DNA of 64,000 nt, from assembly GCF_000384135.1 (NCBI RefSeq), contig NZ_KB913028.1, forward strand, positions 554,351 through 618,350, in the 5' to 3' direction. Each line of letters opens with the position of its first letter. Position 1 is the stretch's first letter. Below the pieces are notes generated by a model that was not told the DNA's origin, made no database searches, and saw only the letters and a program-made list of their open reading frames with translations. Origin of the DNA: Succinispira mobilis DSM 6222 (GTDB lineage Bacteria; Bacillota; Negativicutes; Acidaminococcales; Succinispiraceae). The translations under genes were made by a program, and so were the position numbers. Shown here piece by piece: positions 1 through 64,000 of the stretch.

Positions 1-311
1 GTTGAAGCTGGCTAAGATATTAGCGTTAGGCTCTTAAGCACTTAGCAGAAAACAGCTAAATAATAAAGCATAAAAGTTATGCACAATAGGAAAAAAGCAG
101 AAACAACAAAAAAATACAAAAAAATGTGGATAACACTGTGGATAATATGGGTAAAACTTGTTGATAAAGTTTATGAGCTGAGATAAAAAAATTTTTGTTA
201 AATTTATTACAGAAAAAGCTCTAAAAAAGCATAAAAACACCATAAAGTTAATTGTAAGGCTTGACTTGATGTGTTAAAATATAAAGGTATGAGTAGTAGG
301 GAGGGATTTGC
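1..311. other. AT-rich intergenic region with DnaA-box cluster
   Basis: No convincing gene is seen here. The stretch contains four 9-mers that match the DnaA box TTATNCACA or a close variant: TTATGCACA at 77-85 on the + strand, TTATCCACA on the - strand at 125-133 and again at 137-145, and TTATCAACA on the - strand at 159-167. A run of A and T follows at about 186-215, as expected of an unwinding element. This could be a replication origin or a DnaA-regulated promoter region. The flanking gene to the left lies outside the window, so the choice is open. Confidence 0.45.
252..280 (+). promoter_or_regulatory. Candidate promoter of secG
   Basis: TTGTAA at 252-257 and TAAAAT at 275-280 are separated by 17 bases and lie just upstream of the secG ribosome binding site (AGGGAGGGA, about 298-306). 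A second -35-like TTGACT at 261 is too close to a good -10 element. Confidence 0.4.
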
Positions 312-542
312 GTGGAAACCGCTTTAATGATATTAGATGCTATACTGGCTGTAATTTTGATAATTTCGGTAGTTTTACAATCTGGCAAAAGTTCAGGTTT
401 AGCTGGGGCCTTAGGTGGTGGGAGCGAAGGACTTTTTACTGGTAAAGCAAAAAGCAGTGATGCTATGTTGGCACGAGTAACGATGATTACTGGTTCGCTG
501 TTTGGGCTCGTAACACTATTATTGGCAAAAATCACTAGTTAA
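312..542 (+). CDS. secG: Preprotein translocase subunit SecG
   Basis: SecG is the small accessory subunit of the SecYEG translocon in the inner membrane and aids SecA-driven export. The 76-residue product has the family layout: a hydrophobic helix at about residues 3-22, a glycine- and serine-rich cytoplasmic loop containing the VLQSGKSSGLAGALGGG signature, and a second helix near residues 52-74. Length and topology are normal for Firmicute SecG. The GTG start follows a strong AGGGAGGGA ribosome binding site. A hairpin with a T-rich tail follows the gene, so secG and hppA are probably separate units. The secG, carboxylesterase, rnr, smpB, ssrA neighbourhood is the usual one in Firmicutes. Confidence 0.95.
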   Translation: METALMILDAILAVILIISVVLQSGKSSGLAGALGGGSEGLFTGKAKSSDAMLARVTMITGSLFGLVTLLLAKITS

Positions 543-552
543 TTGTTTAAGC

Positions 553-586
553 AGCTTGATTACATGTTAATTAAGCTTTTAATTTT
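553..586 (+). terminator. Hairpin terminator after secG
   Basis: A 10-bp stem (553-562 with 568-577, one G-U pair) and a 5-base loop are followed by a T-rich tail, ending just before the hppA ribosome binding site at 601. Confidence 0.5.
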
Positions 587-616
587 TAAAAAACAAGTTT
601 GAAAGGAGTAATAATT

Positions 617-2638
617 TTGGGTAATTTTTTATTTTTAGCTATGGCCATCGGCCTAGTAGCACTTATTGTAGCTTATTTATTGGATTTAGCTATTAGCCGT
701 GCAAGTGCAGGTAATGCGCGTATGCAAGAAATTGCTGGCTACATCTCTGAAGGGTCTATGGCCTTTTTGAATCGCGAATATAAATATTTATTCGTGTTTG
801 TAGCAGTAGTTGCGGCAATTATTGCCGGATTTATTGGTTTTGAAACAGCAGTATGTTTCGTAGCAGGAGCTATTTTTTCAATTTTGGCTGGTTATTTTGG
901 TATGCGAGTGGCAACTATTGCTAACGTGCGTACTGCAGAAGCAGCTAGACATGGGATGAGCGAAGCTTTAAAAATCGCTTTCTCTGGTGGGGCAGTAATG
1001 GGTCTTGCCGTAGTAGGTTTAGGTATTTTAGGTTTAGCTATTGCTTTTATGGTATTTAAAGGTGATACAAATATTATCACTGGTTTTGGTTTAGGTGCAA
1101 GCTCAATTGCCTTGTTTGCCCGTGTAGGTGGCGGTATTTATACTAAAGCTGCTGACGTAGGTGCTGACCTTGTAGGTAAAGTTGAAGCTGGTATCCCTGA
1201 AGACGATCCTCGTAACCCAGCAGTTATTGCCGATAACGTAGGTGATAACGTAGGTGACGTTGCGGGTATGGGTGCTGACTTATTTGAATCTTATGTTGGT
1301 GCGATTATTTCTGCACTTACTTTAGGTGCAATTGTATATAAAGGTGGCGAAGGTGCAATTTTCACATTTGCACTAGTAGCAGCTGGGATCGTAGCCTCTG
1401 TAATTGGTATTGTTTTTGCTAGAAACATGAAAACTAGCAATCCACAACAAGCTTTAAATATGGGAACTTATATTGGCGGTACGCTAGTAATTGCCGCTGC
1501 TGCATATTTGAGTACTACAATTTTTGGTGATTTCAAAGCATTTTACGCAATCGCAGCTGGTTTAGTAGTGGGTATGATGATTGGTAAAATTACTGAGATC
1601 TATACTTCTGGCGATTATGGATATGTTAAGAAAATTGCCCAACAATCTGAAACTGGTCCAGCAACGACAATTATTTCAGGTTTAGCTGTAGGGATGTATT
1701 CAACTTTATGGCCAATGGTATGTATTTGTGCTGGGGTTTTGATTTCTTTCTTCGCTATGGGTGGCGCACAAGACGTAGGTATGGGTCTATTTGGTATTGC
1801 TCTAGCTGCAGTAGGGATGTTGTCTACAACTGGTCTTACTGTTGCGGTTGATGCTTATGGTCCAATTGCTGATAATGCAGGCGGGATCGCTGAAATGTCA
1901 GAATTGCCTCCATCAGTACGGGAAATCACTGATAAACTTGACTCTGTAGGTAACACTACAGCGGCTATTGGTAAAGGTTTTGCGATTGGTTCAGCAGCAC
2001 TTACTGCACTAGCATTATTTGCTTCTTATGCACAAATCGTTGGTTTAAATACAATTGACTTATTAAATCCATTAACACTTGTGGGTTTATTTATTGGCGC
2101 AACGCTTCCATTTGTATTTGGGGCTATGACTATGGAATCTGTAGGTAAAGCCGCATTTGAAATGATTGAAGAAGTTCGTAGACAATTTAGAGAAATTCCA
2201 GGTCTATTAGAAGGTAAAGGTACTCCAGATTACCGTAAATGCGTAGATATTTCTACGGCAGCAGCACTTCATGAAATGATGTTGCCAGGTATTTTGGCGA
2301 TTGCTGCACCACTTGTAATGGGTATGTTATTTGGCGCAGAAGCACTAGGTGGTATGCTTGGCGGCGCTTTAGCAGCTGGCGTACTTGTAGCTATTTTGAT
2401 GGCTAATGCCGGTGGTGCTTGGGATAATGCGAAAAAATATATTGAATCAGGTGCACATGGCGGTAAAGGTAGCAACGCGCATAAAGCGGCAGTTGTTGGG
2501 GATACTGTTGGTGACCCATTTAAAGATACTTCAGGTCCAGCAATGAATATTTTAGTAAAACTTATGACTATCGTGTCATTGGTATTTGCACCAGTAATTG
2601 CACAATATGGTGGAGTATTAACACATTTATTTAAATAA
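617..2638 (+). CDS. hppA: Membrane-bound ion-pumping pyrophosphatase
   Basis: The product hydrolyses pyrophosphate and pumps H+ or Na+ across the inner membrane. The 673 residues form about 16 hydrophobic helices, the normal size. The pyrophosphate and Mg2+ site motifs are clear: [11 protein letters not shown] near residue 180, DNVGDNVGD near 206, and [15 protein letters not shown] near the C terminus. The sequence [10 protein letters not shown] near residue 445 has alanine where K+-independent pumps carry lysine, so the enzyme is predicted to be K+-dependent. Whether it moves Na+ or H+ cannot be settled by eye. The TTG at 617 is chosen because GAAAGGAG at 601-608 sits 8 bases upstream; an in-frame TTG at 599 has no ribosome binding site. 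Confidence 0.95.
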
Positions 2639-2658
2639 ACTTAACTAAATGTGAAATT

Positions 2659-2690
2659 AGCAAGAGGCATTTGTCCTCTTGCTTTTTTTA
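2659..2690 (+). terminator. Intrinsic terminator after hppA
   Basis: A perfect 9-bp stem (AGCAAGAGG at 2659-2667 with CCTCTTGCT at 2675-2683) is followed by a run of seven T. Confidence 0.9.
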
Positions 2691-2750
2691 TTGGGGATAA
2701 AATGATATAATGTTTATAGATTGTTTATATTTAAAGGAGATGATGTACTT

Positions 2751-3494
2751 TTGGGTATAGAAAAGGGAGCTGAACCCTACCTATTATCGGCGGGCAAGCG
2801 AGGTGTATTGTTAATACATACCTTCACGGGTTCGCCGGCAGAAATGAAGTTGTTAGCAGATTATTTACATGAAAATAATTTTACTGTATTATCCGTAAGA
2901 CTACCGGGACATGGCACTAGAGTTGAGGATTTAAACTGTGTGCGCCATCAAGAATGGACAAGTGCCGTAGAAGATGCTTACTATATATTACGGGAGTTAT
3001 GTTATGAAGTTAATGTTGTGGGGATTTCTTTAGGTGGTCTGTTGGCGTTGCAATTAGCACATAAATTGCCAATTGCCAAAGTAGTTTCATTATCAGCACC
3101 AATATTTATCAAAGACAAAAGAGTGCCTTTTTTGGGTCTATACAGAATTCTCAATAATTATATTAGCAAAAAAAGCCGTAAATTTGAGGCCGAATACAGT
3201 ATCGGTTATGATAAGATACCTTTGCGCGGCTTAACGCAAGTCTTGAAATTGGTAAAAGTAGTGAAAAAACTCTTGCCAGAGATTACGACGCCGTGTTTAA
3301 TTGGTCAATCAATTAGAGAGCATACCATTAAGCCTGAAAGCGCAAATTATATATATAGCCATTTGGCAAGCGACTATAAAAAATTAATGTGGTTAGAAAA
3401 GTCAGGACACATGCTGGTCTTAGATAAGGAACGGGAGTATGTAGCAGAGCAAATACTCGATTTTTTGGAGGCGGATGTGAGTGAGTGTACGTGA
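2751..3494 (+). CDS. Alpha/beta-hydrolase carboxylesterase (Est30-like)
   Basis: This is a 247-residue cytoplasmic carboxylesterase of the Est30/YvaK type, a family found beside secG and rnr in many Firmicutes. It should cleave short acyl esters. The oxyanion region HTFTGSPAEM follows strand 1, the nucleophile lies in GISLGG (Ser about 92), and the catalytic His is in SGHMLVLD (His about 220). The catalytic acid position, Asp193 in Est30, appears to be Glu190 here (SIREHTIKPES). The TTG start at 2751 follows AAAGGAGA at 2733-2740; an in-frame TTG at 2721 lies upstream of that site. The end overlaps the next gene by 14 bases, which suggests coupled translation. Confidence 0.88.
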   Translation: MGIEKGAEPYLLSAGKRGVLLIHTFTGSPAEMKLLADYLHENNFTVLSVRLPGHGTRVEDLNCVRHQEWTSAVEDAYYILRELCYEVNVVGISLGGLLALQLAHKLPIAKVVSLSAPIFIKDKRVPFLGLYRILNNYISKKSRKFEAEYSIGYDKIPLRGLTQVLKLVKVVKKLLPEITTPCLIGQSIREHTIKPESANYIYSHLASDYKKLMWLEKSGHMLVLDKEREYVAEQILDFLEADVSECT

Positions 3495-3885
3495 ATATAA
3501 CAATTGTTTTGCCTGTGGTAAGGACAATGAAATTGGCTTGAAGTTAAAGTTTGTGGAAAATGAAGGAAAATATCAGGCTTTGTTTACACCTAGCTCCAAT
3601 TACCAAAGTTATGACGAAATGCTACATGGTGGAATTATCGCCACGCTATTAGATGAAGTCATGGTTAATTACGTATTGCATTTAACTGGCCGCGCAGCAG
3701 CATTTACGGCTAAACTAGAGGTGCGGTATCGCAAACCTGTGAAAATCGGGGCACAACTGCGTGTGGAAGCAACAGTGAGTAAACATAAGGCAAATTTATA
3801 TGAAATGGAAGGCAAACTTTACCAAGTGCAAGAAAATGTGTTAGTGGCACAGGGCACGGCAAAAGTTATGTTAGGTGCAGAATAA
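3481..3885 (+). CDS. PaaI-type hotdog thioesterase
   Basis: The 134-residue product is a single hotdog domain of the PaaI/YbdB acyl-CoA thioesterase family. The helix region MLHGGIIATLLDEVM carries the HGG motif and the acidic residue used in catalysis. RYRKPVKIG is the typical strand that follows. An N-terminal CFACG segment is common in this subfamily. It probably hydrolyses an acyl-CoA, but the substrate cannot be read from sequence. The GTG start overlaps the esterase end, with GGAGG just upstream. Its own TAA overlaps the ATG of rnr by one base, so esterase, thioesterase and rnr are likely co-transcribed and coupled. Confidence 0.85.
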   Translation: MSVREYNNCFACGKDNEIGLKLKFVENEGKYQALFTPSSNYQSYDEMLHGGIIATLLDEVMVNYVLHLTGRAAAFTAKLEVRYRKPVKIGAQLRVEATVSKHKANLYEMEGKLYQVQENVLVAQGTAKVMLGAE

Positions 3886-6575
3886 TGTTAGAAAAAATAT
3901 TAGCAGCTTTGGATGGCAAAGAGAAATATCCAGAAGATTTAGCGAGAGAGTTAAAAATAAAAGGTGAAAGCTTAGAAGAATTTTGGCAGTTAATGCGCAC
4001 ACTTGAAAAACAACAGCGGATTAAACCTACTAAAAAGGGCTTAGTTACTTTAAATAAAAAAAATAAAGAGGCTTTATTAATAGGGAAAATTGAGAGCAAT
4101 GCCAAAGGTTTTGGCTTTGTGATTTTAGATGATAAAAGCAAGATTACCTCCGATGTTTTTATTCCCGCCAATGCAATGAATACGGCAATGAATGGCGATA
4201 AAGTATTAATTCGCTTAATAAGTAATATTGTGGGCAAAAAACCAGAAGGGGAAATTGTAAGCATTTTAGAGCGCGCTAATGATAAAATTGTGGGCACATT
4301 TATTATTTCTGGGGCATATGCTTTTGTTTTGCCAGATAGTAAACGAATACTAGGCGACGTGTTTGTTGCAAAAAAACACTTTAACCAAGCGGTACATGGG
4401 CAAAAAGTTGTGGTTCAGGTTATAAAGTGGCCAGAAGCAGGAAAAAATGCTGAAGGTCGTGTAATAGAAGTTTTGGGCAATAGTGACGATAAAGATATTG
4501 AGATTTTATCGATTATTCGCCAACAAGGGTTGCCAATAAATTTCCCGGAAAATATTTTGCAAGCGGCTAAAAATGTTCCTAAGGAAGTTAGCGAAAGCGA
4601 ACATCATGGGCGCCGTGATTTAAGACACTTGCCGATTGTAACGATTGATGGTGAGGATGCTAGAGACTTAGATGATGCTGTTTTAGTAGAAAAACAAGCG
4701 AATGGCAACTATAAATTAGGTGTATATATTGCCGATGTTAGTTACTATGTGCCCGCAGGAAGTCCAATTGACTTGGAAGCGCGGGAACGGGCTACTAGTG
4801 TATATTTAGTTGATAGAGTGCTACCAATGTTACCAGTGCAACTATCTAATGGAATTTGTAGTCTTAATGCGGGGGTAGACCGTTTAGCTATGGCTTGTGA
4901 AATGCAAATTGATCCACAAGGCCAAGTTGTAAATTATGAAGTGTTTCCAGCCTTAATTAATGTAAAACAACGCTTAACATATACAGCAGTGCGCAAGCTC
5001 TTAGAAAATGAAGAAATTGATCAAGCAGCTTATCAAGAAATTTATCCGGAATTGTTGAAAATGCGGGAATTGTGCCAAGTTTTACGCGATAAAAGAATGT
5101 TGCGGGGCGCAGTTGATTTTAATTTCCCTGAACAAAAAGTAAAGCTCGATAAAGATGGAAAACCAATTGATATAGTGCAAAGAGTTCGCTCGATTGCCGA
5201 GAGCATTGTCGAGGAATTTATGCTTGTGGCCAATGAAACAGTGTCAGAACATTTAAGCAAATTAAATTTTCCAAGTATTTATCGGGTGCATGAATTGCCT
5301 GATGAAGAAAAGATTTTTGCTCTGAAAAAACTGTTATATAACTTTAACATCAAATTAGAATATCAGGAAAATGTAACCCCGAAAGCTATGCAACAAGCGC
5401 TAAAAGCGGCGGAAGAAAAACCAGAAGCTAGGTTGCTATCTACCGTAATGTTACGTTCTTTAAAACAAGCAAAATATCAAGTGGAAAACTTAGGTCATTT
5501 TGGTTTGGCCGCAGAATTTTATACGCATTTTACCTCCCCGATTCGACGTTATCCCGATTTAATGATACATAGACTTTTGCGCGAATCCTTTAAATATCGT
5601 CGTCAGTTACCAGAAAAACAAATGCTGCATTATAGCCAAGTTTTACCTGAAATTGCAGAGAGGGCGTCTTTGCAAGAACGGGTGGCGGCAGAAGCGGAAC
5701 GCATGACCGTTGACTATAAAAAAGCAGAATATATGTATGATCGTATTGGTGAAGAGTTTGAAGGCACGATTTCTTCAGTAACTCCATTTGGCTTTTTTGT
5801 GGAGTTGGATAATGGTGTAGAAGGCTTAGTGCATATGGGCGCGTTGCTAGATGACTACTATATTTATGTTGAAGAACGTTATGCTTTAATTGGCGAGCGT
5901 TTGAAAAATAGTTATCGCTTGGGTGATAAAGTACGGATTGAAGTTTTACAAGTAAATGTTAAAGAACGCAATATAGATTTTGTATTAGCTGGGACGAGTT
6001 TAGAAGATAAATTAATTTTAAAAGCTAATTCGCCAACGGGAAATCGGGAAAAAATGTTGTTGGCAGCAGGTAAAGCAGCGGCCAAGAAAAAAGGCAAGAA
6101 AAAAACAGCGGCAATAGAAGCTCGCAAAGAAAGTCGCACTTCTCGCAATGATGAATCTGCTACAAACTCTGAAAAACGTCAAGCTTATCCTACTAAAACT
6201 AAAGCAAAAGATAAGCCAACTGCAATTGATAAACGTAAAAAATCTGAAAAAGCTAGTGGTTGGGAAACGCCAAAATCCAGCCCGAAAAATAAAGGCAGTA
6301 TGGATAAATTTATCAAAAAGCCTGAGGCGCGTGAGTCGAAAGATGGGTTTGATAATCCTTATTTCAGTGAAGAAACTGGAGCCAAACGGACGAGTCGTAG
6401 TAGATTTTCCAGTGAAAAACGCCAAGATAGTCCCGAAACAACTAGCAAACCAAATAGAAACGCTAAAAGCACTGAAACGACTGTGAAAAAGTCCACAGCA
6501 AAAGGTGCTAGCAAAACATCTAATCGTAAGCCAGCTGGGGGAAAACCAGTTAAAAGTAAAAAGAACAAGAGGTAG
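3885..6575 (+). CDS. rnr: Ribonuclease R
   Basis: RNase R is a processive 3'-5' exoribonuclease that degrades structured RNA and works with tmRNA-SmpB on non-stop messages. Domain order is: N-terminal winged helix (about 1-65), two cold-shock domains (70-210), the RNB catalytic domain starting near residue 230 with TIDGEDARDLDDAV (253-266, metal-binding aspartates), and an S1 domain (about 622-705). A very basic, low-complexity tail rich in Lys, Arg and Ser then runs from about 715 to 896. The tail makes it longer than the usual 710-810 residues. ATG overlaps the stop of the previous gene by one base. Placement directly before smpB and ssrA fits a ribosome-rescue unit. Confidence 0.96.
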   Translation: MLEKILAALDGKEKYPEDLARELKIKGESLEEFWQLMRTLEKQQRIKPTKKGLVTLNKKNKEALLIGKIESNAKGFGFVILDDKSKITSDVFIPANAMNTAMNGDKVLIRLISNIVGKKPEGEIVSILERANDKIVGTFIISGAYAFVLPDSKRILGDVFVAKKHFNQAVHGQKVVVQVIKWPEAGKNAEGRVIEVLGNSDDKDIEILSIIRQQGLPINFPENILQAAKNVPKEVSESEHHGRRDLRHLPIVTIDGEDARDLDDAVLVEKQANGNYKLGVYIADVSYYVPAGSPIDLEARERATSVYLVDRVLPMLPVQLSNGICSLNAGVDRLAMACEMQIDPQGQVVNYEVFPALINVKQRLTYTAVRKLLENEEIDQAAYQEIYPELLKMRELCQVLRDKRMLRGAVDFNFPEQKVKLDKDGKPIDIVQRVRSIAESIVEEFMLVANETVSEHLSKLNFPSIYRVHELPDEEKIFALKKLLYNFNIKLEYQENVTPKAMQQALKAAEEKPEARLLSTVMLRSLKQAKYQVENLGHFGLAAEFYTHFTSPIRRYPDLMIHRLLRESFKYRRQLPEKQMLHYSQVLPEIAERASLQERVAAEAERMTVDYKKAEYMYDRIGEEFEGTISSVTPFGFFVELDNGVEGLVHMGALLDDYYIYVEERYALIGERLKNSYRLGDKVRIEVLQVNVKERNIDFVLAGTSLEDKLILKANSPTGNREKMLLAAGKAAAKKKGKKKTAAIEARKESRTSRNDESATNSEKRQAYPTKTKAKDKPTAIDKRKKSEKASGWETPKSSPKNKGSMDKFIKKPEARESKDGFDNPYFSEETGAKRTSRSRFSSEKRQDSPETTSKPNRNAKSTETTVKKSTAKGASKTSNRKPAGGKPVKSKKNKR

Positions 6576-6584
6576 GTGATTTGC

Positions 6585-7055
6585 TTGAAAGAACAGGGGA
6601 TTAAAGTTATTGCTGAAAATAGAAAAGCAAGGCATGACTATCATATCCATGAAGTCTTTGAAGCCGGAATAGCACTTACGGGTACAGAGGTTAAAGCATT
6701 GCGCGCGGGTAAGGCCAATTTAAAGGATTGCTATGCGCAATTTGATCGCTATAATGAGTTGTATATTGAGGGGATGCATATCAGTCCCTATGAACAAGGC
6801 AATATATTTAACCATGAACCGCTAAGAAGACGGAAATTATTAATGCATCGTGCCGAGTTAGATAAATTAATGGGGAAAATAAAAGAAAAAGGTTTTACTT
6901 TAGTTCCTTTAAAATTATATTTTGTGCGCGGTAAAGTTAAAGTGGCCTTAGGGTTAGCAACAGGTAAAAAACTTCATGATAAACGCCAAGATATGGCGGA
7001 GCGTGATGCTAAACGCGAAGTAGAGCGTTTTATGAAAGAGCGTAATAAAAGTTAG
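6585..7055 (+). CDS. smpB: SsrA-binding protein SmpB
   Basis: SmpB binds the tRNA-like end of tmRNA, mimics the missing anticodon stem and brings tmRNA into stalled ribosomes. The product of 156 residues has the signature KVIAENRKARHDYHI at the N terminus, GTEVKALRAGKANLKD in the barrel, and the basic C-terminal tail GLATGKKLHDKRQDMAERD, which becomes helical in the mRNA channel. The TTG at 6585 is preferred over the GTG at 6576 because AGGTG at 6574-6578 has good spacing to it. The gene sits 9 bases after rnr and about 75 bases before tmRNA. Confidence 0.95.
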   Translation: MKEQGIKVIAENRKARHDYHIHEVFEAGIALTGTEVKALRAGKANLKDCYAQFDRYNELYIEGMHISPYEQGNIFNHEPLRRRKLLMHRAELDKLMGKIKEKGFTLVPLKLYFVRGKVKVALGLATGKKLHDKRQDMAERDAKREVERFMKERNKS

Positions 7056-7062
7056 GCACCTC

Positions 7063-7091
7063 TTGCATAGCTAATTTATTTATGATACAAT
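7063..7091 (+). promoter_or_regulatory. Promoter of ssrA
   Basis: TTGCAT at 7063-7068 and TACAAT at 7086-7091 are spaced by 17 bases. Transcription would start near 7098 and leave a leader of about 33 bases, to be removed by RNase P at the mature 5' end. Confidence 0.7.
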
Positions 7092-7130
7092 CAGCTTTAG
7101 TATAGAGTAACATCTAACTATACAGTACAC

Positions 7131-7476
7131 GGGGGTGTACTGGTTTCGACAGGGGTAGTTGTGGCTTAATAAGCGAGTCAGGGTTCCATCTGCCTGCAAT
7201 ACGGTGGGAACTGTTTAAACGCAGAAGATAATTTTGCATTAGCAGCTTAGGCTGCTCGTCTTACCTCTCCTAGCCTGCGGGCGGGGATAAGGCGTCACAC
7301 AGTAGGCTACTTGAAAGTTCAATGCTCGGAGAACTTTTGGGGAATGTTATCGAGCTAGCAAATGCGGAGCTTGTCAATAGGCGACAAATGCGCGAAGTTT
7401 AAATTATTGACTGCACTCGGAGAAAGTTCTGTAGCAATACTTCTGGACAGGGGTTCGACTCCCCTCACCTCCACCA
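7131..7476 (+). ncRNA. ssrA: Transfer-messenger RNA (tmRNA)
   Basis: This is a one-piece tmRNA of about 346 bases with an encoded CCA. The 5' end GGGGGTG pairs with CACCTCC at the 3' end, including the conserved third-position G-U pair. The T arm has GGTTCGACTCC. The tag reading frame starts at a GCA resume codon at 7221 and ends at TAG 7248-7250, giving the proteolysis tag AEDNFALAA. tmRNA and SmpB rescue stalled ribosomes and mark the nascent chain for ClpXP-type proteases. An intrinsic terminator follows, and an accessory region begins immediately after it. Confidence 0.97.
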
Positions 7477-7479
7477 ATT

Positions 7480-7554
7480 AAATGTAGAAGTTTTTTAGAA
7501 TTAAATATTTAGCTTTAGAAATAAAATGAACCCGCGAATTTCGCGGGTTTTTTT
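7480..7554 (+). repeat. Direct repeat copy A (behind tmRNA)
   Basis: A core of 38 bases (7491-7528) is repeated exactly at 13460-13497. With the terminator included, 7491-7554 matches 16716-16778 at all but about two positions. It is the left-most of three same-orientation copies that delimit two cargo modules. Confidence 0.85.
7529..7554 (+). terminator. Intrinsic terminator after ssrA
   Basis: AACCCGCGAA pairs with TTCGCGGGTT (7529-7550), followed by a T run. An almost identical copy lies at 16754-16778. Confidence 0.9.
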
Positions 7555-8160
7555 GCGATATGTGGTTTTGAAAAGGGGGGACTTTAAAAAAGTAAAATAA
7601 TTTTATTGAAAGTATGCAATATGCTATTGAATACAAAGAGATCATATAATTTAGAAAGAATGATAAAAAATAAAAATATGAGCTGGAAAATCGTAATTTG
7701 ACTCATCTGAGAAAAATTTATTGACAATGGGTTAGTACTTTATATTATAGCAAGATATTAAATTTGCTCCCAAAAAGGAACGTCCCTTATGCCTTTCTAG
7801 AATAATGGTAACTATTATTTTTAGCAATAATTCTACCATGTAGACAATATATGACTGTGAAAACATGCTTGAAAGTGCTATATATTGAGAAAACATTTTG
7901 TTTGGATGAATTTGATTGCTAATAGGAATTGCCGCTGGGGATGGTTTGTGGAAGTTGTATAAATTAATGGTGTTTTAAAAAATGACTTCAAGACAAGGCT
8001 TGTTTTTTTACTAGTTTGATTTAATTGGTTTAGTTTTTATCACTTAATAGTAAACACTAAAAATGCAAACGTAGGTATAAAAATATAAGTAAATATCTTA
8101 AATATGACATATAATATATTTTGTTTAAGGCGATGTAGTTGTAACTTTGGAGGGTATGTT
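7555..8160. other. Non-coding AT-rich stretch before the helicase gene
   Basis: No reading frame worth calling is visible. A good sigma-A-like promoter (TTGACA at 7721-7726, 16 bases, TATTAT at 7743-7748) points toward the helicase gene and would give a leader of about 400 bases. Short imperfect hairpins occur, for example near 7800-7840. Confidence 0.45.
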
Positions 8161-11100
8161 ATGAATGACTTGGAAAAAAAAATACTTGATATATTGAGGG
8201 ATAGTGTCAACGGACTGAAGGGAAGAGAAATTGCTGTAAAAGTAGGAGTAGAAAAAAAGAAAGTTAATGCCTTATTATACAGCTCGAAATCATTGAATAA
8301 TATGTGTTATCGAGACGAAGCATACGTATGGCATATAAAAGAAAAACAGGAAGGTATAAAACCTGTAGCTAAAGATTTAGAATCATCTGAACACCATGAG
8401 AAAACAATCATTATAGCTAGTCGAGATCACACGAGAACAATGGAACTTTTTACAGAAAAAGCGAAGCCTGCGAATCATAAAAATTTTGAAAGACAGGGGA
8501 TTAATCAGATGGAAAGAGAAAAACTTGCAGTTACTGGAGCGGAAAATTTAGTTGAGCGGAAACAATGTGTTTTGCCATCTGATATGAGAGGCTTTAAGGA
8601 TTCGGAGCTTGAAAAAGAAAGTTCCAATAGACGGCAAAAGAAATTGACCAATCAAGATAAAGTAGTTGCACTTTTTACATACATTGAAAAGCTATATGCA
8701 TCTTTATATACAAAAGATAAGAACCTTTCTAGTCATATCAATCAGCTGGAGTGGAAAATAATACTAAAAGATATTCCAGACAGTGAATATGTAATCCTTG
8801 TTGGTAAAGGAGAAAGCAAATTTGATGATAGAGGAAATAAGGTTTTTCTCAGCGTCGAGAAACCATCCTCTGTTTTGCCTCCACAGTTGCCTAGAGGTTT
8901 AGAAAAATGGGTTGCTTCATCATGGAATAAATTTGATAGACCGATTTCATATATGGAAAAAATTGATGAAGAAAATTTTACTGACAATATAAATCGTGTG
9001 GAACTGTATAACATATGGAAAGTTGAGCGAGATGCTTGGGCGGTTTTAGAGAGGAAAAATTATTCGGTACGAGGATTATTCAATGAACTTTATCAGTATT
9101 ACAATATATTTAATCGAGATCCAGAAACTTACGAATTGATTGGTAGCAATGGTATGCTGGTTACCGTTAATAGCTCGCAGATAAAAGCTCCAGTTCTATT
9201 GAAACGCATGGATTTACGATTTGATGCAGATAATAACGTTATGATGATAGTAGATACGGAAGCGCAAGTTACATTAAATGACGAAGTGATTCGTGAATTA
9301 AATCAAACGAACTTAGAAACTTTAAAAACCATAGGGGCAGAGCTTGAACAAGAGGATTATCAACCTTTTGATGATGAACGAGTAGAATCTTTTATTAAGC
9401 GTGCTGTGCATCAGATATCACAAGATATCAGTTATGTGTTGTCGGAAGATGAAGTACATCAAGTATCGGAACCCTATGCTGTTTATTTGGAGCCTATTTT
9501 ATTTATTAGAAGGCGAAGTACCGGTGTTGCAAGGGTTATTGCTGAAATTATTGACGATGTCCAGGAAAATGGAATTGAGTATGGTCCACTAGTAGAAATG
9601 GTTAATCCTTCCACTAAGAACACATTAGCAAGTAGTGACGAAGGACAAAATTCAAATGTTTCTTTCACAGAAATTAACGGGCAAGATAGGAATATTTTTT
9701 TATCCAAAGCGTCTAATAAAGAGCAGTTAGAAATAGCGAGAAGAATCGAAACTGCCAAAGCAGTATTGGTTCAAGGACCTCCTGGGACTGGAAAAACACA
9801 TACAATTGCTAATTTAATAGGACATTTTTTATCTCAGGGAAAAACGGTATTGGTTACCAGCCAAACATCGAAAGCATTATCTGTACTGAAAGAAAAATTG
9901 CCTGAATCTATTCAAAATATGTGTGTAGCAGTATTAAATGAGAATAACAAAGACTTTGAGCAAGCAATAGGTATGATAACAACTGGTTTATCAACCTATG
10001 ATGAAAAACATTGGAAATGTATAAGCGAACAATATCTATCAATTCATAAAAAATTATATGAAGATGTAGAATCTGTGAGAAAATCAATTTTTACTATTCG
10101 CAATAAGGAATTTACTCCAATTGTAATTGCGGGAGAAGGGCATTCTCCAATAGATATTGCTAAATTCATTTATGCTAATAAGGATTTGTTGGATGGTATA
10201 CCAGGTAAAGTAGATATTAATTCGCCATTACCAGTGTCTTGTGATGATATTCGTTTTTTATACTCTAGCAACAAAGATGTGTGTTCTGAAGAAGAAGTTG
10301 AATTGGGACAGGTTAAGCTAAATCCTTCGGACTTGATGGTACCAACTGATTTTGAAAAATGGGTGTTGCATAGAAACCAATATGAAGAACAATGCCAGAG
10401 ATTGTGTGCTGCAATTGCTGAATTACAGATGGAGACAATTAATGTTGATTTAGAAAAATTAACAATTTATTTGGGTAAGAGATCGATAGAACCCATTTCG
10501 CCTGTGCATATAAATACTTTTTCAAATCAATTGGAAGATGGAATTATAGTTATAGAAGAATGGCAACATAAGGCGATTTTGGATGGTAAGCGTGGAGACT
10601 CTTATGCGGAAATTTGGCATAGTCTTATCTTTAAAATCCAAGACACATATGAATATTGTAATAAAATTATGAGTGATATTTTTGGGAAAAACATTAAATC
10701 AGATATTTCATTAACAGACGGAACTTTGCAAGAGCAGCTTGCTAAATTGGCTAGTTATTTTGATAAACCAGGCTTGATTCGGACAATGTCTGGGATGTTT
10801 AATAGTTCACATCAAAAATTAGCAGTTCAAATAACAATAAACGGGCAGCCGTTGAAGGAAAGGGCGGATTGTGAGATCGTTCAAAAGTATGCAAAATGCC
10901 TTCAAAAGCGCGAACAATTAGGTGTTATGTGGAATCAGCTGATTGGTGATTCTTCCCCGTGTTTACAGTTTGAAAAATTAGGGTCTACACCAGAGCGAAA
11001 TTGCTATAACTTTGTTTTACAAATTGAAAAGCACTTAAGTTGGTATCATACGGTTTGTGCAGATATTAAGAAAAATTTTGAAACTATGGGAATTATTATT

Positions 11101-13179
11101 TCTTTGAAAGATTGCAGTACCTTTATTTCAGAGGAAGATGAAATAAAGCATTCAATAAAAATTATTCAAGAAATTATGCCATTATATTGCCAGTTATTTC
11201 GGTTGCTTTATATTGAGTATGGAGAATTCCTCAAACAATATGATCAAGCGCTCATATTGTTAAAAAATGCCGCAGAAAATGGTGGTAAATCAGCAAATGC
11301 TTTATATCACGAGTTTAAAATTCTTAGTGTTGATGGATATACTAAGGCGTATAATGAGTTTGTTGCTATGTATAATAAAAATTCTATTATTACCAGAAGA
11401 AAAGAAATTCTAGCCAAATTACATAAGTATGCTCCAGAATGGGCTAATGCAATTGTTGTTAGGGCAGGTTTGCCAGATGAACAATATATGCTAGATCACT
11501 TACCAGAACTTTGGAAATGGAACCAGTATAAACAATTACTAGATAAATATTTAGAAACATCTTTGGATGAATTACTTATTAAGGATAAAGAGTGTAGCAA
11601 GCGACTGTTACAGGTTACAGAAAAAATTGTAGAAGCCTTATCTTGGTATCATTTAATAAAAAGAATTGGTGGAAATACACAAATCCAACAGAGTCTTTCT
11701 GCCTGGCGTATTGTAAATAAAAAATATGGAAAAGGTACCGGAAAGAATGCTCATATATACAAGCGAGAAGCAAGAATGTTAATGGAAAAATGTCAAGTGG
11801 CAGTTCCAGCATGGATTATGCCTATTAATCGAGCTTTGGATTCCATGAGCCCAAGCAAGACACGTTTTGATATTGTTATCGTAGATGAAGCAAGTCAATC
11901 AGATATTTCATCACTGCCGATTTTATATTTAGGGAAAAAAATAATTGTAGTTGGCGATGATAATCAGGTGAGTCCAAGTGCTATAAATGCCATAAGATCT
12001 GAAGATATGCAAGCTTTAATGAAAACATACTTATACGGGGTTATTGAGCATCCGACCGTATATGATATGAAAACATCATTATATGATATTGTCGGAATGA
12101 CGTTTCCTTCGTTGATGTTAATAGAACATTTTCGGTGTGTTCCAGAGATAATTGCATATAGCAATAAATTGAGCTATAGAAATAAAATTAAACCACTACG
12201 AGATGCGAGCAATGTTGTGATTAAGCCATCTACAATGGTCTATCGGGTGGATGGTAAGCAAAATGGTAAAACTAATGCTGTAGAAGCAGAATGTATTGCA
12301 GCTTTAATGATAGCCTGTATGGAACAGCCAGAATACAAAGAGCAAACTTTTGGTGCTATTACACTGCTAGGGGCTGAACAGTCGGATGTAATTATGATGT
12401 ATTTGCAGAAGCATATGTCGTTAAAAGAAATTAGTGAACGTAAAATTCTGTGTGGTAATCCAGCACAATTCCAAGGTGATGAACGCGATATTATATTTTT
12501 GTCGATGGTTTACAGTAATTCTACCGATGGTCCATTGACAAAGGTATCGTTTGATGAAGGTGGGCTTGCGAACAAACAACGATACAATGTTGCAACTAGT
12601 CGGGCGCGTAATCAGTTGTGGTTGGTTCATTCGTTAGATATAGAAAGAGATTTAAAGGCGAATGACATTCGAAAAGATTTATTGGCTTACATGACAAATC
12701 CAGGATTATTGGAAAATCAAAAGAAGACTATTGAAGAGTTAAGTCAGTCACCTTTTGAAGTCGAAGTAGCTACAGCTTTGATTACGCAAGGATATAATAT
12801 TGTCCAACAATGGAAAGTGGGAGCATATAGTATTGACATGGTAGCATGTTATAAAGATAAAAAAATTGCTATAGAGTGTGATGGAGAAAAGTATCACTCT
12901 GGTCAAGAGGCACTGTTGGCTGATATGGAACGACAAATTATACTTGAACGGTTAGGTTGGACTTTTATTAGACTTCGCGGAGGGGAGTATTATTCAGCTC
13001 CAGATAAAGCAATAAATCGTGTTGTTTCTGATTTGAATAACCTAGGTGTTTATCCAGAATCCAATGTTGGTAAAGATATCTCAGAAAATGATAGTGTATC
13101 TGATAGAGATAACGATTTAACTTGTCGTGTAAAAACGCGTGTAAGCGAGTTGCTAAAAGAATGGGATGGGGAGAAGTGA
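8161..13179 (+). CDS. Large SF1 helicase-nuclease, putative defence protein
   Basis: The product has 1672 residues and is probably cytoplasmic. The first 60 residues form a winged-helix-like module (ILDILRDSVNGLKGREIAVKVG). After a long region without a family I can name come superfamily 1 (UPF1/Dna2-type) helicase motifs: Walker A GPPGTGKTHT at about 539, Walker B VDEASQSD at 1241, GDDNQVSPSA near 1263, FQGDERDI near 1438, and the arginine motif TSRARNQLW near 1478. The last part (about 1535-1640) is a DUF559/Vsr-like endonuclease domain with IECDGEKYHS and a terminal RLRG. Helicase-Vsr fusions are known in antiphage systems, so defence is inferred. The ATG at 8161 follows GGAGGGT; an in-frame ATG at 8104 has no such site. 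Confidence 0.8.
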   Translation: MNDLEKKILDILRDSVNGLKGREIAVKVGVEKKKVNALLYSSKSLNNMCYRDEAYVWHIKEKQEGIKPVAKDLESSEHHEKTIIIASRDHTRTMELFTEKAKPANHKNFERQGINQMEREKLAVTGAENLVERKQCVLPSDMRGFKDSELEKESSNRRQKKLTNQDKVVALFTYIEKLYASLYTKDKNLSSHINQLEWKIILKDIPDSEYVILVGKGESKFDDRGNKVFLSVEKPSSVLPPQLPRGLEKWVASSWNKFDRPISYMEKIDEENFTDNINRVELYNIWKVERDAWAVLERKNYSVRGLFNELYQYYNIFNRDPETYELIGSNGMLVTVNSSQIKAPVLLKRMDLRFDADNNVMMIVDTEAQVTLNDEVIRELNQTNLETLKTIGAELEQEDYQPFDDERVESFIKRAVHQISQDISYVLSEDEVHQVSEPYAVYLEPILFIRRRSTGVARVIAEIIDDVQENGIEYGPLVEMVNPSTKNTLASSDEGQNSNVSFTEINGQDRNIFLSKASNKEQLEIARRIETAKAVLVQGPPGTGKTHTIANLIGHFLSQGKTVLVTSQTSKALSVLKEKLPESIQNMCVAVLNENNKDFEQAIGMITTGLSTYDEKHWKCISEQYLSIHKKLYEDVESVRKSIFTIRNKEFTPIVIAGEGHSPIDIAKFIYANKDLLDGIPGKVDINSPLPVSCDDIRFLYSSNKDVCSEEEVELGQVKLNPSDLMVPTDFEKWVLHRNQYEEQCQRLCAAIAELQMETINVDLEKLTIYLGKRSIEPISPVHINTFSNQLEDGIIVIEEWQHKAILDGKRGDSYAEIWHSLIFKIQDTYEYCNKIMSDIFGKNIKSDISLTDGTLQEQLAKLASYFDKPGLIRTMSGMFNSSHQKLAVQITINGQPLKERADCEIVQKYAKCLQKREQLGVMWNQLIGDSSPCLQFEKLGSTPERNCYNFVLQIEKHLSWYHTVCADIKKNFETMGIIISLKDCSTFISEEDEIKHSIKIIQEIMPLYCQLFRLLYIEYGEFLKQYDQALILLKNAAENGGKSANALYHEFKILSVDGYTKAYNEFVAMYNKNSIITRRKEILAKLHKYAPEWANAIVVRAGLPDEQYMLDHLPELWKWNQYKQLLDKYLETSLDELLIKDKECSKRLLQVTEKIVEALSWYHLIKRIGGNTQIQQSLSAWRIVNKKYGKGTGKNAHIYKREARMLMEKCQVAVPAWIMPINRALDSMSPSKTRFDIVIVDEASQSDISSLPILYLGKKIIVVGDDNQVSPSAINAIRSEDMQALMKTYLYGVIEHPTVYDMKTSLYDIVGMTFPSLMLIEHFRCVPEIIAYSNKLSYRNKIKPLRDASNVVIKPSTMVYRVDGKQNGKTNAVEAECIAALMIACMEQPEYKEQTFGAITLLGAEQSDVIMMYLQKHMSLKEISERKILCGNPAQFQGDERDIIFLSMVYSNSTDGPLTKVSFDEGGLANKQRYNVATSRARNQLWLVHSLDIERDLKANDIRKDLLAYMTNPGLLENQKKTIEELSQSPFEVEVATALITQGYNIVQQWKVGAYSIDMVACYKDKKIAIECDGEKYHSGQEALLADMERQIILERLGWTFIRLRGGEYYSAPDKAINRVVSDLNNLGVYPESNVGKDISENDSVSDRDNDLTCRVKTRVSELLKEWDGEK

Positions 13180-13448
13180 GATGAAAATTAGAAAGACGCA
13201 ATAGTTGTTTTATAATCCATTTCAAAAGCCATTTAGCGCAGTAAATCAGCTGATATACTAGCAGTAAACTCCGTCGCTCTTTGATTAATTTTATGAATAA
13301 AGTCTTGCTTATTATTTTTTGCAAGTTTTAAGGATAGACTTTTTATTACACTTGGTGCTATTTAAGTGTAGGGGTTCATAATGTTACTATATTTATTAAG
13401 GGGGGAGTTGCAATGTTGCGGCTTAACTCAACATTCTAAGGTACAAAC
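13180..13448. other. Remnant region after the helicase gene
   Basis: A seven-codon frame (13181-13204) starts one base after the helicase stop with a good GGGGAGAAG site and then ends at TAG, as if a second operon gene had been truncated. On the - strand a short frame ending near 13230 reads QDFIHKINQRATEF and may be another fragment. Nothing intact is seen. Confidence 0.4.
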
Positions 13449-13497
13449 AAATGTATAAATTTTTTAGAATTAAATATTTAGCTTTAGAAATAAAATG
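13449..13497 (+). repeat. Direct repeat copy B
   Basis: This copy matches 7480-7528 at 47 of 49 positions, with an exact 38-base core at 13460-13497. The terminator hairpin present in copies A and C is missing; sequence diverges immediately after the core. Confidence 0.85.
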
Positions 13498-13544
13498 GTT
13501 CTTTGTCAAATGTTGTGGTGTGAATAATAAAGAAAAATATTTAG

Positions 13545-13590
13545 ACTGGATTAAGAATGAAAAAGTTCTTAATCCAGTTTTACCTTTTTG
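13545..13590 (-). terminator. Bidirectional hairpin terminator
   Basis: A perfect 13-bp stem (13545-13557 with 13566-13578) with an 8-base loop has T-rich tails on both strands. It lies about 100 bases after the stop of the TPR gene and would end that - strand transcript. Confidence 0.75.
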
Positions 13591-13689
13591 AATAAGCAGA
13601 GAGTAATAATCCGTTGGTAAAGATTGAAATTTAAAAGGTGAAAAAATTGTTGTGTAGAGATAGAGAGAAAAAATGCTAAAAACCAGGCG

Positions 13690-14550
13690 TTATTTTTGTA
13701 GAATCTCAATACGCTGTTTGGCATAATCAATAAGTTGTATATTTTGAGGAGATTCTTTGGTGATAAATTGAAGATAACTATTAATTGCATCTGTTTTTAG
13801 TCCGATTTCCTCTAAAACCTGTGCTTTACATAAGTGAATATACGCATCTTCTGGAGTTAGTTTTAGCGCTTGATCAAAATTATCAATTGCCTTATAGTAG
13901 TTTCCTTGTTGGTAAAAAGCTGCGCCGCGCCAATAATATATTCTGTGAAAATTTGGATTTAGCTCAATCATCTTATTAAAATCGGCTATTGCTTGTTCAT
14001 ATTTATGTGTATCATAATAAAAGATGCCACGAGAGTAGTAGGCGACAGCTTTTTTTGGATTTAATGTTATAGCTTGATTATAATCTGCAAGAGCATGTTC
14101 AAGTTGACCTGTTTTATAATAAACAGTGCCACGGGCGAAATATGAATCAGCATCTGATGGGTTAAATAAAATAGCTTGATCCCAATTTGCAATAGCTTGG
14201 TCGTATTGCCCTTTTTTAACATAAACTATTCCGCGGGAGCTGTAGGCTACTGTTAATTGCGAGTTGAGGGTAATCGCCTGATTAAAATTGGCTATAGATT
14301 CTTCGTACTTACCGGTTTTATCATAAGCAATGCCACGCCAGTAGAAGACTTCCGCATTATGATCATTTAGTTCAATAGAATAGTTAAAAGCCATGATCGC
14401 GTTATCGTAATCTTGCTTTTTAATAAACTCATAACCTTTGTGAAACCACTGTATATCAGCAGGCGTGTCTAGTGCAGCATATGCAAAGTTGGTATTTAGA
14501 ATAAAACATAGAGCTAACATAAGTGAATTTGATAAAACAATCTTCTTCAT
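13690..14550 (-). CDS. Exported TPR-repeat protein
   Basis: The 286-residue product starts with a signal peptide (MKKIVLSNSLMLALCF, cleavage after AYAA near residue 26). At least seven consecutive tetratricopeptide repeats of 34 residues follow, each with the G-x-x-Y...A...F/Y-x-x-A-I pattern (for example KTGKYEESIANFNQAI and KKGQYDQAIANWDQAI). Such solenoids bind proteins, and export suggests an envelope location. AGGAGGAG lies just upstream of the ATG. Its C terminus (DYAKQRIEILQK) closely resembles a decayed TPR fragment at 51216-51491, so the two were probably paralogs. Its partner is unknown. Confidence 0.85.
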   Translation of the reverse strand: MKKIVLSNSLMLALCFILNTNFAYAALDTPADIQWFHKGYEFIKKQDYDNAIMAFNYSIELNDHNAEVFYWRGIAYDKTGKYEESIANFNQAITLNSQLTVAYSSRGIVYVKKGQYDQAIANWDQAILFNPSDADSYFARGTVYYKTGQLEHALADYNQAITLNPKKAVAYYSRGIFYYDTHKYEQAIADFNKMIELNPNFHRIYYWRGAAFYQQGNYYKAIDNFDQALKLTPEDAYIHLCKAQVLEEIGLKTDAINSYLQFITKESPQNIQLIDYAKQRIEILQK

Positions 14551-15012
14551 TAAACTCCTCCTCGCTATAAAGAACGTTTTGTTAATTTATATTAATATTT
14601 TACTATTATATTTATAAGTTTCCAATAAAAACAGATTATATTTAAATATAATATTAAATCATTTGATAGTTTTAGGCTTAATAAAGGAAATTGCTATATT
14701 TAGATTAGGCTGTGTATAAAATAGCAAGAGATTGCTTGATTATTTTGTTAAGTTTTGCAATAATAAAGAATAAACATGAGAACTTAAATATATGGCTTTA
14801 TTTATAAATGGACGTTGAAACTTATATAGTATAAATTTATTAAACAAAATTTGAATATATACTTGTTTTAAAATGCCAAGTTTATGTTTTTACGATATAT
14901 GGAGGTTATAAAATTTTCAGTTTCTTGCGTCCATGAAATATAGTAAAGGGTGTAAGCGCTATTCTTGTGAGATTTAATTTTGCTGGAAGATGCGACTCGT
15001 GTTAGTGCTTAA
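14551..15012. other. Non-coding AT-rich stretch
   Basis: This holds the upstream region of the - strand TPR gene and then mostly A/T-rich sequence. No RNA family or intact gene is recognised. Confidence 0.4.
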
Positions 15013-15216
15013 AAAAATTGTGGCGGATTAGATAAAGCTTTTGCGGCGTGTGAGTTTTCGTGCTATGGCTTAATTGAAGATTTTGATAAAGTTAAAGATG
15101 TACAGATAAGATTGCGAGATAATTACCCAAATGACGAACAGGCAAATTGTATTCTATGGGCTATTTGGAAGCTGGACTATTATTGTAAACTGAGGATATC
15201 TATATGGCATAAATAG
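15013..15216 (+). pseudogene. Gene fragment of unknown family
   Basis: An open frame of 67 codons begins right after an in-frame TAA and has no usable start codon or ribosome binding site. It reads, in part, CYGLIEDFDKVKDVQIRLRD and then NYPNDEQANCILWAIWKLDYY, which looks like real protein rather than chance sequence. The family is not recognised. It is most likely the 3' remnant of a gene in this accessory module. Confidence 0.4.
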
Positions 15217-15242
15217 ATGCATATTGTTTTTAGGAGGGGAAT

Positions 15243-15461
15243 ATGGATCAAACCGAGAGACAGATGATTTCTCCTAGTGGGAAATACAAGGCTACAATAT
15301 TGGAAAAACCTAATTGCTATAAATTGGAGGTATACATTTTGTCGGAAGATTTTGATCCGAAAACTGGAGATATATATGGAGAGTATTGGTCGAGACAAAA
15401 TACAAATCCAATATTAATTGATAAAAGTACTATAAATCCGATGCTGAATGATTTGCGATAG
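15243..15461 (+). CDS. Small hypothetical protein
   Basis: A 72-residue product with a strong TAGGAGGGG ribosome binding site and an ATG start. It has no signal peptide or membrane helix. The N-terminal SPSGKYKATILEK followed by alternating hydrophobic residues suggests a small beta-rich fold, and a resemblance to small immunity-type proteins is only a guess. It lies between a gene fragment and a WD40 gene in the same orientation, inside the repeat-bounded module. It may be a shortened version of a longer protein. Confidence 0.5.
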   Translation: MDQTERQMISPSGKYKATILEKPNCYKLEVYILSEDFDPKTGDIYGEYWSRQNTNPILIDKSTINPMLNDLR

Positions 15462-15551
15462 AAATTGGATTAAGCGAGTTCAGTCTTATATTCGAAGGTC
15501 AGAAAAAATTGATTAGAGAGAAAAATTAATGAAACAAAGGAAGAAATAAGA

Positions 15552-16610
15552 ATGAAACAAATCGTATTTCAAAAAAAACGACTATCAAAATTTATAATTT
15601 GCCTGTACGCAGTGTTAGGATACATGTTTTTAAGCACTGTTTTTGTAGAAGCAGCAGTAAAAGAGCTGACTTTATCTGGGCATACGGCTGAGGTTTATAA
15701 TATAGATATTTCGAGTGATGGAAAATACTTAGTTAGTGGTGGAAAGGATTGTGTGGCAAAGGTTTGGAATTTGCAAGATGGGACATTGCTTAAGACACTT
15801 ACAAGCTATAGGGAAATTAACAATAAGAATAAAGAATATATAGTTACGGGACATAAAAAAGGTGTATACAGTGTTGCTTTCTCCCAAGGCAATGAGTGGA
15901 TAGCAACAGCGGGTGAAGATAATAAATTGAATATTTGGTCGTTTGATACTGGTAAAATTATTAGAAGTATTAAGTGTGGATATCATTATTTAATGATAAA
16001 GTTTTCACCTGATGGAAACTATATTGCTGGAGCACTTGACGACTTAGTATTCTGGAATACCTCTGATGGAATTTTCGATGGCTTTACCTTAGGTGTAACA
16101 AATATGCTATTTACGGTTGCATTTTCTCATGATAGTAAAATTGTTGCTGCTGGAACTTTAGATGGGAAAGTTCAACTATGGAAAAATAAAAAGGGAAATC
16201 GTGGCGAATTGCGTACGCTGTCTAAGCGCAAAACATGGGCGGATATCTTTGATATTGCATTTTCGCCGGATGACAGATTGCTGGCTGCTGTCAGCAATCT
16301 GTACGCAGATAAGAATAAAATGCCAGAAATTTTGAAGATATGGGAAGTGGATACTGGTCGACTTCTATGGAGTAAAGAGGGTGAACAACTAGCTGTGGTA
16401 ACTTTTTCTAACGATGGCAAATTTATAGTTACAGGAGGAAACGATGTTATACAGGTATGGGATATACAAGGTAATTTGTTGAGAAAAATCCCCATTCCAA
16501 TTAATGAAAGAGTCCTTAGTAAAGTTTGTATGTTAGATGATGGCAGAATTATCGTGGGTACGATAGAAAAAAATAATATTAGGATTTGGAGCATAGATCC
16601 TGAGGGATAA
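15552..16610 (+). CDS. Exported WD40-repeat protein
   Basis: The 352-residue product begins with a signal peptide or anchor (about residues 11-35, ending VFVEAA). WD40 blades then fill the rest, with characteristic SGHTAEVYNIDISSDGKYL, VWNLQDG, IWSFDTG and VWDIQGN segments, consistent with one seven-bladed propeller. WD40 propellers are protein-binding platforms; none of the visible residues suggests an enzyme. Position next to an exported TPR protein in the same repeat-delimited module hints that both act in the envelope, but they are divergently oriented and a joint function is inference. An AGGAAG ribosome binding site precedes the ATG. Confidence 0.82.
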   Translation: MKQIVFQKKRLSKFIICLYAVLGYMFLSTVFVEAAVKELTLSGHTAEVYNIDISSDGKYLVSGGKDCVAKVWNLQDGTLLKTLTSYREINNKNKEYIVTGHKKGVYSVAFSQGNEWIATAGEDNKLNIWSFDTGKIIRSIKCGYHYLMIKFSPDGNYIAGALDDLVFWNTSDGIFDGFTLGVTNMLFTVAFSHDSKIVAAGTLDGKVQLWKNKKGNRGELRTLSKRKTWADIFDIAFSPDDRLLAAVSNLYADKNKMPEILKIWEVDTGRLLWSKEGEQLAVVTFSNDGKFIVTGGNDVIQVWDIQGNLLRKIPIPINERVLSKVCMLDDGRIIVGTIEKNNIRIWSIDPEG

Positions 16611-16715
16611 GCTTTTATGACAGATCTATTAATTAAAAATGAAAAGATAGCTAATGTTTCACTTAGATAGAGTGCAGCGAGTTTAAAAATAAGTTAGTCG
16701 ATAAGCTTCACCAAA

Positions 16716-16778
16716 TTTTTTAGAATTAAATATTTAGCTTTAGAGATAAAATTAACCCGCGAATTTCGCGGGTTTTTT
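16716..16778 (+). repeat. Direct repeat copy C with terminator
   Basis: This copy matches 7491-7554 (repeat core plus terminator hairpin) with about two substitutions. It is preceded by TTCACCAAA, which loosely recalls the tmRNA 3' end CCACCAATT. The hairpin (AACCCGCGAA with TTCGCGGGTT and a T run) would terminate the WD40 transcript. Confidence 0.85.
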
Positions 16779-16811
16779 GTATTTGGAAAAACAATAGACT
16801 AACATTGCTGG

Positions 16812-16830
16812 CTATGTTAATTTAACATAG
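16812..16830. repeat. Perfect inverted repeat upstream of marR-type gene
   Basis: CTATGTTAA and TTAACATAG flank a single T, giving a perfect 9-bp dyad just upstream of the MarR promoter. It could be an operator or part of an older control region. Confidence 0.4.
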
Positions 16831-16838
16831 AATTGCCC

Positions 16839-16877
16839 TTGACAAATAGTACTATACAGAACTATACTATATAGTAC
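16839..16877 (+). promoter_or_regulatory. Promoter and operator of the MarR gene
   Basis: TTGACA at 16839-16844 and TATACT at 16863-16868 form a promoter with an 18-base spacer. An inverted repeat, GTACTATA at 16849-16856 and TATAGTAC at 16870-16877, overlaps the spacer and -10. This is the arrangement expected for repression by the MarR dimer encoded just downstream. Confidence 0.65.
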
Positions 16878-16935
16878 AAGACAGGAATTTGATATGAAAA
16901 TTATTGCAAGAACAAAAAGGTGGTGAGAATAAAAT

Positions 16936-17361
16936 ATGGAGTGTCAGGGTGGATTTTTAATTTCCCAAATAAAACAAATTAGTGGGAGGGTTCTGTCTAA
17001 GATATTAGCGGAACGCAACATAACCGAATTTAATGGTGCTCAAGGACGTATTTTATATATATTATGGCAGGGTGATAGTATCTCTATAAAAGAAATTGCA
17101 ACGAAAACAGGCCTGGCAAAGACAAGTCTTACTGGGATGTTGGATCATATGGAAAAAATTGGTCTTATTCAAAGAATTTATGTTAAGGAAGATCGGCGAA
17201 AAACGCTTATTAAACTTACAGAAAAGGCTCAATCTTTAAAACTTGAATTTGATGAAGTGTCTAGAGCAATGAGTACACTTATATATAAAGGTTTTAGCAG
17301 AGCTGAAATTTTATCTTTCGAAGAAAACTTAAAAAGAATTTTGGCAAATCTGGAAACATAG
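16936..17361 (+). CDS. MarR-family transcriptional regulator
   Basis: The 141-residue product is a winged-helix MarR regulator. The dimerisation helix is at the N terminus. The DNA-binding helix-turn-helix spans about residues 55-85 (SIKEIATKTGLAKTSLTGML), and the wing contains the conserved KEDRRKTLIKLTEKA. MarR proteins usually repress their own and adjacent genes and release on binding a small ligand. The dyad in its own promoter supports autoregulation. AAAGGTGGTGAG precedes the ATG. The next gene, for a small cysteine protein, may be a target but has about 140 bases of its own upstream sequence. Confidence 0.88.
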   Translation: MECQGGFLISQIKQISGRVLSKILAERNITEFNGAQGRILYILWQGDSISIKEIATKTGLAKTSLTGMLDHMEKIGLIQRIYVKEDRRKTLIKLTEKAQSLKLEFDEVSRAMSTLIYKGFSRAEILSFEENLKRILANLET

Positions 17362-17500
17362 ACAATAAACTTAATAATAAATAATTTTCATAAATGATTA
17401 ATTATAACTTAATGTAATCCAAAGTTAGGACAGTTAATTTTACTAGTTTATTTAACAAACTAGCAAGTATTGTAGATAAAAATAAGAGAGGTTGATAAAT

Positions 17501-17857
17501 ATGGAAAATCAAGATGGCAGAGAATTTATAGTAGAAAAAATAAAGGCGGTTATTTCGGCACCTAGTTGTTGTAAGGAATTAAAGATTATAGCGCAAGAAT
17601 ATTTAGATTCGGATAAAAGCTCTAAAAAACCACTAATAACAGAAAAATTTTTAGCTGAATTAGAAGCAGATGTGCAAACTATTGATGAAGTTTTAGCTTT
17701 CTTTAGTTCAGCGGCAGGGGAGAAATTTTTTGGCTTAGAAACTGCAAACCGGTTAAAAGCGCAGGCGCAAAAAGTTAAGCGTGAAGGTGGTAAATTTTGC
17801 TTTTGCCCAGCATGTGAAAATGGAAAAATAATTTTAGAACACAGAGAGCTACTTTAA
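17501..17857 (+). CDS. Small cysteine-motif protein (DUF, often labelled Hsp90-like)
   Basis: This 118-residue protein is mostly helical and ends with a CFCPAC motif, with a CC pair near residue 24. I recall proteins of this size and C-terminal CxCPxC pattern in anaerobic Firmicutes that carry an automatic label of molecular chaperone Hsp90; no ATPase or Hsp90 domain is visible here, so that label should not be trusted. The cysteines could bind a metal. The ATG at 17501 follows AGAGAGG; an in-frame TTG at 17492 overlaps that site. A short inverted repeat (17443-17463) lies upstream. Confidence 0.6.
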   Translation: MENQDGREFIVEKIKAVISAPSCCKELKIIAQEYLDSDKSSKKPLITEKFLAELEADVQTIDEVLAFFSSAAGEKFFGLETANRLKAQAQKVKREGGKFCFCPACENGKIILEHRELL

Positions 17858-17882
17858 AGATCAAATATAGTTTAAGAGGAAC

Positions 17883-17911
17883 TTGACAGCCAAGAAATAT
17901 TTAGGTAGAAT
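17883..17911 (+). promoter_or_regulatory. Promoter of the riboswitch transcript
   Basis: TTGACA at 17883-17888 and TAGAAT at 17906-17911 have a 17-base spacer. The predicted start near 17918 is about 30 bases before the riboswitch aptamer. Confidence 0.75.
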
Positions 17912-17946
17912 TTCTCTAGTATATTACGAAAAAAATATAGAAAAGT

Positions 17947-18035
17947 TTTCTAGGGTTCCGCAGTTGCTACTGGCAGGTCCGAGAGAAAACACGCAAGTTA
18001 TAGCGGACACGGAAGGATAAAAACCTGGGAGATAT
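17947..18035 (+). ncRNA. Guanidine-I (ykkC subtype 1) riboswitch
   Basis: The stretch carries the conserved blocks of the ykkC aptamer in order: TCTAGGGTTCCG at 17949-17960, GGTCCGAGAG at 17976-17985, ACACGG at 18007-18012, GGATAAAA at 18015-18022 and GGGAGA at the 3' end. These blocks fit subtype 1, which senses guanidine, better than the ppGpp, PRPP or nucleotide-diphosphate subtypes, though subtype was judged from memory of the consensus. The 3' end of the aptamer overlaps a terminator hairpin, so ligand binding should prevent termination and turn on the gene behind it. That gene is a radical SAM protein. Confidence 0.88.
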
Positions 18036-18059
18036 TATTAAAATATCTCTTGGGTTTTT
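18022..18059 (+). terminator. Riboswitch expression-platform terminator
   Basis: A 14-bp stem with three G-U pairs (about 18023-18036 with 18042-18055) is followed by a T run. Its left arm contains the aptamer's 3' GGGAGA element, so aptamer and terminator are mutually exclusive. Confidence 0.8.
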
Positions 18060-18148
18060 CTATATTATAAGCGGTTTAAAAGCAGTTCGTATTTATAAAA
18101 AAGTGATTAAAAGAAAGAATGTTTTAATTAACGAAGGCGGTGCGATTT

Positions 18149-18835
18149 ATGGGTGAGTTCAGTTTTAAAAATATTTATTTAGAGCATAATCGAAAAGTAT
18201 TAGAAGTTAATATTTTGCCAGAAAAACATTGTAATTTTGATTGTATTTTTTGTCCCCTAGGTAGAGCGAAAAATAGGGCAACTAATCAAAAAATTATTAG
18301 TCCGATTGAACAAGGATTGATGGAACTAGGAGCTAAAATCAAGGAAATACAGCCAGAATTAATATTTATAAATTCAAAAGGTGAGGCATTGTTGCATGAA
18401 CAAATTGCAGTTATCATCGAATTTATTAAAAACAAAAATTTACCAATTCGACTACTTTCTAACGGATATTTATTGGGAGAAAAAGAATATCAAGAAATTG
18501 CTAATAAATGTGATGAGATAATTGGTGAAATTAAAGTAGCTAGCGATGAAAATTTTCAAAAATTGCAACGCCCTATAACGGGATACACTTTTGCGGAGCA
18601 TATTGATAATATGACAAAATTTGCCAAACAATATACTGGTAAGTTTATTTTAGAAATTACATTGCTCAAAGGATATAACGATACCCCAGAATCGATACAA
18701 AAATTAAAATCTATAATAAAAACAATAGACCCACAAGAATTGCAGGTAGTGCGAATAACCGATACACGTTTTCAAAAAAAACTGGGAATAGTTGATGCTG
18801 AATTTGAGTCTTTGCAAAATTTATTGACTAAATAG
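18149..18835 (+). CDS. Radical SAM protein (COG0731-like) under riboswitch control
   Basis: The 228-residue product has the radical SAM cluster motif C28-x3-C32-x2-C35 in EKHCNFDCIFCPLGR. The order of later segments (SKGEALLH, LPIRLLSNGYLL, LEITLLKGYND) resembles COG0731, the bacterial relatives of the wyosine synthase Taw1. The family generates a 5'-deoxyadenosyl radical; the substrate here is unknown. It lies alone behind a ykkC-type riboswitch, so its product is predicted to be induced by guanidine. That link is unusual among the transport and degradation genes normally controlled. The ATG at 18149 follows AAGGCGGTG; GTG 18140 is an upstream alternative. Confidence 0.8.
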   Translation: MGEFSFKNIYLEHNRKVLEVNILPEKHCNFDCIFCPLGRAKNRATNQKIISPIEQGLMELGAKIKEIQPELIFINSKGEALLHEQIAVIIEFIKNKNLPIRLLSNGYLLGEKEYQEIANKCDEIIGEIKVASDENFQKLQRPITGYTFAEHIDNMTKFAKQYTGKFILEITLLKGYNDTPESIQKLKSIIKTIDPQELQVVRITDTRFQKKLGIVDAEFESLQNLLTK

Positions 18836-19030
18836 AATTTTTCTAGCAAAATCTTGGCAAATATGGCTGACGGTTTAAATCAAGCTGTGAAGAAATAGAT
18901 AAGAAAGAAAAAAGACGCGAAATTTGCGGTTTTTTTGTATTGCCTGCAACAAATAGTATTTTCATTTAATTTAGAAAAATATTTACCTTTTTTAATAATT
19001 ATGATATATTTATAATAATCCATGCAGAGC

Positions 19031-19073
19031 TTTTCCGTTATTTATTATTAAATAAACTTATTTAAACGGAAAA
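19031..19073. repeat. Inverted repeat in intergenic region
   Basis: TTTTCCGTT at 19031-19039 pairs with AACGGAAAA at 19065-19073 around an AT-rich loop. It may be an end-proximal piece of the transposon relic just downstream, or a weak terminator for the radical SAM gene. The rest of 18836-19112 shows nothing else. Confidence 0.35.
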
Positions 19074-19117
19074 TGCCCGTAAGGGATTTTTTGTTTTTGG
19101 TCGAAGGTTATCTGGCA

Positions 19118-19201
19118 AAATGTGGGTTAGAGATTGATCGGGATTTCAACGTAAGTTTAAATCTAATAAATTTAGCAATGGGCTATAAGACAGATTTCTA
19201 A
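19118..19201 (+). pseudogene. TnpB (IS200/IS605 OrfB) 3'-end relic
   Basis: An open frame reads KCGLEIDRDFNVSLNLINLA and stops at TAA 19199-19201. The pattern CG-L-x-x-DRD-x-N-x-x-x-N is the last part of the zinc-ribbon and final catalytic Asp region of TnpB proteins. Everything upstream is gone, so this is a dead fragment. It is followed by about 120 bases of locally self-complementary sequence, which is where the right-end RNA of such elements lies. Confidence 0.55.
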
Positions 19202-19320
19202 TCGGGGATGGTACTACAGCCCTTAGAGCCGGGGTAAACTTGCTGCGGTAGTGGTATTGACCAGCAAACCACTAGCCTCCATAGGTTATGGTAGTTTACT
19301 AGTACAACTTGCGGATATAA
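19202..19320 (+). other. Structured non-coding sequence after the TnpB relic
   Basis: The sequence is richer in G and C than its surroundings and contains several small complementary pairs, for example AAACCACTA near 19274 with TATGGTAGTTT near 19290. Because it directly follows a TnpB 3' end, it may be a fossil right-end guide RNA (omega RNA). This is inferred from position and not from a recognised RNA family. Confidence 0.3.
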
Positions 19321-19332
19321 GGATATAAAAAT

Positions 19333-22300
19333 ATGAAGATTTTTAGACGGAAAATATTGCCGATTATCTGTAGTTGCTTATGTTTGGCTTGGTCAAACAG
19401 CGGTGGGGCAACAGCTCCAGAATTATTTAAAACTACAGAGTATTATAAAAGCACGGGTCTTGAGTATATAAAAGCCGCCGATGCCTATGCTCTTGGTTAT
19501 ACAGGCAAGGGGATTCGCTTGGCTTTGTTTGATCAAATAGTACGCTTTGATCACAGTGAATTCGTTAATAAAAGCGATTTACAAGGATATGTGAATTTTG
19601 CTAATGCCGGCTGGGAGATAAATCGGCATGGCACGCATGTTGCTGGGATTATGGCGGCTAGTAGAGATGGAGTGGGAATGCATGGGGTAGCCTTTGATGC
19701 GGGACTTCTGTCTTTAGGCACTAATCTGGAGCTGGATGAAAATGGAACCTATGATGTAGCTGCGTTATACCCTAAAACTTTTGCAGACAATTCATTAAAA
19801 ATTATAAATAACAGTTGGGGAGAAGATCTTGTCTACCCTGAATACTATCGAAATGCTCAAGAATATTTAACTTTTTTTAATATCTTTAGGCCTAGTGATA
19901 TCTCAACATTTAAAACCGCGATTTTAGATCATGACAAAGTGATAGTTTGGGCAGCAGGAAATAGTGGGCATTTGTCGGCGCAACACTATGCGAATCTCGG
20001 CATGGCAGTACCGCAATTATCAGGCAATATCGTAAATGTTGTGGCATTTGATCCTAGTAAAAAAACTACGGATGTCAATTTTTTAGCTGAATTTAGTGAT
20101 CATGCTTTATTTGTTGAAGAAAATAGCATCGCGTCTCCTGGGATCGATATTTATTCGGCAGTTCCCTATGGAGAGGGGCGGAGCTATGAAAAATGGTCGG
20201 GAACGTCGATGGCGACACCATATGTAAGCGGTACATTGGGCTTAGTGCAGCAGGCCTTTCCCTATATGACAGGGAAGCAATTAGTGGATACGGTGCTATC
20301 AACAGCTAATAATACTTTTGCTTTGCCCCGCTATACGGTGGGGGTACAGGTAGATTATTCTAAAATTGATAAGGAATATAGGGCTAGTAATTATCTAGTA
20401 TATTTTACTAACGAGGTTTTGACACCGCAACAACGGGAGCAAGATTTACGAGATTATTATGCGGCTTCCCCTTATATGCAAATACAATTTGGTAGTGTGG
20501 AAAATTTTCTAGATAAATACTCTCAGAACTTTGAGGGCTATGGTAATGAAAGATATTATGTAAATGTACCGCGGGAAATTATGTTTGGGCAGGGGCTATT
20601 AGATGCAGGCAAAGCAGTAAGGGGGCCAGGCTTATTTAATGCGCGACGGCTCACTGATGCAGATTATAGCAATACTTATAGTAAGGCTCAGGCGTTATAT
20701 AAAGTAGATACCCAGGGCTATAATAGTATATGGAGCAATGATATCGCTGAAAAACGAGTAGCTAAATACTCTAGTGCATATCTTGATTTTTACAAAGCAT
20801 TTTATGGTGGTCTTTATGCGCAGGGACGCTATGGGGCAGGTTTAAGTTATGCAGATGGTGAGGCCTATGGACAGACTTACTATGATTCTCTCAATACGGC
20901 GATTGAAAATAATATTTTATATAATTTACCAGTAGGGCTATTAAAAACAGGTAATGGAACTTTAGCTTTGACGGGAAATAATAGTTATCAAGGTGATAGC
21001 GTTGTTGTAGGCGGTACGTTACAGATAGATGGTAGCGTAAGCAGGAATGTTTATAGCGAAATAAATGGGATTGTTGCTGGTTCTGGAAGTATTGGCGGAA
21101 ACTTGATTAATCGGGGAACAACACAGGCAGGTAGCTGGGGCACAAGTGGCAATTTGTTAATCCAAGGGGACTTGCTTAGTAGCGGGATTATTGCAGTTAC
21201 GGTAGAAGATAGTGGTAGCAATAGTAAGATTTTGGTAAATGGTAAGGCCGAAGTTGCGGGCAGTAAAATTACAACTAGCGGCATTGTTATACCAAATGCA
21301 AGGTATCAATTTCTGAGCGCAACGCAGGGGATTACGGGGGATTTTGTGGCAACTTCAATTTCGCCATTTTTAAGCCTTAATCCTACTCATGACGCTAATA
21401 TCGCTAGCTTTCTGGTTAACAAAACAGCTTCTTTAACTTCAGTAAATAACCTGAACGGTAGTCAACAAATTAGTGCAGATGAGTTGGAAAAAATGTATAA
21501 TTCCCTCCCTAGTCAGCAACTACCTGTAGAATTAGTAGCAATTTATAATAGCAAGACTAAGCTATTGGCAGGGGCGGCATTACAAGAAACTTACGGTGGC
21601 GCGCAAGCCAGCATGACGAGACTTGCCCCGTTAAACTCTGTAATAGGGCAGTCGATTAATGCCAGAATGTCTTCGCTAGGCTCTCCAAGTTATGCTAGTG
21701 CCTACAATCAAAGCGAGAGGTTTTCTTTGTTACTGAATAACTTACAAAGTAATAGATACGTTAATACAGTAGTACCGCTAAATTTTGACTTAAATAATAG
21801 CTGGTGGGTGAAATTAAACGCTGGCTCTGGGAATATAGTTGCGGATAGTAGCAGAGGCTTAGCGGCTGTAGATGGAAAAAGCTCTGGCTTTGTCGTAGGC
21901 TACGATCAAAAAATTAACTCTAATTGGCGTTCGGGACTGATCTTGGGCTATGGTAAGGTGAAAATGTCTACGGCAAATGCGACGGGAAATAGTCGCGACT
22001 ATCGCTTCGGAATATATACGGGCTATAACCATCAAGCTGTAGATGTTAATGCCTATATCGCCGCAGGCAAACAAGCCAATGACACTTTAAGACAGTTGCC
22101 GAGTTTAGGATTAACCGCAAGTAGTGATTATGGCGGTCAAACACTTGAATTTGGCGTTCGGGCTAAATACAATTTGCATTATCAACAAAAAAAGAACTGG
22201 GAACTAGCTCCTTACGCAGAATTAAATGTGCAACGTAATAGTCAAGATGGGTTTACGGAAAAAGGTGCGGGCGTATTATCGCAACAGGCTGAGCGCTTGG

Positions 22301-22614
22301 TCAATGTGGCGACAACGGCAGAACTGGGGTTAGAAGCCAGTCGAAAAGTCCATGAAGGAAAATACACCTTGTGGGCAGGTTACAAACGCGCACTTAGTGG
22401 CAATAATCCAGAACTAAGGATGAGTTTTGCGGGAAATCCGAGTTCAAAGTTTGCAGTAAGCGGCAATGAACAAAGTTGTGAGCGCTTGGTACTAGGGGTT
22501 ATGGCTGAAGGTAATTTGGCTAAAAATTGGACAGTATATGGGGAGTTACAAGGCGAGTTTTCGGCAAAAGGCAAAAATAACAGCGCCAGCATTAGCCTTA
22601 GACATAGCTGGTAA
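19333..22614 (+). CDS. Autotransporter subtilisin-like serine protease
   Basis: The 1093-residue product has a signal peptide (to about residue 26) and an S8 peptidase domain with Asp67 (LALFDQ), His99 (RHGTHVAGIM) and Ser292 (WSGTSMATPYVSG). A passenger follows with an autotransporter beta-strand repeat near residues 535-560 (LLKTGNGTLALTGNNSY). A C-terminal beta-barrel of about 270 residues ends in the aromatic-terminated LRHSW expected for outer-membrane insertion by BAM. It should be secreted through the type V route and act on the cell surface. This gene is the best single evidence that the host has an outer membrane. The ribosome binding site before ATG 19333 is modest (AAGGATAT). Confidence 0.93.
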   Translation: MKIFRRKILPIICSCLCLAWSNSGGATAPELFKTTEYYKSTGLEYIKAADAYALGYTGKGIRLALFDQIVRFDHSEFVNKSDLQGYVNFANAGWEINRHGTHVAGIMAASRDGVGMHGVAFDAGLLSLGTNLELDENGTYDVAALYPKTFADNSLKIINNSWGEDLVYPEYYRNAQEYLTFFNIFRPSDISTFKTAILDHDKVIVWAAGNSGHLSAQHYANLGMAVPQLSGNIVNVVAFDPSKKTTDVNFLAEFSDHALFVEENSIASPGIDIYSAVPYGEGRSYEKWSGTSMATPYVSGTLGLVQQAFPYMTGKQLVDTVLSTANNTFALPRYTVGVQVDYSKIDKEYRASNYLVYFTNEVLTPQQREQDLRDYYAASPYMQIQFGSVENFLDKYSQNFEGYGNERYYVNVPREIMFGQGLLDAGKAVRGPGLFNARRLTDADYSNTYSKAQALYKVDTQGYNSIWSNDIAEKRVAKYSSAYLDFYKAFYGGLYAQGRYGAGLSYADGEAYGQTYYDSLNTAIENNILYNLPVGLLKTGNGTLALTGNNSYQGDSVVVGGTLQIDGSVSRNVYSEINGIVAGSGSIGGNLINRGTTQAGSWGTSGNLLIQGDLLSSGIIAVTVEDSGSNSKILVNGKAEVAGSKITTSGIVIPNARYQFLSATQGITGDFVATSISPFLSLNPTHDANIASFLVNKTASLTSVNNLNGSQQISADELEKMYNSLPSQQLPVELVAIYNSKTKLLAGAALQETYGGAQASMTRLAPLNSVIGQSINARMSSLGSPSYASAYNQSERFSLLLNNLQSNRYVNTVVPLNFDLNNSWWVKLNAGSGNIVADSSRGLAAVDGKSSGFVVGYDQKINSNWRSGLILGYGKVKMSTANATGNSRDYRFGIYTGYNHQAVDVNAYIAAGKQANDTLRQLPSLGLTASSDYGGQTLEFGVRAKYNLHYQQKKNWELAPYAELNVQRNSQDGFTEKGAGVLSQQAERLVNVATTAELGLEASRKVHEGKYTLWAGYKRALSGNNPELRMSFAGNPSSKFAVSGNEQSCERLVLGVMAEGNLAKNWTVYGELQGEFSAKGKNNSASISLRHSW

Positions 22615-23224
22615 TAGAGGTGATCATAGTCCGGAAAATTATATTTAATATACCGAAGAAATATGACAGCAATAGCTTATAACTATAGGTTTTAAGCTAT
22701 TGCTATAGTAAAGGCAATAGAAAGAAAAATATAACTGAGCAGTTGTAAATTGTTAATATAAAATAAATTAATATTTATTTAAAAATAGCCTAAAATTAGT
22801 AATAAGAGCATAATAAAAACTACGAAGCTTAAGATAAGTTTATAAAATTAATAATTGTTTTTCCGAGACAATTGTTCTATACTATTAGATAAATTAAAGC
22901 AGCCTTGAAAACAAAAGGATATTTAACAAATTTTTCACAAGGTGCCTACTAATTTGCAAAATTTCGCTAGTTATGCTATTATATAAACATTAACTATGCT
23001 TGTGTAAAGCTTTACTGCTTATTTGCAAGCATGCTAATTGTTATTGTGTTTTTTGAACGGATTAAGGACTATAAATCAGTTACTGAAGGCTAAACTTTAG
23101 TACGTTAAAAAAACATAATAAATAGGAATATATACCCCTAAAATTAAATATTAGAGTTATATCAAGGAACAAATATGGTAATTTAAAAGATAGCGTCATA
23201 GTAGAATTTGAGATTAGGAGAAAT
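22615..23224. other. Non-coding stretch with hairpins
   Basis: No gene is seen. A perfect 12-bp stem (22668-22679 with 22693-22704) lies about 55 bases after the autotransporter stop but lacks a T run. A nested pair, ATGCTTG at 22996-23002 with CAAGCAT at 23026-23032 enclosing the palindrome GTAAAGCTTTAC (23004-23015), lies upstream of the next gene and could be regulatory. Confidence 0.4.
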
Positions 23225-24001
23225 ATGAGAAGTCATATACTAAAACAAACATCTTATGCTGAAACTATTGAGAATTTAAAGGCTTATCAGAAGCTTCTAA
23301 TTAATGAAGTAGGTGATATTTTTAAATTTCCTAATTTGTCGAGCAATCAGTTTATTGCTTTAAGGAAAAATATCGAACTTGGTTTTGTGTCTAGTGTTTT
23401 AGCAGAGTGGGAATATCAGGCAGTGTTTGCATATGGGCGGAAACATATTTATCAAGAATATTTTCCTTTAATAGTTGACTATGTAAAAAACGTTGCTATT
23501 CCGAGGAAAAGTTTTGATTATGGCAGCAAAATAAGCTGTTTTTATGTTTTTCCACCACTTTATTATCAAAATACAATTTATAGTTTTTTTGTTAATATAT
23601 TTGAAAAACCACTATTTAAACATTTTAATTCAGAACATAATGTTTTAGAACAAGAAATAATGTCAAAAGTTGCGGCATACTTTCGGAAACAAAACAAATA
23701 CGGACCAGAAAAAATTAGTGTGGCTATTTTAGATGCACAATTTTTGGTAATTGGCATTTCTGGATTACTAACTCCATTTCTGCGAAGTTTTATAAGTATC
23801 CACCAACAGGATGCTGATTTTGTGGAGAAGATGTTTATTGTGGAAGCGCGAGAAATTTTGCAACAAATTCTTGCAAGCTATTTTGCTGAACAACAGCCAG
23901 AACCATTTATTTGTTTTGATAGAGAACAAGATAAGTTAATTATCTTGTCATGTTTATCGCAAGATTTATGGCTAGATTTTTTAGAGAGAATGTCCGCTTG
24001 A
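23225..24001 (+). CDS. DUF2294/MpsC-like protein, paralog 1
   Basis: This 258-residue soluble protein is clearly paralogous to the product of 25630-26412; both begin MRS-x-x-x-x-QTSY and share YFRKQNKYGPEKI and ISGLLTPFL. The C-terminal half (about 155-255), with GPEKISVAILD, SGLLTPFLRS and a following long helix, resembles the DUF2294 (MpsC) pattern; the N-terminal half I do not recognise. MpsC-type proteins have been linked to sodium/bicarbonate systems, but no membrane partner is adjacent here. The gene lies just upstream of an EAL-HDOD signalling gene, with a terminator between them. Confidence 0.55.
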   Translation: MRSHILKQTSYAETIENLKAYQKLLINEVGDIFKFPNLSSNQFIALRKNIELGFVSSVLAEWEYQAVFAYGRKHIYQEYFPLIVDYVKNVAIPRKSFDYGSKISCFYVFPPLYYQNTIYSFFVNIFEKPLFKHFNSEHNVLEQEIMSKVAAYFRKQNKYGPEKISVAILDAQFLVIGISGLLTPFLRSFISIHQQDADFVEKMFIVEAREILQQILASYFAEQQPEPFICFDREQDKLIILSCLSQDLWLDFLERMSA

Positions 24002-24145
24002 TTTGCGAGCTATATTTTACAAAAACGTTTGAGAAAATATAGTGTTAATTAAAGCCTGAGGTTTTCTATAGCATAAATCTTCAAATTTTGATAAAGATAT
24101 AAGTTTATCGAGTAGGTTGACAGTATATTTTGTATATAGCTGTTT

Positions 24146-24181
24146 AATACACTTGTGCGTTGGTACAGGTGTATTTTTTAT
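24146..24181 (+). terminator. Intrinsic terminator
   Basis: AATACACTTGT at 24146-24156 pairs with ACAGGTGTATT at 24165-24175 (one G-U) and a T run follows. It separates the first paralog from the EAL-HDOD gene. Confidence 0.8.
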
Positions 24182-24263
24182 TTAATAGAGTAATTATGGA
24201 CTGTTTATAGCTTGTTTCAGCATAAAAAACAAGGAATTTTTAAATAAGGAGACTGGTTTTGTT

Positions 24264-25478
24264 TTGGAAACAGAAGTACATGTAGCTAGACAAGCGATTT
24301 TTGATGCCCGACTTAATGTTTTTGCTTATGAATTGTTATTTCGCAATGAACTAGTAGATCATTATGATGGTACAGATGGTGACGGCGCAACAAATCGCGT
24401 TATTGTAAATTCTTTTTTATTAATTGGAATAAAAGCACTAACTAATGGGAAAAGAGCATTTATTAATTTTACTGCTAATTCTTTAAAAAGTAATATTCCT
24501 AGACGTTTACCTAGGGAACTAATTGCGGTAGAAATTTTAGAAGATGTTATTTTTGATGAAAAAGTAATTAGAGCATGTAAGGAACTAAAACGAAAAGGTT
24601 ATTTATTGGTTTTAGATGATTTTCAAATGTCGGAGCGTTTTAAACCGATTTTGCCTTTGGTGGACATAATAAAAATAGATTTTCGGGCGACACCTGTTGG
24701 ACAGAGAAAAAAACTAGTTGCAGATTTGAAAAAATATCCAATAAAACTTTTAGCTGAAAAGATTGAATCTTATGCGGAATATCAAGAAGCTTTAAAATGG
24801 GGCTATTCATATTTCCAGGGGTACTTTTTTTGCAAACCTACTTTGGTATCGCACAAGGATATTTATGAACAGAAAGTTAATCATATGCAAATATTAAGAG
24901 AATTTACTCGCCCGGAGATAGAATTTAGACAAATTGAGAGCATCATTAAGCGCGATGTGGCTTTATCTTATAAATTATTGAAATTTATTAATTCACCAGT
25001 TTTTGGCTTGAAAACACGAATAAATTCTCTCCATCATGCCTTGGTATTATTGGGAGAAAAAGAATTGAAAAATTGGATGTTATTAGTTGCGTTAAAAGAT
25101 ATTGTAGGGGAAAAACCAGGGGAAATAATTATCGGTTCTTTAATTAGAGCTAGATTTTGCGAAAAATTGGCATTAGCGAAAACCACAAAGAAGCTAGCAG
25201 CGCATGCTTTTTTAATTGGCTTATTTTCTTACATTGATATTTTGTTAGAACGGCCAATGAATTATATTTTAGATGAAATACATTTAGCTGAAGAAATAAA
25301 AGATGTTTTGCTAGAGAAGGTTAACAATCCCTTACTTATGATTTATAAATTAGTTAGAAGTTATGAGCGGGGCGAATGGGCAGAGTACTCCGATTATGCT
25401 AAAAAAATGGAAATTTGTGAAAATGATGTGGTTAGAGTTTATCGTGAAGCACTAGTATGGGCGAATAATATAGGTTAA
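24264..25478 (+). CDS. EAL-HDOD signalling protein (YuxH-type)
   Basis: The 404-residue product joins an N-terminal EAL-like domain (about 1-200) to a C-terminal HDOD domain (about 205-400). EAL landmarks are YELLFR in place of EAL, VEILEDV, LVLDDF, IKIDF and LAEKIES; the key Glu and Asp residues are partly kept, so c-di-GMP hydrolysis is uncertain and many YuxH-type proteins are thought to act by binding. HDOD proteins link signalling to stress and motility. The TTG at 24264 follows AAGGAGA with an 11-base gap; no better start is visible. The gene is bracketed by two paralogous DUF2294-like genes and has terminators on both sides. Confidence 0.85.
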   Translation: METEVHVARQAIFDARLNVFAYELLFRNELVDHYDGTDGDGATNRVIVNSFLLIGIKALTNGKRAFINFTANSLKSNIPRRLPRELIAVEILEDVIFDEKVIRACKELKRKGYLLVLDDFQMSERFKPILPLVDIIKIDFRATPVGQRKKLVADLKKYPIKLLAEKIESYAEYQEALKWGYSYFQGYFFCKPTLVSHKDIYEQKVNHMQILREFTRPEIEFRQIESIIKRDVALSYKLLKFINSPVFGLKTRINSLHHALVLLGEKELKNWMLLVALKDIVGEKPGEIIIGSLIRARFCEKLALAKTTKKLAAHAFLIGLFSYIDILLERPMNYILDEIHLAEEIKDVLLEKVNNPLLMIYKLVRSYERGEWAEYSDYAKKMEICENDVVRVYREALVWANNIG

Positions 25479-25485
25479 GAGCGAG

Positions 25486-25528
25486 AGAACTGTCAAAAAT
25501 AATAGTGGCAAATTGGCAGTTCTTTTTG
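25486..25528 (+). terminator. Intrinsic terminator after the EAL-HDOD gene
   Basis: AGAACTGTCA (25486-25495) pairs with TGGCAGTTCT (25514-25523, one G-U) and a short T run follows. Confidence 0.75.
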
Positions 25529-25629
25529 AATTAATAGTTAAGCGTAATTTGGTGTACGCGTTAAGGATAATTTAAATCAATTTTACTGTATACAGTTTTG
25601 TAGCGGTAGATTATTAGGTTGGGTGAAGT

Positions 25630-26412
25630 ATGCGAAGCAATGTCATTGAACAAACTTCTTATGAACGAACAATTAGTAATTTATTAGAATATGATAAAAA
25701 AAATATTGATGAAATATGCAGAAACTTGAAATTTCCTAAGTTAGTTTCAAGCCGTTTTGTTGCTTTGCGAAAAAATGTCGAAATAGGGTTTTTAGCTAAT
25801 AATTTAACTAAGTGGGAATACCAAAATGTTTATAAGTATGGGCAAAATCATATTTATCAAGAATATTATCCGGCGATATATGATTTAGTAAAAAATACAG
25901 GTTTAGCTCGTAAAATTCAAACTTATGGCTTTACAGGCAATTACTATTTTCATCTTTTTCCACCAACTTTTTATGACAAGATGATCTATAATTTTTATAT
26001 TATTTTGTTTGAAAGGCCTATTTTTAAGCAATTTCATGCTATGCAGGGGCAGTTAGAGCAAAAGATCATGAATCAAATTTCAACTTATTTTCGAAAACAA
26101 AATAAATATGGTCCAGAGAAAATAAATGTTGCAATTCTAGATGAGCAGTTTATTTGTGTTGCTATTTCTGGTTTGCTAACCCCTTTTTTAAAGGATTTAA
26201 TTGGGCGCAAGGAAGAGGCCTTATTTATTGAACGGCTATTTATTGAAGAGGGGAAAGATATTTTAAAACAGATTTTAATTATTTATTATGCAGGGCAACA
26301 ACAAGAGCCCTTTATTCACTTCGATAAATATGAAGATAAACTAATAATTATATCAAGTTTATCAAGCCTTATCTGGGAAGAATTTTTAGAGAAAATGTCA
26401 ACTTTAGATTAG
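25630..26412 (+). CDS. DUF2294/MpsC-like protein, paralog 2
   Basis: This 260-residue protein matches the first paralog over its whole length, with shared FRKQNKYGPEKI, VAILDEQF and SGLLTPFL segments and a long C-terminal helix carrying FIEEGKDILKQIL. It has no signal peptide or membrane helix. The N-terminal half contains the repeated pattern KYGQNHIYQEYYP, shared with paralog 1 (YGRKHIYQEYFP). The function is unknown; the similarity of its C-terminal half to DUF2294 is my reading of the pattern. Two copies flanking one signalling gene suggests a tandem duplication with functional specialisation. The ribosome binding site (GGTTGGGTGA) is acceptable. Confidence 0.55.
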   Translation: MRSNVIEQTSYERTISNLLEYDKKNIDEICRNLKFPKLVSSRFVALRKNVEIGFLANNLTKWEYQNVYKYGQNHIYQEYYPAIYDLVKNTGLARKIQTYGFTGNYYFHLFPPTFYDKMIYNFYIILFERPIFKQFHAMQGQLEQKIMNQISTYFRKQNKYGPEKINVAILDEQFICVAISGLLTPFLKDLIGRKEEALFIERLFIEEGKDILKQILIIYYAGQQQEPFIHFDKYEDKLIIISSLSSLIWEEFLEKMSTLD

Positions 26413-26514
26413 GCGAATGATGTAAATAAACAGTAGTCAACAACAAGCTTGGTGGTAGTTGCTTATTTTATGTTATAATTACAGAAAGTAAGCTAAGTGG
26501 GTAGGGTGAGAATT

Positions 26515-27846
26515 TTGAAAAAAATTAATTTAGCAGTAGTTGGGCCTTCGGATTCAGTAGCGCTAATTACGGAAATAGCTCAAGAACGTGAAGTCTTAAA
26601 TATACTATCACTAGTTTATCAAGATGCCTCTGAGGTTCCAGGAATTATAAAAAAAATGGATGATTATGTTGATGTATGGCTGTTTTCAGGCAAAGTTCCC
26701 TACTTGCATGCTAAAGATTCGGCAGTTACTCTAAAACCTCTATATTATATCCCCCATACTGGTTCAAGCTTGTATCGGGCTTTACTCCAAATTTTGGATG
26801 TAGAAAATTTGGAGGTTGGGAAGATCAGTTTCGATACTTTTAATAAAAAAGAAATTGAAGAATCTTTTGCCGATATTCCTATAGTTGTTCCTGAAATTTA
26901 TGTCAATGACTATAGTAATATTATTTCAGCTGAAGAAATAACACATTATCATTATCAATTGTGGCTAGATGGTAAAAGCAATATTGCTGTGACTTGCTTT
27001 TTGTCAACCTATAATGAATTAAGAGAGCTAGGTGTGCCAACTTTTCGTATTTGGCCAACTAGAGATAATATAAGAACAATGCTAACTATAGCAATTAGCA
27101 AGGTTCAAGAAATTCGGTCTAAAGGAAGCCAAATAGCTATTCATCACATAGCTATAGATAAATATGATGATTTAATAGCACAAGTTGCTTCAAATTATGA
27201 AATAAGGCGCATTGAACTAAAATTATATGAATTGCTGATTAATTATACGGAAATGTTAAAAGGTTCTATTTTAATGTTAGGTGAGGGACATTACACAATA
27301 TATTCTACTAGAGGTATTATTGAAAATATCACGAAAGATTTTACGGTGATGCCTCTCTTTGAGGAAATTACTAGCAATATGGCGCTTAATGTTAGTGGTG
27401 GGATTGGCTTTGGGCCAACTGCTTATGCTGCTAATGAAAATGCTCACAGTGCTTTAGCTTTAGCAAGGCAGGCTGGTTATTCTAAATGGATGGTTGTATT
27501 AGACGATAAATCGGTTATTGGACCATTGAGTTCTGCAACTTATTTGCAATATGCAATAAAGTCCGATGATCAAAACATGCAGAATTTGGCAGTGAAATTA
27601 AATATCAGAACTACTACGCTGATGAAAATGCTAGCGGCATTGAAAAGATTTGATAGTGAAATTATTAATGCAGAAGATTTAGCACTATATTTGTCGATTA
27701 CAACTCGGAGTGCGCGGCGCTTATTGAGTAATTTGATAAATAATGGCCTAGCTATAAGTGCTGGTGAAGAAGGGGTAGGCAAAGGTCGACCTAGGAATTT
27801 ATACAGAATTTTAATTGATAAAATAGTTGCTGTACAAAATAATTAA
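26515..27846 (+). CDS. Transcriptional regulator with degenerate GGDEF-like and C-terminal HTH domains
   Basis: The 443-residue product starts with a Rossmann-like sensor region (INLAVVGPSDSVALI). A central segment, ending GIGFGPTAYAANENAHSALA, resembles the degenerate GGDEF-like fold of CdaR/PucR regulators. A C-terminal helix-turn-helix (LALYLSITTRSARRLLSNLI) follows, then GKGRPRNLYRI, typical of a wing. No active GGDEF motif is present. It is placed directly upstream of an M20 amidohydrolase and an AbgT transporter and is the likely local regulator of that pair, by neighbourhood only. The TTG at 26515 is chosen because AGGGTGA at 26503-26509 precedes it; the GTG at 26497 lies upstream of that site. 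Confidence 0.6.
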   Translation: MKKINLAVVGPSDSVALITEIAQEREVLNILSLVYQDASEVPGIIKKMDDYVDVWLFSGKVPYLHAKDSAVTLKPLYYIPHTGSSLYRALLQILDVENLEVGKISFDTFNKKEIEESFADIPIVVPEIYVNDYSNIISAEEITHYHYQLWLDGKSNIAVTCFLSTYNELRELGVPTFRIWPTRDNIRTMLTIAISKVQEIRSKGSQIAIHHIAIDKYDDLIAQVASNYEIRRIELKLYELLINYTEMLKGSILMLGEGHYTIYSTRGIIENITKDFTVMPLFEEITSNMALNVSGGIGFGPTAYAANENAHSALALARQAGYSKWMVVLDDKSVIGPLSSATYLQYAIKSDDQNMQNLAVKLNIRTTTLMKMLAALKRFDSEIINAEDLALYLSITTRSARRLLSNLINNGLAISAGEEGVGKGRPRNLYRILIDKIVAVQNN

Positions 27847-28082
27847 AAAATTCGCTTTACAAATTTACAAAAGTAAGTTAAAATCGTAAACAATGTAGGA
27901 TTAATTAAAGTAGTTTGGTTAAAGTTGAATGGTTATTTGATAAAGCAATGAGGCTTTGTGCGGTTTGTACATGGTCTCATTTTTTTATTTAAGCAATTAA
28001 GGAAATTTCCCAAAATAACCCGAAAAAGTTTTTTTTTAATTACTTTAATAATCACTAATTAAAAGTTGAAGGAGAAAATCGT

Positions 28083-29282
28083 ATGTGGAATCAAGAACAA
28101 GATAGTGAATTGCTGAAAATTCTTAGCAAGTTGCGACAGACATTCCATACTTATCCCGAATTAAGTGGTCAGGAAAAACAGACAAGAGAGACGATAAGAA
28201 AATTTCTACAGGAGTTGGGCATTGAAACGCAAACTTTTAATGAGCAATATGGGCTATGTGGGTTGATAAAGGGAGAGCAGTCTGGACCAGTAATTGCTTT
28301 GCGAGCGGATATGGATGCTTTACCAATTACTGAGGAAAATGAGGTTGCTTATAAATCTAAACATCAAGGCGTTATGCATGCTTGTGGGCATGATGGTCAT
28401 ATGGCGATATTAATGGGGGCCGCGAAAATGCTGATGCAAAATAGACATAAGCTAGCAGGTACAGTTAAATTAATTTTTCAGCCAGCAGAAGAAGCTTCTC
28501 CACTAGGTGGCGCTAAAGCAATGATTGAAGCTGGAGTTTTAGAGGGCGTTGATGCAATATTTGGCTTGCATCTATGGCCAGAAGTTCCTAGCGGGGCACT
28601 TGGCATTAGAACTGGTGGGTTTATGGCCGCATCGGATCGCTTTAAAATTAATGTTATTGGTCGGAGTGCACATGCAGCGCAACCTCATAAAGGGATTGAT
28701 GCGATAACGATGAGTGCAGATATAATTCAAGGACTAAATAATATTGTGAGTCGCCAAATTGATCCAGTGGACGTAGCGACTATTTCTATTGGCGAAATTA
28801 GTGGTGGTGAACGCTATAATGTAATTGCGCAAGAGGTTATTCTGGGGGGGACAATTCGCACTTTAAATGAGACAACAAGACAAGAAATCCCTAAAAGAAT
28901 AGAAGCGGTCTTAAAAGGCATTGCCAAACCACAAGGTGGAGACTATATATTTGATTATCAACAAGGCTATCCAGCGTTAGCTAATTGCAAGAAAGCAACA
29001 GAGGTTGTGGTTCAGGCAGGTAAAAAAGTAATTGGCGAAAATAATGTCTATGCAGAAATTAAACCTGTATTAGGCGCAGAAGATTTTGCTAATTATTTGG
29101 CGGAAAAATCAGGAGCTTTCTTTTTTCTAGGGTGTGCTAAGGCCGGAGAACCAACTCCGATTTTACATAATTCACACTTTGACATTGACGAAAATGTTTT
29201 ATTGATTGGCTCTAAGTTGCTGTATCAAGTGGTGTTTGAAGGAGTGGAGGCTTACAAAATTGTAGGAGGTGAAGTTGGTTAA
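28083..29282 (+). CDS. M20-family metal-dependent amidohydrolase
   Basis: The 399-residue enzyme belongs to the M20D amidohydrolases (hippurate hydrolase, N-acyl-amino-acid and AbgB-like enzymes). Two-metal ligands are visible: HACGHDGH near residues 100-107, QPAEEA with the catalytic Glu near 138, HLWPE near 163, and HNSHFDID near the C terminus. A dimerisation lid starts at about 185. It should release an amino acid from an N-acyl or aminobenzoyl conjugate. The strong AAGGAGAA site supports the ATG. It is followed after 44 bases by an AbgT transporter, a pairing seen in p-aminobenzoyl-glutamate use, although the true substrate may be another acyl peptide. Confidence 0.9.
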   Translation: MWNQEQDSELLKILSKLRQTFHTYPELSGQEKQTRETIRKFLQELGIETQTFNEQYGLCGLIKGEQSGPVIALRADMDALPITEENEVAYKSKHQGVMHACGHDGHMAILMGAAKMLMQNRHKLAGTVKLIFQPAEEASPLGGAKAMIEAGVLEGVDAIFGLHLWPEVPSGALGIRTGGFMAASDRFKINVIGRSAHAAQPHKGIDAITMSADIIQGLNNIVSRQIDPVDVATISIGEISGGERYNVIAQEVILGGTIRTLNETTRQEIPKRIEAVLKGIAKPQGGDYIFDYQQGYPALANCKKATEVVVQAGKKVIGENNVYAEIKPVLGAEDFANYLAEKSGAFFFLGCAKAGEPTPILHNSHFDIDENVLLIGSKLLYQVVFEGVEAYKIVGGEVG

Positions 29283-29326
29283 ACTAAATAGCGGCAAGGT
29301 CGAGTAAAGAGGGAGGTATATATTAA

Positions 29327-30895
29327 ATGAGTAAAGTTGAAAGTTCCCCACAAAAAAACGGTAGTAGTACTTTTCAAAAAGTACTAGATGTGATTGAATT
29401 TGTAGGCAATAAGTTTCCCTCACCATTTATTTTGTTTTCTTTATTAGGGTTGGCGGTGCTTATAATTTCCGCAATTTTTGATGGTGCTTCGGGTACTTAT
29501 ATTGGGAAGGGTGGCAAACTAGTTGAAGTAAAGATCCTAAGTTTGTTAAATGCCGATGGTTTTCGTTATATTATAACGAGTATGGTTAAAAATTTTATAA
29601 ATTTCCCACCTCTAGGGTTAGTAGTAGTTATGATGTTAGCTATGGGTTTAGCTGAAGCTACAGGTTTTGTAAGTGCTTTGGTTCGCAAAATTTTAGGTGG
29701 CGTACCTTCTTGGGCGATTACAGCTACGATATTTTTAATCGGAATTAATGGTAACTTAGCTTCAGATGCGGCCATGGTTTTTGTGCCCGCTGCAGCTGCA
29801 GCAGTTTATGCTAGTATGGGCAAAAATCCAATTCTAGGGATGTCAATTGCTTTTGCAGCTACGGCAGCAGGTTTTAGCGCCAATTTTATTCCCGCAGGTA
29901 CTGATGCTTTGATCGCAGGGATAACACAAACAGCTATTGGCAATGTAGCCGCAACGGCTAATTCACCAGTACATCCGCTTATTAACTATTATTTGATGAG
30001 TTCATCTGTTATCGTATTAACAGTGGTAGGAACTTTTGTAGCGGAAAAAGTAGTTGCGCCTCGTTTAGAAAAAATTGAGATGAAAAAAATTGTGGAAGGT
30101 GAAACAGAAGACCACAGAATTACGCCAGAAGAAATTAAGGGTTTAAAATATGCAGGTTGGACGGCTTTAGTCTATATAATTTTATTGATGGTTTTAATGA
30201 TACCAGAGTCAGGGTTATTGCGTGATCCTAAAACACACCAACTATTGCCTAAATCTCCATTTTTAGATGGTATTATTCCGATATTGTTTTTATTATTCTT
30301 TTCAATAGGCACAGCCTTTGGGATTGGCAAAGGAGTAATAAAGAAAGAAAGCGATATTCCCAAATTTCTCTCTCAAGGTTTGGCAGGTTCTCTTAGCTTT
30401 ATCGTGACAGCTTTTGCGGCTGCACAATTTGTTGCTTGGTTTAATAAAGCTAATATAGCTACAGTTGTGGCTATTAAAGGGGCAAAGTTTTTACAAGCTC
30501 TAGATTTTACGGGTGTTACACTAGTTGTTTCACTGATTTTACTCGCAGCGTTTGTTGATTTATTTGTAATTAGTGGTTCTGCTAAATGGCTTGTTTTGGC
30601 ACCAGTTTTTGTGCCAATGTTTGGGTTATTAGGTTATGAACCAGCTTTAACTCAAGCTGCTTATCGGATTGGGGAAAGTTCAGTAAACTCCGTAACCCCA
30701 CTTAATTATTATGTACCAGTTATGTTGGGAATTATGTCTAGGTATATTAAGGATGACAAAATAGGTATGGGGACTTTGATGGCAACTCAAATTCCTTACG
30801 CCCTTGGCTTCTTAATTTCTTGGACACTTTGGTTGTTGCTATTTATGGCTTTAAATATTCCTCTTGGTCCTGGAGCTAATATATTTATTAAGTAA
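29327..30895 (+). CDS. abgT: AbgT-family transporter
   Basis: The 522-residue protein is a multi-helix inner-membrane carrier of the AbgT family, with about 11-12 hydrophobic segments and family landmarks such as GINGNLASDAAMVFVPAAAA near residue 145 and SSVNSVTPLNYYVPVMLG near 455. AbgT members import p-aminobenzoyl-glutamate or export sulfonamide drugs. Here the upstream M20 hydrolase suggests uptake of a conjugate that the hydrolase then cleaves. GAGGGAGG precedes the ATG. A strong terminator follows, so the operon is M20 then AbgT, possibly with the regulator upstream. Confidence 0.9.
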   Translation: MSKVESSPQKNGSSTFQKVLDVIEFVGNKFPSPFILFSLLGLAVLIISAIFDGASGTYIGKGGKLVEVKILSLLNADGFRYIITSMVKNFINFPPLGLVVVMMLAMGLAEATGFVSALVRKILGGVPSWAITATIFLIGINGNLASDAAMVFVPAAAAAVYASMGKNPILGMSIAFAATAAGFSANFIPAGTDALIAGITQTAIGNVAATANSPVHPLINYYLMSSSVIVLTVVGTFVAEKVVAPRLEKIEMKKIVEGETEDHRITPEEIKGLKYAGWTALVYIILLMVLMIPESGLLRDPKTHQLLPKSPFLDGIIPILFLLFFSIGTAFGIGKGVIKKESDIPKFLSQGLAGSLSFIVTAFAAAQFVAWFNKANIATVVAIKGAKFLQALDFTGVTLVVSLILLAAFVDLFVISGSAKWLVLAPVFVPMFGLLGYEPALTQAAYRIGESSVNSVTPLNYYVPVMLGIMSRYIKDDKIGMGTLMATQIPYALGFLISWTLWLLLFMALNIPLGPGANIFIK

Positions 30896-30945
30896 AAGTT
30901 TTAGGGGTAGGTTTTAATAATTCGATTTTTAACTCAAAATAAAAG

Positions 30946-30996
30946 ACAAGCGCTCTAGTTCGATTATAAAATGGACTAGAGGCGCTTGTTTTTTAT
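30946..30996 (+). terminator. Intrinsic terminator after the AbgT gene
   Basis: A long stem (about 30946-30961 with 30973-30989, one unpaired base) is followed by TTTTTTATTTT. Confidence 0.85.
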
Positions 30997-31060
30997 TTTG
31001 TAAATATGCGGTTATTTAAAAATTAATTGTAAATAAATAGTTAATTTAGGAAGTTAAATA

Positions 31061-31090
31061 TTGACAAGCGAAAAACAAAATGAATATAAT
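31061..31090 (+). promoter_or_regulatory. Promoter of the GGDEF gene
   Basis: Perfect TTGACA at 31061-31066 and perfect TATAAT at 31085-31090 have an 18-base spacer. Confidence 0.8.
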
Positions 31091-31142
31091 GAGTAAAATA
31101 TCCTAATATGTTACTCGTGTATAGATTGTGGAGGGGATGCTT

Positions 31143-32270
31143 GTGTTTTTATCCCATAAAGAAATATTGTTGTCTGGGTTGATTGCAATTGGCGGAGTTA
31201 GTATTACAAGTTTAGTATATATTGGGTTGGTAAAGGTCGGTGTTGTAGGCGATGTGCTTGAAAGAATAGGGATTAGCTTGGGCGTAATGTTCAGCTATAT
31301 TTTTTTCTTTCAATATTATTTGTTAAAGCAATACAAAAAACAAAAGCAACGGTTAGAACAAGAGATAATGCTAAGAAAAGTTAGTAATAGTCTGTTTTAC
31401 AATGTTTTGGAGGCTGATTTGACCTTAGATAAGGTTTTAGGTGATAATTCTCTGGCTTTATCGAGATTTCTTGGAACACATAATAATAGTTATGAAGCAA
31501 TTATAGAAGCGATAGTACATAAGTTGGTACGGGAAGATTTTCAAGAAGAGTATCTTCAGCGATTTTCGCGACAAAATATCTTAAAGATGTTTGCAAGTAA
31601 ACAAACTAATTTTGAATATGAATTTGTGGAACGCTCAGACGGTGTTAATTATCATTGGGTGAAGACCTATGTTTGTGTTTATCAAGACTATCATAGTGGT
31701 AATGTTCGAATAGTTTCACATGTGAAAAACATTCAAAAAGAAAAAGAACGAGAACTAGCGTTTATAAATCAAGCGCAACGTGATTCATTAACGAATTTAT
31801 ATAATAAGATGGTTACACAAGATTTGATAATAAATACTTTGGAAAATATAAAACCTAATAGCAAACATGCCTTATATTTAATTGATCTAGATAATTTTAA
31901 AAATGTTAACGATAGTTTTGGTCATGCCGCTGGGGATATAGTTCTGACTCAAATAGCAGATAAACTTAGACAATCCTTTCGGGAAACAGATATAGTGGGG
32001 AGAATTGGTGGCGATGAGTTTTTGGTAATGCTAAAAAATATTCATGATTTAGATGTTGTTGCTAAAAAAGCCGAGCAAATTTCGACTATTTGTCGTGAAA
32101 TAATTGGCAAAAACGGTCATAGAATAGAGATATCCTTGAGTATTGGTATTTGTATTATCCCTTTAGACGGACAATCTTTTGATGAAATTTTTAAAAAAGC
32201 GGATAAAGCTCTATATAAGGCTAAAAACAGAGGTAAGAATTCATTTGCTTTTTATACAGATTTGAATTAG
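31143..32270 (+). CDS. Membrane-anchored diguanylate cyclase
   Basis: The 375-residue product makes c-di-GMP from two GTP. Two hydrophobic helices (about 8-30 and 40-58) anchor it. A short coiled segment and a PAS-like region (about 90-205) follow, then the GGDEF domain with an intact GGDEF motif (RIGGDEFLVML) and DLDNFKNVND. The inhibitory site RxxD is present five residues upstream (RETD), so product inhibition is expected. The GTG at 31143 follows GGAGGGG at the right distance; upstream in-frame starts overlap that site. It has its own consensus promoter and appears monocistronic. Confidence 0.92.
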   Translation: MFLSHKEILLSGLIAIGGVSITSLVYIGLVKVGVVGDVLERIGISLGVMFSYIFFFQYYLLKQYKKQKQRLEQEIMLRKVSNSLFYNVLEADLTLDKVLGDNSLALSRFLGTHNNSYEAIIEAIVHKLVREDFQEEYLQRFSRQNILKMFASKQTNFEYEFVERSDGVNYHWVKTYVCVYQDYHSGNVRIVSHVKNIQKEKERELAFINQAQRDSLTNLYNKMVTQDLIINTLENIKPNSKHALYLIDLDNFKNVNDSFGHAAGDIVLTQIADKLRQSFRETDIVGRIGGDEFLVMLKNIHDLDVVAKKAEQISTICREIIGKNGHRIEISLSIGICIIPLDGQSFDEIFKKADKALYKAKNRGKNSFAFYTDLN

Positions 32271-32297
32271 TTCATAACAAGCAAATTGCAAGCTAAA

Positions 32298-33365
32298 TCA
32301 ACCTTGAATATAAACTTTAAGTTTGTGTAGTACGGAAAATAATTTTGCTGAAATCAAACAAAAAACATAAATATATATACTATATATAACTACCTGGGAT
32401 AGTGTTAAAGAGTTATTCCAACCTTCAACAAATTTTAAATAGCAGATTATTTGCCAACTAGCTAAGTAAATAAAAATAATATTTTTGCTAGTGAAAATCA
32501 AGATCTTTTGAAGCAAGAGCGGGAATTTGGTAAAAAGATATTCCGATAATACTGGCATAATAAGGCAAATACCCAAGAGTAATATCCCTAATGTATAGTC
32601 ATGTTGATAAAAGTAAGCGCGCATTTTGAAAGTAGCTAAGGTGTATTCCGCCTGAAAAATAAATAGGCCGAGGCAGGTTAAAAAACAACCAAGAACCGCT
32701 AAAGTTCTAAAAAAAACTTCTGGCGGTTTTTGCTTATAAAAAATACCACAAGCGATGCCGAGAAAAAGATAGGCTAGCCAAGGTAAAAAGGGAAAATAAA
32801 CATTCGGCTCAAGCGGTAAGGTTAAATGGCTTATGAAATCCGCATAAGTATTAGGCAAGAGTTCTAACCAGCTTGTAACAAAATCAATTTTACTAGTTAA
32901 ATACATAGTTGTAGCACTTAAAATTAAGTACAAAAAGCTATAATGACTTGGTAAACAAGCTAGAGGTATTAGCAGTAGGCAAGCGTATCCTAAAAATAAA
33001 TAGATATCTACCATATTTACATAGTATATATTTGAGTAAAAGTATTCTGAAAAATTATCTCCGGAATCTGCTAGATATAGCATATAAGGGTAGCGGCTGA
33101 TATTAATCAAATAGCCAAGGAAAAGTAAAAACACCCCTTTTTTTAAAAGTCGGATAGCATTAAAACTTTTGGAAATAATTAAGAAAAAGCCCATGAGAAA
33201 TATGAAAACATTAGGTACTAGCGCGGTAATAAAAACATCAATACTGCGGCCTAAATTTGAATAGAGTAGTGATTCGTGGGTGACCTCATCAAAAAAATTA
33301 ATAAAAATCATCAATAAAATAGTAAAACCTTTTAGTAAGTCTAGACTGATGATCCGAGAAATCAT
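32298..33365 (-). CDS. Multi-spanning membrane protein, acyltransferase-like (DUF1624/YeiB type)
   Basis: The 355-residue product has about ten hydrophobic helices and starts RIISLDLLKGFTILLMIFIN, which resembles the first helix of DUF1624/HGSNAT-like and OpgC-type membrane acyltransferases (R-x-x-SLD-x-x-KG). Such proteins move acetyl or acyl groups across the membrane onto sugars or similar acceptors. No acceptor can be named. The gene is on the opposite strand to both neighbours and is alone. No strong ribosome binding site precedes the ATG. Confidence 0.6.
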   Translation of the reverse strand: MISRIISLDLLKGFTILLMIFINFFDEVTHESLLYSNLGRSIDVFITALVPNVFIFLMGFFLIISKSFNAIRLLKKGVFLLFLGYLINISRYPYMLYLADSGDNFSEYFYSNIYYVNMVDIYLFLGYACLLLIPLACLPSHYSFLYLILSATTMYLTSKIDFVTSWLELLPNTYADFISHLTLPLEPNVYFPFLPWLAYLFLGIACGIFYKQKPPEVFFRTLAVLGCFLTCLGLFIFQAEYTLATFKMRAYFYQHDYTLGILLLGICLIMPVLSEYLFTKFPLLLQKILIFTSKNIIFIYLASWQIICYLKFVEGWNNSLTLSQVVIYSIYIYVFCLISAKLFSVLHKLKVYIQG

Positions 33366-33621
33366 GGAATATATGCCTATACAGCAAGTTTGAAATATTG
33401 CTGCCCTTCCGTTAAAATTTGCGATAGCTATATTTTATTTGCTGACGAAAAAGCTGTCAAATATTTTGAAACATGTTGGGAATTTTAGAGTAGCAATATT
33501 TTAAAATACAAATAGGGTAAGAGCAGAAAATTAAAAAAGTTAAAAATAAAAAAGCAATGCTTAAATAAGCTTTAAAGCTTGGCAAAGTTGCAGAGCTAAA
33601 CAAAGGATTAAGAGGCGGATA

Positions 33622-36600
33622 ATGGAATTAAATAAATTAATGCTACCGCTATTAAGTGGGGCAGTAACTGGTTATATTACTAATAATTATGCTGTTAAAA
33701 TGCTGTTTAAGAAATATGGACCTTTCGGGGGGATGATTTTATCCACACGACAGGAATTTACGACACAAATAAGTGAGTTAGTTGAACGGGATATTATCAA
33801 TAAACAGACGCTAGAAAACGAATTAGAACGATATGAATTTCGTAAAAGTTTTTATAATTTAATTAATGGGGTGCTTAAAAAACACATATATATAAATACT
33901 CCTAATATTAAATTTAAAGAAATACCAGAATTTGAATTCGCAAGAGAAAATGTTCAAAAATTTTGTGGTTTACAATTGAGTAATGTGGCACGGGATTTGG
34001 CACAGGCGCTTTTAGAAAAAATAGCGGTAGAAGAATTAATAGGTGAACAGCAACAGGAATTTTTAATAGGGCAACTTCAAGAAATATTAGTTAAAGAATT
34101 GCAGGATGATAATGTTTTAGCGACGCTTATTCAAGGTTGTTACCTGGAACATCAGGATAAAATGCTGCAAGAATTTATTGAACCAGAATTTTTTACAAGG
34201 CTTGCAGGCAATTTACAAACTTTAACTAGCGATTTTCACGAAAAACTTCAAAAAGAATTAGCTAGTGAAATTACGCAGTCTATTGCTGAAATTTACAAAA
34301 ACTTAGATGGTAAACAATTACTTGATAATTTTTTGAGGTCCATTGAAGATAAAAGTTTGCAGGGTATTTTAGGGGCAACAAGTTGTGACCAAATAGCGGA
34401 AAACTTGCAAGCGGAAATTAATAAAAAATGGAATACCACAGTTGGCGAAAATCTTAGCTTAGAATTAAGTCGGCAATTGTTATTAGCCTTGCAAGAGATA
34501 GAACGACCAATTCTAAGTATTTTTACGACTGATGTTCAAGAAAAAATAACAGCATATTTGCAAGCGAATTTGCCGATAATAATTGAAGAAATAATTAAGT
34601 GGTTAAAGTGTAATAATGTGGAGTTAGAAAATTTACTAAACCAGTCTATAGACGAAGTTTTAACGAGTTCAAGCGGAGACTTTTTGAATTGGCGCAGTAA
34701 AATAAAAAAAATTTTGAAGGAAAATTTCACTGAAAATTTAGCTAAACGCTATGATATGCTGGAATATTTAGTGAAGTATATCAGAGAAAACACAGATTAT
34801 AAAACTTTAAGCCAGAAATTAAGCCAAGAATTGTTAGAATATATCTCGAAAAAAAATATCAGTCAAGTTATTAAAGATTTACAGACTTACAAGATATTAC
34901 AAGGAGAACAAATTAGCAGTTTAGTACAAAAAACTATTGGACAATATTTAGTAACAGGAGAAAAAACGTTGTTCTCTAGTTTGTTTGGCAAAAAAATAGG
35001 CGCGATAGTGCCGCTAGATTTAAGTATTGCTAGCGAAAAATATTTGAGTCAAGCCTTGGTTAAGTATGTACAAGAGGCCTATTTATTTACACCAAAATCA
35101 ACTGAATTTTTGCAGAAGCAAATCGCAACTAGATTTAGCCAGTTGCCACAAACAAAAATTAAACAGGTTGCTAAGGAAGAAATCATAGTGAAGTGGGGCG
35201 AATTGGCACAAAAGGAGTTGTTGCGCAAAAACTCTCGCTATCAATTGCAAGTAAAGAAAAAATTAAATAAGCTGGCAAAGCAAGAATTTGAGGCTGCAAA
35301 GTTAATAAATTTGCTACCAACAAGTCGATTAGCAGATGCTAGAAGTAGATTTGAAGAATGGCTCATAATTTTTTTGAACCGAGAATTAGACAAACTACAA
35401 GAATATGATTTAAAAAATCTTTATGATAAACTAAACAATCACAAGGATAATGTAAAAAATTTTACAGGGTTTGCACTTGATATAAGTAAAAAAAATCTGC
35501 AAGAGATTTTAGCTGGAAAAATAAAAATCGCAGTAGCCAATAATTTAAGTAAAATGTCAGATAGCGCAATCCAAGAATTAGTAGAAAATTTTATGGGCAA
35601 AGAACTTAAACCAATAAATTTGTTTGGGGCTATTTTAGGGGCGGCTACAGGTATAGGTACTTTTTTATTGGAACAAAGTTTCTTGATTAAGTTCAACTAT
35701 GTGGGCACTTTGGTTTATGCAGCTTTAGTTTATGGTTTAGTTGGCTATCTTACGAATATAATTGCGCTGAAAATGATTTTTCAACCATATGTTGAGAAAA
35801 AAATTTGGGGGCTAGTGTTGCCATTTACGCCTGGAGTAGTTAGCAAACAAAAACCACGTTTTGCCAAATCGATGGCTGATTTTGTGGGGGGGAATTTGTT
35901 GACAGCGACTTCGGTACAAGAACTATTTCAGGCTAACCGAAAGCCCTTGGCAGAAAATATTAAGCGGCATATTGCTGCTGAAAACTACTTAGTTTTAGAA
36001 AACATTCTGAAAGAACAAAATGAATTGCTAGCTAGACAAGGTTGGCAACAGTTGTACAAATATGGGCAAGAAAATTATAATTTTTTGTCTAGCAGAGGCC
36101 ATCAATATTTGGGAAAATGCTATTGGCAAGATTTTAAGTTTTTAAATTTGCCAATTGATTTGGATAGTAAAGTTCGTGGATATTTAGGCAGCAGTGTTAA
36201 AGAACTTAGCCGTGAATTTGTTTTACAACGACAAAGCACAGCTAAATTAGGTGATGTAGTCTCACCGCTACTTAAAGTTGCCAGCGTAGAAATGATATGC
36301 GATATAGTTGAGGCGGAAATTAAAGATGCTAGTAAACTAGTTGCCGGATTAGTATTAGGACCCAAAATGGAGGCGGAGTGGACGGCGGCATATCATAGAC
36401 AATTAGAACGGAACTTTGGCGAGTTGCTTGGCGTAGAGCATTGGCAGGAAATAAAAACTATGGTAGTATCTTGGGTATTAAAACAAGCACAGACAGAAAA
36501 ACTCATAAAATTTTTACCAGTGGACTTGAAAACTAGCATTGACAGCGCACTAAATTCCGCAGCTACAATTGAGGAGTTGTTCTCTGGTGGCTTACTAAAT

Positions 36601-37779
36601 ACCTTACAGGAAAATAGTGAGGTTATTTTACAAAATATACTTACTAGCCTACAACTAGAGCTCCAAAGTCAAAATCAACACATAAAACAAACTGTCTATG
36701 AAAATTTTAGGCAGTCCAGTGGTGTAGTATTAAAAGGTGCAGATTTAATTTTAGATATTGAAGGTGATATTTATGCGATTATCGATAAATTTCTATATAC
36801 TAAGTTGCCAGAGTTTGTGCAAAGTAAAGAATACGATCTGCAGCGGATTTTACAAGAATTTCTGTGGAATAAAATTGCAGTAACTCCTATAAAAACGCTA
36901 GGGATAGGCTTGGATTGTCAGGGAATTCGTGAACTAGGCTTGGAGTTATTGCATAAGCCCCAAATTCAACAAGGCTTAGAATTATTGATAAATAAATTAA
37001 TCGATATGGTAATGGAAATACCAGGGGAAAAAATAGTAGCAGGCACAAAACTTTCGGAATTTAAAGGTACATATAATCTGTTGGCACAAGAAAGTGAACA
37101 ACTAAGGCATGATTTTGTCGCTCAATTAGTTGCTAAAAGAGAAGCTGTAACAGCGGTAATTAACAGCTTAATTAGCAGTATTTTACAAAAAACACTCTGG
37201 CAATTTCCAATAAATAAACTTATGCAGGGAATTAGCGAAGAGTTTTTAGAAAAAAATATTGTAGCTGTAGTTGACGCGGTTTGGAAAAGTGAGGTTGTTA
37301 AATCTCAATATGAGGAACAGAGTCGAAAAATTGCTAATGTTTTGCAGAATACAGCGTTAGATAAATTTGTGGATTTGAACCTTATGCAAAAGGACTTAGA
37401 AAAACTGCTGTTGAAAATTGCTAAGGATGAAAACTTGACTATGCAGGTAGAGAAAATTTTGCAAGACCAAATACTGATATTAGCAGATGCTGTAAATAGT
37501 TTAATTCCTAACGCAAGCAAAGATTTTGTGTTAGATATTGTTGTGGATAGTTTATTAGATGGATTAGCAGAGCAGCTGTTAAAGATACTTGAAGCGGTTG
37601 ACATCCAAGCGGTGACCGAACGGGAAATAAGTGCAATGGAACCTCAGGCAATAGAAGAAATGTTTAACTCTTTTGCGCAACCATATTTTTCTAAAATAGC
37701 AACGTATGGTTGGTTAGGTGGAGGTATTGGTGTGTTAGCTAAAATTATAGAAAAAATAGCGCTTCAAATTAAAATTTAA
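33622..37779 (+). CDS. Giant double DUF445 membrane protein
   Basis: The product has 1385 residues, whereas DUF445 proteins usually have about 200-450. The N terminus (MLPLLSGAVTGYITNNYAVK) is a DUF445 start, with one hydrophobic helix and the GYITN signature followed by a charged KYGPFGG turn. A second copy of the signature begins near residue 664 (FGAILGAATGIGTFLLE, then VGYLTNIIALKMIFQPYVEKK). The C terminus ends in another hydrophobic segment (YGWLGGGIGVLAKIIEKIA). The long stretches between are helical and charged, with repeated amphipathic segments. The whole looks like a fused tandem duplication forming a membrane-tethered helical structure. Function is unknown. Confidence 0.8.
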   Translation: MELNKLMLPLLSGAVTGYITNNYAVKMLFKKYGPFGGMILSTRQEFTTQISELVERDIINKQTLENELERYEFRKSFYNLINGVLKKHIYINTPNIKFKEIPEFEFARENVQKFCGLQLSNVARDLAQALLEKIAVEELIGEQQQEFLIGQLQEILVKELQDDNVLATLIQGCYLEHQDKMLQEFIEPEFFTRLAGNLQTLTSDFHEKLQKELASEITQSIAEIYKNLDGKQLLDNFLRSIEDKSLQGILGATSCDQIAENLQAEINKKWNTTVGENLSLELSRQLLLALQEIERPILSIFTTDVQEKITAYLQANLPIIIEEIIKWLKCNNVELENLLNQSIDEVLTSSSGDFLNWRSKIKKILKENFTENLAKRYDMLEYLVKYIRENTDYKTLSQKLSQELLEYISKKNISQVIKDLQTYKILQGEQISSLVQKTIGQYLVTGEKTLFSSLFGKKIGAIVPLDLSIASEKYLSQALVKYVQEAYLFTPKSTEFLQKQIATRFSQLPQTKIKQVAKEEIIVKWGELAQKELLRKNSRYQLQVKKKLNKLAKQEFEAAKLINLLPTSRLADARSRFEEWLIIFLNRELDKLQEYDLKNLYDKLNNHKDNVKNFTGFALDISKKNLQEILAGKIKIAVANNLSKMSDSAIQELVENFMGKELKPINLFGAILGAATGIGTFLLEQSFLIKFNYVGTLVYAALVYGLVGYLTNIIALKMIFQPYVEKKIWGLVLPFTPGVVSKQKPRFAKSMADFVGGNLLTATSVQELFQANRKPLAENIKRHIAAENYLVLENILKEQNELLARQGWQQLYKYGQENYNFLSSRGHQYLGKCYWQDFKFLNLPIDLDSKVRGYLGSSVKELSREFVLQRQSTAKLGDVVSPLLKVASVEMICDIVEAEIKDASKLVAGLVLGPKMEAEWTAAYHRQLERNFGELLGVEHWQEIKTMVVSWVLKQAQTEKLIKFLPVDLKTSIDSALNSAATIEELFSGGLLNTLQENSEVILQNILTSLQLELQSQNQHIKQTVYENFRQSSGVVLKGADLILDIEGDIYAIIDKFLYTKLPEFVQSKEYDLQRILQEFLWNKIAVTPIKTLGIGLDCQGIRELGLELLHKPQIQQGLELLINKLIDMVMEIPGEKIVAGTKLSEFKGTYNLLAQESEQLRHDFVAQLVAKREAVTAVINSLISSILQKTLWQFPINKLMQGISEEFLEKNIVAVVDAVWKSEVVKSQYEEQSRKIANVLQNTALDKFVDLNLMQKDLEKLLLKIAKDENLTMQVEKILQDQILILADAVNSLIPNASKDFVLDIVVDSLLDGLAEQLLKILEAVDIQAVTEREISAMEPQAIEEMFNSFAQPYFSKIATYGWLGGGIGVLAKIIEKIALQIKI

Positions 37780-37816
37780 TTTAAGCACAGTTGTTATAGT
37801 TGGGAGAAATTCAATG

Positions 37817-37912
37817 AAAAATGGAGTAACTTTAAATTGCCATAGTTTTGTTAGATAAGGCGCTATTTAGCGAATTATTAACAAGCTATGCAAAAAGTTA
37901 CTCCATTTTAAT
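37817..37912. terminator. Large bidirectional hairpin terminator
   Basis: Arms AAAATGGAGTAACTTT (from 37817) and AAAAGTTACTCCATTTT (to 37909) pair around a loop that itself contains smaller stems. It lies between the convergent DUF445 gene and tctA and has T-rich tails on both strands. Confidence 0.8.
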
Positions 37913-37941
37913 TTAACGATTTTAACAAAAATTATAACGAA

Positions 37942-39459
37942 TTATAACGAATCTTCATCAGCACTAGGATTTAAGGAAAGGCGTTTAGCAATTTTTCTTT
38001 GATTAATAAATGAAATAACCAAGGAAATAACAGCTAAAACCAACAAAGTAACTGCAATTGGCTTTGTGAAAATTATCGAAAATTCACCGCCCGAGATAAC
38101 TAGGGTACGACGCAGATTACTTTCGGCCATAGGTCCTAAAATTAAGGCTAGGAGAATTGGTGATAACGGGAACCCATAACGCTGCAAGAAATAGCCAATA
38201 ACTCCAAAACCAATTGTAAAATAAATATCAAAAAAGCTATTGCGCATTGAATAAGAGCCAACTAAAGATAGAATAAGGATCACTGGCAGCAAGATAGTTT
38301 TATCAATACTGATAATTCTAGCAAAAAAGCGCACTCCGAGAGCACCGATAATAAACATGGCACAATTAGCAACGAGCATGGCAGCAAAAACTTGATAAAC
38401 AATATCAATATGATCTTTATAGAGCAGTGGCCCAGGTTGAAGACCATGAATGATAAAGGCTCCAAGCAAAATAGCCGTAACTGAGTCGCCTGGGACACCG
38501 AGTGATAATAAGGGAATCATTGCCCCACCGGTACAGCCATTGTTAGATGACTCTGCGGCCGCAACTCCTTCAATCATACCTTTGCCAAATTTCTCAGGGG
38601 TTTTAGAGCTGCGTTTAGCTTCACCATAAGAAACAAAGGCGGCAATATCACCACCAGCACCAGGAATGGCCCCGATAAACGAACCAATAATTCCACCTTT
38701 GCAGATTGTTGGTAAACAACGTTTAAAGTCGGACATCGTGGGCAAAATTTGCGTTACTTTTTCTTTTATTTTGGGAGCTGAAACTATTTTTTCCGCACCT
38801 GCGAATATTTCCGATACAGCAAATAGACCAATTAGAGTTGGGATAAAGGGCGGGCCTTCATAGAGATCCATACGCTCAAAGATAAAACGCGGAAAACCTG
38901 ATATGGGATCTGAACCGATAGTGCAAAGTAGTAGACCAAATAAGCCAGCCATAATACCTTTGATAACTGATTGACCAGAAATAGAAATAATGATACTTAG
39001 ACCAAAAATAGCTAAAGCAAAGTATTCCACAGTACTAAACTTTAGGGCAAATGTCGAAACTTGGGGTGATAAAAAAGTCATAATAATACAACCAATAAGA
39101 CCACCACCAAAAGAGGCTGCAAGGCTCATGCTGAGGGCGCGACTGCCTTGTCCGCGTTGCCCTAGCGGATAACCATCTAGTAAAGTTGCAGCCGCCGCAG
39201 GGGTACCTGGAGTACGAACTAAAATTGCAGAAATAGAGCCGCCATACATAGCGCCAGCATAAATTCCGAGGAGCATGCCAATAGAGGCATTCATCTCTAG
39301 GCCAAAGGTAAAAGGAACTAAGAGCGCCACACCCATAGTTGCTGTAAGACCAGGTAAGGCGCCTAAAGTAATACCACCTAGAGCCCCTGCGAAAACCATC
39401 AGTAAAACACTGGGTTGTAAAATATTGCCGAGGCTTGAAATAAATAAAGCTAAATCCAT
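37942..39459 (-). CDS. tctA: Tripartite tricarboxylate transporter, large permease TctA
   Basis: The 505-residue TctA protein is the large permease of a TTT-family carrier that takes up citrate or other carboxylates using the periplasmic protein TctC. About twelve hydrophobic segments are present. The family signatures are clear: GALPGLTATMGVALLVPFTFG near residue 30 and the matching half-repeat GAIPGAGGDIAAFVSYGEAK near 265. AAGGTG precedes the ATG. It is the last gene of tctC-tctB-tctA on the - strand and ends at a bidirectional terminator. The substrate cannot be read from sequence. Confidence 0.95.
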   Translation of the reverse strand: MDLALFISSLGNILQPSVLLMVFAGALGGITLGALPGLTATMGVALLVPFTFGLEMNASIGMLLGIYAGAMYGGSISAILVRTPGTPAAAATLLDGYPLGQRGQGSRALSMSLAASFGGGLIGCIIMTFLSPQVSTFALKFSTVEYFALAIFGLSIIISISGQSVIKGIMAGLFGLLLCTIGSDPISGFPRFIFERMDLYEGPPFIPTLIGLFAVSEIFAGAEKIVSAPKIKEKVTQILPTMSDFKRCLPTICKGGIIGSFIGAIPGAGGDIAAFVSYGEAKRSSKTPEKFGKGMIEGVAAAESSNNGCTGGAMIPLLSLGVPGDSVTAILLGAFIIHGLQPGPLLYKDHIDIVYQVFAAMLVANCAMFIIGALGVRFFARIISIDKTILLPVILILSLVGSYSMRNSFFDIYFTIGFGVIGYFLQRYGFPLSPILLALILGPMAESNLRRTLVISGGEFSIIFTKPIAVTLLVLAVISLVISFINQRKIAKRLSLNPSADEDSL

Positions 39460-39491
39460 AGTAACAACACCTTATCCTATAAATTTCTTAA

Positions 39492-39959
39492 CTAAAAAAA
39501 CATAGCTAATAAGCCACTAGGTAATTGGATTCCTAAAATGGAAGCAAAAGCAAAATAGACACCCATGGCTGTACCTAAAGAAACAAGAACCATGTTCTTG
39601 AGATTGCGTAATTTTAAAATATACATGGCAACCAATAAACAAATAATTGTAGCGATGATAAAACCAAGAAAATCCATGACGCTTACATAGACAACTGCTA
39701 AGATTAAGAACGCTAAGGCTCTTAAAATTCCCGCATCTTTAAGGTTAAGAGTCTGTACAGCTTCTTCAGGAGTTTTATTAGTAACTGCTTGAACTAGGAG
39801 AAACAAAGAGGCAATAGCCAAGGCCCCAGCGATAATGCGAGGGAAAAAATCTGGGCCGATTTTCATAACTACATCTTGAGGAAAACTAGCACTGGCTATC
39901 CAAACGTAGGCAGAAAGCAAAAGGCCTATAATTGCCGAGATAATATCAGCCGTTTTCAA
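39492..39959 (-). CDS. tctB: Tripartite tricarboxylate transporter, small subunit TctB
   Basis: The 155-residue TctB-family subunit has four hydrophobic helices with a periplasmic segment FPQDVVMKIGPDFFPRII after helix 1, typical of the family. It partners TctA in the inner membrane. The TTG at 39959 is preferred because AAGGT lies just upstream; the longer frame starting at 40004 would begin inside the intercistronic hairpin. It ends 32 bases before tctA. Confidence 0.88.
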   Translation of the reverse strand: MKTADIISAIIGLLLSAYVWIASASFPQDVVMKIGPDFFPRIIAGALAIASLFLLVQAVTNKTPEEAVQTLNLKDAGILRALAFLILAVVYVSVMDFLGFIIATIICLLVAMYILKLRNLKNMVLVSLGTAMGVYFAFASILGIQLPSGLLAMFF

Positions 39960-39996
39960 ATTGATCACAACCTTAAATATAGTTTTAATATAAAAT

Positions 39997-40036
39997 GGGA
40001 GCAATCAAAAGAGCTAAAGGCTCACGAGATTGCTCC
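39997..40036 (-). terminator. Intercistronic hairpin between tctC and tctB
   Basis: On the - strand GGAGCAATC pairs with GATTGCTCC, with an inner GAGC/GCTC stem, followed by CATTTTAT. It probably causes partial termination or stabilises the upstream tctC message, giving more binding protein than permease. Confidence 0.65.
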
Positions 40037-40065
40037 TACTTTAATGCTCAGATACGAGTACTTAA

Positions 40066-41043
40066 CTATTTTTTCTTTTTAAGACCGATGCTATCCATAG
40101 TTTTATCAACCATTTCAGCATTATCGGCTAAGAATTTAGCGAAGTCAGTAGAATTTTTATAGTTTAAAGTTAAGCCCATTTTTTTAGCAGTAGCTACAAA
40201 CTCAGGATCTTTCATAGCTTTTGAGAAAGCTTCTTCAACTTTAGTTTTTACATTAGCAGGAGTACCTTTAGGTAAAGCGATCCCTCTCCAAGTACCAAAT
40301 ACTACGTCAATACCTTGTTCTTTAAATGTTTTAACTTCTGGGAACAAGCTATCACGTTTATCGTCCATTACCCCAAGAATCCGTAATTTGCCAGCTTTAA
40401 CTTGAGATTGAACTTCAGCAACTGATACAGAAACTGCTTGAATGTGGTTGCCAACAAGAGCTGTAACCGCAGGAGCACCACCTTCAAACGGTACATGTTT
40501 AACTTTGATACCGGTTTTTTGAGCCATAAGACCAGCAGCAATATGCCATACTGAACCAGGCGCAGAGTTACCGATGCTAATTTCATCTGGATGAGCTTTG
40601 GCATAAGCAATAAACTCTTCTAGAGTTTTGTATGGTGCATCAGCATTTACTGTTAACGCAGCAGCATCAGTATTAACTAACATTACTGGATCGAAATCTT
40701 TGTAAGTAAAAGGTGCAAGACCTTGAGGTGGTAAAGAATTTAATTCAAAAGTGATCATTCCAATGTTATAACCATCTTTTTTGGCATTCATAATAGCAGC
40801 ATGACCGGTAGAACCACCGCCACCAGTTACATTAGAAACGGTAACAGTTTGACCGAATTCTTTTTCAGAGGCTTTAGCAAGGGCGCGCAAAATAGTATCG
40901 GTACCACCACCAGCACCCCAAGGACAGATTACAGTGATTGCTTTAGTCGGATACTTTTCGGTCTCTTTTTTGCCACCGCAACCTGCGGCCAACATTGCGA
41001 CACACACTAACAATGATGTTAAAATGGCTAGGGTTTTTTTCAT
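40066..41043 (-). CDS. tctC: Tripartite tricarboxylate transporter, substrate-binding protein TctC
   Basis: The 325-residue product is a periplasmic solute-binding protein of the Bug/TctC family. The lipoprotein signal has a lipobox LAAGC at about residues 18-22, so it is probably lipid-anchored. Family motifs are present: YPTKAITVICPWGAGGGTD near residue 30 and NVTGGGGSTGHAAI near 70. Start ATG 41043 follows AAAGGAAG; an in-frame ATG at 41061 lies upstream of that site. It heads tctC-tctB-tctA. Two TGGATACAA repeats lie upstream (41124 and 41143) and may be an operator. Confidence 0.94.
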   Translation of the reverse strand: MKKTLAILTSLLVCVAMLAAGCGGKKETEKYPTKAITVICPWGAGGGTDTILRALAKASEKEFGQTVTVSNVTGGGGSTGHAAIMNAKKDGYNIGMITFELNSLPPQGLAPFTYKDFDPVMLVNTDAAALTVNADAPYKTLEEFIAYAKAHPDEISIGNSAPGSVWHIAAGLMAQKTGIKVKHVPFEGGAPAVTALVGNHIQAVSVSVAEVQSQVKAGKLRILGVMDDKRDSLFPEVKTFKEQGIDVVFGTWRGIALPKGTPANVKTKVEEAFSKAMKDPEFVATAKKMGLTLNYKNSTDFAKFLADNAEMVDKTMDSIGLKKKK

Positions 41044-41123
41044 AGCAAAACTTCCTTTCATTTATAAAATATAATTGTTATGGTGCTTTATATCCAACAA
41101 AGAAGAATAAGTGAAAATAAAAC

Positions 41124-41151
41124 TGGATACAAGTTTCAAAGTTGGATACAA
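41124..41151 (-). promoter_or_regulatory. Direct repeats upstream of tctC, candidate operator
   Basis: TGGATACAA occurs at 41124-41132 and again at 41143-41151, 19 bases apart, about 80 bases upstream of the tctC start. Read on the - strand it is TTGTATCCA, a half-site type seen with GntR-like regulators. No regulator gene is adjacent. Confidence 0.4.
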
Positions 41152-41727
41152 TACATCCTACATAATACTATCAAATCAGAACTAGCTTGTAAAGAAAGTA
41201 ATTTATAAAAAAAACTATATAAATATAAAAATTCAAATAATATTTAGAAGGAAGAAGGTTAAGATAAACAAGAGTTAGATAAGAAGAGTTGAAAAATAAT
41301 CAGTTTGTAGTATAATGTCTATATGCATAAGAAAAACAGGATTTAGTGCTAAAATTTTAGTATATGGGTTTGAAAAAACTGTATAATTAGTGATATTAAA
41401 ATTGATTACAATGGTTTGAAGTGTTAGGTTTTGCAAAATTATAGATTGTTTAAATCTCGTTTCAAGATACATTTATTTTAAAGCTTTAAAATTAAGATTG
41501 ATTAGTATGTAAGTCTTAAGGAAATTTTAATTAAATATAGAAAAATATTAAAGCTTAGCCAGAGGCTTAGGATATGTAAGTTATTGCAACAAGATAGTGG
41601 GGTTAGGCTGTAAAGGAGATATTTTTAGAAGTAATAAAAAGACTAGATTGAGTATTTTACTCAAAAAGTCTGTGACTTTTTATTGAATACACAATAAAAG
41701 AAAAAGAAAAAGAAGGGAAGTTTAATT
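41152..41727. other. Non-coding stretch between tctC and the dehydrogenase gene
   Basis: This is AT-rich and without a credible gene. Near its right end two small hairpins (AAAAAGTC with GACTTTTT at 41664-41682, and CTTTTATTG-like arms around 41677-41700) lie directly before the AAGAAGGGAAG ribosome binding site of the next gene and could affect its expression. Confidence 0.35.
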
Positions 41728-42693
41728 ATGCGAAAAACAAATAGGAAATTAGTGATTGTAGGTGCTGGACATGTGGGTTCAGCGGTTTTAAATTGTGCTT
41801 TGAATTTTGACTTGGCTGATGAAATTGCGATTATTGATATTATCAATAAAAAAGCCCATGGTGAAGCTTTAGACTCTTGCCATGCTTTGCCTTTTCCTTA
41901 TAACACTAATGTTAATATTCATGAAGGGGTAGAAGAAGATTATAAAGATGCTGATCTCATTATTATTGCGGCAGGGCCTAGTATTGTGCCTGGTGAAAAT
42001 TTAGATAGATTAACTTTAGCGGCTCGGAATGTAGAAGTAATTAATGATGTAATGAGTAAAATCACTAAACAAACGCGCGAGGCTATTGTAATTATGATTA
42101 CAAACCCGCTTGATATTACAACCTATTATGCGGCAACAAGCTTTGGTTACCCTAAGGATAGATTATTTGGCACTGGCACAACTTTAGAAACTGCACGTTT
42201 AAAACAAATTTTAGCCAGCAAATACCAGATTGATCCTAAAGATGTTCATGGCTATATGTTAGGTGAACATGGTAATTCAGCCTTTCCAGCTTGGAGCTTA
42301 ACTAATATTGCTGGTATTGGTGCTGAGCAATTAGATGAATTTTTTCAATCAGCTACACCTTTAGATAAAGAAGCTATTGCGCCTGCGGTTGTAAATGTAG
42401 CTTATGATGTGTTGATGTCTAAAGGTTGGACTAACTCAGGAATTGCGATGGGAGCGTGCCGCTTGGCTAAAGCTGTATTATGGAATGAGCGTTGCATTAT
42501 GCCTGTGTCTACGGTTTTAGAAGGGGAGTATGGCTTGTCGAATGTGGCTTTGAGCATTCCGTGTATCATTGGCGCTAATGGAGTAGAACGACGGTTAGAA
42601 ATGAAATTAACAGAACAAGAAGTAGAAAAATTGCATAATAGTGCTAATTGTATAAGAGCAGTACTAAAGTCTGTGAATCTTATTAAGGAATAA
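41728..42693 (+). CDS. Lactate/malate dehydrogenase family protein
   Basis: The 321-residue NAD-dependent 2-hydroxyacid dehydrogenase has a Rossmann start VIVGAGHVGSAV, NPLDITTYY after the active loop, the substrate-binding Arg in LETARLK, and the catalytic His in GEHGNSAF (His about 180). The specificity loop reads AAGPSIVPGE, where L-lactate dehydrogenases have Gln (NQKPGE) and malate dehydrogenases Arg; here the equivalent residue is Ile. It may thus act on another 2-oxo acid, as L-2-hydroxyisocaproate dehydrogenase does. AGAAGGGAAG precedes ATG. It stands alone and ends at a strong bidirectional terminator. Confidence 0.85.
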   Translation: MRKTNRKLVIVGAGHVGSAVLNCALNFDLADEIAIIDIINKKAHGEALDSCHALPFPYNTNVNIHEGVEEDYKDADLIIIAAGPSIVPGENLDRLTLAARNVEVINDVMSKITKQTREAIVIMITNPLDITTYYAATSFGYPKDRLFGTGTTLETARLKQILASKYQIDPKDVHGYMLGEHGNSAFPAWSLTNIAGIGAEQLDEFFQSATPLDKEAIAPAVVNVAYDVLMSKGWTNSGIAMGACRLAKAVLWNERCIMPVSTVLEGEYGLSNVALSIPCIIGANGVERRLEMKLTEQEVEKLHNSANCIRAVLKSVNLIKE

Positions 42694-42732
42694 ACTAAGA
42701 CAAAATTTGCAACTTGATTTTTATAAAGAAAT

Positions 42733-42812
42733 AGAGTCAGCTAGGGTGAAATTTCAATGCGATAGGATTTAAACTAATCGAAAAGAAATACACCCTAGCT
42801 GGCTCTAGTTTT
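42733..42812. terminator. Bidirectional hairpin terminator
   Basis: A 16-bp stem (42733-42748 with 42791-42806, one G-U) with a 42-base loop lies between two convergent genes and is followed by T-rich sequence. Confidence 0.8.
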
Positions 42813-42843
42813 GTTTGAGAGAATTATTTATTTTGTTCGCTGA

Positions 42844-43728
42844 TTATGGCTTAAGTTTATTGCCGAAAATATTTAAGGCATTTTCATAAAAAACTTGCTG
42901 ATGGTGTTGAGGCGGAATAAGTTTAGCAATTATTTGCAAATAAGTAGGAATATTAACTAACGGCCAGTCAGAGCCATACATTAATTTATCGTAGTGGCTT
43001 AGATATTGAAGCCAAGTTTTTAGATGCCCACAATAGCCGCTGTATTCGCTAAAAAACCAGGCAGGGTCAAAATTACCTTCAGCTAGTCCAGAAAGATCAA
43101 TATATACATTAGGGTTGTTTTTGGCTACGGCAACAGCATCTACAATCCAAGGGTTACCTACATGCGCTAAGACAAACTTAGTTTGGGGGAATTTTACGGC
43201 GACCTCATCAACTGTAAGGGGATGCGAATATTTAAGTAAGCCGGTGCTACGAGCGGTGTCGCCAGTATGAATTACCACGGGCAAATCGTAATGGGCAGCC
43301 AAAGCATAAAATTCATCGTAAAGCGGATCGCTTACATAAAAATCATTATAGCCTGGATAAAGTTTAAGGCCGACACAATGCGGGCTACGCAGATGTTGTT
43401 CAAAGAGTTCTAAACTAGCATTAAGGTTTTCTGGTCTTAAAGTGCCGCTATCAACACCAGCACAGTAAAAAATTTCAGGAGGTTGGTTGTAATTAGTTAA
43501 GCTAAAATCACCAGCTAGATTAATAGTGCGGGGATAGCTTATTGAAGAACTTTCGGGATTAAGATTGTAGGTGCCCATAGCTATGCCTTGGACGATGTTA
43601 TATTTTTTAAAGATATCAAGTAAATGAGCACTAGAAGCAATATGCCCCGCTGCTTGAGCGCGTATCGCGAAATGCTCTTCTTGAACAAAATGTAAATGCG
43701 CATCAATTATTTTATTAGTATTAAGCAT
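42844..43728 (-). CDS. Amidohydrolase (amidohydrolase 2 family)
   Basis: The 294-residue TIM-barrel metal-dependent hydrolase has the metal ligands in order: IIDAHLHF (HxH at residues 11-13), GLKLYPGY (Lys position), VVIHTGD, FVLAHVG and YGSDWPL (final Asp). Members hydrolyse or decarboxylate small acids such as 2-pyrone or orsellinate-type compounds; the substrate is unknown. The start is ATG 43728 after AAGGTGG. It is convergent with the dehydrogenase gene and not obviously linked to it. Confidence 0.85.
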   Translation of the reverse strand: MLNTNKIIDAHLHFVQEEHFAIRAQAAGHIASSAHLLDIFKKYNIVQGIAMGTYNLNPESSSISYPRTINLAGDFSLTNYNQPPEIFYCAGVDSGTLRPENLNASLELFEQHLRSPHCVGLKLYPGYNDFYVSDPLYDEFYALAAHYDLPVVIHTGDTARSTGLLKYSHPLTVDEVAVKFPQTKFVLAHVGNPWIVDAVAVAKNNPNVYIDLSGLAEGNFDPAWFFSEYSGYCGHLKTWLQYLSHYDKLMYGSDWPLVNIPTYLQIIAKLIPPQHHQQVFYENALNIFGNKLKP

Positions 43729-44014
43729 AGTTATACCACCTTATGAAGAAAATATAATAATTTTAGATATTAGTTTTTAGGAAATTTAATTTTAAGTTAG
43801 CGCCTATTATATCACATTAACAGCAGAGAAGCGAGATATTTAAACAGTACCAGTCTGAAAACAACGAAAGTTGGGAAAATTTACAATTTATAAAAAACGA
43901 AAGGAAAATTTGCTTTTTTGTCGAATTATTACAGTAAGTATAGATAAAACGGAAAATCGTAGGGAAGAGTTACTGGGGATAATTGAGCGGAAATCTTTAT
44001 TCGAGAAAGGGGCG

Positions 44015-45135
44015 GTGAAAATAAATAGTATCAAAGTGAAAATTACAATTTTAATTACATGCATAATAATTTTAACGGGATCTTTTTTAAGCTATATAAT
44101 CCATAATTCAAGAACAGAGCAATTTAACTCAGAAAATAAAAGTTACATCGGCAGATGAAATTGGGAGGTTTGCAACTTTAATTAATAAAATGATCGATCA
44201 TTTTATTAATTAAAGGAATTGCTGAAAATTCGGCTAAAGTAGCGGGGGCATCCGAAGAGTTAACCGCAAGTTCTAGTGAAACAGTAGAAGCTGTTTCAGC
44301 TTTAGCCTCGGCAACTGAACAAGTAGAAGATTGTTTACAGAATATCTCAGCTGCAGTTCAAGAAATTACAGCTTCCTCGGAAAGCATGGAAGCAAGCATT
44401 GAAAAAATATCTGTTGATGCTACACATGGTAGTGAGGTAGCCAAAGGGGTAGAACGGCAGGCAGTTACGTTACAGAAGAACGCCCAAGAATCTCGCCAAT
44501 CTGCTGTGGATTTATATTAAGATATCCAACTAAGAATGGGTAGGGCGATTGCGGAAGCAAAAATTGTAGATGAAATATCTAACATGGCAGAAACTATTGC
44601 GAATATAGCCGCACAAACCAATCTATTAGCGTTGAATGCAGCAATAGAAGCAGCAAGAGCAGGTGAAGCGGGACGAGGTTTTGCTGTAGTAGCTGAAGAA
44701 GTGCACAAATTAGCGGAAGGATCAGCACAGGGCGTAGCTGGAATTCAAAATTCAACTAAAAAAGTTCAGAGCTCAATTGGAGTATTGATGGTAAATAGTA
44801 ATGATTTATTAACCTTTATTGATAATACTGTAAGACGTGATTATGATGCTTTTGTTGGTGTAGGTGAACAATATAAGCGTGATGCTGATACATTTTTAAA
44901 TATAACCAATGATATAGGTGAGAAGTTGAAACAAGTAGCATATGAAATGGCGGAAGTGAATAAGGCAATTGCAGCAGTTGCAGCAACAGTGGGTGAGTGT
45001 TCTTCCGGTATATCAGAATTAGCAGGTAGCGCCAATGATGTTTCACAGCAATTGGCAGATGTAAATGGCTCTGCTAGCTCTTTAGCAAATACGGCAACGA
45101 TGCTTAATGGATTAGTTGTGAAGTTTAAAATTTAA
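44015..45135 (+). pseudogene. Broken methyl-accepting chemotaxis protein
   Basis: A chemoreceptor gene in pieces. GTG 44015, with AAAGGGG upstream, starts a membrane helix (KITILITCIIILTGSFLSYI). The frame then ends at TGA 44156-44158, and the periplasmic sensor domain is missing. A HAMP-like piece (SADEIGRFATLINKM) follows, then a perfect 40-bp palindrome with stops, and then the cytoplasmic part (GIAENSAKVAGASEELTASS). An in-frame TAA at 44518-44520 interrupts that part. The highly conserved tip ([25 protein letters not shown]) and the end are intact from 44536. A full receptor cannot be made. The upstream frame to 43871 has no support. Confidence 0.85.
44176..44215. repeat. Perfect 40-bp palindrome inside the broken chemoreceptor
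   Basis: The 20 bases 44176-44195 (CTTTAATTAATAAAATGATC) are followed without any spacer by their exact reverse complement, 44196-44215. It sits at the HAMP-to-signalling junction, where the reading frame is lost. Confidence 0.95.
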
Positions 45136-45171
45136 ATTGAACTTTAGACACAGAGATAAGGATTACAAATT

Positions 45172-46542
45172 TTATTTAAGCCAAGCATACCAAGGCAAGT
45201 TGAGGATTAGTGCCCAGTTTTTGTTTATAGCTTGAGCAATTCGTTTTTTGCCAGCTATATCTAGATGCAAGCCATCTACAGCTAGATGACCTTTAAGATT
45301 GCCATTAGAATCCTCCATGTTTGGGCAGATATCTATATAAACTTGTGAACGAATATATTCATTTACTAACCGCCTTTGAAGTTGCCAATCAGAGGCGGTT
45401 GTTTCATTAAATATTTTTTCGATGTTTTCAGGATTAATAGGGGGTAAAGTTAAAAATACTGGCAAGATATTGTTATCTAGACATTTTCCTTTTAATATTT
45501 TCAAGTCTGCAATTACCTCAGTAGCGGAAGTACCCCCGCGGATACTATTTGTACCCGCTAGAATTAAAAGGTATTTAGGTTTAAATGGCAAGACATCGGT
45601 ATCAAACCTTTCCACCATAGCCCTGCTAGTGTCACCGCTTCGCCCTAAGTTCATTGTTGGGAAAGTTAGATAGTTTTGATAGCTATATTCCCAATCAGCT
45701 GGGGAATAAGATACACTTCCGCCACCATGAGTAATGCTATCACCGTAGGTTGCAACTGAGATATTAGCATCTGGTGTAATTACAAACTTTTCGGCATCTG
45801 AATAGACACTTATTGGATTGCCCATATCATCTAAACCGCGTACTCGCCAATAAAATGGTTGATCAGAAAAGCGCGGTTGTTCATCATAACAGTCAAAGCC
45901 AGTTGCGGTTAAGACATCAATACGATTAACTGATGGTTCGGTACCGTTAGGGTTTTCGGGAAGAGCAGATAATATCTCAACTTCATATTTGCTAGCACCT
46001 GCGATTGGTAGCCACGCATAAACAGGATAGAGAAGTGTGGAACCATTAGCTAGGTTAAAAATAGAAGTAGGCACAGGCTTTTGTAAAATTTCTAATTGAC
46101 GATCAACACAAACTTTTTCAGGATTTGAAAATAAACTTATTGGGGCACCATCAATATTTAAACCGCGTACCCGCCAATAGAAGCAATCACCAGCAAAATT
46201 TTCGCTCAGATCAGCATTAAAACCATTAGTATAGATATAGCGAGTGCTAAAAAAACAGTTGGGGTTAGTTTCGCTCTGACTTTGATTTTTAGCAGAAGTA
46301 TATAGCAACTCTAGCTCATATGCTACAGCGCCTTCAACTTTTGTCCATTGCAACATTGGTTTAGTGGAAGCCGGTTGTTCGCTGGAAAAATTGGTCAGTG
46401 AATTTGGTGCTGCTAAAATAGTTTGTTTTTGGCAACTCGCATAAGTTATGCTTAAAATTGGTGCTTGAAAGCTACTGCTAAACATAATAAAACTAAGGCT
46501 GAAAATACTTAGGATAAATATTTTAATTTTTTTTAAATTCAT
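45172..46542 (-). CDS. Exported SGNH/GDSL-type hydrolase with two Fn3-like modules
   Basis: The 456-residue product has a signal peptide (about 1-27). Two related modules follow, each ending in FYWRVRGL (near residues 125 and 230), which look like fibronectin type III-like or carbohydrate-binding folds. The SGNH hydrolase domain runs from about 265 to the end. Its catalytic blocks are YGDSITHGGG (Ser), LGRSGDTS (Gly), LAGTNSIRGG (Asn) and DGLHLD (Asp-His). It is predicted to deacylate a cell-surface or extracellular glycan or lipid. GAGGAG precedes the ATG. It stands alone, among broken genes. Confidence 0.88.
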   Translation of the reverse strand: MNLKKIKIFILSIFSLSFIMFSSSFQAPILSITYASCQKQTILAAPNSLTNFSSEQPASTKPMLQWTKVEGAVAYELELLYTSAKNQSQSETNPNCFFSTRYIYTNGFNADLSENFAGDCFYWRVRGLNIDGAPISLFSNPEKVCVDRQLEILQKPVPTSIFNLANGSTLLYPVYAWLPIAGASKYEVEILSALPENPNGTEPSVNRIDVLTATGFDCYDEQPRFSDQPFYWRVRGLDDMGNPISVYSDAEKFVITPDANISVATYGDSITHGGGSVSYSPADWEYSYQNYLTFPTMNLGRSGDTSRAMVERFDTDVLPFKPKYLLILAGTNSIRGGTSATEVIADLKILKGKCLDNNILPVFLTLPPINPENIEKIFNETTASDWQLQRRLVNEYIRSQVYIDICPNMEDSNGNLKGHLAVDGLHLDIAGKKRIAQAINKNWALILNLPWYAWLK

Positions 46543-46830
46543 TTTTAACTCCTCAGATAATATTTATTCACATTATAATACACCTTGTAGCTAACATAAA
46601 GTCAAGGATTTTTATAAGTTGGCAATAATTTTATAAAAATAAAATACAATTGCTACTTTAAAACTATAAATACACAGATTACAATTGACGAAAATCGGCA
46701 AATGTTGTTAAGTTACCCCAATATATAAGCTAGGAACTATTTAGTTTAGCTAGGAGATAGTTGTCTCAAGAAAAAGTTTAAAGGTACAGAAAGCACATTT
46801 TTTAAAAGGAAAATTATCAGAAAATTCCTT
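46543..46830. other. Non-coding AT-rich stretch
   Basis: Apart from the upstream region of the - strand SGNH gene, nothing is recognised here. Confidence 0.4.
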
Positions 46831-46859
46831 GTATTGTGTTTGGCGGTATGCTATATTAT
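46831..46859 (+). promoter_or_regulatory. Promoter of the PDZ pseudogene
   Basis: TTGTAT at 46831-46836 and TATATT at 46854-46859 are spaced by 17 bases. Confidence 0.55.
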
Positions 46860-46957
46860 AACTAAAAAATAAAATTATGTAGCTAATTGTTAGTAGCTTA
46901 AAGTTTTATTAATTAAAAGCTATAAGACTGGGAATATGTTGAAGGAAGGTGTGGAAA

Positions 46958-48167
46958 GTGCGATTTAATTCAACTTACCTAAGGATAATTTTACTAACAT
47001 TAATTTTGCTAGTAGGCGGACAAGATAAGCTGGTTGGAGCAATGGCGCAACAACGTTCTTTTTGGGGGATGATTGTTAGTGATGCGGCTGGTACTGGAGT
47101 AAAAATAACAGCTTTAAGAGATAAATCGCCAGCGGGAAATTGCTTAAAACTAGATGATGTATTATTAGCAATTGAATCAACACCCATAAAATCAGTACAA
47201 CAATTTGAGTTAGTCTTTGGCGGCAACTGCCTATCTAGCTCAGTTAGATAAAGGCAGTTCGGCCGTCGCTAATAATCAGACTAGTCAAGCGGGAGTAGTT
47301 GATGTTAGAGGTGAAGAAAGCTTTTGTACACAAAAGCAGCAAGGGATTCCAGAAATAACGCCTGAAAGACGAGTATATTTGCTTAAACGCCTGCAAGAAA
47401 CAAAACAAAATCTAGCTAATATAGATGCAGCATTAAAAAAAATTGCGGAACTAAATGCTCAAGATTTAAAAGCTTTGCAGCAATTAGGAGCAGAAATTAA
47501 TCTTGCATATGATGATTCGGTAGCTAGACTTGCGGAGGTAGCGGTAGACTTGTTACATGATTCTTTATTATGGAAAGATAAAAAAGCCTTTGATAAGACC
47601 ACGGAATATTACGAAGAATCATTGGCAGAAATTGACAAGAGCCTTAGCTATCGCCTGGGCATGAAAACCACGGCGCTAGAACCTAAGGAATTGCAAAAAG
47701 TTGAAGAGCGGATTAAAGTTTTACAAAGCTCTAAGGTGCGTTTACAAGAGTGGTATGAGCGAATCAAATTGCTTTATCAAGAACAGCAATTAAAAAAAGG
47801 TAAAGTAATAGTATATACAAAGGATGTTGCCGTAGTAGCCAAACAAGAAAACTTTATGGAAAAAGCAAAAGAAGGATTTTTGGCAACCGTGGGCATTGCT
47901 TTAGATTATCCTGGATTAGAGGAAGCCTGGAAAAGTGTTAAAATTTTCAGTAAAGCTAGATTTGATATAGTCAGTGGTACTTGGACTTATGGGCAATATA
48001 TCGTTGATTATACTATCGATATTTTAGCACAACGCTATGCTTGGGAACCGCTATTAAAACAATTAAATAGCAACATCGAAGCGAATCGTGCGGCTGTTTT
48101 GAGTTTGCAACAAAAATTCAAAGAACAACAAAAAGAACTGGAGTGCTTAGAAGCTGTACTACGCTAA
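46958..48167 (+). pseudogene. Frameshifted exported PDZ/coiled-coil protein
   Basis: A signal peptide (LRIILLTLILLVGG) and a PDZ-like domain (ALRDKSPAGNCLKLDDVLLAIES) are read from GTG 46958, which follows AAGGAAGG. The frame breaks near 47215: dropping one T from GTCTTTGGCGG would continue the chain as VLAATAYLAQLDKG. The second frame then runs open to 48167. It encodes a long helical, coiled-coil-rich region (ERRVYLLKRLQETKQNLANI and onward) of some 300 residues. A single-base insertion is the simplest explanation; sequencing error cannot be excluded. The protein is not otherwise recognised. Confidence 0.7.
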
Positions 48168-48194
48168 GACAATAAAATTTAAGGAGTGGTAGAT

Positions 48195-49114
48195 ATGAAA
48201 AAATATAGTTGGCTATTTATTTTATTAGGATGCCTTTACTTAAATTTAGTAGCGATACCTTCGGTGTATGCTCAAGAAATAACTTTTAATATTCCCGTGC
48301 TCGGGGAGAAATTCTTTCAGCATGATATGAGCAAAGTAAGATTAGTTTGGGCGGAAGATAAAAAAACTGGAGCGCAGGTAGGTTAATTTTAAAAGGAGAT
48401 TTTTTTGATTCATAGTTACAGTCTGTTAGTTGGGATGGTGCAATTGTGGACGTTAAAGCGTCAGGCAAAGGACATTTGCAAATAGTTTTAAAAAGAACAA
48501 TTGCCGCCGTAGTTTCAAAGGAAGTAAATAGTAAAGCACAAATAATCGAATATTTTATACAAGGTGATGTGGAAATGTTAGAGGGCTTATTACACGGAGC
48601 GGCTAATTTAGAGCGAATAGCTAAAAATAAAACGCAAGTAGCCAAAGATAATAAAGGTACAGTAGTCAGCTTTACTGGAACTTTCATAGCTGGACTAGAA
48701 GAAGGCTATGGCAAAATGTTATGGAAAGACAAAATTTTATTTGAAGGCGAGTGGAAGGCAGGTTGGGAAGATAGAGGGTACATGTTGAAAGTAGGTGGAC
48801 CAGCCTTAAGATTTACTTATGAGGGCGAAATCAATCAAGGTAAAGCGAATGGAATCGGCAAGGTAACTATTCGTAACTTTGGTACTTATGAAGGCGAATT
48901 TAAAGATGGTAAATATCATGGTGAAGGTATTTTCCGATATCAATCCTTTCATAAAGGTGGTTTAAATAGAGATGATGAAATAGCTGGTGGGGCAAGCTTT
49001 ACAGGGACATTTAGTAATGATCAAGCCAATGGTTATGGAGTGTTTAAAGATGGACACGGACAAATAATATATGCTGGTCAATGGCAAAATGGTAAGGCAG
49101 TCAATAATAATTAA
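48195..49114 (+). pseudogene. Broken exported MORN-repeat protein
   Basis: ATG 48195 with AAGGAG upstream starts a signal peptide (YSWLFILLGCLYLNLV) and about 62 codons, ending at TAG near 48384. In another frame, without a supported start, sequence from about 48416 encodes DVKASGKGHLQIVLKRTIAA and then at least four MORN repeats (GEGIFRY, YEGEFKDGKYHGEG and similar) to 49114. MORN repeats form beta-hairpin rods that bind lipids or proteins. The original was probably one exported protein of roughly 300 residues, now disrupted by a frameshift and stop codons. It follows the frameshifted PDZ gene by 27 bases and may have been in one operon with it. Confidence 0.65.
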
Positions 49115-49125
49115 AGGAGAAAGAT

Positions 49126-49779
49126 ATGGCAAATTACTATTTTCCAAGTTGTAAATTGCGTACTTATTCCCCGAAAAATGCTTTTAAGTTAGAGCAGTAT
49201 TTACAAGAAAAGCATGGGCTTCTGATTGCCAACTGTTGTCGATTGCAACATAAACATTTAACACCTGAGGATACAGCTTATTATATTTGTAACACTTGTG
49301 CGGCGATCTTACGCGAGGGAAATTTAAAAACAAAAGTGCAGAGCATTTGGGAATTGTTGCTAGAAGATCGCGATTTTGTTTATCCGAACTATCAAGGCGA
49401 ACCAATGAGCATACAAGATTGTTGGCGGGTATATGACAATTCCGCACAACAACTTGCTGTGCGGAAAATTATTAAGCTATTAAATATTAGCGTTTATGAG
49501 CTCGGGGATAATTTTATTAAAGCAGATTTTTGTGGGACGTCATTATGGGAACAATTACCTAGCCAAAATGCAATTTTAGCACCAGATAGATTTTTAATTA
49601 AGGGACGAAATAAATTTATAGTCCGCTCGGATAGAGAACGTCAAGAATTGATGCAAAAGCACTGTCAACAATTTAGGACGGCTAAGGTAGTAAGCTATTG
49701 CGTTTCTTGCACAAAGGGTTTAGCTCTTGGTGGAGCGAATGTACAGCATTTATTAGATTTGCTATTTAGGGAGGCGTAA
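49126..49779 (+). CDS. Cysteine-rich Fe-S-binding protein (CCG/HdrB-like)
   Basis: The 217-residue soluble protein has a conserved cysteine series: SCKLR near residue 9, NCCRLQHKHL near 37, CNTC near 56, and a second set ending YCVSCTKG near 194. The spacing is like the CCG domains of heterodisulfide reductase subunit B and related (Fe-S)-binding proteins, which hold non-cubane clusters. An electron-transfer or redox role is inferred. AAAGGAG precedes ATG 49126. It follows the broken MORN gene by 11 bases and may be the surviving end of that operon, although functions appear unrelated. Confidence 0.6.
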   Translation: MANYYFPSCKLRTYSPKNAFKLEQYLQEKHGLLIANCCRLQHKHLTPEDTAYYICNTCAAILREGNLKTKVQSIWELLLEDRDFVYPNYQGEPMSIQDCWRVYDNSAQQLAVRKIIKLLNISVYELGDNFIKADFCGTSLWEQLPSQNAILAPDRFLIKGRNKFIVRSDRERQELMQKHCQQFRTAKVVSYCVSCTKGLALGGANVQHLLDLLFREA

Positions 49780-49973
49780 GAGTTGTTTTGAATTATGTTA
49801 AACTGGATTTTTCCATTACAAGTTTTTAGCATAAATAAAAAAGTTACTTAATAAATGGTATGGTTGTCAATTCGTATGTTAGTTAAAATTTTTTACAACT
49901 GCTACTTGTGAGATTAAAAGTAGAATGGTACTATTTATTATAAATATTAATAAAAATGAAAGAAGGTTAGAAT

Positions 49974-50288
49974 ATGGATAGATTTGAAAAGGTGACAGTT
50001 GTTAAAGCCGCAAATATTTATTTTGAAGGTAAAGTTACTAGCAGAACGATATTATTTGCTAATGGAGAAAAGAAAACTCTAGGGATTATGATGCCAGGAG
50101 AGTACGAATTTGGGACAGGGGCTAAAGAGTTGATGGAAATTTTGGCTGGGAATGTAGAAATATTATTGCCTGACAGTAATGAGTGGACACCTATTGTTGC
50201 TGGCAAAAGTTTTGAAGTGCCTGCGAATTCTAAGTTTAAAATTGTGGTTACTGAGGTAACAGATTATTGCTGTTCCTATTTGGATTAA
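49974..50288 (+). CDS. ppnP: Pyrimidine/purine nucleoside phosphorylase PpnP
   Basis: The 104-residue product is a single small cupin of the PpnP/YaiE (DUF1255) family. These phosphorolyse nucleosides to a base and ribose-1-phosphate. The signature [19 protein letters not shown] at about residue 14 and [18 protein letters not shown] at 35 are strongly conserved in the family, as is the FEVPANSKF loop. Length is normal (about 95-105). GAAGGTTAG precedes ATG. It has its own short intergenic regions on both sides and is probably monocistronic. Confidence 0.93.
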
Positions 50289-50298
50289 TTATTATAAG

Positions 50299-50336
50299 CA
50301 GCTGACTGAAATTAAAGTTTTGGTCAGCTGTATTTA
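50299..50336 (+). terminator. Hairpin after ppnP
   Basis: CAGCTGAC at 50299-50306 pairs with GTCAGCTG at 50323-50330, with additional inner pairs, and a T-rich tail follows. Confidence 0.55.
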
Positions 50337-50407
50337 TATATAGGTGTTGAAAATATCTGATAAAATATAATTATTGTTTACTAAAATAAGGGAGCAGAAG
50401 ACGGGAA

Positions 50408-51172
50408 ATGGAAAGTTTTAATAAAAAAGTAGTTATAATTACTGGTGGTAGTTCGGGAATTGGGTTGGCTACAGCAGAAAGCTTGTTGCGTAATAATTAC
50501 AAAGTGGCGATAGTTGGTCGAGATATAACCAAAGGAAAGCAAGCAGAAAAAAAGTTGAAACTAATAGCAGCAGAGTGCCAGTTTTTTCAGGCGGATATTA
50601 GTCAGGTAGCGGAGTGTGAACGAGTTGTACAAGCGGTGGTAAATTTTTTTGGGCACGTAGATGCTTTGATAAATTCGGCAGGAGTATATTTAGAAAAATT
50701 ACTGGCAGAAATGACGGAGAAAGATTATCAAGAATTGATGGATATAAATGTAAAGGGAACATATTTTATGTGTAAATATGTGGTGCCAGAATTGCGGAAA
50801 ACCTCGGCTGGAGCAATTGTAAATGTTTCTTCTGATGCTGGGCAAAATGGCAATTTATTATGTTCGGCTTATTGTGCTTCCAAGGGGGCGGTCAATACTT
50901 TTACGAAGGCTTTAGCTTTAGAGCTTAGTCCGTATAATATCCGGGTTAATGCTGTATGTCCGGGCGATATTGATACGCCACTTACACGTGCCCAACTAAG
51001 TACTTATCCAAATCCAGAAGCGTGTTTAAAAGAAATGCAAAGTTTATATCCCAGTAATAGAATTGGCAAAGCCGAAGAAGTAGCGGCAGTTATTGCATTT
51101 TTGCTTTCTGATGCAGCTTCTTTTGTAGTAGGGGCTTTGTGGGCTGTTGATGGCGGGATAACAGCTTGCTGA
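50408..51172 (+). CDS. Short-chain dehydrogenase/reductase
   Basis: The 254-residue classical SDR has the NAD(P)-binding TGGSSGIGLA motif at residues 12-21, NSAG near 91, and the catalytic Ser and YCASK (Tyr-x-x-x-Lys) near residues 144-160. The C-terminal YPSNRIGKAEEVAAVIAFL and VDGGITA are typical of the FabG-like branch. It reduces a carbonyl or oxidises an alcohol; the substrate is unknown. GGGAGCAG upstream is an acceptable ribosome binding site. Confidence 0.9.
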   Translation: MESFNKKVVIITGGSSGIGLATAESLLRNNYKVAIVGRDITKGKQAEKKLKLIAAECQFFQADISQVAECERVVQAVVNFFGHVDALINSAGVYLEKLLAEMTEKDYQELMDINVKGTYFMCKYVVPELRKTSAGAIVNVSSDAGQNGNLLCSAYCASKGAVNTFTKALALELSPYNIRVNAVCPGDIDTPLTRAQLSTYPNPEACLKEMQSLYPSNRIGKAEEVAAVIAFLLSDAASFVVGALWAVDGGITAC

Positions 51173-51215
51173 GATTTAGTAGAATAAATCTTATTCATGT
51201 TATTTGGGGAGCAGA

Positions 51216-51491
51216 AAAAAGTATGAACAAGCGATAGCTGATTTTGATAAAGCAATTTTAATAAACGCTAAAAATGCTCCAGCTTATTATAACAAAGCAC
51301 TTATTTGTGAAAAGGCTGGGCGTAAGGCAGAAGCAATTTAGGCCTTTAAAAAATTTGTAAACTGCTTTAATGGAGTTGTAATTGCGCCTAATGATCAAGC
51401 TTGTATTGATTATGCGAAACAACGCATTGCTACTTTGCAAAAATATGTGAAGAGAAAAAAGCAAATAGTACTAGTAAATCGCACTAAATGA
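51216..51491 (+). pseudogene. TPR-protein 3' fragment
   Basis: An open reading piece without a start reads KYEQAIADFDKAILINAKNA, then AYYNKALICEKAGRKAEAI, a TAG stop, and then AFKKFVNCFNG and IDYAKQRIATLQK. The pattern matches the last repeats and C-terminal tail of the TPR gene at 13690-14550 (IDYAKQRIEILQK). The 5' part is missing and one in-frame stop is present, so it is a dead paralog. Confidence 0.75.
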
Positions 51492-51554
51492 TAGGGAAAG
51501 CGGGAATATATGCCTTTATCAACTTAAGGGTATATTTTCTGGAAACTGCTTATA

Positions 51555-51583
51555 TTGCGAGAGCTTTTGGCTTGTGCTATACT
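51555..51583 (+). promoter_or_regulatory. Promoter of tRNA-Ser
   Basis: TTGCGA at 51555-51560 and TATACT at 51578-51583 have a 17-base spacer and lie about 57 bases upstream of the mature tRNA. Confidence 0.6.
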
Positions 51584-51639
51584 TTAATTAAGTATAAAAA
51601 TACTATCTATAATACTTAGTATTTTTTGCTGATAAAATT

Positions 51640-51728
<89 letters not shown>

Positions 51729-51737
51729 TTGAATTCA

Positions 51738-51768
51738 ATGCTTCTAGCGTTTTGCTAGAAGCATTATT
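51738..51768 (+). terminator. Hairpin after tRNA-Ser
   Basis: An 11-bp stem (51738-51748 with 51754-51764) with loop GTTTT looks like the tRNA terminator, but the expected T run is poor (TATTGT). Its right arm is shared with the palindrome that follows. Confidence 0.6.
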
Positions 51769-51822
51769 GTATGTGAAGAAAACCATGTGCTATGCACATG
51801 GTTTTCTTCACATACAATAATG
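51762..51822. repeat. Perfect 29-bp inverted repeat behind tRNA-Ser
   Basis: Arms 51762-51790 and 51794-51822 are exact reverse complements separated by TAT. The arms have no T run typical of a terminator. The repeat lies at the junction between tRNA-Ser and the restriction-modification island. A third small hairpin (GTTGGTTAG with CTAACCAAC, 51825-51847) follows. Confidence 0.95.
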
Positions 51823-51982
51823 AGTTGGTTAGTGCTACTAACCAACTGAAATTGACGGCGGTCTACAAAAAAATATCTGACTTATACATTGAAAACAGGC
51901 AAATCGAATTATAGAATGGGTTACTTATAGTGATGAAGTCCTTGCCGATATTTATTTTTACAATGAAGGAGTGTTAAGCCTT

Positions 51983-53266
51983 ATGATTATAAAATCAGAA
52001 GAATTCAAAATAGCGATGTTTGCTGTACGTGACAGGATAGCAGAAGCCAAGCGGCGTGGAACACATAGGGGATTTATTGATTACGAGGGTTGTCTTACTG
52101 TGTGCCATGAGCTTATAGATATTCTTGAAGATGCGGGAAAAGCCGCAGAGCGTGGTGAATGTGCGTATGCCTATTCGGTTGCCGCTCTCATTCTCGTTAA
52201 CTGTGCTAAACTTGCTAACTATGCCGATGATAGCGCGGGCGGTATTACTGATACACGAAGTTGGGTTGTGGAAGTTTTGGCGAAAGCCTGCTCGCATGTG
52301 GAGTACGGTTCGGCTGAAGCTGAATTTATATTTATCCAGTCATTGAAAGATAGTAGAAACAAGGCGTTTGAATATTGGGAAGAATTTGCCTATGACCTAC
52401 TCCTAGCAACTGCTAGATTGGCAACGAGCAGAAATATCAATAAGTTGAATGCTGTTCTGGAGGCGTTTTCTGCAAGCTTATCACCAAAAGAATATTGCTC
52501 TTGGCATTTAGAAAGTAATAGCCTTGTTCGCCTTGCGGCGATTGCAGTAGTTGAGGGTGAGGTAGCAGCTGACAATTTTATTGCGAACAACCTCCAGTAT
52601 GATGGTGTTTCGCGTATTGCTATTCAAAAGGCAATTAGCAAGGGTGATTATAGGGCTGCCGAAGTTCTGTGTCATAACAAGATCAACAGCAGCAGTGACC
52701 GCAACTACTACTGGACACGAGAGTGGTATGAATTCTTGTTTGAAATTTATCTTAAAATGGAGGATACGGCTAAACAAATAGGCCTTGCGGTAGATTTGTT
52801 GGTTTATAAGCATGATATAAAGTATTATGATGTATTAAAAAAACTGCTTAGGGAAAGTGGAGCTTGGGAAACGGAATATCCATCGCTGTTAGAGCGACTT
52901 GAACAAAATCTTCCTTACAATTTGTATATGCAAATTCTCTCTACAGAGGGAGAACTGAGTAGGTTGCTTACTGTAGTTTCTGCCCACCCGTCGAGTGTGT
53001 TTAATTATGGAGAACAGCTGTCTGTAGAGTTTCCACAAGCAACATATGAGCTCTGCTTGGAAGAAATTCGCAGCCAAGCTGTAGAAACTGGAAATCGCAG
53101 GAAATATAGGCAGATCTGCGACAATATTAAACGCTTATTTGTGTATGGGGCTGTTGCTGAAACATATGGCATCATTGATGAACTAAAAGCAAAGTATCCA
53201 CGTCGTTCTGCGATGCTTGATGAGCTTCAAGGGCTACAGATAAGGCTGGCAAGGAAACAAAAATGA
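51983..53266 (+). CDS. Helical-repeat protein, DUF6880-like (SWIM-protein C-terminal type)
   Basis: The 427-residue soluble protein is nearly all alpha-helical, with TPR-like repeats (for example YRAAEVLCHNKINSSS and RREWY-type helices) and a C-terminal KYRQICDNIKRLFVYGAVAE segment. This last block resembles the C-terminal region found after SWIM zinc fingers in DUF6880 proteins, but no SWIM motif (CxCx..CxH) is present, so it may be a shortened form. Base composition is visibly richer in G and C than the neighbouring core genes, which suggests recent acquisition. The ATG at 51983 follows AAGGAG by 11 bases; GTG 51971 abuts that site. No partner is evident. Confidence 0.55.
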   Translation: MIIKSEEFKIAMFAVRDRIAEAKRRGTHRGFIDYEGCLTVCHELIDILEDAGKAAERGECAYAYSVAALILVNCAKLANYADDSAGGITDTRSWVVEVLAKACSHVEYGSAEAEFIFIQSLKDSRNKAFEYWEEFAYDLLLATARLATSRNINKLNAVLEAFSASLSPKEYCSWHLESNSLVRLAAIAVVEGEVAADNFIANNLQYDGVSRIAIQKAISKGDYRAAEVLCHNKINSSSDRNYYWTREWYEFLFEIYLKMEDTAKQIGLAVDLLVYKHDIKYYDVLKKLLRESGAWETEYPSLLERLEQNLPYNLYMQILSTEGELSRLLTVVSAHPSSVFNYGEQLSVEFPQATYELCLEEIRSQAVETGNRRKYRQICDNIKRLFVYGAVAETYGIIDELKAKYPRRSAMLDELQGLQIRLARKQK

Positions 53267-53867
53267 TTGGTAACACTTGCAAATATCATGATGGAAGAAC
53301 AAAAGGCTAAGATTTCTTAAAATACATCAGCAATGTTGTAATATCTACTGAAACATGTTAGGGATTTTGAGTGAATTAGGCTTTTGTGTATTTGGCTCCG
53401 CCACCGATTGCTTTTTGTTAACGATTAGGAAATGAGATTGAACGGATTGATTATCTAATAGAATAATCTAGCCTTAGGTAAAATATTATAGGCTAGAAAA
53501 TCAGGAAAATGGAGGATATCTTAAGTTTGCTTTTGTACTATATGTTGAAATGTAAAATTATATAAAAATGATGTTTTTATGATTTTGGTTTTACTATAAA
53601 TCGTATTGAAAAATTCTTTGATATGAGCAGACAATGTATCTGCTATAATTTAAATAATATTTATAAATAGAATGAAGTGGAGCTAGAAGAAACTGTAAAA
53701 GAAATTTTGACAGGTCAAATTGAAGAGCAACTGGAAGTGTCGCGTAAGCGTGAATATTATAATCTGGCTACCATTATTGCGGTTGGATAGTGGGTAAGCA
53801 GTTGTTAGGCAACACAGACATTAAAAAATTAAAAAAAGAAAATAGATAGATTAACGGAGGAAATTAA
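53267..53867. other. Remnant region before the hsd operon
   Basis: No intact gene. A 37-codon frame (53677-53790) reads ELEETVKEILTGQIEEQLEV and may be a fragment of a longer acidic protein; its family is not recognised. The rest is AT-rich. The hsdM ribosome binding site (ACGGAGGAAATTA) closes the stretch. Confidence 0.35.
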
Positions 53868-55982
53868 ATGAATAACCAAACCTATAACCAAATTGTGAAT
53901 TTTATCTGGGGTATTGCAGACGATTGCTTAAGAGACGTATACGTCAGAGGTAAATACAGAGACATTATTCTACCAATGACAGTTATTCGAAGACTAGATG
54001 CTGTACTTGAACCGACCAAGGAAGCTGTGCTACAAATGAAAAAAGCGCTGGATGCTGCTGGTGTTATTGAGCAGACCGCTGGATTGTGCAGTGCAGCAGG
54101 ACAAGCTTTCTGCAATTCCTCACCCTTTGTACTTAGAGATCTTAAGTCTAGAGCGAAGAATCAACAGCTAAAAGCAGACTTTATCGCCTATCTGGATGGC
54201 TTCTCTCCAAATGTACAAGAGATACTTGCAAAGTTTGAATTCCGAAATCAAATCGACCGTATGATTGACGCAAACATTCTGGGAGCAGTCATTGAAAAAT
54301 TTGTTAGTCCGACTGTTAACCTCAGTATTAATCCGGTTTTAGACGAAAAAGGCGAGGTTAAACTTCCTGGGCTTGATAATCATACAATGGGTGTTATTTT
54401 TGAAGAGCTAATACGAAAATTTAATGAAGAAAACAACGAAGAAGCCGGAGAACACTTTACGCCAAGAGATGTGGTAGAGCTCATGGCAGATATGACCATT
54501 TTGCCTGTAGTCGACAAATTGAAGGATGGCTCTTACCTTGTTTATGATGGCGCCTGTGGTACTGGTGGAATGCTTACCATCGCAGAAGAGCGTTTGCTAG
54601 AGCTAGCAGAGAAACACAATAAACAGGTTTCCATAAATCTCTTTGGGCAAGAAATCAACCCTGAAACTTATGCCATAACAAAAGCAGATATGCTTTTGAA
54701 AGGTGAAGGCGATCAGGCTGATAATATCAAACTGGGGTCAACGTTATCAGATGATCAGCACGCAACAAAGTATTTTGACTTTATGCTTTCTAATCCACCG
54801 TACGGTAAGAGTTGGAAGACGGATATGGAGCGCTTGGGAGGAAAAGGTGATATTTCCGATACTCGTTTTGTGGTTTCGCATAAAGATGAAGTTGAACTGA
54901 AAATGATTCCACGATCAAGTGATGGGCAGCTTTTGTTCTTAGCCAACAAGATCAGTAAGATGAAACACAATACAGAGCTAGGAAGCCGTATTGTTCAAGT
55001 TCACAACGGATCTTCATTATTTACCGGTGATGCAGGCCAAGGTGAAAGTAATCTCAGAAGGTACATTATAGAGAATGATTGGTTAGAAGCTATAGTGGCG
55101 CTTCCGGAAAATATGTTCTACAACACAGGGATAGCTACGTTCATCTGGATTGTCTCAAACCGAAAAGCTGCTCATAGACAAGGTAAAGTACAGTTAATCG
55201 ATGCAACTTCCATGAAATCTCCACTTAGAAAAAATCTTGGTAATAAAAACTGTGAACTCACACCTGAAATACGAACTGAAATTGCAAAGCTTCTGATTGA
55301 CTTTAAGGAAACAGAAGCATCCAAGATCTTTGATAATAAAGAGTTTGGATACTCAAAGATTACAGTTGAAAGACCGCTTAGACTCTCAGTGGATTTATCG
55401 CAAGTACATTTAGAGGCATTCGAGGCAGTATGTCGTGCAGTAGATGATATGCCAGTTATGAGCCTTCTTGAAGAAGTTGCAAGGGCGTTTGACTACGAAA
55501 AAGTAATGGATTTTAATTTATTCGAAAAAGCTTTAGATAAGGCGGCGGATAAGCTGAACATGAAATTGCCAGCTAAACGTAAGAATTTTATTAAAAATCA
55601 TTTTGCTGAGGTAGATGAATCCGCAGAGAAAGTCATTAAGAAGATTCATAAAATCGGGAAAGTAGAAGCAAATCCACTTCATGGACTGTACGAGACTGAT
55701 CAGGGAATTGTTGAATATGAACCTGACACCAATTTGCGTGATACAGAACAGATACCTCTTTTACACGAGGGTGGTATTCAAGCTTTCTTTAGGGATGAGG
55801 TATTAACATTTGCGCCCGATGCGTGGATTGATTCTACAAAAACACAGGTGGGTTATGAAATAAGCTTTACAAAGTATTTCTATAAGCCAGTGAAGCTGAG
55901 AACGTTACATGAGATTGTTAAAGACATTAAAACTTTAGAAGCTGAAACTGAAGGTTTACTGAATGAGATTATAGGGGGCTAA
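53868..55982 (+). CDS. hsdM: Type I restriction-modification methyltransferase HsdM
   Basis: HsdM adds methyl groups to adenine in the site chosen by HsdS and is also part of the restriction complex. The 704-residue product has the N-terminal helical HsdM domain (IVNFIWGIADDCLRDVYVRG), an S-adenosylmethionine site YDGACGTGGMLT near residue 226, and the catalytic motif NPPYGKSW near 308, which marks N6-adenine methylation. It is longer than many HsdM proteins, with an extra C-terminal region from about 520. GGAGG precedes ATG. It opens an hsdM, hsdS, DUF1016, hsdR operon with minimal gaps. Confidence 0.95.
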   Translation: MNNQTYNQIVNFIWGIADDCLRDVYVRGKYRDIILPMTVIRRLDAVLEPTKEAVLQMKKALDAAGVIEQTAGLCSAAGQAFCNSSPFVLRDLKSRAKNQQLKADFIAYLDGFSPNVQEILAKFEFRNQIDRMIDANILGAVIEKFVSPTVNLSINPVLDEKGEVKLPGLDNHTMGVIFEELIRKFNEENNEEAGEHFTPRDVVELMADMTILPVVDKLKDGSYLVYDGACGTGGMLTIAEERLLELAEKHNKQVSINLFGQEINPETYAITKADMLLKGEGDQADNIKLGSTLSDDQHATKYFDFMLSNPPYGKSWKTDMERLGGKGDISDTRFVVSHKDEVELKMIPRSSDGQLLFLANKISKMKHNTELGSRIVQVHNGSSLFTGDAGQGESNLRRYIIENDWLEAIVALPENMFYNTGIATFIWIVSNRKAAHRQGKVQLIDATSMKSPLRKNLGNKNCELTPEIRTEIAKLLIDFKETEASKIFDNKEFGYSKITVERPLRLSVDLSQVHLEAFEAVCRAVDDMPVMSLLEEVARAFDYEKVMDFNLFEKALDKAADKLNMKLPAKRKNFIKNHFAEVDESAEKVIKKIHKIGKVEANPLHGLYETDQGIVEYEPDTNLRDTEQIPLLHEGGIQAFFRDEVLTFAPDAWIDSTKTQVGYEISFTKYFYKPVKLRTLHEIVKDIKTLEAETEGLLNEIIGG

Positions 55983-55986
55983 GAAG

Positions 55987-57333
55987 ATGATGAATAATGA
56001 ACTTAGACCTTATGAAGAAATGAAGAATAGCTATCAAGACTGGTTAGCTGAAGTTCCAAATCATTGGAGATTAGCGAAAGCAAAAAGAATATTTAGAGAA
56101 ACATCAATTAAAGATCATCCGAATGAAGAACTATTGTCAGCAACACAAACACGAGGTGTAATACCAAGAAAGTTGCTTGAAACAAGAGTTGTTATGCCTA
56201 TGGGTAATTTTGAATCTTTTAAGTTAGTGAAAGAGGGAAACTTTGTTATTAGTTTAAGATCTTTTCAGGGAGGATTAGAGTATTCAAAGTATCACGGTAT
56301 TGTAAGCCCAGCGTATAATGTTTTAGAAGAATTTACGGGTCAAAATAGGATGTATTTTAAACATTTGATGAAATCGCAAGTATTTATAAGCGAACTGCAA
56401 CGGAATGTAACAGGCATTAGGCAAGGTAAAAATATTGATGTTAATGATTTTAGAGAAATCATTATGCCAATTCCTCCACGCTCTGAACAAGACCAGATTG
56501 TTAGGTATCTCGACCATCAACTAGCAAAAATCAATAAATTCATCAAGGCAAAGAAAAAGCTTATTGCTGTTTTTAAAGAACAAATTGAGTGTTATGTATA
56601 TGGTAATGATGCGGAATTCTCCGAAGATATTAATTCTTGGGAAACGAGTTTTCCAAAAGAATGGAAAATGATAAAAGCTAGCAGGCTGACAAAAGAAAAA
56701 AACATTAAGAACAAAGGTGAATATGAACTTTTAGCAGTTACTCAAGATAGAGGCGTTGTATTTAAAAAAGATTGTGAACAAAATTATGTATCACCTGCAG
56801 GAGATTTAAGCGGTTTAAAATTGGTAAGTGATGGTGATTATGTAATCAGTTTGCGATCATTTCAGGGTGGAATTGAGTTCTCTAATATTGAAGGTATTGT
56901 CTCTCCGGCTTATAACATATTTTCGTTAGTGAACGATTACGAATCTGAAGAATACAAACATTATTATAAGCAACTTTTTAAAACTAAAGCGTTTATATCG
57001 CTATTAAATACTGTTGTATCAGGAATCAGAGATGGCAAAAACATCAACTATTCCGATTTTGTAAAGTTGTTACTACCAGTACCACCACAGAATGTAGCAA
57101 ATAAAGTATATAAGCTATCTTTAAAAATTGATAAAATGCAGAATGAATTTAATGCTGAGTTTGCGCTTCTTAAGGAATTTAGAGATGCTCTCATTTCAGA
57201 TGTAGTAACAGGTAAAGTAGATGTTCGAAATATTACTATTGAAGAACTTGAAGAGGAAATCATTGAGGACACAGAACTTGATGAAGACTCAATAGACGAT
57301 GAATCTCTTGAATCAGAGGATGGTGATGAATAG
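55987..57333 (+). CDS. hsdS: Type I restriction-modification specificity subunit HsdS
   Basis: HsdS recognises the DNA target through two target-recognition domains (TRDs) joined by helices. The 448-residue product has both. TRD1 (about 25-165) and TRD2 (about 225-370) share strikingly similar blocks: SLRSFQGGLEYSKYHGIVSP in the first and SLRSFQGGIEFSNIEGIVSP in the second. Both end in a conserved PIPP/PVPP motif and helix. The C terminus carries an unusual acidic tail (EELEEEIIEDTELDEDSI). It begins 4 bases after hsdM and its TAG overlaps the GTG of the next gene. Similar TRDs suggest similar half-sites. Confidence 0.94.
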   Translation: MMNNELRPYEEMKNSYQDWLAEVPNHWRLAKAKRIFRETSIKDHPNEELLSATQTRGVIPRKLLETRVVMPMGNFESFKLVKEGNFVISLRSFQGGLEYSKYHGIVSPAYNVLEEFTGQNRMYFKHLMKSQVFISELQRNVTGIRQGKNIDVNDFREIIMPIPPRSEQDQIVRYLDHQLAKINKFIKAKKKLIAVFKEQIECYVYGNDAEFSEDINSWETSFPKEWKMIKASRLTKEKNIKNKGEYELLAVTQDRGVVFKKDCEQNYVSPAGDLSGLKLVSDGDYVISLRSFQGGIEFSNIEGIVSPAYNIFSLVNDYESEEYKHYYKQLFKTKAFISLLNTVVSGIRDGKNINYSDFVKLLLPVPPQNVANKVYKLSLKIDKMQNEFNAEFALLKEFRDALISDVVTGKVDVRNITIEELEEEIIEDTELDEDSIDDESLESEDGDE

Positions 57334-58355
57334 TGCCAGAATTACTGGACAATCAAATTGCTAAGGATATTAAGGACATTGTTTTTTCTGCTAGAGAGAA
57401 TATCGCAAGACAAGTCAATAATGAAATGCTTATGGCTTATTGGCAAATTGGTAAACGGATATGTCATTTTGAGGAATCACAAAAATACGACGAAAAAAGT
57501 GCAAGAACCCTAATTATTGAGTTATCGGCATACCTTACAAAAGAGATTGGAAAAGGTTTTTCACGCTCCAATTTGTTTAATATGAGACGGTTTTACAAGC
57601 TGTATCCGTCTGTCCAGTCACTGACTGGACAACTATCGTGGACGCATTACTGTGAGCTCATTGCCATTTCAGACGAACACGAAAGAAGCTTCTATGAGAA
57701 GGAATGCATCCATTCTAAGTGGTCTGTTCGGGAACTTAAAAGGCAAATATCAACGTCTTTGTTTGAACGACTACTGCTTTCAAAAGGTGAAGCCAATAAA
57801 GAAACAGTGCTATCTCTTGCTAAAAATGGTAATGAATACATGAAGCCGATGGATATTTTAAAAGATCCCTATGTATTTGAGTTTTTAAACCTACCGGAAG
57901 AAAAGCCTGTTTTGGAAAAAGATCTGGAGCGAGCACTTTTGCTGCAATTGGAGCACTTTCTTCTAGAATTGGGCAGGGGCTTTATGTTTGTAGGCTCTCA
58001 GCAACGTATAACCCTTGGAAATAAGCATTACTATGTGGACTTGGTGTTTTACAACAAAATATTAAGAGCCTATGTACTGATTGACCTGAAAATAAATGAT
58101 TTAGTGCCTGAGCACTTTGGGCAAATGAATATGTATGTAAATTACTACAATGCAGAAGTCAATGATGAAGGGGATAATCCACCCATTGGAATACTGCTGT
58201 GTAAAGGCAAAGATGAAATTGTGGCCGAATACGCCATCGGTGGTTTAAGTACCAATATTTTTGCATCAACCTATGTAAAGTATATTCCTGAAAAAGAACA
58301 ACTGATTAAACAGATGGAGTATGTTTTAAGGAAGAACAGAGGCGGTGATGAATAG
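57333..58355 (+). CDS. DUF1016 (YhcG-type) PD-(D/E)XK nuclease
   Basis: The 340-residue protein has the DUF1016 N-terminal helical region (MLMAYWQIGKRICHFEE, GKGFSRSNLFNMRRFY) and a C-terminal nuclease domain with HYYVDLVFYN and YVLIDLKI near residues 232-250, the Asp and Asp-x-Lys of the PD-(D/E)XK fold. DUF1016 proteins often accompany type I restriction systems; their exact role is unclear. The start GTG overlaps the hsdS stop (TAGTG), and its own stop overlaps hsdR in the same way, so it is translated as a part of the operon. No signal peptide. Confidence 0.9.
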   Translation: MPELLDNQIAKDIKDIVFSARENIARQVNNEMLMAYWQIGKRICHFEESQKYDEKSARTLIIELSAYLTKEIGKGFSRSNLFNMRRFYKLYPSVQSLTGQLSWTHYCELIAISDEHERSFYEKECIHSKWSVRELKRQISTSLFERLLLSKGEANKETVLSLAKNGNEYMKPMDILKDPYVFEFLNLPEEKPVLEKDLERALLLQLEHFLLELGRGFMFVGSQQRITLGNKHYYVDLVFYNKILRAYVLIDLKINDLVPEHFGQMNMYVNYYNAEVNDEGDNPPIGILLCKGKDEIVAEYAIGGLSTNIFASTYVKYIPEKEQLIKQMEYVLRKNRGGDE

Positions 58356-61318
58356 TGCCGAGTAATGTTAAAGAAGAAGGGTTTGAAACTCTTATAGTCA
58401 AGTATTTGACTGAAGTTAATGATTATGAGGAAGGCAAGAATTCCGACTATAATCGGGACTATGCTGTCGATGAAGCGAGATTGTTTCGATTTCTTGAAGC
58501 AACTCAGCCGGAAAAGCTTGAAAAGCTGGGGTTAGACATTGAAGCAAACAAGATTAAATTCTTAAATCGTTTGCAAGGGGAGATTGCTAAAAATGGTGTA
58601 ATAGATGTTCTGAGAAATGGATTTAAGATTTACCCTGTTACCTTGGATATGTACTATATGATGCCATCGGTACAAAACCCAGCTGCGAAGGTGATGTATG
58701 AAAAGAACATTTTCAGTGTGACACGCCAGTTAATGTACTCAAAGGATAGTACCAGATTGGCATTGGATTTTGCTGTATTTTTAAACGGTCTCCCACTGAT
58801 GACTTTCGAGCTTAAGAATCGTTTTACTAAGCAAAACTTAGACGATGCTATTTTGCAATATAAATCGGACAGGGATTCTAAAGAGCTTTTGTTCAACTTT
58901 GGTCGCTGTATGGTTCATTTTGCAGTAGACGACAATCAGGTTGCTATGTGCACGAAACTGGATGGCAAGAAGTCTTGGTTCCTGCCGTTTAATAAAGGCT
59001 ATGAAGGTGGGGCGGGTAATCCCCCTAATCCTTCAGGGATAAAGACCGACTATCTGTGGAAAGAGGTTTTAACCAAGTTAGAACTATCAAATGTCATTGA
59101 AAATTTTGCGCAAATCATCGAAGAAAAAGATGAGGAAACAAAGAAAATCAAGCGCACACAGATTTTTCCGAGATATCATCAGCTATCTGCGGTCAAAACT
59201 CTGCTTGCGGATGTTGCAGGCAATGGCGTGGGACATAAGTACTTGATACAGCATAGTGCCGGTAGCGGAAAATCGAATTCGATTGCATGGTTGGCACATC
59301 AGCTGGTTTCTATGCAGCGATTGGGTAAGCCTGTGTTTGATTCAATCATTGTCGTAACAGACCGTATTAACTTGGATAAGCAAATCAAAAATACCATTAA
59401 AGGATTTATGCAGGTGGCTAATACTGTTGGCCATGCAGATAGCTCTGGAGATTTAAAGAAGCTATTACAAGATGGAAAGAAGATTATTGTAACGATTGTT
59501 CATAAATTTCCATACATCCTTGACGATATTGGGACATCTCATCGACAGAATAATTTTGCAATCATTATAGATGAAGCACACTCCAGCCAAAGTGGCAATA
59601 TGTCAGCTAAAATGAATATGGCTCTTTCCTCTGACTACGAACAAGGAGAGGAAGAGTCTACGGAGGATAAGATTAATAGTATCCTTGAAGGCAGAAAGAT
59701 GGTTAAGAATGCTAGTTATTTTGCATTTACCGCTACCCCAAAGAATAAAACTCTAGAGATGTTTGGTGTGCCATATGAAGCGGAAGGTAAAATAAAACAC
59801 AGGCCGTTTCATAACTATACGATGAAGCAAGCGATTCAAGAGGGGTTCATCCTGGATGTCCTTAAGCATTACACGCCAATTAACAGCTATTATAAGATTG
59901 CAAAAACAGTTGAAGATGATCCTCTTTTTGATAAAAATAAAGCTCAGAAAAAGTTGAGAAAGTATGTTGAATCACAGGAAAAAGCTGTTCAGATTAAAGC
60001 AGAGATTATGATGGATCACTTTCAGGACTATGTGATTTCCAAAGGGAAAATTGGCGGCCAAGCTAGAGCCATGGTAGTGACAAGCAGTATCGAAAGAGCA
60101 ATTCAATATTACTATTCCATTGAAAATTACCTACAAAAACGCAGAAGTGCTTATAAAGCCATTGTAGCTTTCTCGGGTGAGTATGACTATGGTGGTAAAA
60201 AGGTGACGGAAAGCTCTATTAATGGCTTTGCAAGCGGTGAAATTGAAAAACGAATGAAAAAAGATCCCTATAGGATTTTGGTAGTGGCAAATAAATTCCA
60301 AACCGGTTATGATGAGCCGCTTCTCCACACGATGTATGTTGATAAAGTACTGACGGATATTAAAGCTGTTCAAACGTTATCAAGGCTTAATAGGGCTCAT
60401 CCTCAAAAACATGATACGTTTATTTTGGATTTTGCGAACGACACGGAAACCATCAAGGAATCTTTTGAAAAGTACTATACAACAACGGTGCTTTCAGATG
60501 TGACGGATCCTGATAAATTGAACGACTTAGAATCAGATATTAGGGCCTATCATGTTTTTACGGACTATCATGTAAATTCAGTGGTTGAACTTTATTTGAT
60601 TGGGGCGGATAGAGATCAATTGGATCCTATCCTTGATGCTTGTGCTCATAACTATGAAAAAGATTTGGATGAAAATGGTCAAGTAGATTTTAAGAGCAAG
60701 TGCAAAGGTTTTGTTCGTACTTATGGGTTTTTAGCTGCTATTTTACCTTATGGAAATGCAGGCTGGGAGAGGTTATCAATTTTCTTGAATTTACTGGTTC
60801 ACAAATTACCAGCGCCTATTGAAGAAGATTTGTCTGCGGGGATTTTGGAAGCGATTGATTTGGATAGTTACAGAGTAGAAGCGCAGACTGCTATGTCGAT
60901 TGTTCTTGAAGATCAGGGAGAGTATAATATTGATCCGGTTCCGACTAGTGCAGGTGGTGGAAAAGGAGAAGCGGAACTTGATTTGCTAAGTAATATCCTT
61001 TTTGAGTTTAATGATTTATTCGGAAATATTGAATGGAAGGACATCGACCAAGTTAAGAAGCGTATTTCTGAGATCCCAGAAATGGTTGCAAAGGATAGAG
61101 ATTATCAGAATGCAATGAAAAATTCAGACAAACAAAACGCAAAGATTGAAAGCAATAAAGCCCTGAACAAAGCAATTATCAATATTATGTCAGATAACAT
61201 GGAAGTGTTTAAACAATTTAACGATAACCAATCATTTAAAAAATGGCTGTCAGATATGGTATTTAACTTAACATTCAATACAGATGGTGATGTTTATCAA
61301 GGACAGCCGAGAATATAG
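58355..61318 (+). CDS. hsdR: Type I restriction enzyme, endonuclease and translocase subunit HsdR
   Basis: The 987-residue HsdR has an N-terminal nuclease domain (about 60-200) with LALDFAVFLNG and FELKNR, the D...ExK triad. Superfamily 2 translocase motifs follow: Walker A HSAGSGKSNS at about 301, DEAH at about 405 (IIIDEAHSSQSG), FTATP near 455, and the late motif NKFQTGYDEP near 645. The C-terminal helical region contacts the methylase core. With HsdM and HsdS it forms the ATP-dependent complex that cuts unmethylated DNA. GTG overlaps the stop of the DUF1016 gene. The operon looks complete and likely functional. Confidence 0.95.
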   Translation: MPSNVKEEGFETLIVKYLTEVNDYEEGKNSDYNRDYAVDEARLFRFLEATQPEKLEKLGLDIEANKIKFLNRLQGEIAKNGVIDVLRNGFKIYPVTLDMYYMMPSVQNPAAKVMYEKNIFSVTRQLMYSKDSTRLALDFAVFLNGLPLMTFELKNRFTKQNLDDAILQYKSDRDSKELLFNFGRCMVHFAVDDNQVAMCTKLDGKKSWFLPFNKGYEGGAGNPPNPSGIKTDYLWKEVLTKLELSNVIENFAQIIEEKDEETKKIKRTQIFPRYHQLSAVKTLLADVAGNGVGHKYLIQHSAGSGKSNSIAWLAHQLVSMQRLGKPVFDSIIVVTDRINLDKQIKNTIKGFMQVANTVGHADSSGDLKKLLQDGKKIIVTIVHKFPYILDDIGTSHRQNNFAIIIDEAHSSQSGNMSAKMNMALSSDYEQGEEESTEDKINSILEGRKMVKNASYFAFTATPKNKTLEMFGVPYEAEGKIKHRPFHNYTMKQAIQEGFILDVLKHYTPINSYYKIAKTVEDDPLFDKNKAQKKLRKYVESQEKAVQIKAEIMMDHFQDYVISKGKIGGQARAMVVTSSIERAIQYYYSIENYLQKRRSAYKAIVAFSGEYDYGGKKVTESSINGFASGEIEKRMKKDPYRILVVANKFQTGYDEPLLHTMYVDKVLTDIKAVQTLSRLNRAHPQKHDTFILDFANDTETIKESFEKYYTTTVLSDVTDPDKLNDLESDIRAYHVFTDYHVNSVVELYLIGADRDQLDPILDACAHNYEKDLDENGQVDFKSKCKGFVRTYGFLAAILPYGNAGWERLSIFLNLLVHKLPAPIEEDLSAGILEAIDLDSYRVEAQTAMSIVLEDQGEYNIDPVPTSAGGGKGEAELDLLSNILFEFNDLFGNIEWKDIDQVKKRISEIPEMVAKDRDYQNAMKNSDKQNAKIESNKALNKAIINIMSDNMEVFKQFNDNQSFKKWLSDMVFNLTFNTDGDVYQGQPRI

Positions 61319-61329
61319 GAGGTTTAATT

Positions 61330-61560
61330 ATGGCAGAAATTAAATATGAAATCAAAGAAAAATTCGGGATACTGTCAGAGTCGGCAAAGGGCTGGACAAA
61401 AGAACTCAATCTTGTGAGTTGGAATGACAAAGAACCAAAGTATGACTTGAGAGAGTGGGATTCTAATCATGAGAAGATGAGCAAAGGTATTACACTTTCT
61501 AAAGAAGAATTAATTAAATTAAGAGAAATTGTAAATGATATAAATCTTTTCAATTTCTAA
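61330..61560 (+). CDS. YdbC-type PC4-like single-stranded DNA-binding protein
   Basis: The 76-residue product is of the YdbC family, the bacterial relatives of the eukaryotic coactivator PC4, which bind single-stranded DNA as dimers. The block SESAKGWTKELNLVSWNDKE and YDLREW at about residues 17-45 is the family core, followed by HEKMSKGITLSKEEL. AGGAGG precedes ATG 61330 by 8 bases. It lies 11 bases after hsdR, so it is probably co-transcribed with the restriction operon. A repair or DNA-protection role is inferred. Confidence 0.8.
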   Translation: MAEIKYEIKEKFGILSESAKGWTKELNLVSWNDKEPKYDLREWDSNHEKMSKGITLSKEELIKLREIVNDINLFNF

Positions 61561-61580
61561 TTTGTTTGTAGAAGAAACAT

Positions 61581-61781
61581 TTGAATACAAAAACAATGCT
61601 CTTGGGTACAGATGGAATTAATTTGGAAAAAATGGTTCGAAATTATGATGATGGCATTATATCAATATCAGAGCTTGCAGATTCACTTAATTTATTCTGC
61701 AAAAAACTTTCGGATGTTGGTATAGAAGATCAAATAGATGATGAAGACCTAGAGGAATTCCGAGAGCTTTTGGAGGAATAG
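61581..61781 (+). CDS. Small acidic hypothetical protein
   Basis: A 66-residue reading frame whose product is acidic and probably helical (RNYDDGIISISELADSLNLF and DEDLEEFRELLEE). The TTG start has no ribosome binding site, and the internal ATG at 61596 is no better, so this may be the 3' part of a truncated gene. No family is recognised. It lies between the YdbC gene and a disrupted fragment. Confidence 0.35.
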   Translation: MNTKTMLLGTDGINLEKMVRNYDDGIISISELADSLNLFCKKLSDVGIEDQIDDEDLEEFRELLEE

Positions 61782-61786
61782 TTGCT

Positions 61787-61986
61787 ATGAAACTAAATCA
61801 GGTTCTTAAAGCTAAAAATTTATCTGTAGTTGTGTTGCAATGCGTTACGGTAATGGAGTTCCAGGAAATCTCCGTAAATTATACAAATATTTGTATTACA
61901 TAACAAAAAGCGATAAAGAATGCAATCCTTCCTGGGATGAATTTAGCAGTATAATGAATAAACTTTACAAGGTGAAGAGCGTATAG
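61787..61986 (+). pseudogene. Degraded small gene at the right edge of the island
   Basis: ATG 61787 starts MKLNQVLKAKNLSV, like the head of a small HTH protein, but the frame diverges. Another frame from about 61841 reads RYGNGVPGNLRKLYKYLYY and ends at TAG 61984-61986 (SSIMNKLYKVKSV). The two pieces are out of frame with each other. The 3' end overlaps the start of the truncated chemoreceptor. Confidence 0.4.
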
Positions 61987-63207
61987 CGGCATATTCAGTA
62001 GTTAATTCTAGTGGTTGGCGGTTATTAGCGATTTCTCCTAAAAAAGATATTTTGGCGAATGTAAGTGATATTCAGCGCAATACTTTATTGATTTATGTGC
62101 TAGCTTTTGTGATCTTATTAGTTGTGATAATTTTCACTATGAAAGTTATGTTAAAACAAATTCCGGATGTATTAACTGGTTTAGATAAAGTTAAAAATGA
62201 GGACTTTATTGCCCAATTAGCCGTTAAGTCTAGTGATGAAATTGGTCAAATTGCTGAAGCCTTTAATTCAATGGTTACTAATATCAAAGCTTTATTGCTA
62301 AGTGCTAAGGATGTAAATAGTCAAGTTAATGTTTCGGCTACCGAGCTTACTAATATTGCGGAAACAGCCAACGAAATGTCACAAGAAATAAGTAAAGCTA
62401 TTGAACAAACTGCTATTGCAACTGGCGAACAAGCTAAAAATCTAGAAGTAGCTTCGATGCATGTTTTTGAGCTTGATAAAAAATTTGAACAAATTTTAGA
62501 TAATAGTAGCAAATTAAATGGTGCGGTAAAAGAAGCTGAGGCAAGCAATCGTAATGGTATGGGTGCCGTTGAAGATCTGAAAAACGCAATGATTTGACTA
62601 ATCAAGCGTCAAGAGCAATTGAGCAAACTGTAAGACAGCTTTCTGATAAATCAGAGGCAATAAATAGTATTTTAAATACAATTACTTCGATTTCTGGACA
62701 AACTAATCTATTGGCGTTAAATGCTAGTATTGAGGCAGCAAGAGCGGAAGAGGGTTTGCGGTTGTTGCCAACGAAATTCGCACCTTGGCAGAGGCTTCGG
62801 CGAGTTCCACAAATGATATTAAAAATATCATTGCTTCCATTCAAGAAGAAGTTTCTATTTCAGTAAACAAGGCAGTAGAAACTTGCGAGATTATTGAAGC
62901 TCAAAATAAAAGTGTGGAAGATGTTAATATTGTTTTTAGTACAATTTATGAAAAGATTAATAGCATGGATGAACAAATTGAAGCGACTACGCAGCTAATA
63001 AATGAGCTTAGTAACTCTAAAGATGTGATTGTGGATAATATTACCAATGTATCTGCAGTGGCTGAAGAAAATGCAGCTTCAGCGGAAGAAGTTACGGCGA
63101 CTTTAAATGAGCAAGCCAATACTTTTAATAAAGTGTATGAACGTGTTGTGGAGTTAGAAAAATTGGCAAAAGATTTGGATCAAGATATTAATAAGTTTAG
63201 ATTTTAA
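61974..63207 (+). pseudogene. 5'-truncated and frameshifted chemotaxis receptor
   Basis: From about 61974 the sequence reads EERIAAYSVVNSSGWRLLAI, the end of a Cache sensor domain, then a membrane helix (LLIYVLAFVILLVVIIF), a HAMP domain (VKSSDEIGQIAEAFNSMV) and the methyl-accepting region. The frame shifts by one base near 62590, where DLTNQASRAIEQTV continues in another frame. It shifts again near 62747, where the normal GEAGR of the tip is missing (about 10 bases lost) and FAVVANEIRTLAEASAS continues in the third frame. The 5' half of the gene is absent because the restriction island abuts it. No complete receptor can be made. Confidence 0.85.
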
Positions 63208-63222
63208 TTAATACTTAAAGTT

Positions 63223-63298
63223 AAACAGCAACTAAGCGTGGTAAGAAAATCTAGTAAAAATTAACTAGAAAATAAACCAGTTTAGTTGCTGTTTTTGT
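63223..63298. terminator. Hairpin terminator after the chemoreceptor pseudogene
   Basis: AAACAGCAACTAA (63223-63235) pairs with TTAGTTGCTGTTT (63282-63294) and a T run follows. It also faces the convergent HxlR gene. Confidence 0.75.
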
Positions 63299-63346
63299 GT
63301 ATTTTCTACTAGTGAATAAATAATAGCTAGTCCTAGTAGATTAAAT

Positions 63347-63685
63347 TTATTTACTTTCCTTTTGAGAATAGATTTTTGCCCATTCGCACATTGAATTAAT
63401 AATCGGCAGTAGCGTTTGACCTTTTTCGGTTAAAGAATATTCTACTTTTGGAGGGATTTGTTGATATTCTTTGCGGTTAAGTAATTTTTCTGCTTCTAGT
63501 TCTTTTAACTGTTGACTTAGCATTTTATGGGTTATGCCAACTAGTTTACGTTTTAGTTCGCCATAACGTAGGAGTTGGTGTTCAAACAACATGTAAATTA
63601 TTAACCATTTCCATTTGCCGCCCAAAATAGAGAGGGTATAGACAACTGGGCAATTGAGATTTAATTCTTTTTTTTCTTTGCTCAT
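63347..63685 (-). CDS. HxlR-family transcriptional regulator
   Basis: The 112-residue winged-helix protein has the HxlR signature CPVVYTLSILGGKWKWLII at residues 12-30 and ITHKMLSQQLKELEAEKLL in the recognition helix, then the wing PPKVEYSLTEKG. The cysteine at residue 12 may sense redox or electrophile stress, as in HypR and QorR. GGAGAG precedes ATG. It is divergent from a flavin-reductase-like gene and likely controls it, a common arrangement for this family. Confidence 0.92.
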   Translation of the reverse strand: MSKEKKELNLNCPVVYTLSILGGKWKWLIIYMLFEHQLLRYGELKRKLVGITHKMLSQQLKELEAEKLLNRKEYQQIPPKVEYSLTEKGQTLLPIINSMCEWAKIYSQKESK

Positions 63686-63702
63686 AGACTCTCCTAAAAG
63701 TT

Positions 63703-63746
63703 AGTATGCTATATAAAAGATAGTATCTAACGAAAAAGTGCATACT
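63703..63746. promoter_or_regulatory. Candidate HxlR operator in the divergent region
   Basis: AGTATGC at 63703-63709 and GCATACT at 63740-63746 form an inverted repeat with a 30-base spacer between the HxlR gene and the divergent oxidoreductase gene. GATAGTATC at 63719-63727 is an additional related element. Confidence 0.5.
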
Positions 63747-63812
63747 TTAATATTTAGAGAATAACACATATAATGAAAAAATACAAACATTAAAATTTGA
63801 GGAGGGCAAATA

Positions 63813-64000
63813 ATGAAAGTAGTAGCATTTAATGGTAGTCCGCGCAAAGAAGGGAATACTTATCAAGCAATTAAGCTGGTGGCAACAGAGTTAAATGCAG
63901 CAGGAATTGAAGTAGAAATTATCCAAGTAGGAAATAAAGTTATTCGGGGTTGTTTAGCTTGCGGAGCTTGTTCGCGCAATAAAGATGAAAAATGTGTAAT
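63813..64000 (+). CDS. NADPH-dependent FMN reductase/flavodoxin-like protein (partial)
   Basis: Only the first 62 codons are inside the window. The N terminus VVAFNGSPRKEGNTYQAI is the flavin phosphate-binding loop of NADPH-dependent FMN reductase and iron-sulfur flavoproteins. GCLACGACSRNKDEKC follows, a cysteine block of the type that binds a cluster in iron-sulfur flavoproteins. It probably reduces a flavin or quinone-like substrate. GGAGGG precedes ATG 63813. The divergent HxlR regulator suggests induction by electrophile or redox stress. Confidence 0.85.
   Translation, partial: MKVVAFNGSPRKEGNTYQAIKLVATELNAAGIEVEIIQVGNKVIRGCLACGACSRNKDEKCV

What the first reader, a model, noticed from the sequence alone, without database searches (positions are those of the whole stretch)
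17883..18835. Guanidine-I type riboswitch controls a radical SAM gene
A strong promoter, a well-conserved ykkC subtype-1 aptamer and a terminator that shares the aptamer's 3' block stand directly before a lone radical SAM gene. Known genes under guanidine-I riboswitches encode SMR exporters, guanidine carboxylase or hydrolase and ABC transporters. I know of no established radical SAM partner, so this could be a new route of guanidine modification or detoxification, or a different ligand.
Basis: partly seen in the sequence, partly recalled or inferred. Interest (0 to 1): 0.75.

Follow-up and report, generated by a model that had tools for sequence, protein, structure and literature searches.

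The report
Guanidine riboswitch driving radical SAM gene
An RNA switch that senses guanidine sits in front of an uncharacterised radical SAM enzyme gene, and the same pairing recurs across anaerobic bacteria beside genes for exporting guanidine and resisting the plant toxin canavanine, which points to an undescribed oxygen-independent step in that response.

Summary
Window 17939-18033 (+) is a guanidine-I aptamer (Rfam RF00442, 75.7 bits against a threshold of 63), with a near-perfect promoter at 17883-17911, an overlapping intrinsic terminator at 18019-18059, and a single radical SAM gene (18149-18835, 228 aa). It is the only guanidine-I riboswitch in this genome, and none was found in 62 other genomes of its order. 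The pairing is not a one-off. Of 80 homologous radical SAM loci from other genomes, 56 carry a guanidine-I aptamer upstream on the same strand, all with the overlapping terminator. The usual operon is riboswitch - [SugE/Gdx guanidine exporter] - [CtdA-type B3/4 protein, which deacylates canavanyl-tRNA-Arg] - radical SAM. In 13 of the 56 loci, and in the window, the riboswitch controls the radical SAM gene directly. Ten of 12 such genomes lack CtdA, as does the window's genome, so the enzyme probably acts on its own. A few loci add a PLP gamma-lyase. Best reading: an O2-independent enzyme of the guanidine/canavanine response, acting on a guanidino compound (most likely canavanine). The reaction is inferred, not shown. 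The riboswitch class is known; the radical SAM family is unnamed in the libraries and papers I could search.

The parts
17883..17911 (+). sigma-70 type promoter, TTGACA-17 nt-TAGAAT
   Evidence: 11 of 12 consensus matches, best site of the region
17939..18033 (+). guanidine-I (ykkC subtype 1) riboswitch aptamer
   Evidence: RF00442 75.7 bits, threshold 63; 74.2 bits with an independent model
18019..18059 (+). intrinsic terminator whose 5' arm overlaps the aptamer 3' block (expression platform, ON switch)
   Evidence: -18.3 kcal/mol, z -6.4; scan hit; the same overlap in all 58 riboswitches checked
18133..18140 (+). likely ribosome binding site GAAGGCGG, 8 nt before ATG
   Evidence: direct reading of the sequence
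18149..18835 (+). radical SAM gene, 228 aa, CX3CX2C cluster motif C28-C32-C35
   Evidence: PF04055 47.6 bits; invariant cysteines in 76 homologues; model pLDDT 92.4
18916..18935 (+). terminator-like hairpin after the gene
   Evidence: scan hit, stem 18916-18928 then T run

Best explanation
A guanidine-sensing, transcription-terminating ON riboswitch controls a radical SAM enzyme that belongs to the guanidine/canavanine stress response of anaerobic bacteria. Without guanidine the leader folds the terminator at 18019-18059 and the gene is off. With guanidine the aptamer keeps its 3' block, the terminator cannot form and the gene is read (mechanism inferred from the anatomy and from the known class). 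In related genomes the same enzyme is usually the last gene of an operon with a SugE/Gdx guanidine exporter and CtdA, which removes canavanine from tRNA-Arg. In this genome, and in several Clostridium species, it is the only gene under the switch. The best guess for its role is an oxygen-independent conversion of a guanidino compound that gives rise to guanidine, most likely canavanine, by radical chemistry on its carbon chain, so that free guanidine is the signal of exposure. The regulatory part I hold at about 0.95, the canavanine/guanidino-compound link at about 0.5, and cleavage of canavanine itself at about 0.2.
For: Aptamer, promoter, overlapping terminator and gene confirmed. Of 80 radical SAM loci chosen by protein alone, 56 have a guanidine-I aptamer upstream on the same strand; in all of these, the window and a plasmid copy (58 RNAs) the terminator overlaps the aptamer. 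CtdA-type B3/4 protein lies before the radical SAM gene in 42 of 80 loci, SMR in 22, EamA in 4; identities by Pfam and NCBIfam (SugE 130 bits against cutoff 126). CtdA under guanidine-I control is published for C. difficile, and the C. perfringens CtdA was tested (PMC11477304, PMC10018355). A methionine-gamma-lyase-like PLP protein lies directly before the radical SAM gene in two loci and within about 3 kb in three more; a PLP gamma-lyase is the known canavanine-cleaving enzyme (PMC10018355). Ten of 12 genomes with the riboswitch directly before radical SAM lack CtdA, and several have this as their only guanidine-I riboswitch, so the enzyme must be useful alone. Invariant E79, E127 and D178 sit at or just after strand C-terminal ends in the model, where substrate and SAM bind in this fold (inference).
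Against: No reaction is shown. No homologue of known function, and no NCBIfam equivalog near its cutoff. Some homologues (Acidaminococcus, Megasphaera) have neither riboswitch nor CtdA nearby, so the enzyme may have a role outside this response. Enterococcus faecalis, in which canavanine is reduced to guanidine and homoserine by an unidentified enzyme (PMC10018355), did not appear among the 80 best homologues. The PLP enzymes score below the methionine gamma-lyase cutoffs and may serve another substrate.
Confidence: 0.5

Rival explanations
1. The enzyme modifies tRNA-Arg (or another RNA), like its fold relative TYW1, so that canavanine is not used in translation; it works together with CtdA.
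For: Closest solved folds are TYW1 (Z 18.8 and 18.5, 3.0-3.3 A); 74 of 76 homologues match the TYW1 family weakly, best E 6e-12; CtdA, a tRNA-Arg editing protein, is its commonest neighbour.
Against: The Z is tied with pyruvate formate-lyase activase (18.0). Only four cysteines are invariant, so no second iron-sulphur cluster as in TYW1. Ten of 12 genomes with the direct arrangement, and the window's own, lack CtdA. At 228 aa there is little room for RNA-binding additions.
Confidence: 0.15
2. The enzyme is an anaerobic route for another guanidino compound, such as methylguanidine, replacing the O2-dependent dioxygenase that stands in guanidine riboswitch operons of aerobic halophiles.
For: A guanidine riboswitch-controlled dioxygenase/lyase pair demethylates methylguanidine in aerobes (PMC12508155); the organisms found here are mostly anaerobes; radical SAM chemistry needs no O2.
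Against: No formaldehyde- or guanidine-degrading gene is a conserved neighbour; CtdA and the PLP gamma-lyase fit canavanine better.
Confidence: 0.15
3. The protein is an activase for a glycyl radical enzyme that degrades a guanidino compound.
For: Fold match to pyruvate formate-lyase activase, Z 18.0, similar length (Foldseek top hit).
Against: No glycyl radical enzyme gene is a recurrent neighbour: clustering of neighbour ORFs shows no conserved downstream gene.
Confidence: 0.1
4. The window aptamer is a variant with another ligand (a ykkC subtype 2 RNA).
For: It departs from the near-invariant set at 17993, 18002, 18004 and 18023.
Against: 17993/18004 is a paired change (A-U to G-C) in P2. 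18023 is matched by a change in the terminator's 3' arm and also occurs in L058. No subtype 2 family matched. Pocket residues named in PMC11661666 (AG bulge, G63, G64, G81) are all present by alignment.
Confidence: 0.03

Closest known systems
Guanidine-I riboswitch (ykkC subtype 1, RF00442)
   Same: Aptamer sequence, structure, pocket residues and overlapping terminator
   Different: Controls a radical SAM gene instead of the commonly cited exporter, carboxylase or transporter genes
Guanidine-I controlled ctdA of Clostridioides difficile (CD2392)
   Same: Same riboswitch class; in C. difficile loci L100 and L101 the CtdA gene is followed about 20 nt later by this radical SAM gene
   Different: The window lacks CtdA; the 2024 C. 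difficile riboswitch review does not mention a radical SAM gene
TYW1 (4-demethylwyosine synthase)
   Same: Fold (Z 18.8) and, from memory of TYW1 sequences, an Arg-Pro motif
   Different: No second iron-sulphur cluster cysteines, shorter, below the family cutoff
Prokaryotic viperin
   Same: Best single NCBIfam score of the window protein (43.8 bits), shared fold (Z 16.6)
   Different: Far below the family cutoff of 180 bits
Canavanine response genes (CtdA, canavanine gamma-lyase, LcGNAT)
   Same: Shared guanidine riboswitch control or neighbourhood
   Different: Different protein fold; no activity on canavanine has been tested here

Membership tests
Guanidine-I riboswitch | Covariance model score above the family threshold | tested here: met
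   75.7 bits against 63
Guanidine-I riboswitch | Guanidine-contacting residues present (AG bulge, two Gs of CACGG, G in the 3' block) | tested here: met
   By alignment and spacing: 17981-17983, 18011, 18012, 18029; residues named in PMC11661666
Guanidine-I riboswitch | Binds guanidine and relieves termination | not testable with these tools
   Needs in-line probing or a transcription assay
Radical SAM superfamily | CX3CX2C motif and partial TIM barrel fold | tested here: met
   PF04055 47.6 bits; C28, C32, C35 invariant; fold matches Z up to 18.8
TYW1 | Family score above cutoff | tested here: not met
   25.8 bits against 317.95
TYW1 | Second set of cluster cysteines | tested here: not met
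   Only C28, C32, C35 and C121 invariant in 76 homologues; the second cluster of TYW1 is from general knowledge
Viperin | Family score above cutoff | tested here: not met
   43.8 bits against 180
Glycyl radical enzyme activase | Glycyl radical enzyme gene nearby | tested here: inconclusive
   No recurrent partner gene downstream; an unlinked partner cannot be excluded
Guanidine/canavanine response operon | Recurrent linkage with a guanidine riboswitch, Gdx or CtdA | tested here: met
   56 of 80 loci with riboswitch; 42 with CtdA, 22 with SMR; for the window itself only the riboswitch
Radical SAM mobile pair system | MarR regulator plus paired radical SAM genes | tested here: not met
   MarR 179 bits against cutoff 240; no TIGR04470 match in the genome

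The most novel reading that the evidence does not exclude
An undescribed radical SAM enzyme family carries out an oxygen-independent conversion of canavanine or another guanidino compound, induced by guanidine, and is the anaerobic counterpart of the known O2- or PLP-dependent routes. In some species it is the sole output of their guanidine-I riboswitch.
Probability: 0.4. Interest if true: 0.78.

Novelty: new variant of a known kind. Interest (0 to 1): 0.6.

Why it matters
Guanidine riboswitches showed that free guanidine is a real metabolite, but its sources and why cells respond to it are still being worked out. A radical SAM enzyme that recurs under these switches in anaerobes, often beside CtdA and Gdx, gives a concrete gene for the missing anaerobic step, perhaps including the canavanine-to-guanidine conversion whose enzyme in gut bacteria is unknown (PMC10018355). 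It occurs in clostridia, including C. difficile genomes, and on a Paraclostridium plasmid, so it can be tested directly.

Tried and rejected
Upstream MarR as part of a radical SAM mobile pair system: score below cutoff, partner absent, and not conserved beside other homologues. Phage origin: no phage record encodes a homologue. Riboswitch as an ancestral trait of the order: 0 of 62 other order genomes have RF00442, and the homologues in that order lack it. Solved relatives by sequence: nothing below E 0.002. Literature: no held paper pairs radical SAM with a guanidine riboswitch or with canavanine in a relevant way; the original guanidine-I paper (Nelson 2017) and several others are not held, so an earlier mention in their tables cannot be excluded.

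Full report
What is in the sequence. The whole window scanned against Rfam 15 gives one riboswitch, guanidine-I at 17939-18033 (+), 75.7 bits against a threshold of 63. A search of the stretch 17900-18120 down to E 10 gives no other ykkC-type family. A model made from 21 guanidine-I RNAs of other genomes, none chosen for its gene, scores the window 74.2 bits. The promoter TTGACA-17-TAGAAT (17883-17911) is the best in the region. The hairpin 18019-18059 followed by T residues folds at -18.3 kcal/mol, z -6.4, and its 5' arm is the last 14 bases of the aptamer. The gene starts at ATG 18149 and ends at 18835; another terminator-like hairpin follows at 18916-18928.

The aptamer is a normal guanidine-I RNA. 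Compared with 59 relatives it departs at a few conserved places. Two of these (17993 and 18004) form a new G-C pair in P2 in place of A-U. A third, G to A at 18023, is matched by a change in the far arm of the terminator, and L058 has the same change. The residues reported to touch guanidine in the Dickeya structure (AG bulge, G63, G64, G81; PMC11661666) map by alignment and spacing to 17981-17983, 18011, 18012 and 18029, all unchanged. The mapping is mine.

It is alone in its kin. The own genome (2.09 Mb, one contig) has this one copy. None of 62 other genomes of the order and none of 13 of the class sample has the family, while 220 of 398 genomes of the phylum sample do at E 0.001. Homologues of the enzyme in genomes of the same order (40-46% identical; Acidaminococcus by the named records) have no such RNA nearby. 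Other Negativicutes, Pelosinus and Propionispira, do carry the riboswitch-linked form.

The pairing recurs. A scan of 84,980 genomes with the radical SAM alignment returned 80 loci. Of these, 56 have a strong guanidine-I match upstream on the same strand, 149 to 1628 bases before the gene; one more has it on the other strand (L054) and one downstream (L089). By chance such a match within 1.7 kb would be expected in far fewer than one locus, given one to a few copies per genome (my estimate). All 56, the window and a Paraclostridium sordellii plasmid copy (L129) have the terminator overlapping the aptamer. Organisms span many Bacillota families and one Melainabacteria genome. The enzyme family itself is rare: 4 of 398 phylum-sample genomes.

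The operon. Arrangements among the 80 loci: riboswitch-CtdA-rSAM 19, riboswitch-rSAM 13, riboswitch-SMR-CtdA-rSAM 11, riboswitch-SMR-rSAM 9, riboswitch-EamA-CtdA-rSAM 4; without a riboswitch upstream 24, eight of them still with CtdA. The SMR protein is a SugE/Gdx by NCBIfam (130 bits, cutoff 126), the 235-aa protein a B3/4 domain protein (110 bits). B3/4 proteins under guanidine-I control are CtdA, canavanyl-tRNA-Arg deacylase; the C. perfringens one was assayed (PMC10018355) and C. difficile CD2392 is listed (PMC11477304). That the 235-aa proteins here are CtdA is by family and context, not by test. Neither paper mentions a radical SAM gene.

The enzyme without CtdA. Twelve genomes in which the riboswitch stands directly before the radical SAM gene were searched for CtdA: ten have none, one has a 71% match and one only a 28% match; the window genome also has none, its only B3/4 domain being in a long frame taken to be PheT. 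In at least nine of those twelve the RNA before the radical SAM gene is the only guanidine-I riboswitch found. So the enzyme can be the whole output of the switch, which weakens the idea that it only assists CtdA.

Other neighbours. In L054 and L089 a methionine-gamma-lyase-like PLP protein ends 50-100 bases before the radical SAM gene, and in L072, L082 and L087 one lies within about 3 kb. L054 carries both this pair and, on the other strand, riboswitch-SMR-CtdA-rSAM. The published canavanine gamma-lyase is a PLP enzyme (PMC10018355). MATE transporters lie near in seven loci. These are leads.

The protein family. Radical SAM by Pfam, no NCBIfam equivalog near its cutoff. Invariant residues include C28, C32, C35, one further cysteine C121, and E79, N105, E127, R141, D178. 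The predicted structure is good (pLDDT 92.4). Closest solved folds are TYW1 (Z 18.8), pyruvate formate-lyase activase (18.0), NifB and viperin; differences under 1 are ties, and a shared fold does not give the reaction. The tree puts the window protein on a long branch of unsure place, outside the well-supported Acidaminococcus/Megasphaera group; presence of the riboswitch is clustered on the tree, and the direct arrangement is scattered.

How it most likely works. Shown: RNA class, expression platform, gene and the recurrent operon. Inferred: guanidine turns the gene on, as for the class. Inferred with less weight: the enzyme acts on a guanidino compound. Guanidine itself has no C-H bond, so classical radical SAM hydrogen abstraction needs a larger substrate. 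Canavanine fits the neighbours, and conversion of canavanine to guanidine and homoserine is known from E. faecalis without a known enzyme (PMC10018355). Radical formation next to the oxygen of canavanine could break its N-O bond and release guanidine, but this is chemistry on paper. Against it, no E. faecalis homologue appeared among the loci returned. Alternatives are methylguanidine demethylation, tRNA-Arg modification and glycyl radical activation.

Verdict. A real, conserved and, as far as the searchable literature shows, undescribed partner of a well-known riboswitch. Nelson 2017 and other key papers were not held, so an earlier listing in a table is possible.

Noticed in passing
16936-17361 (+): MarR-type regulator resembling the regulator of the 'radical SAM mobile pair' system (TIGR04472, 179 bits, cutoff 240), but no TIGR04470 partner found in this genome.
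   Followed up: partly
17492-17857 (+): 121-aa ORF with a C-terminal CFCPAC motif and no family match, just upstream of the promoter; not found beside other homologues.
   Followed up: no
19333-22614 (+): 1093-aa subtilisin-like autotransporter with a long leader; the leader 19130-19330 folds only slightly better than shuffles (z -1.6) and matches no Rfam family.
   Followed up: partly
L054:17-4898: Clostridium muellerianum locus with two radical SAM copies: riboswitch-SMR-CtdA-rSAM on one strand and a PLP gamma-lyase-like gene followed by rSAM on the other.
   Followed up: partly
L129 (Paraclostridium sordellii plasmid pCS1-6): A mobilizable plasmid carries a guanidine-I riboswitch about 150 bases before a radical SAM gene of this family.
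   Followed up: partly
L042:1500-1606: ykkC-like RNA with an altered core, met among the guanidine-I hits; possibly a different subtype, left out of the model.
   Followed up: no
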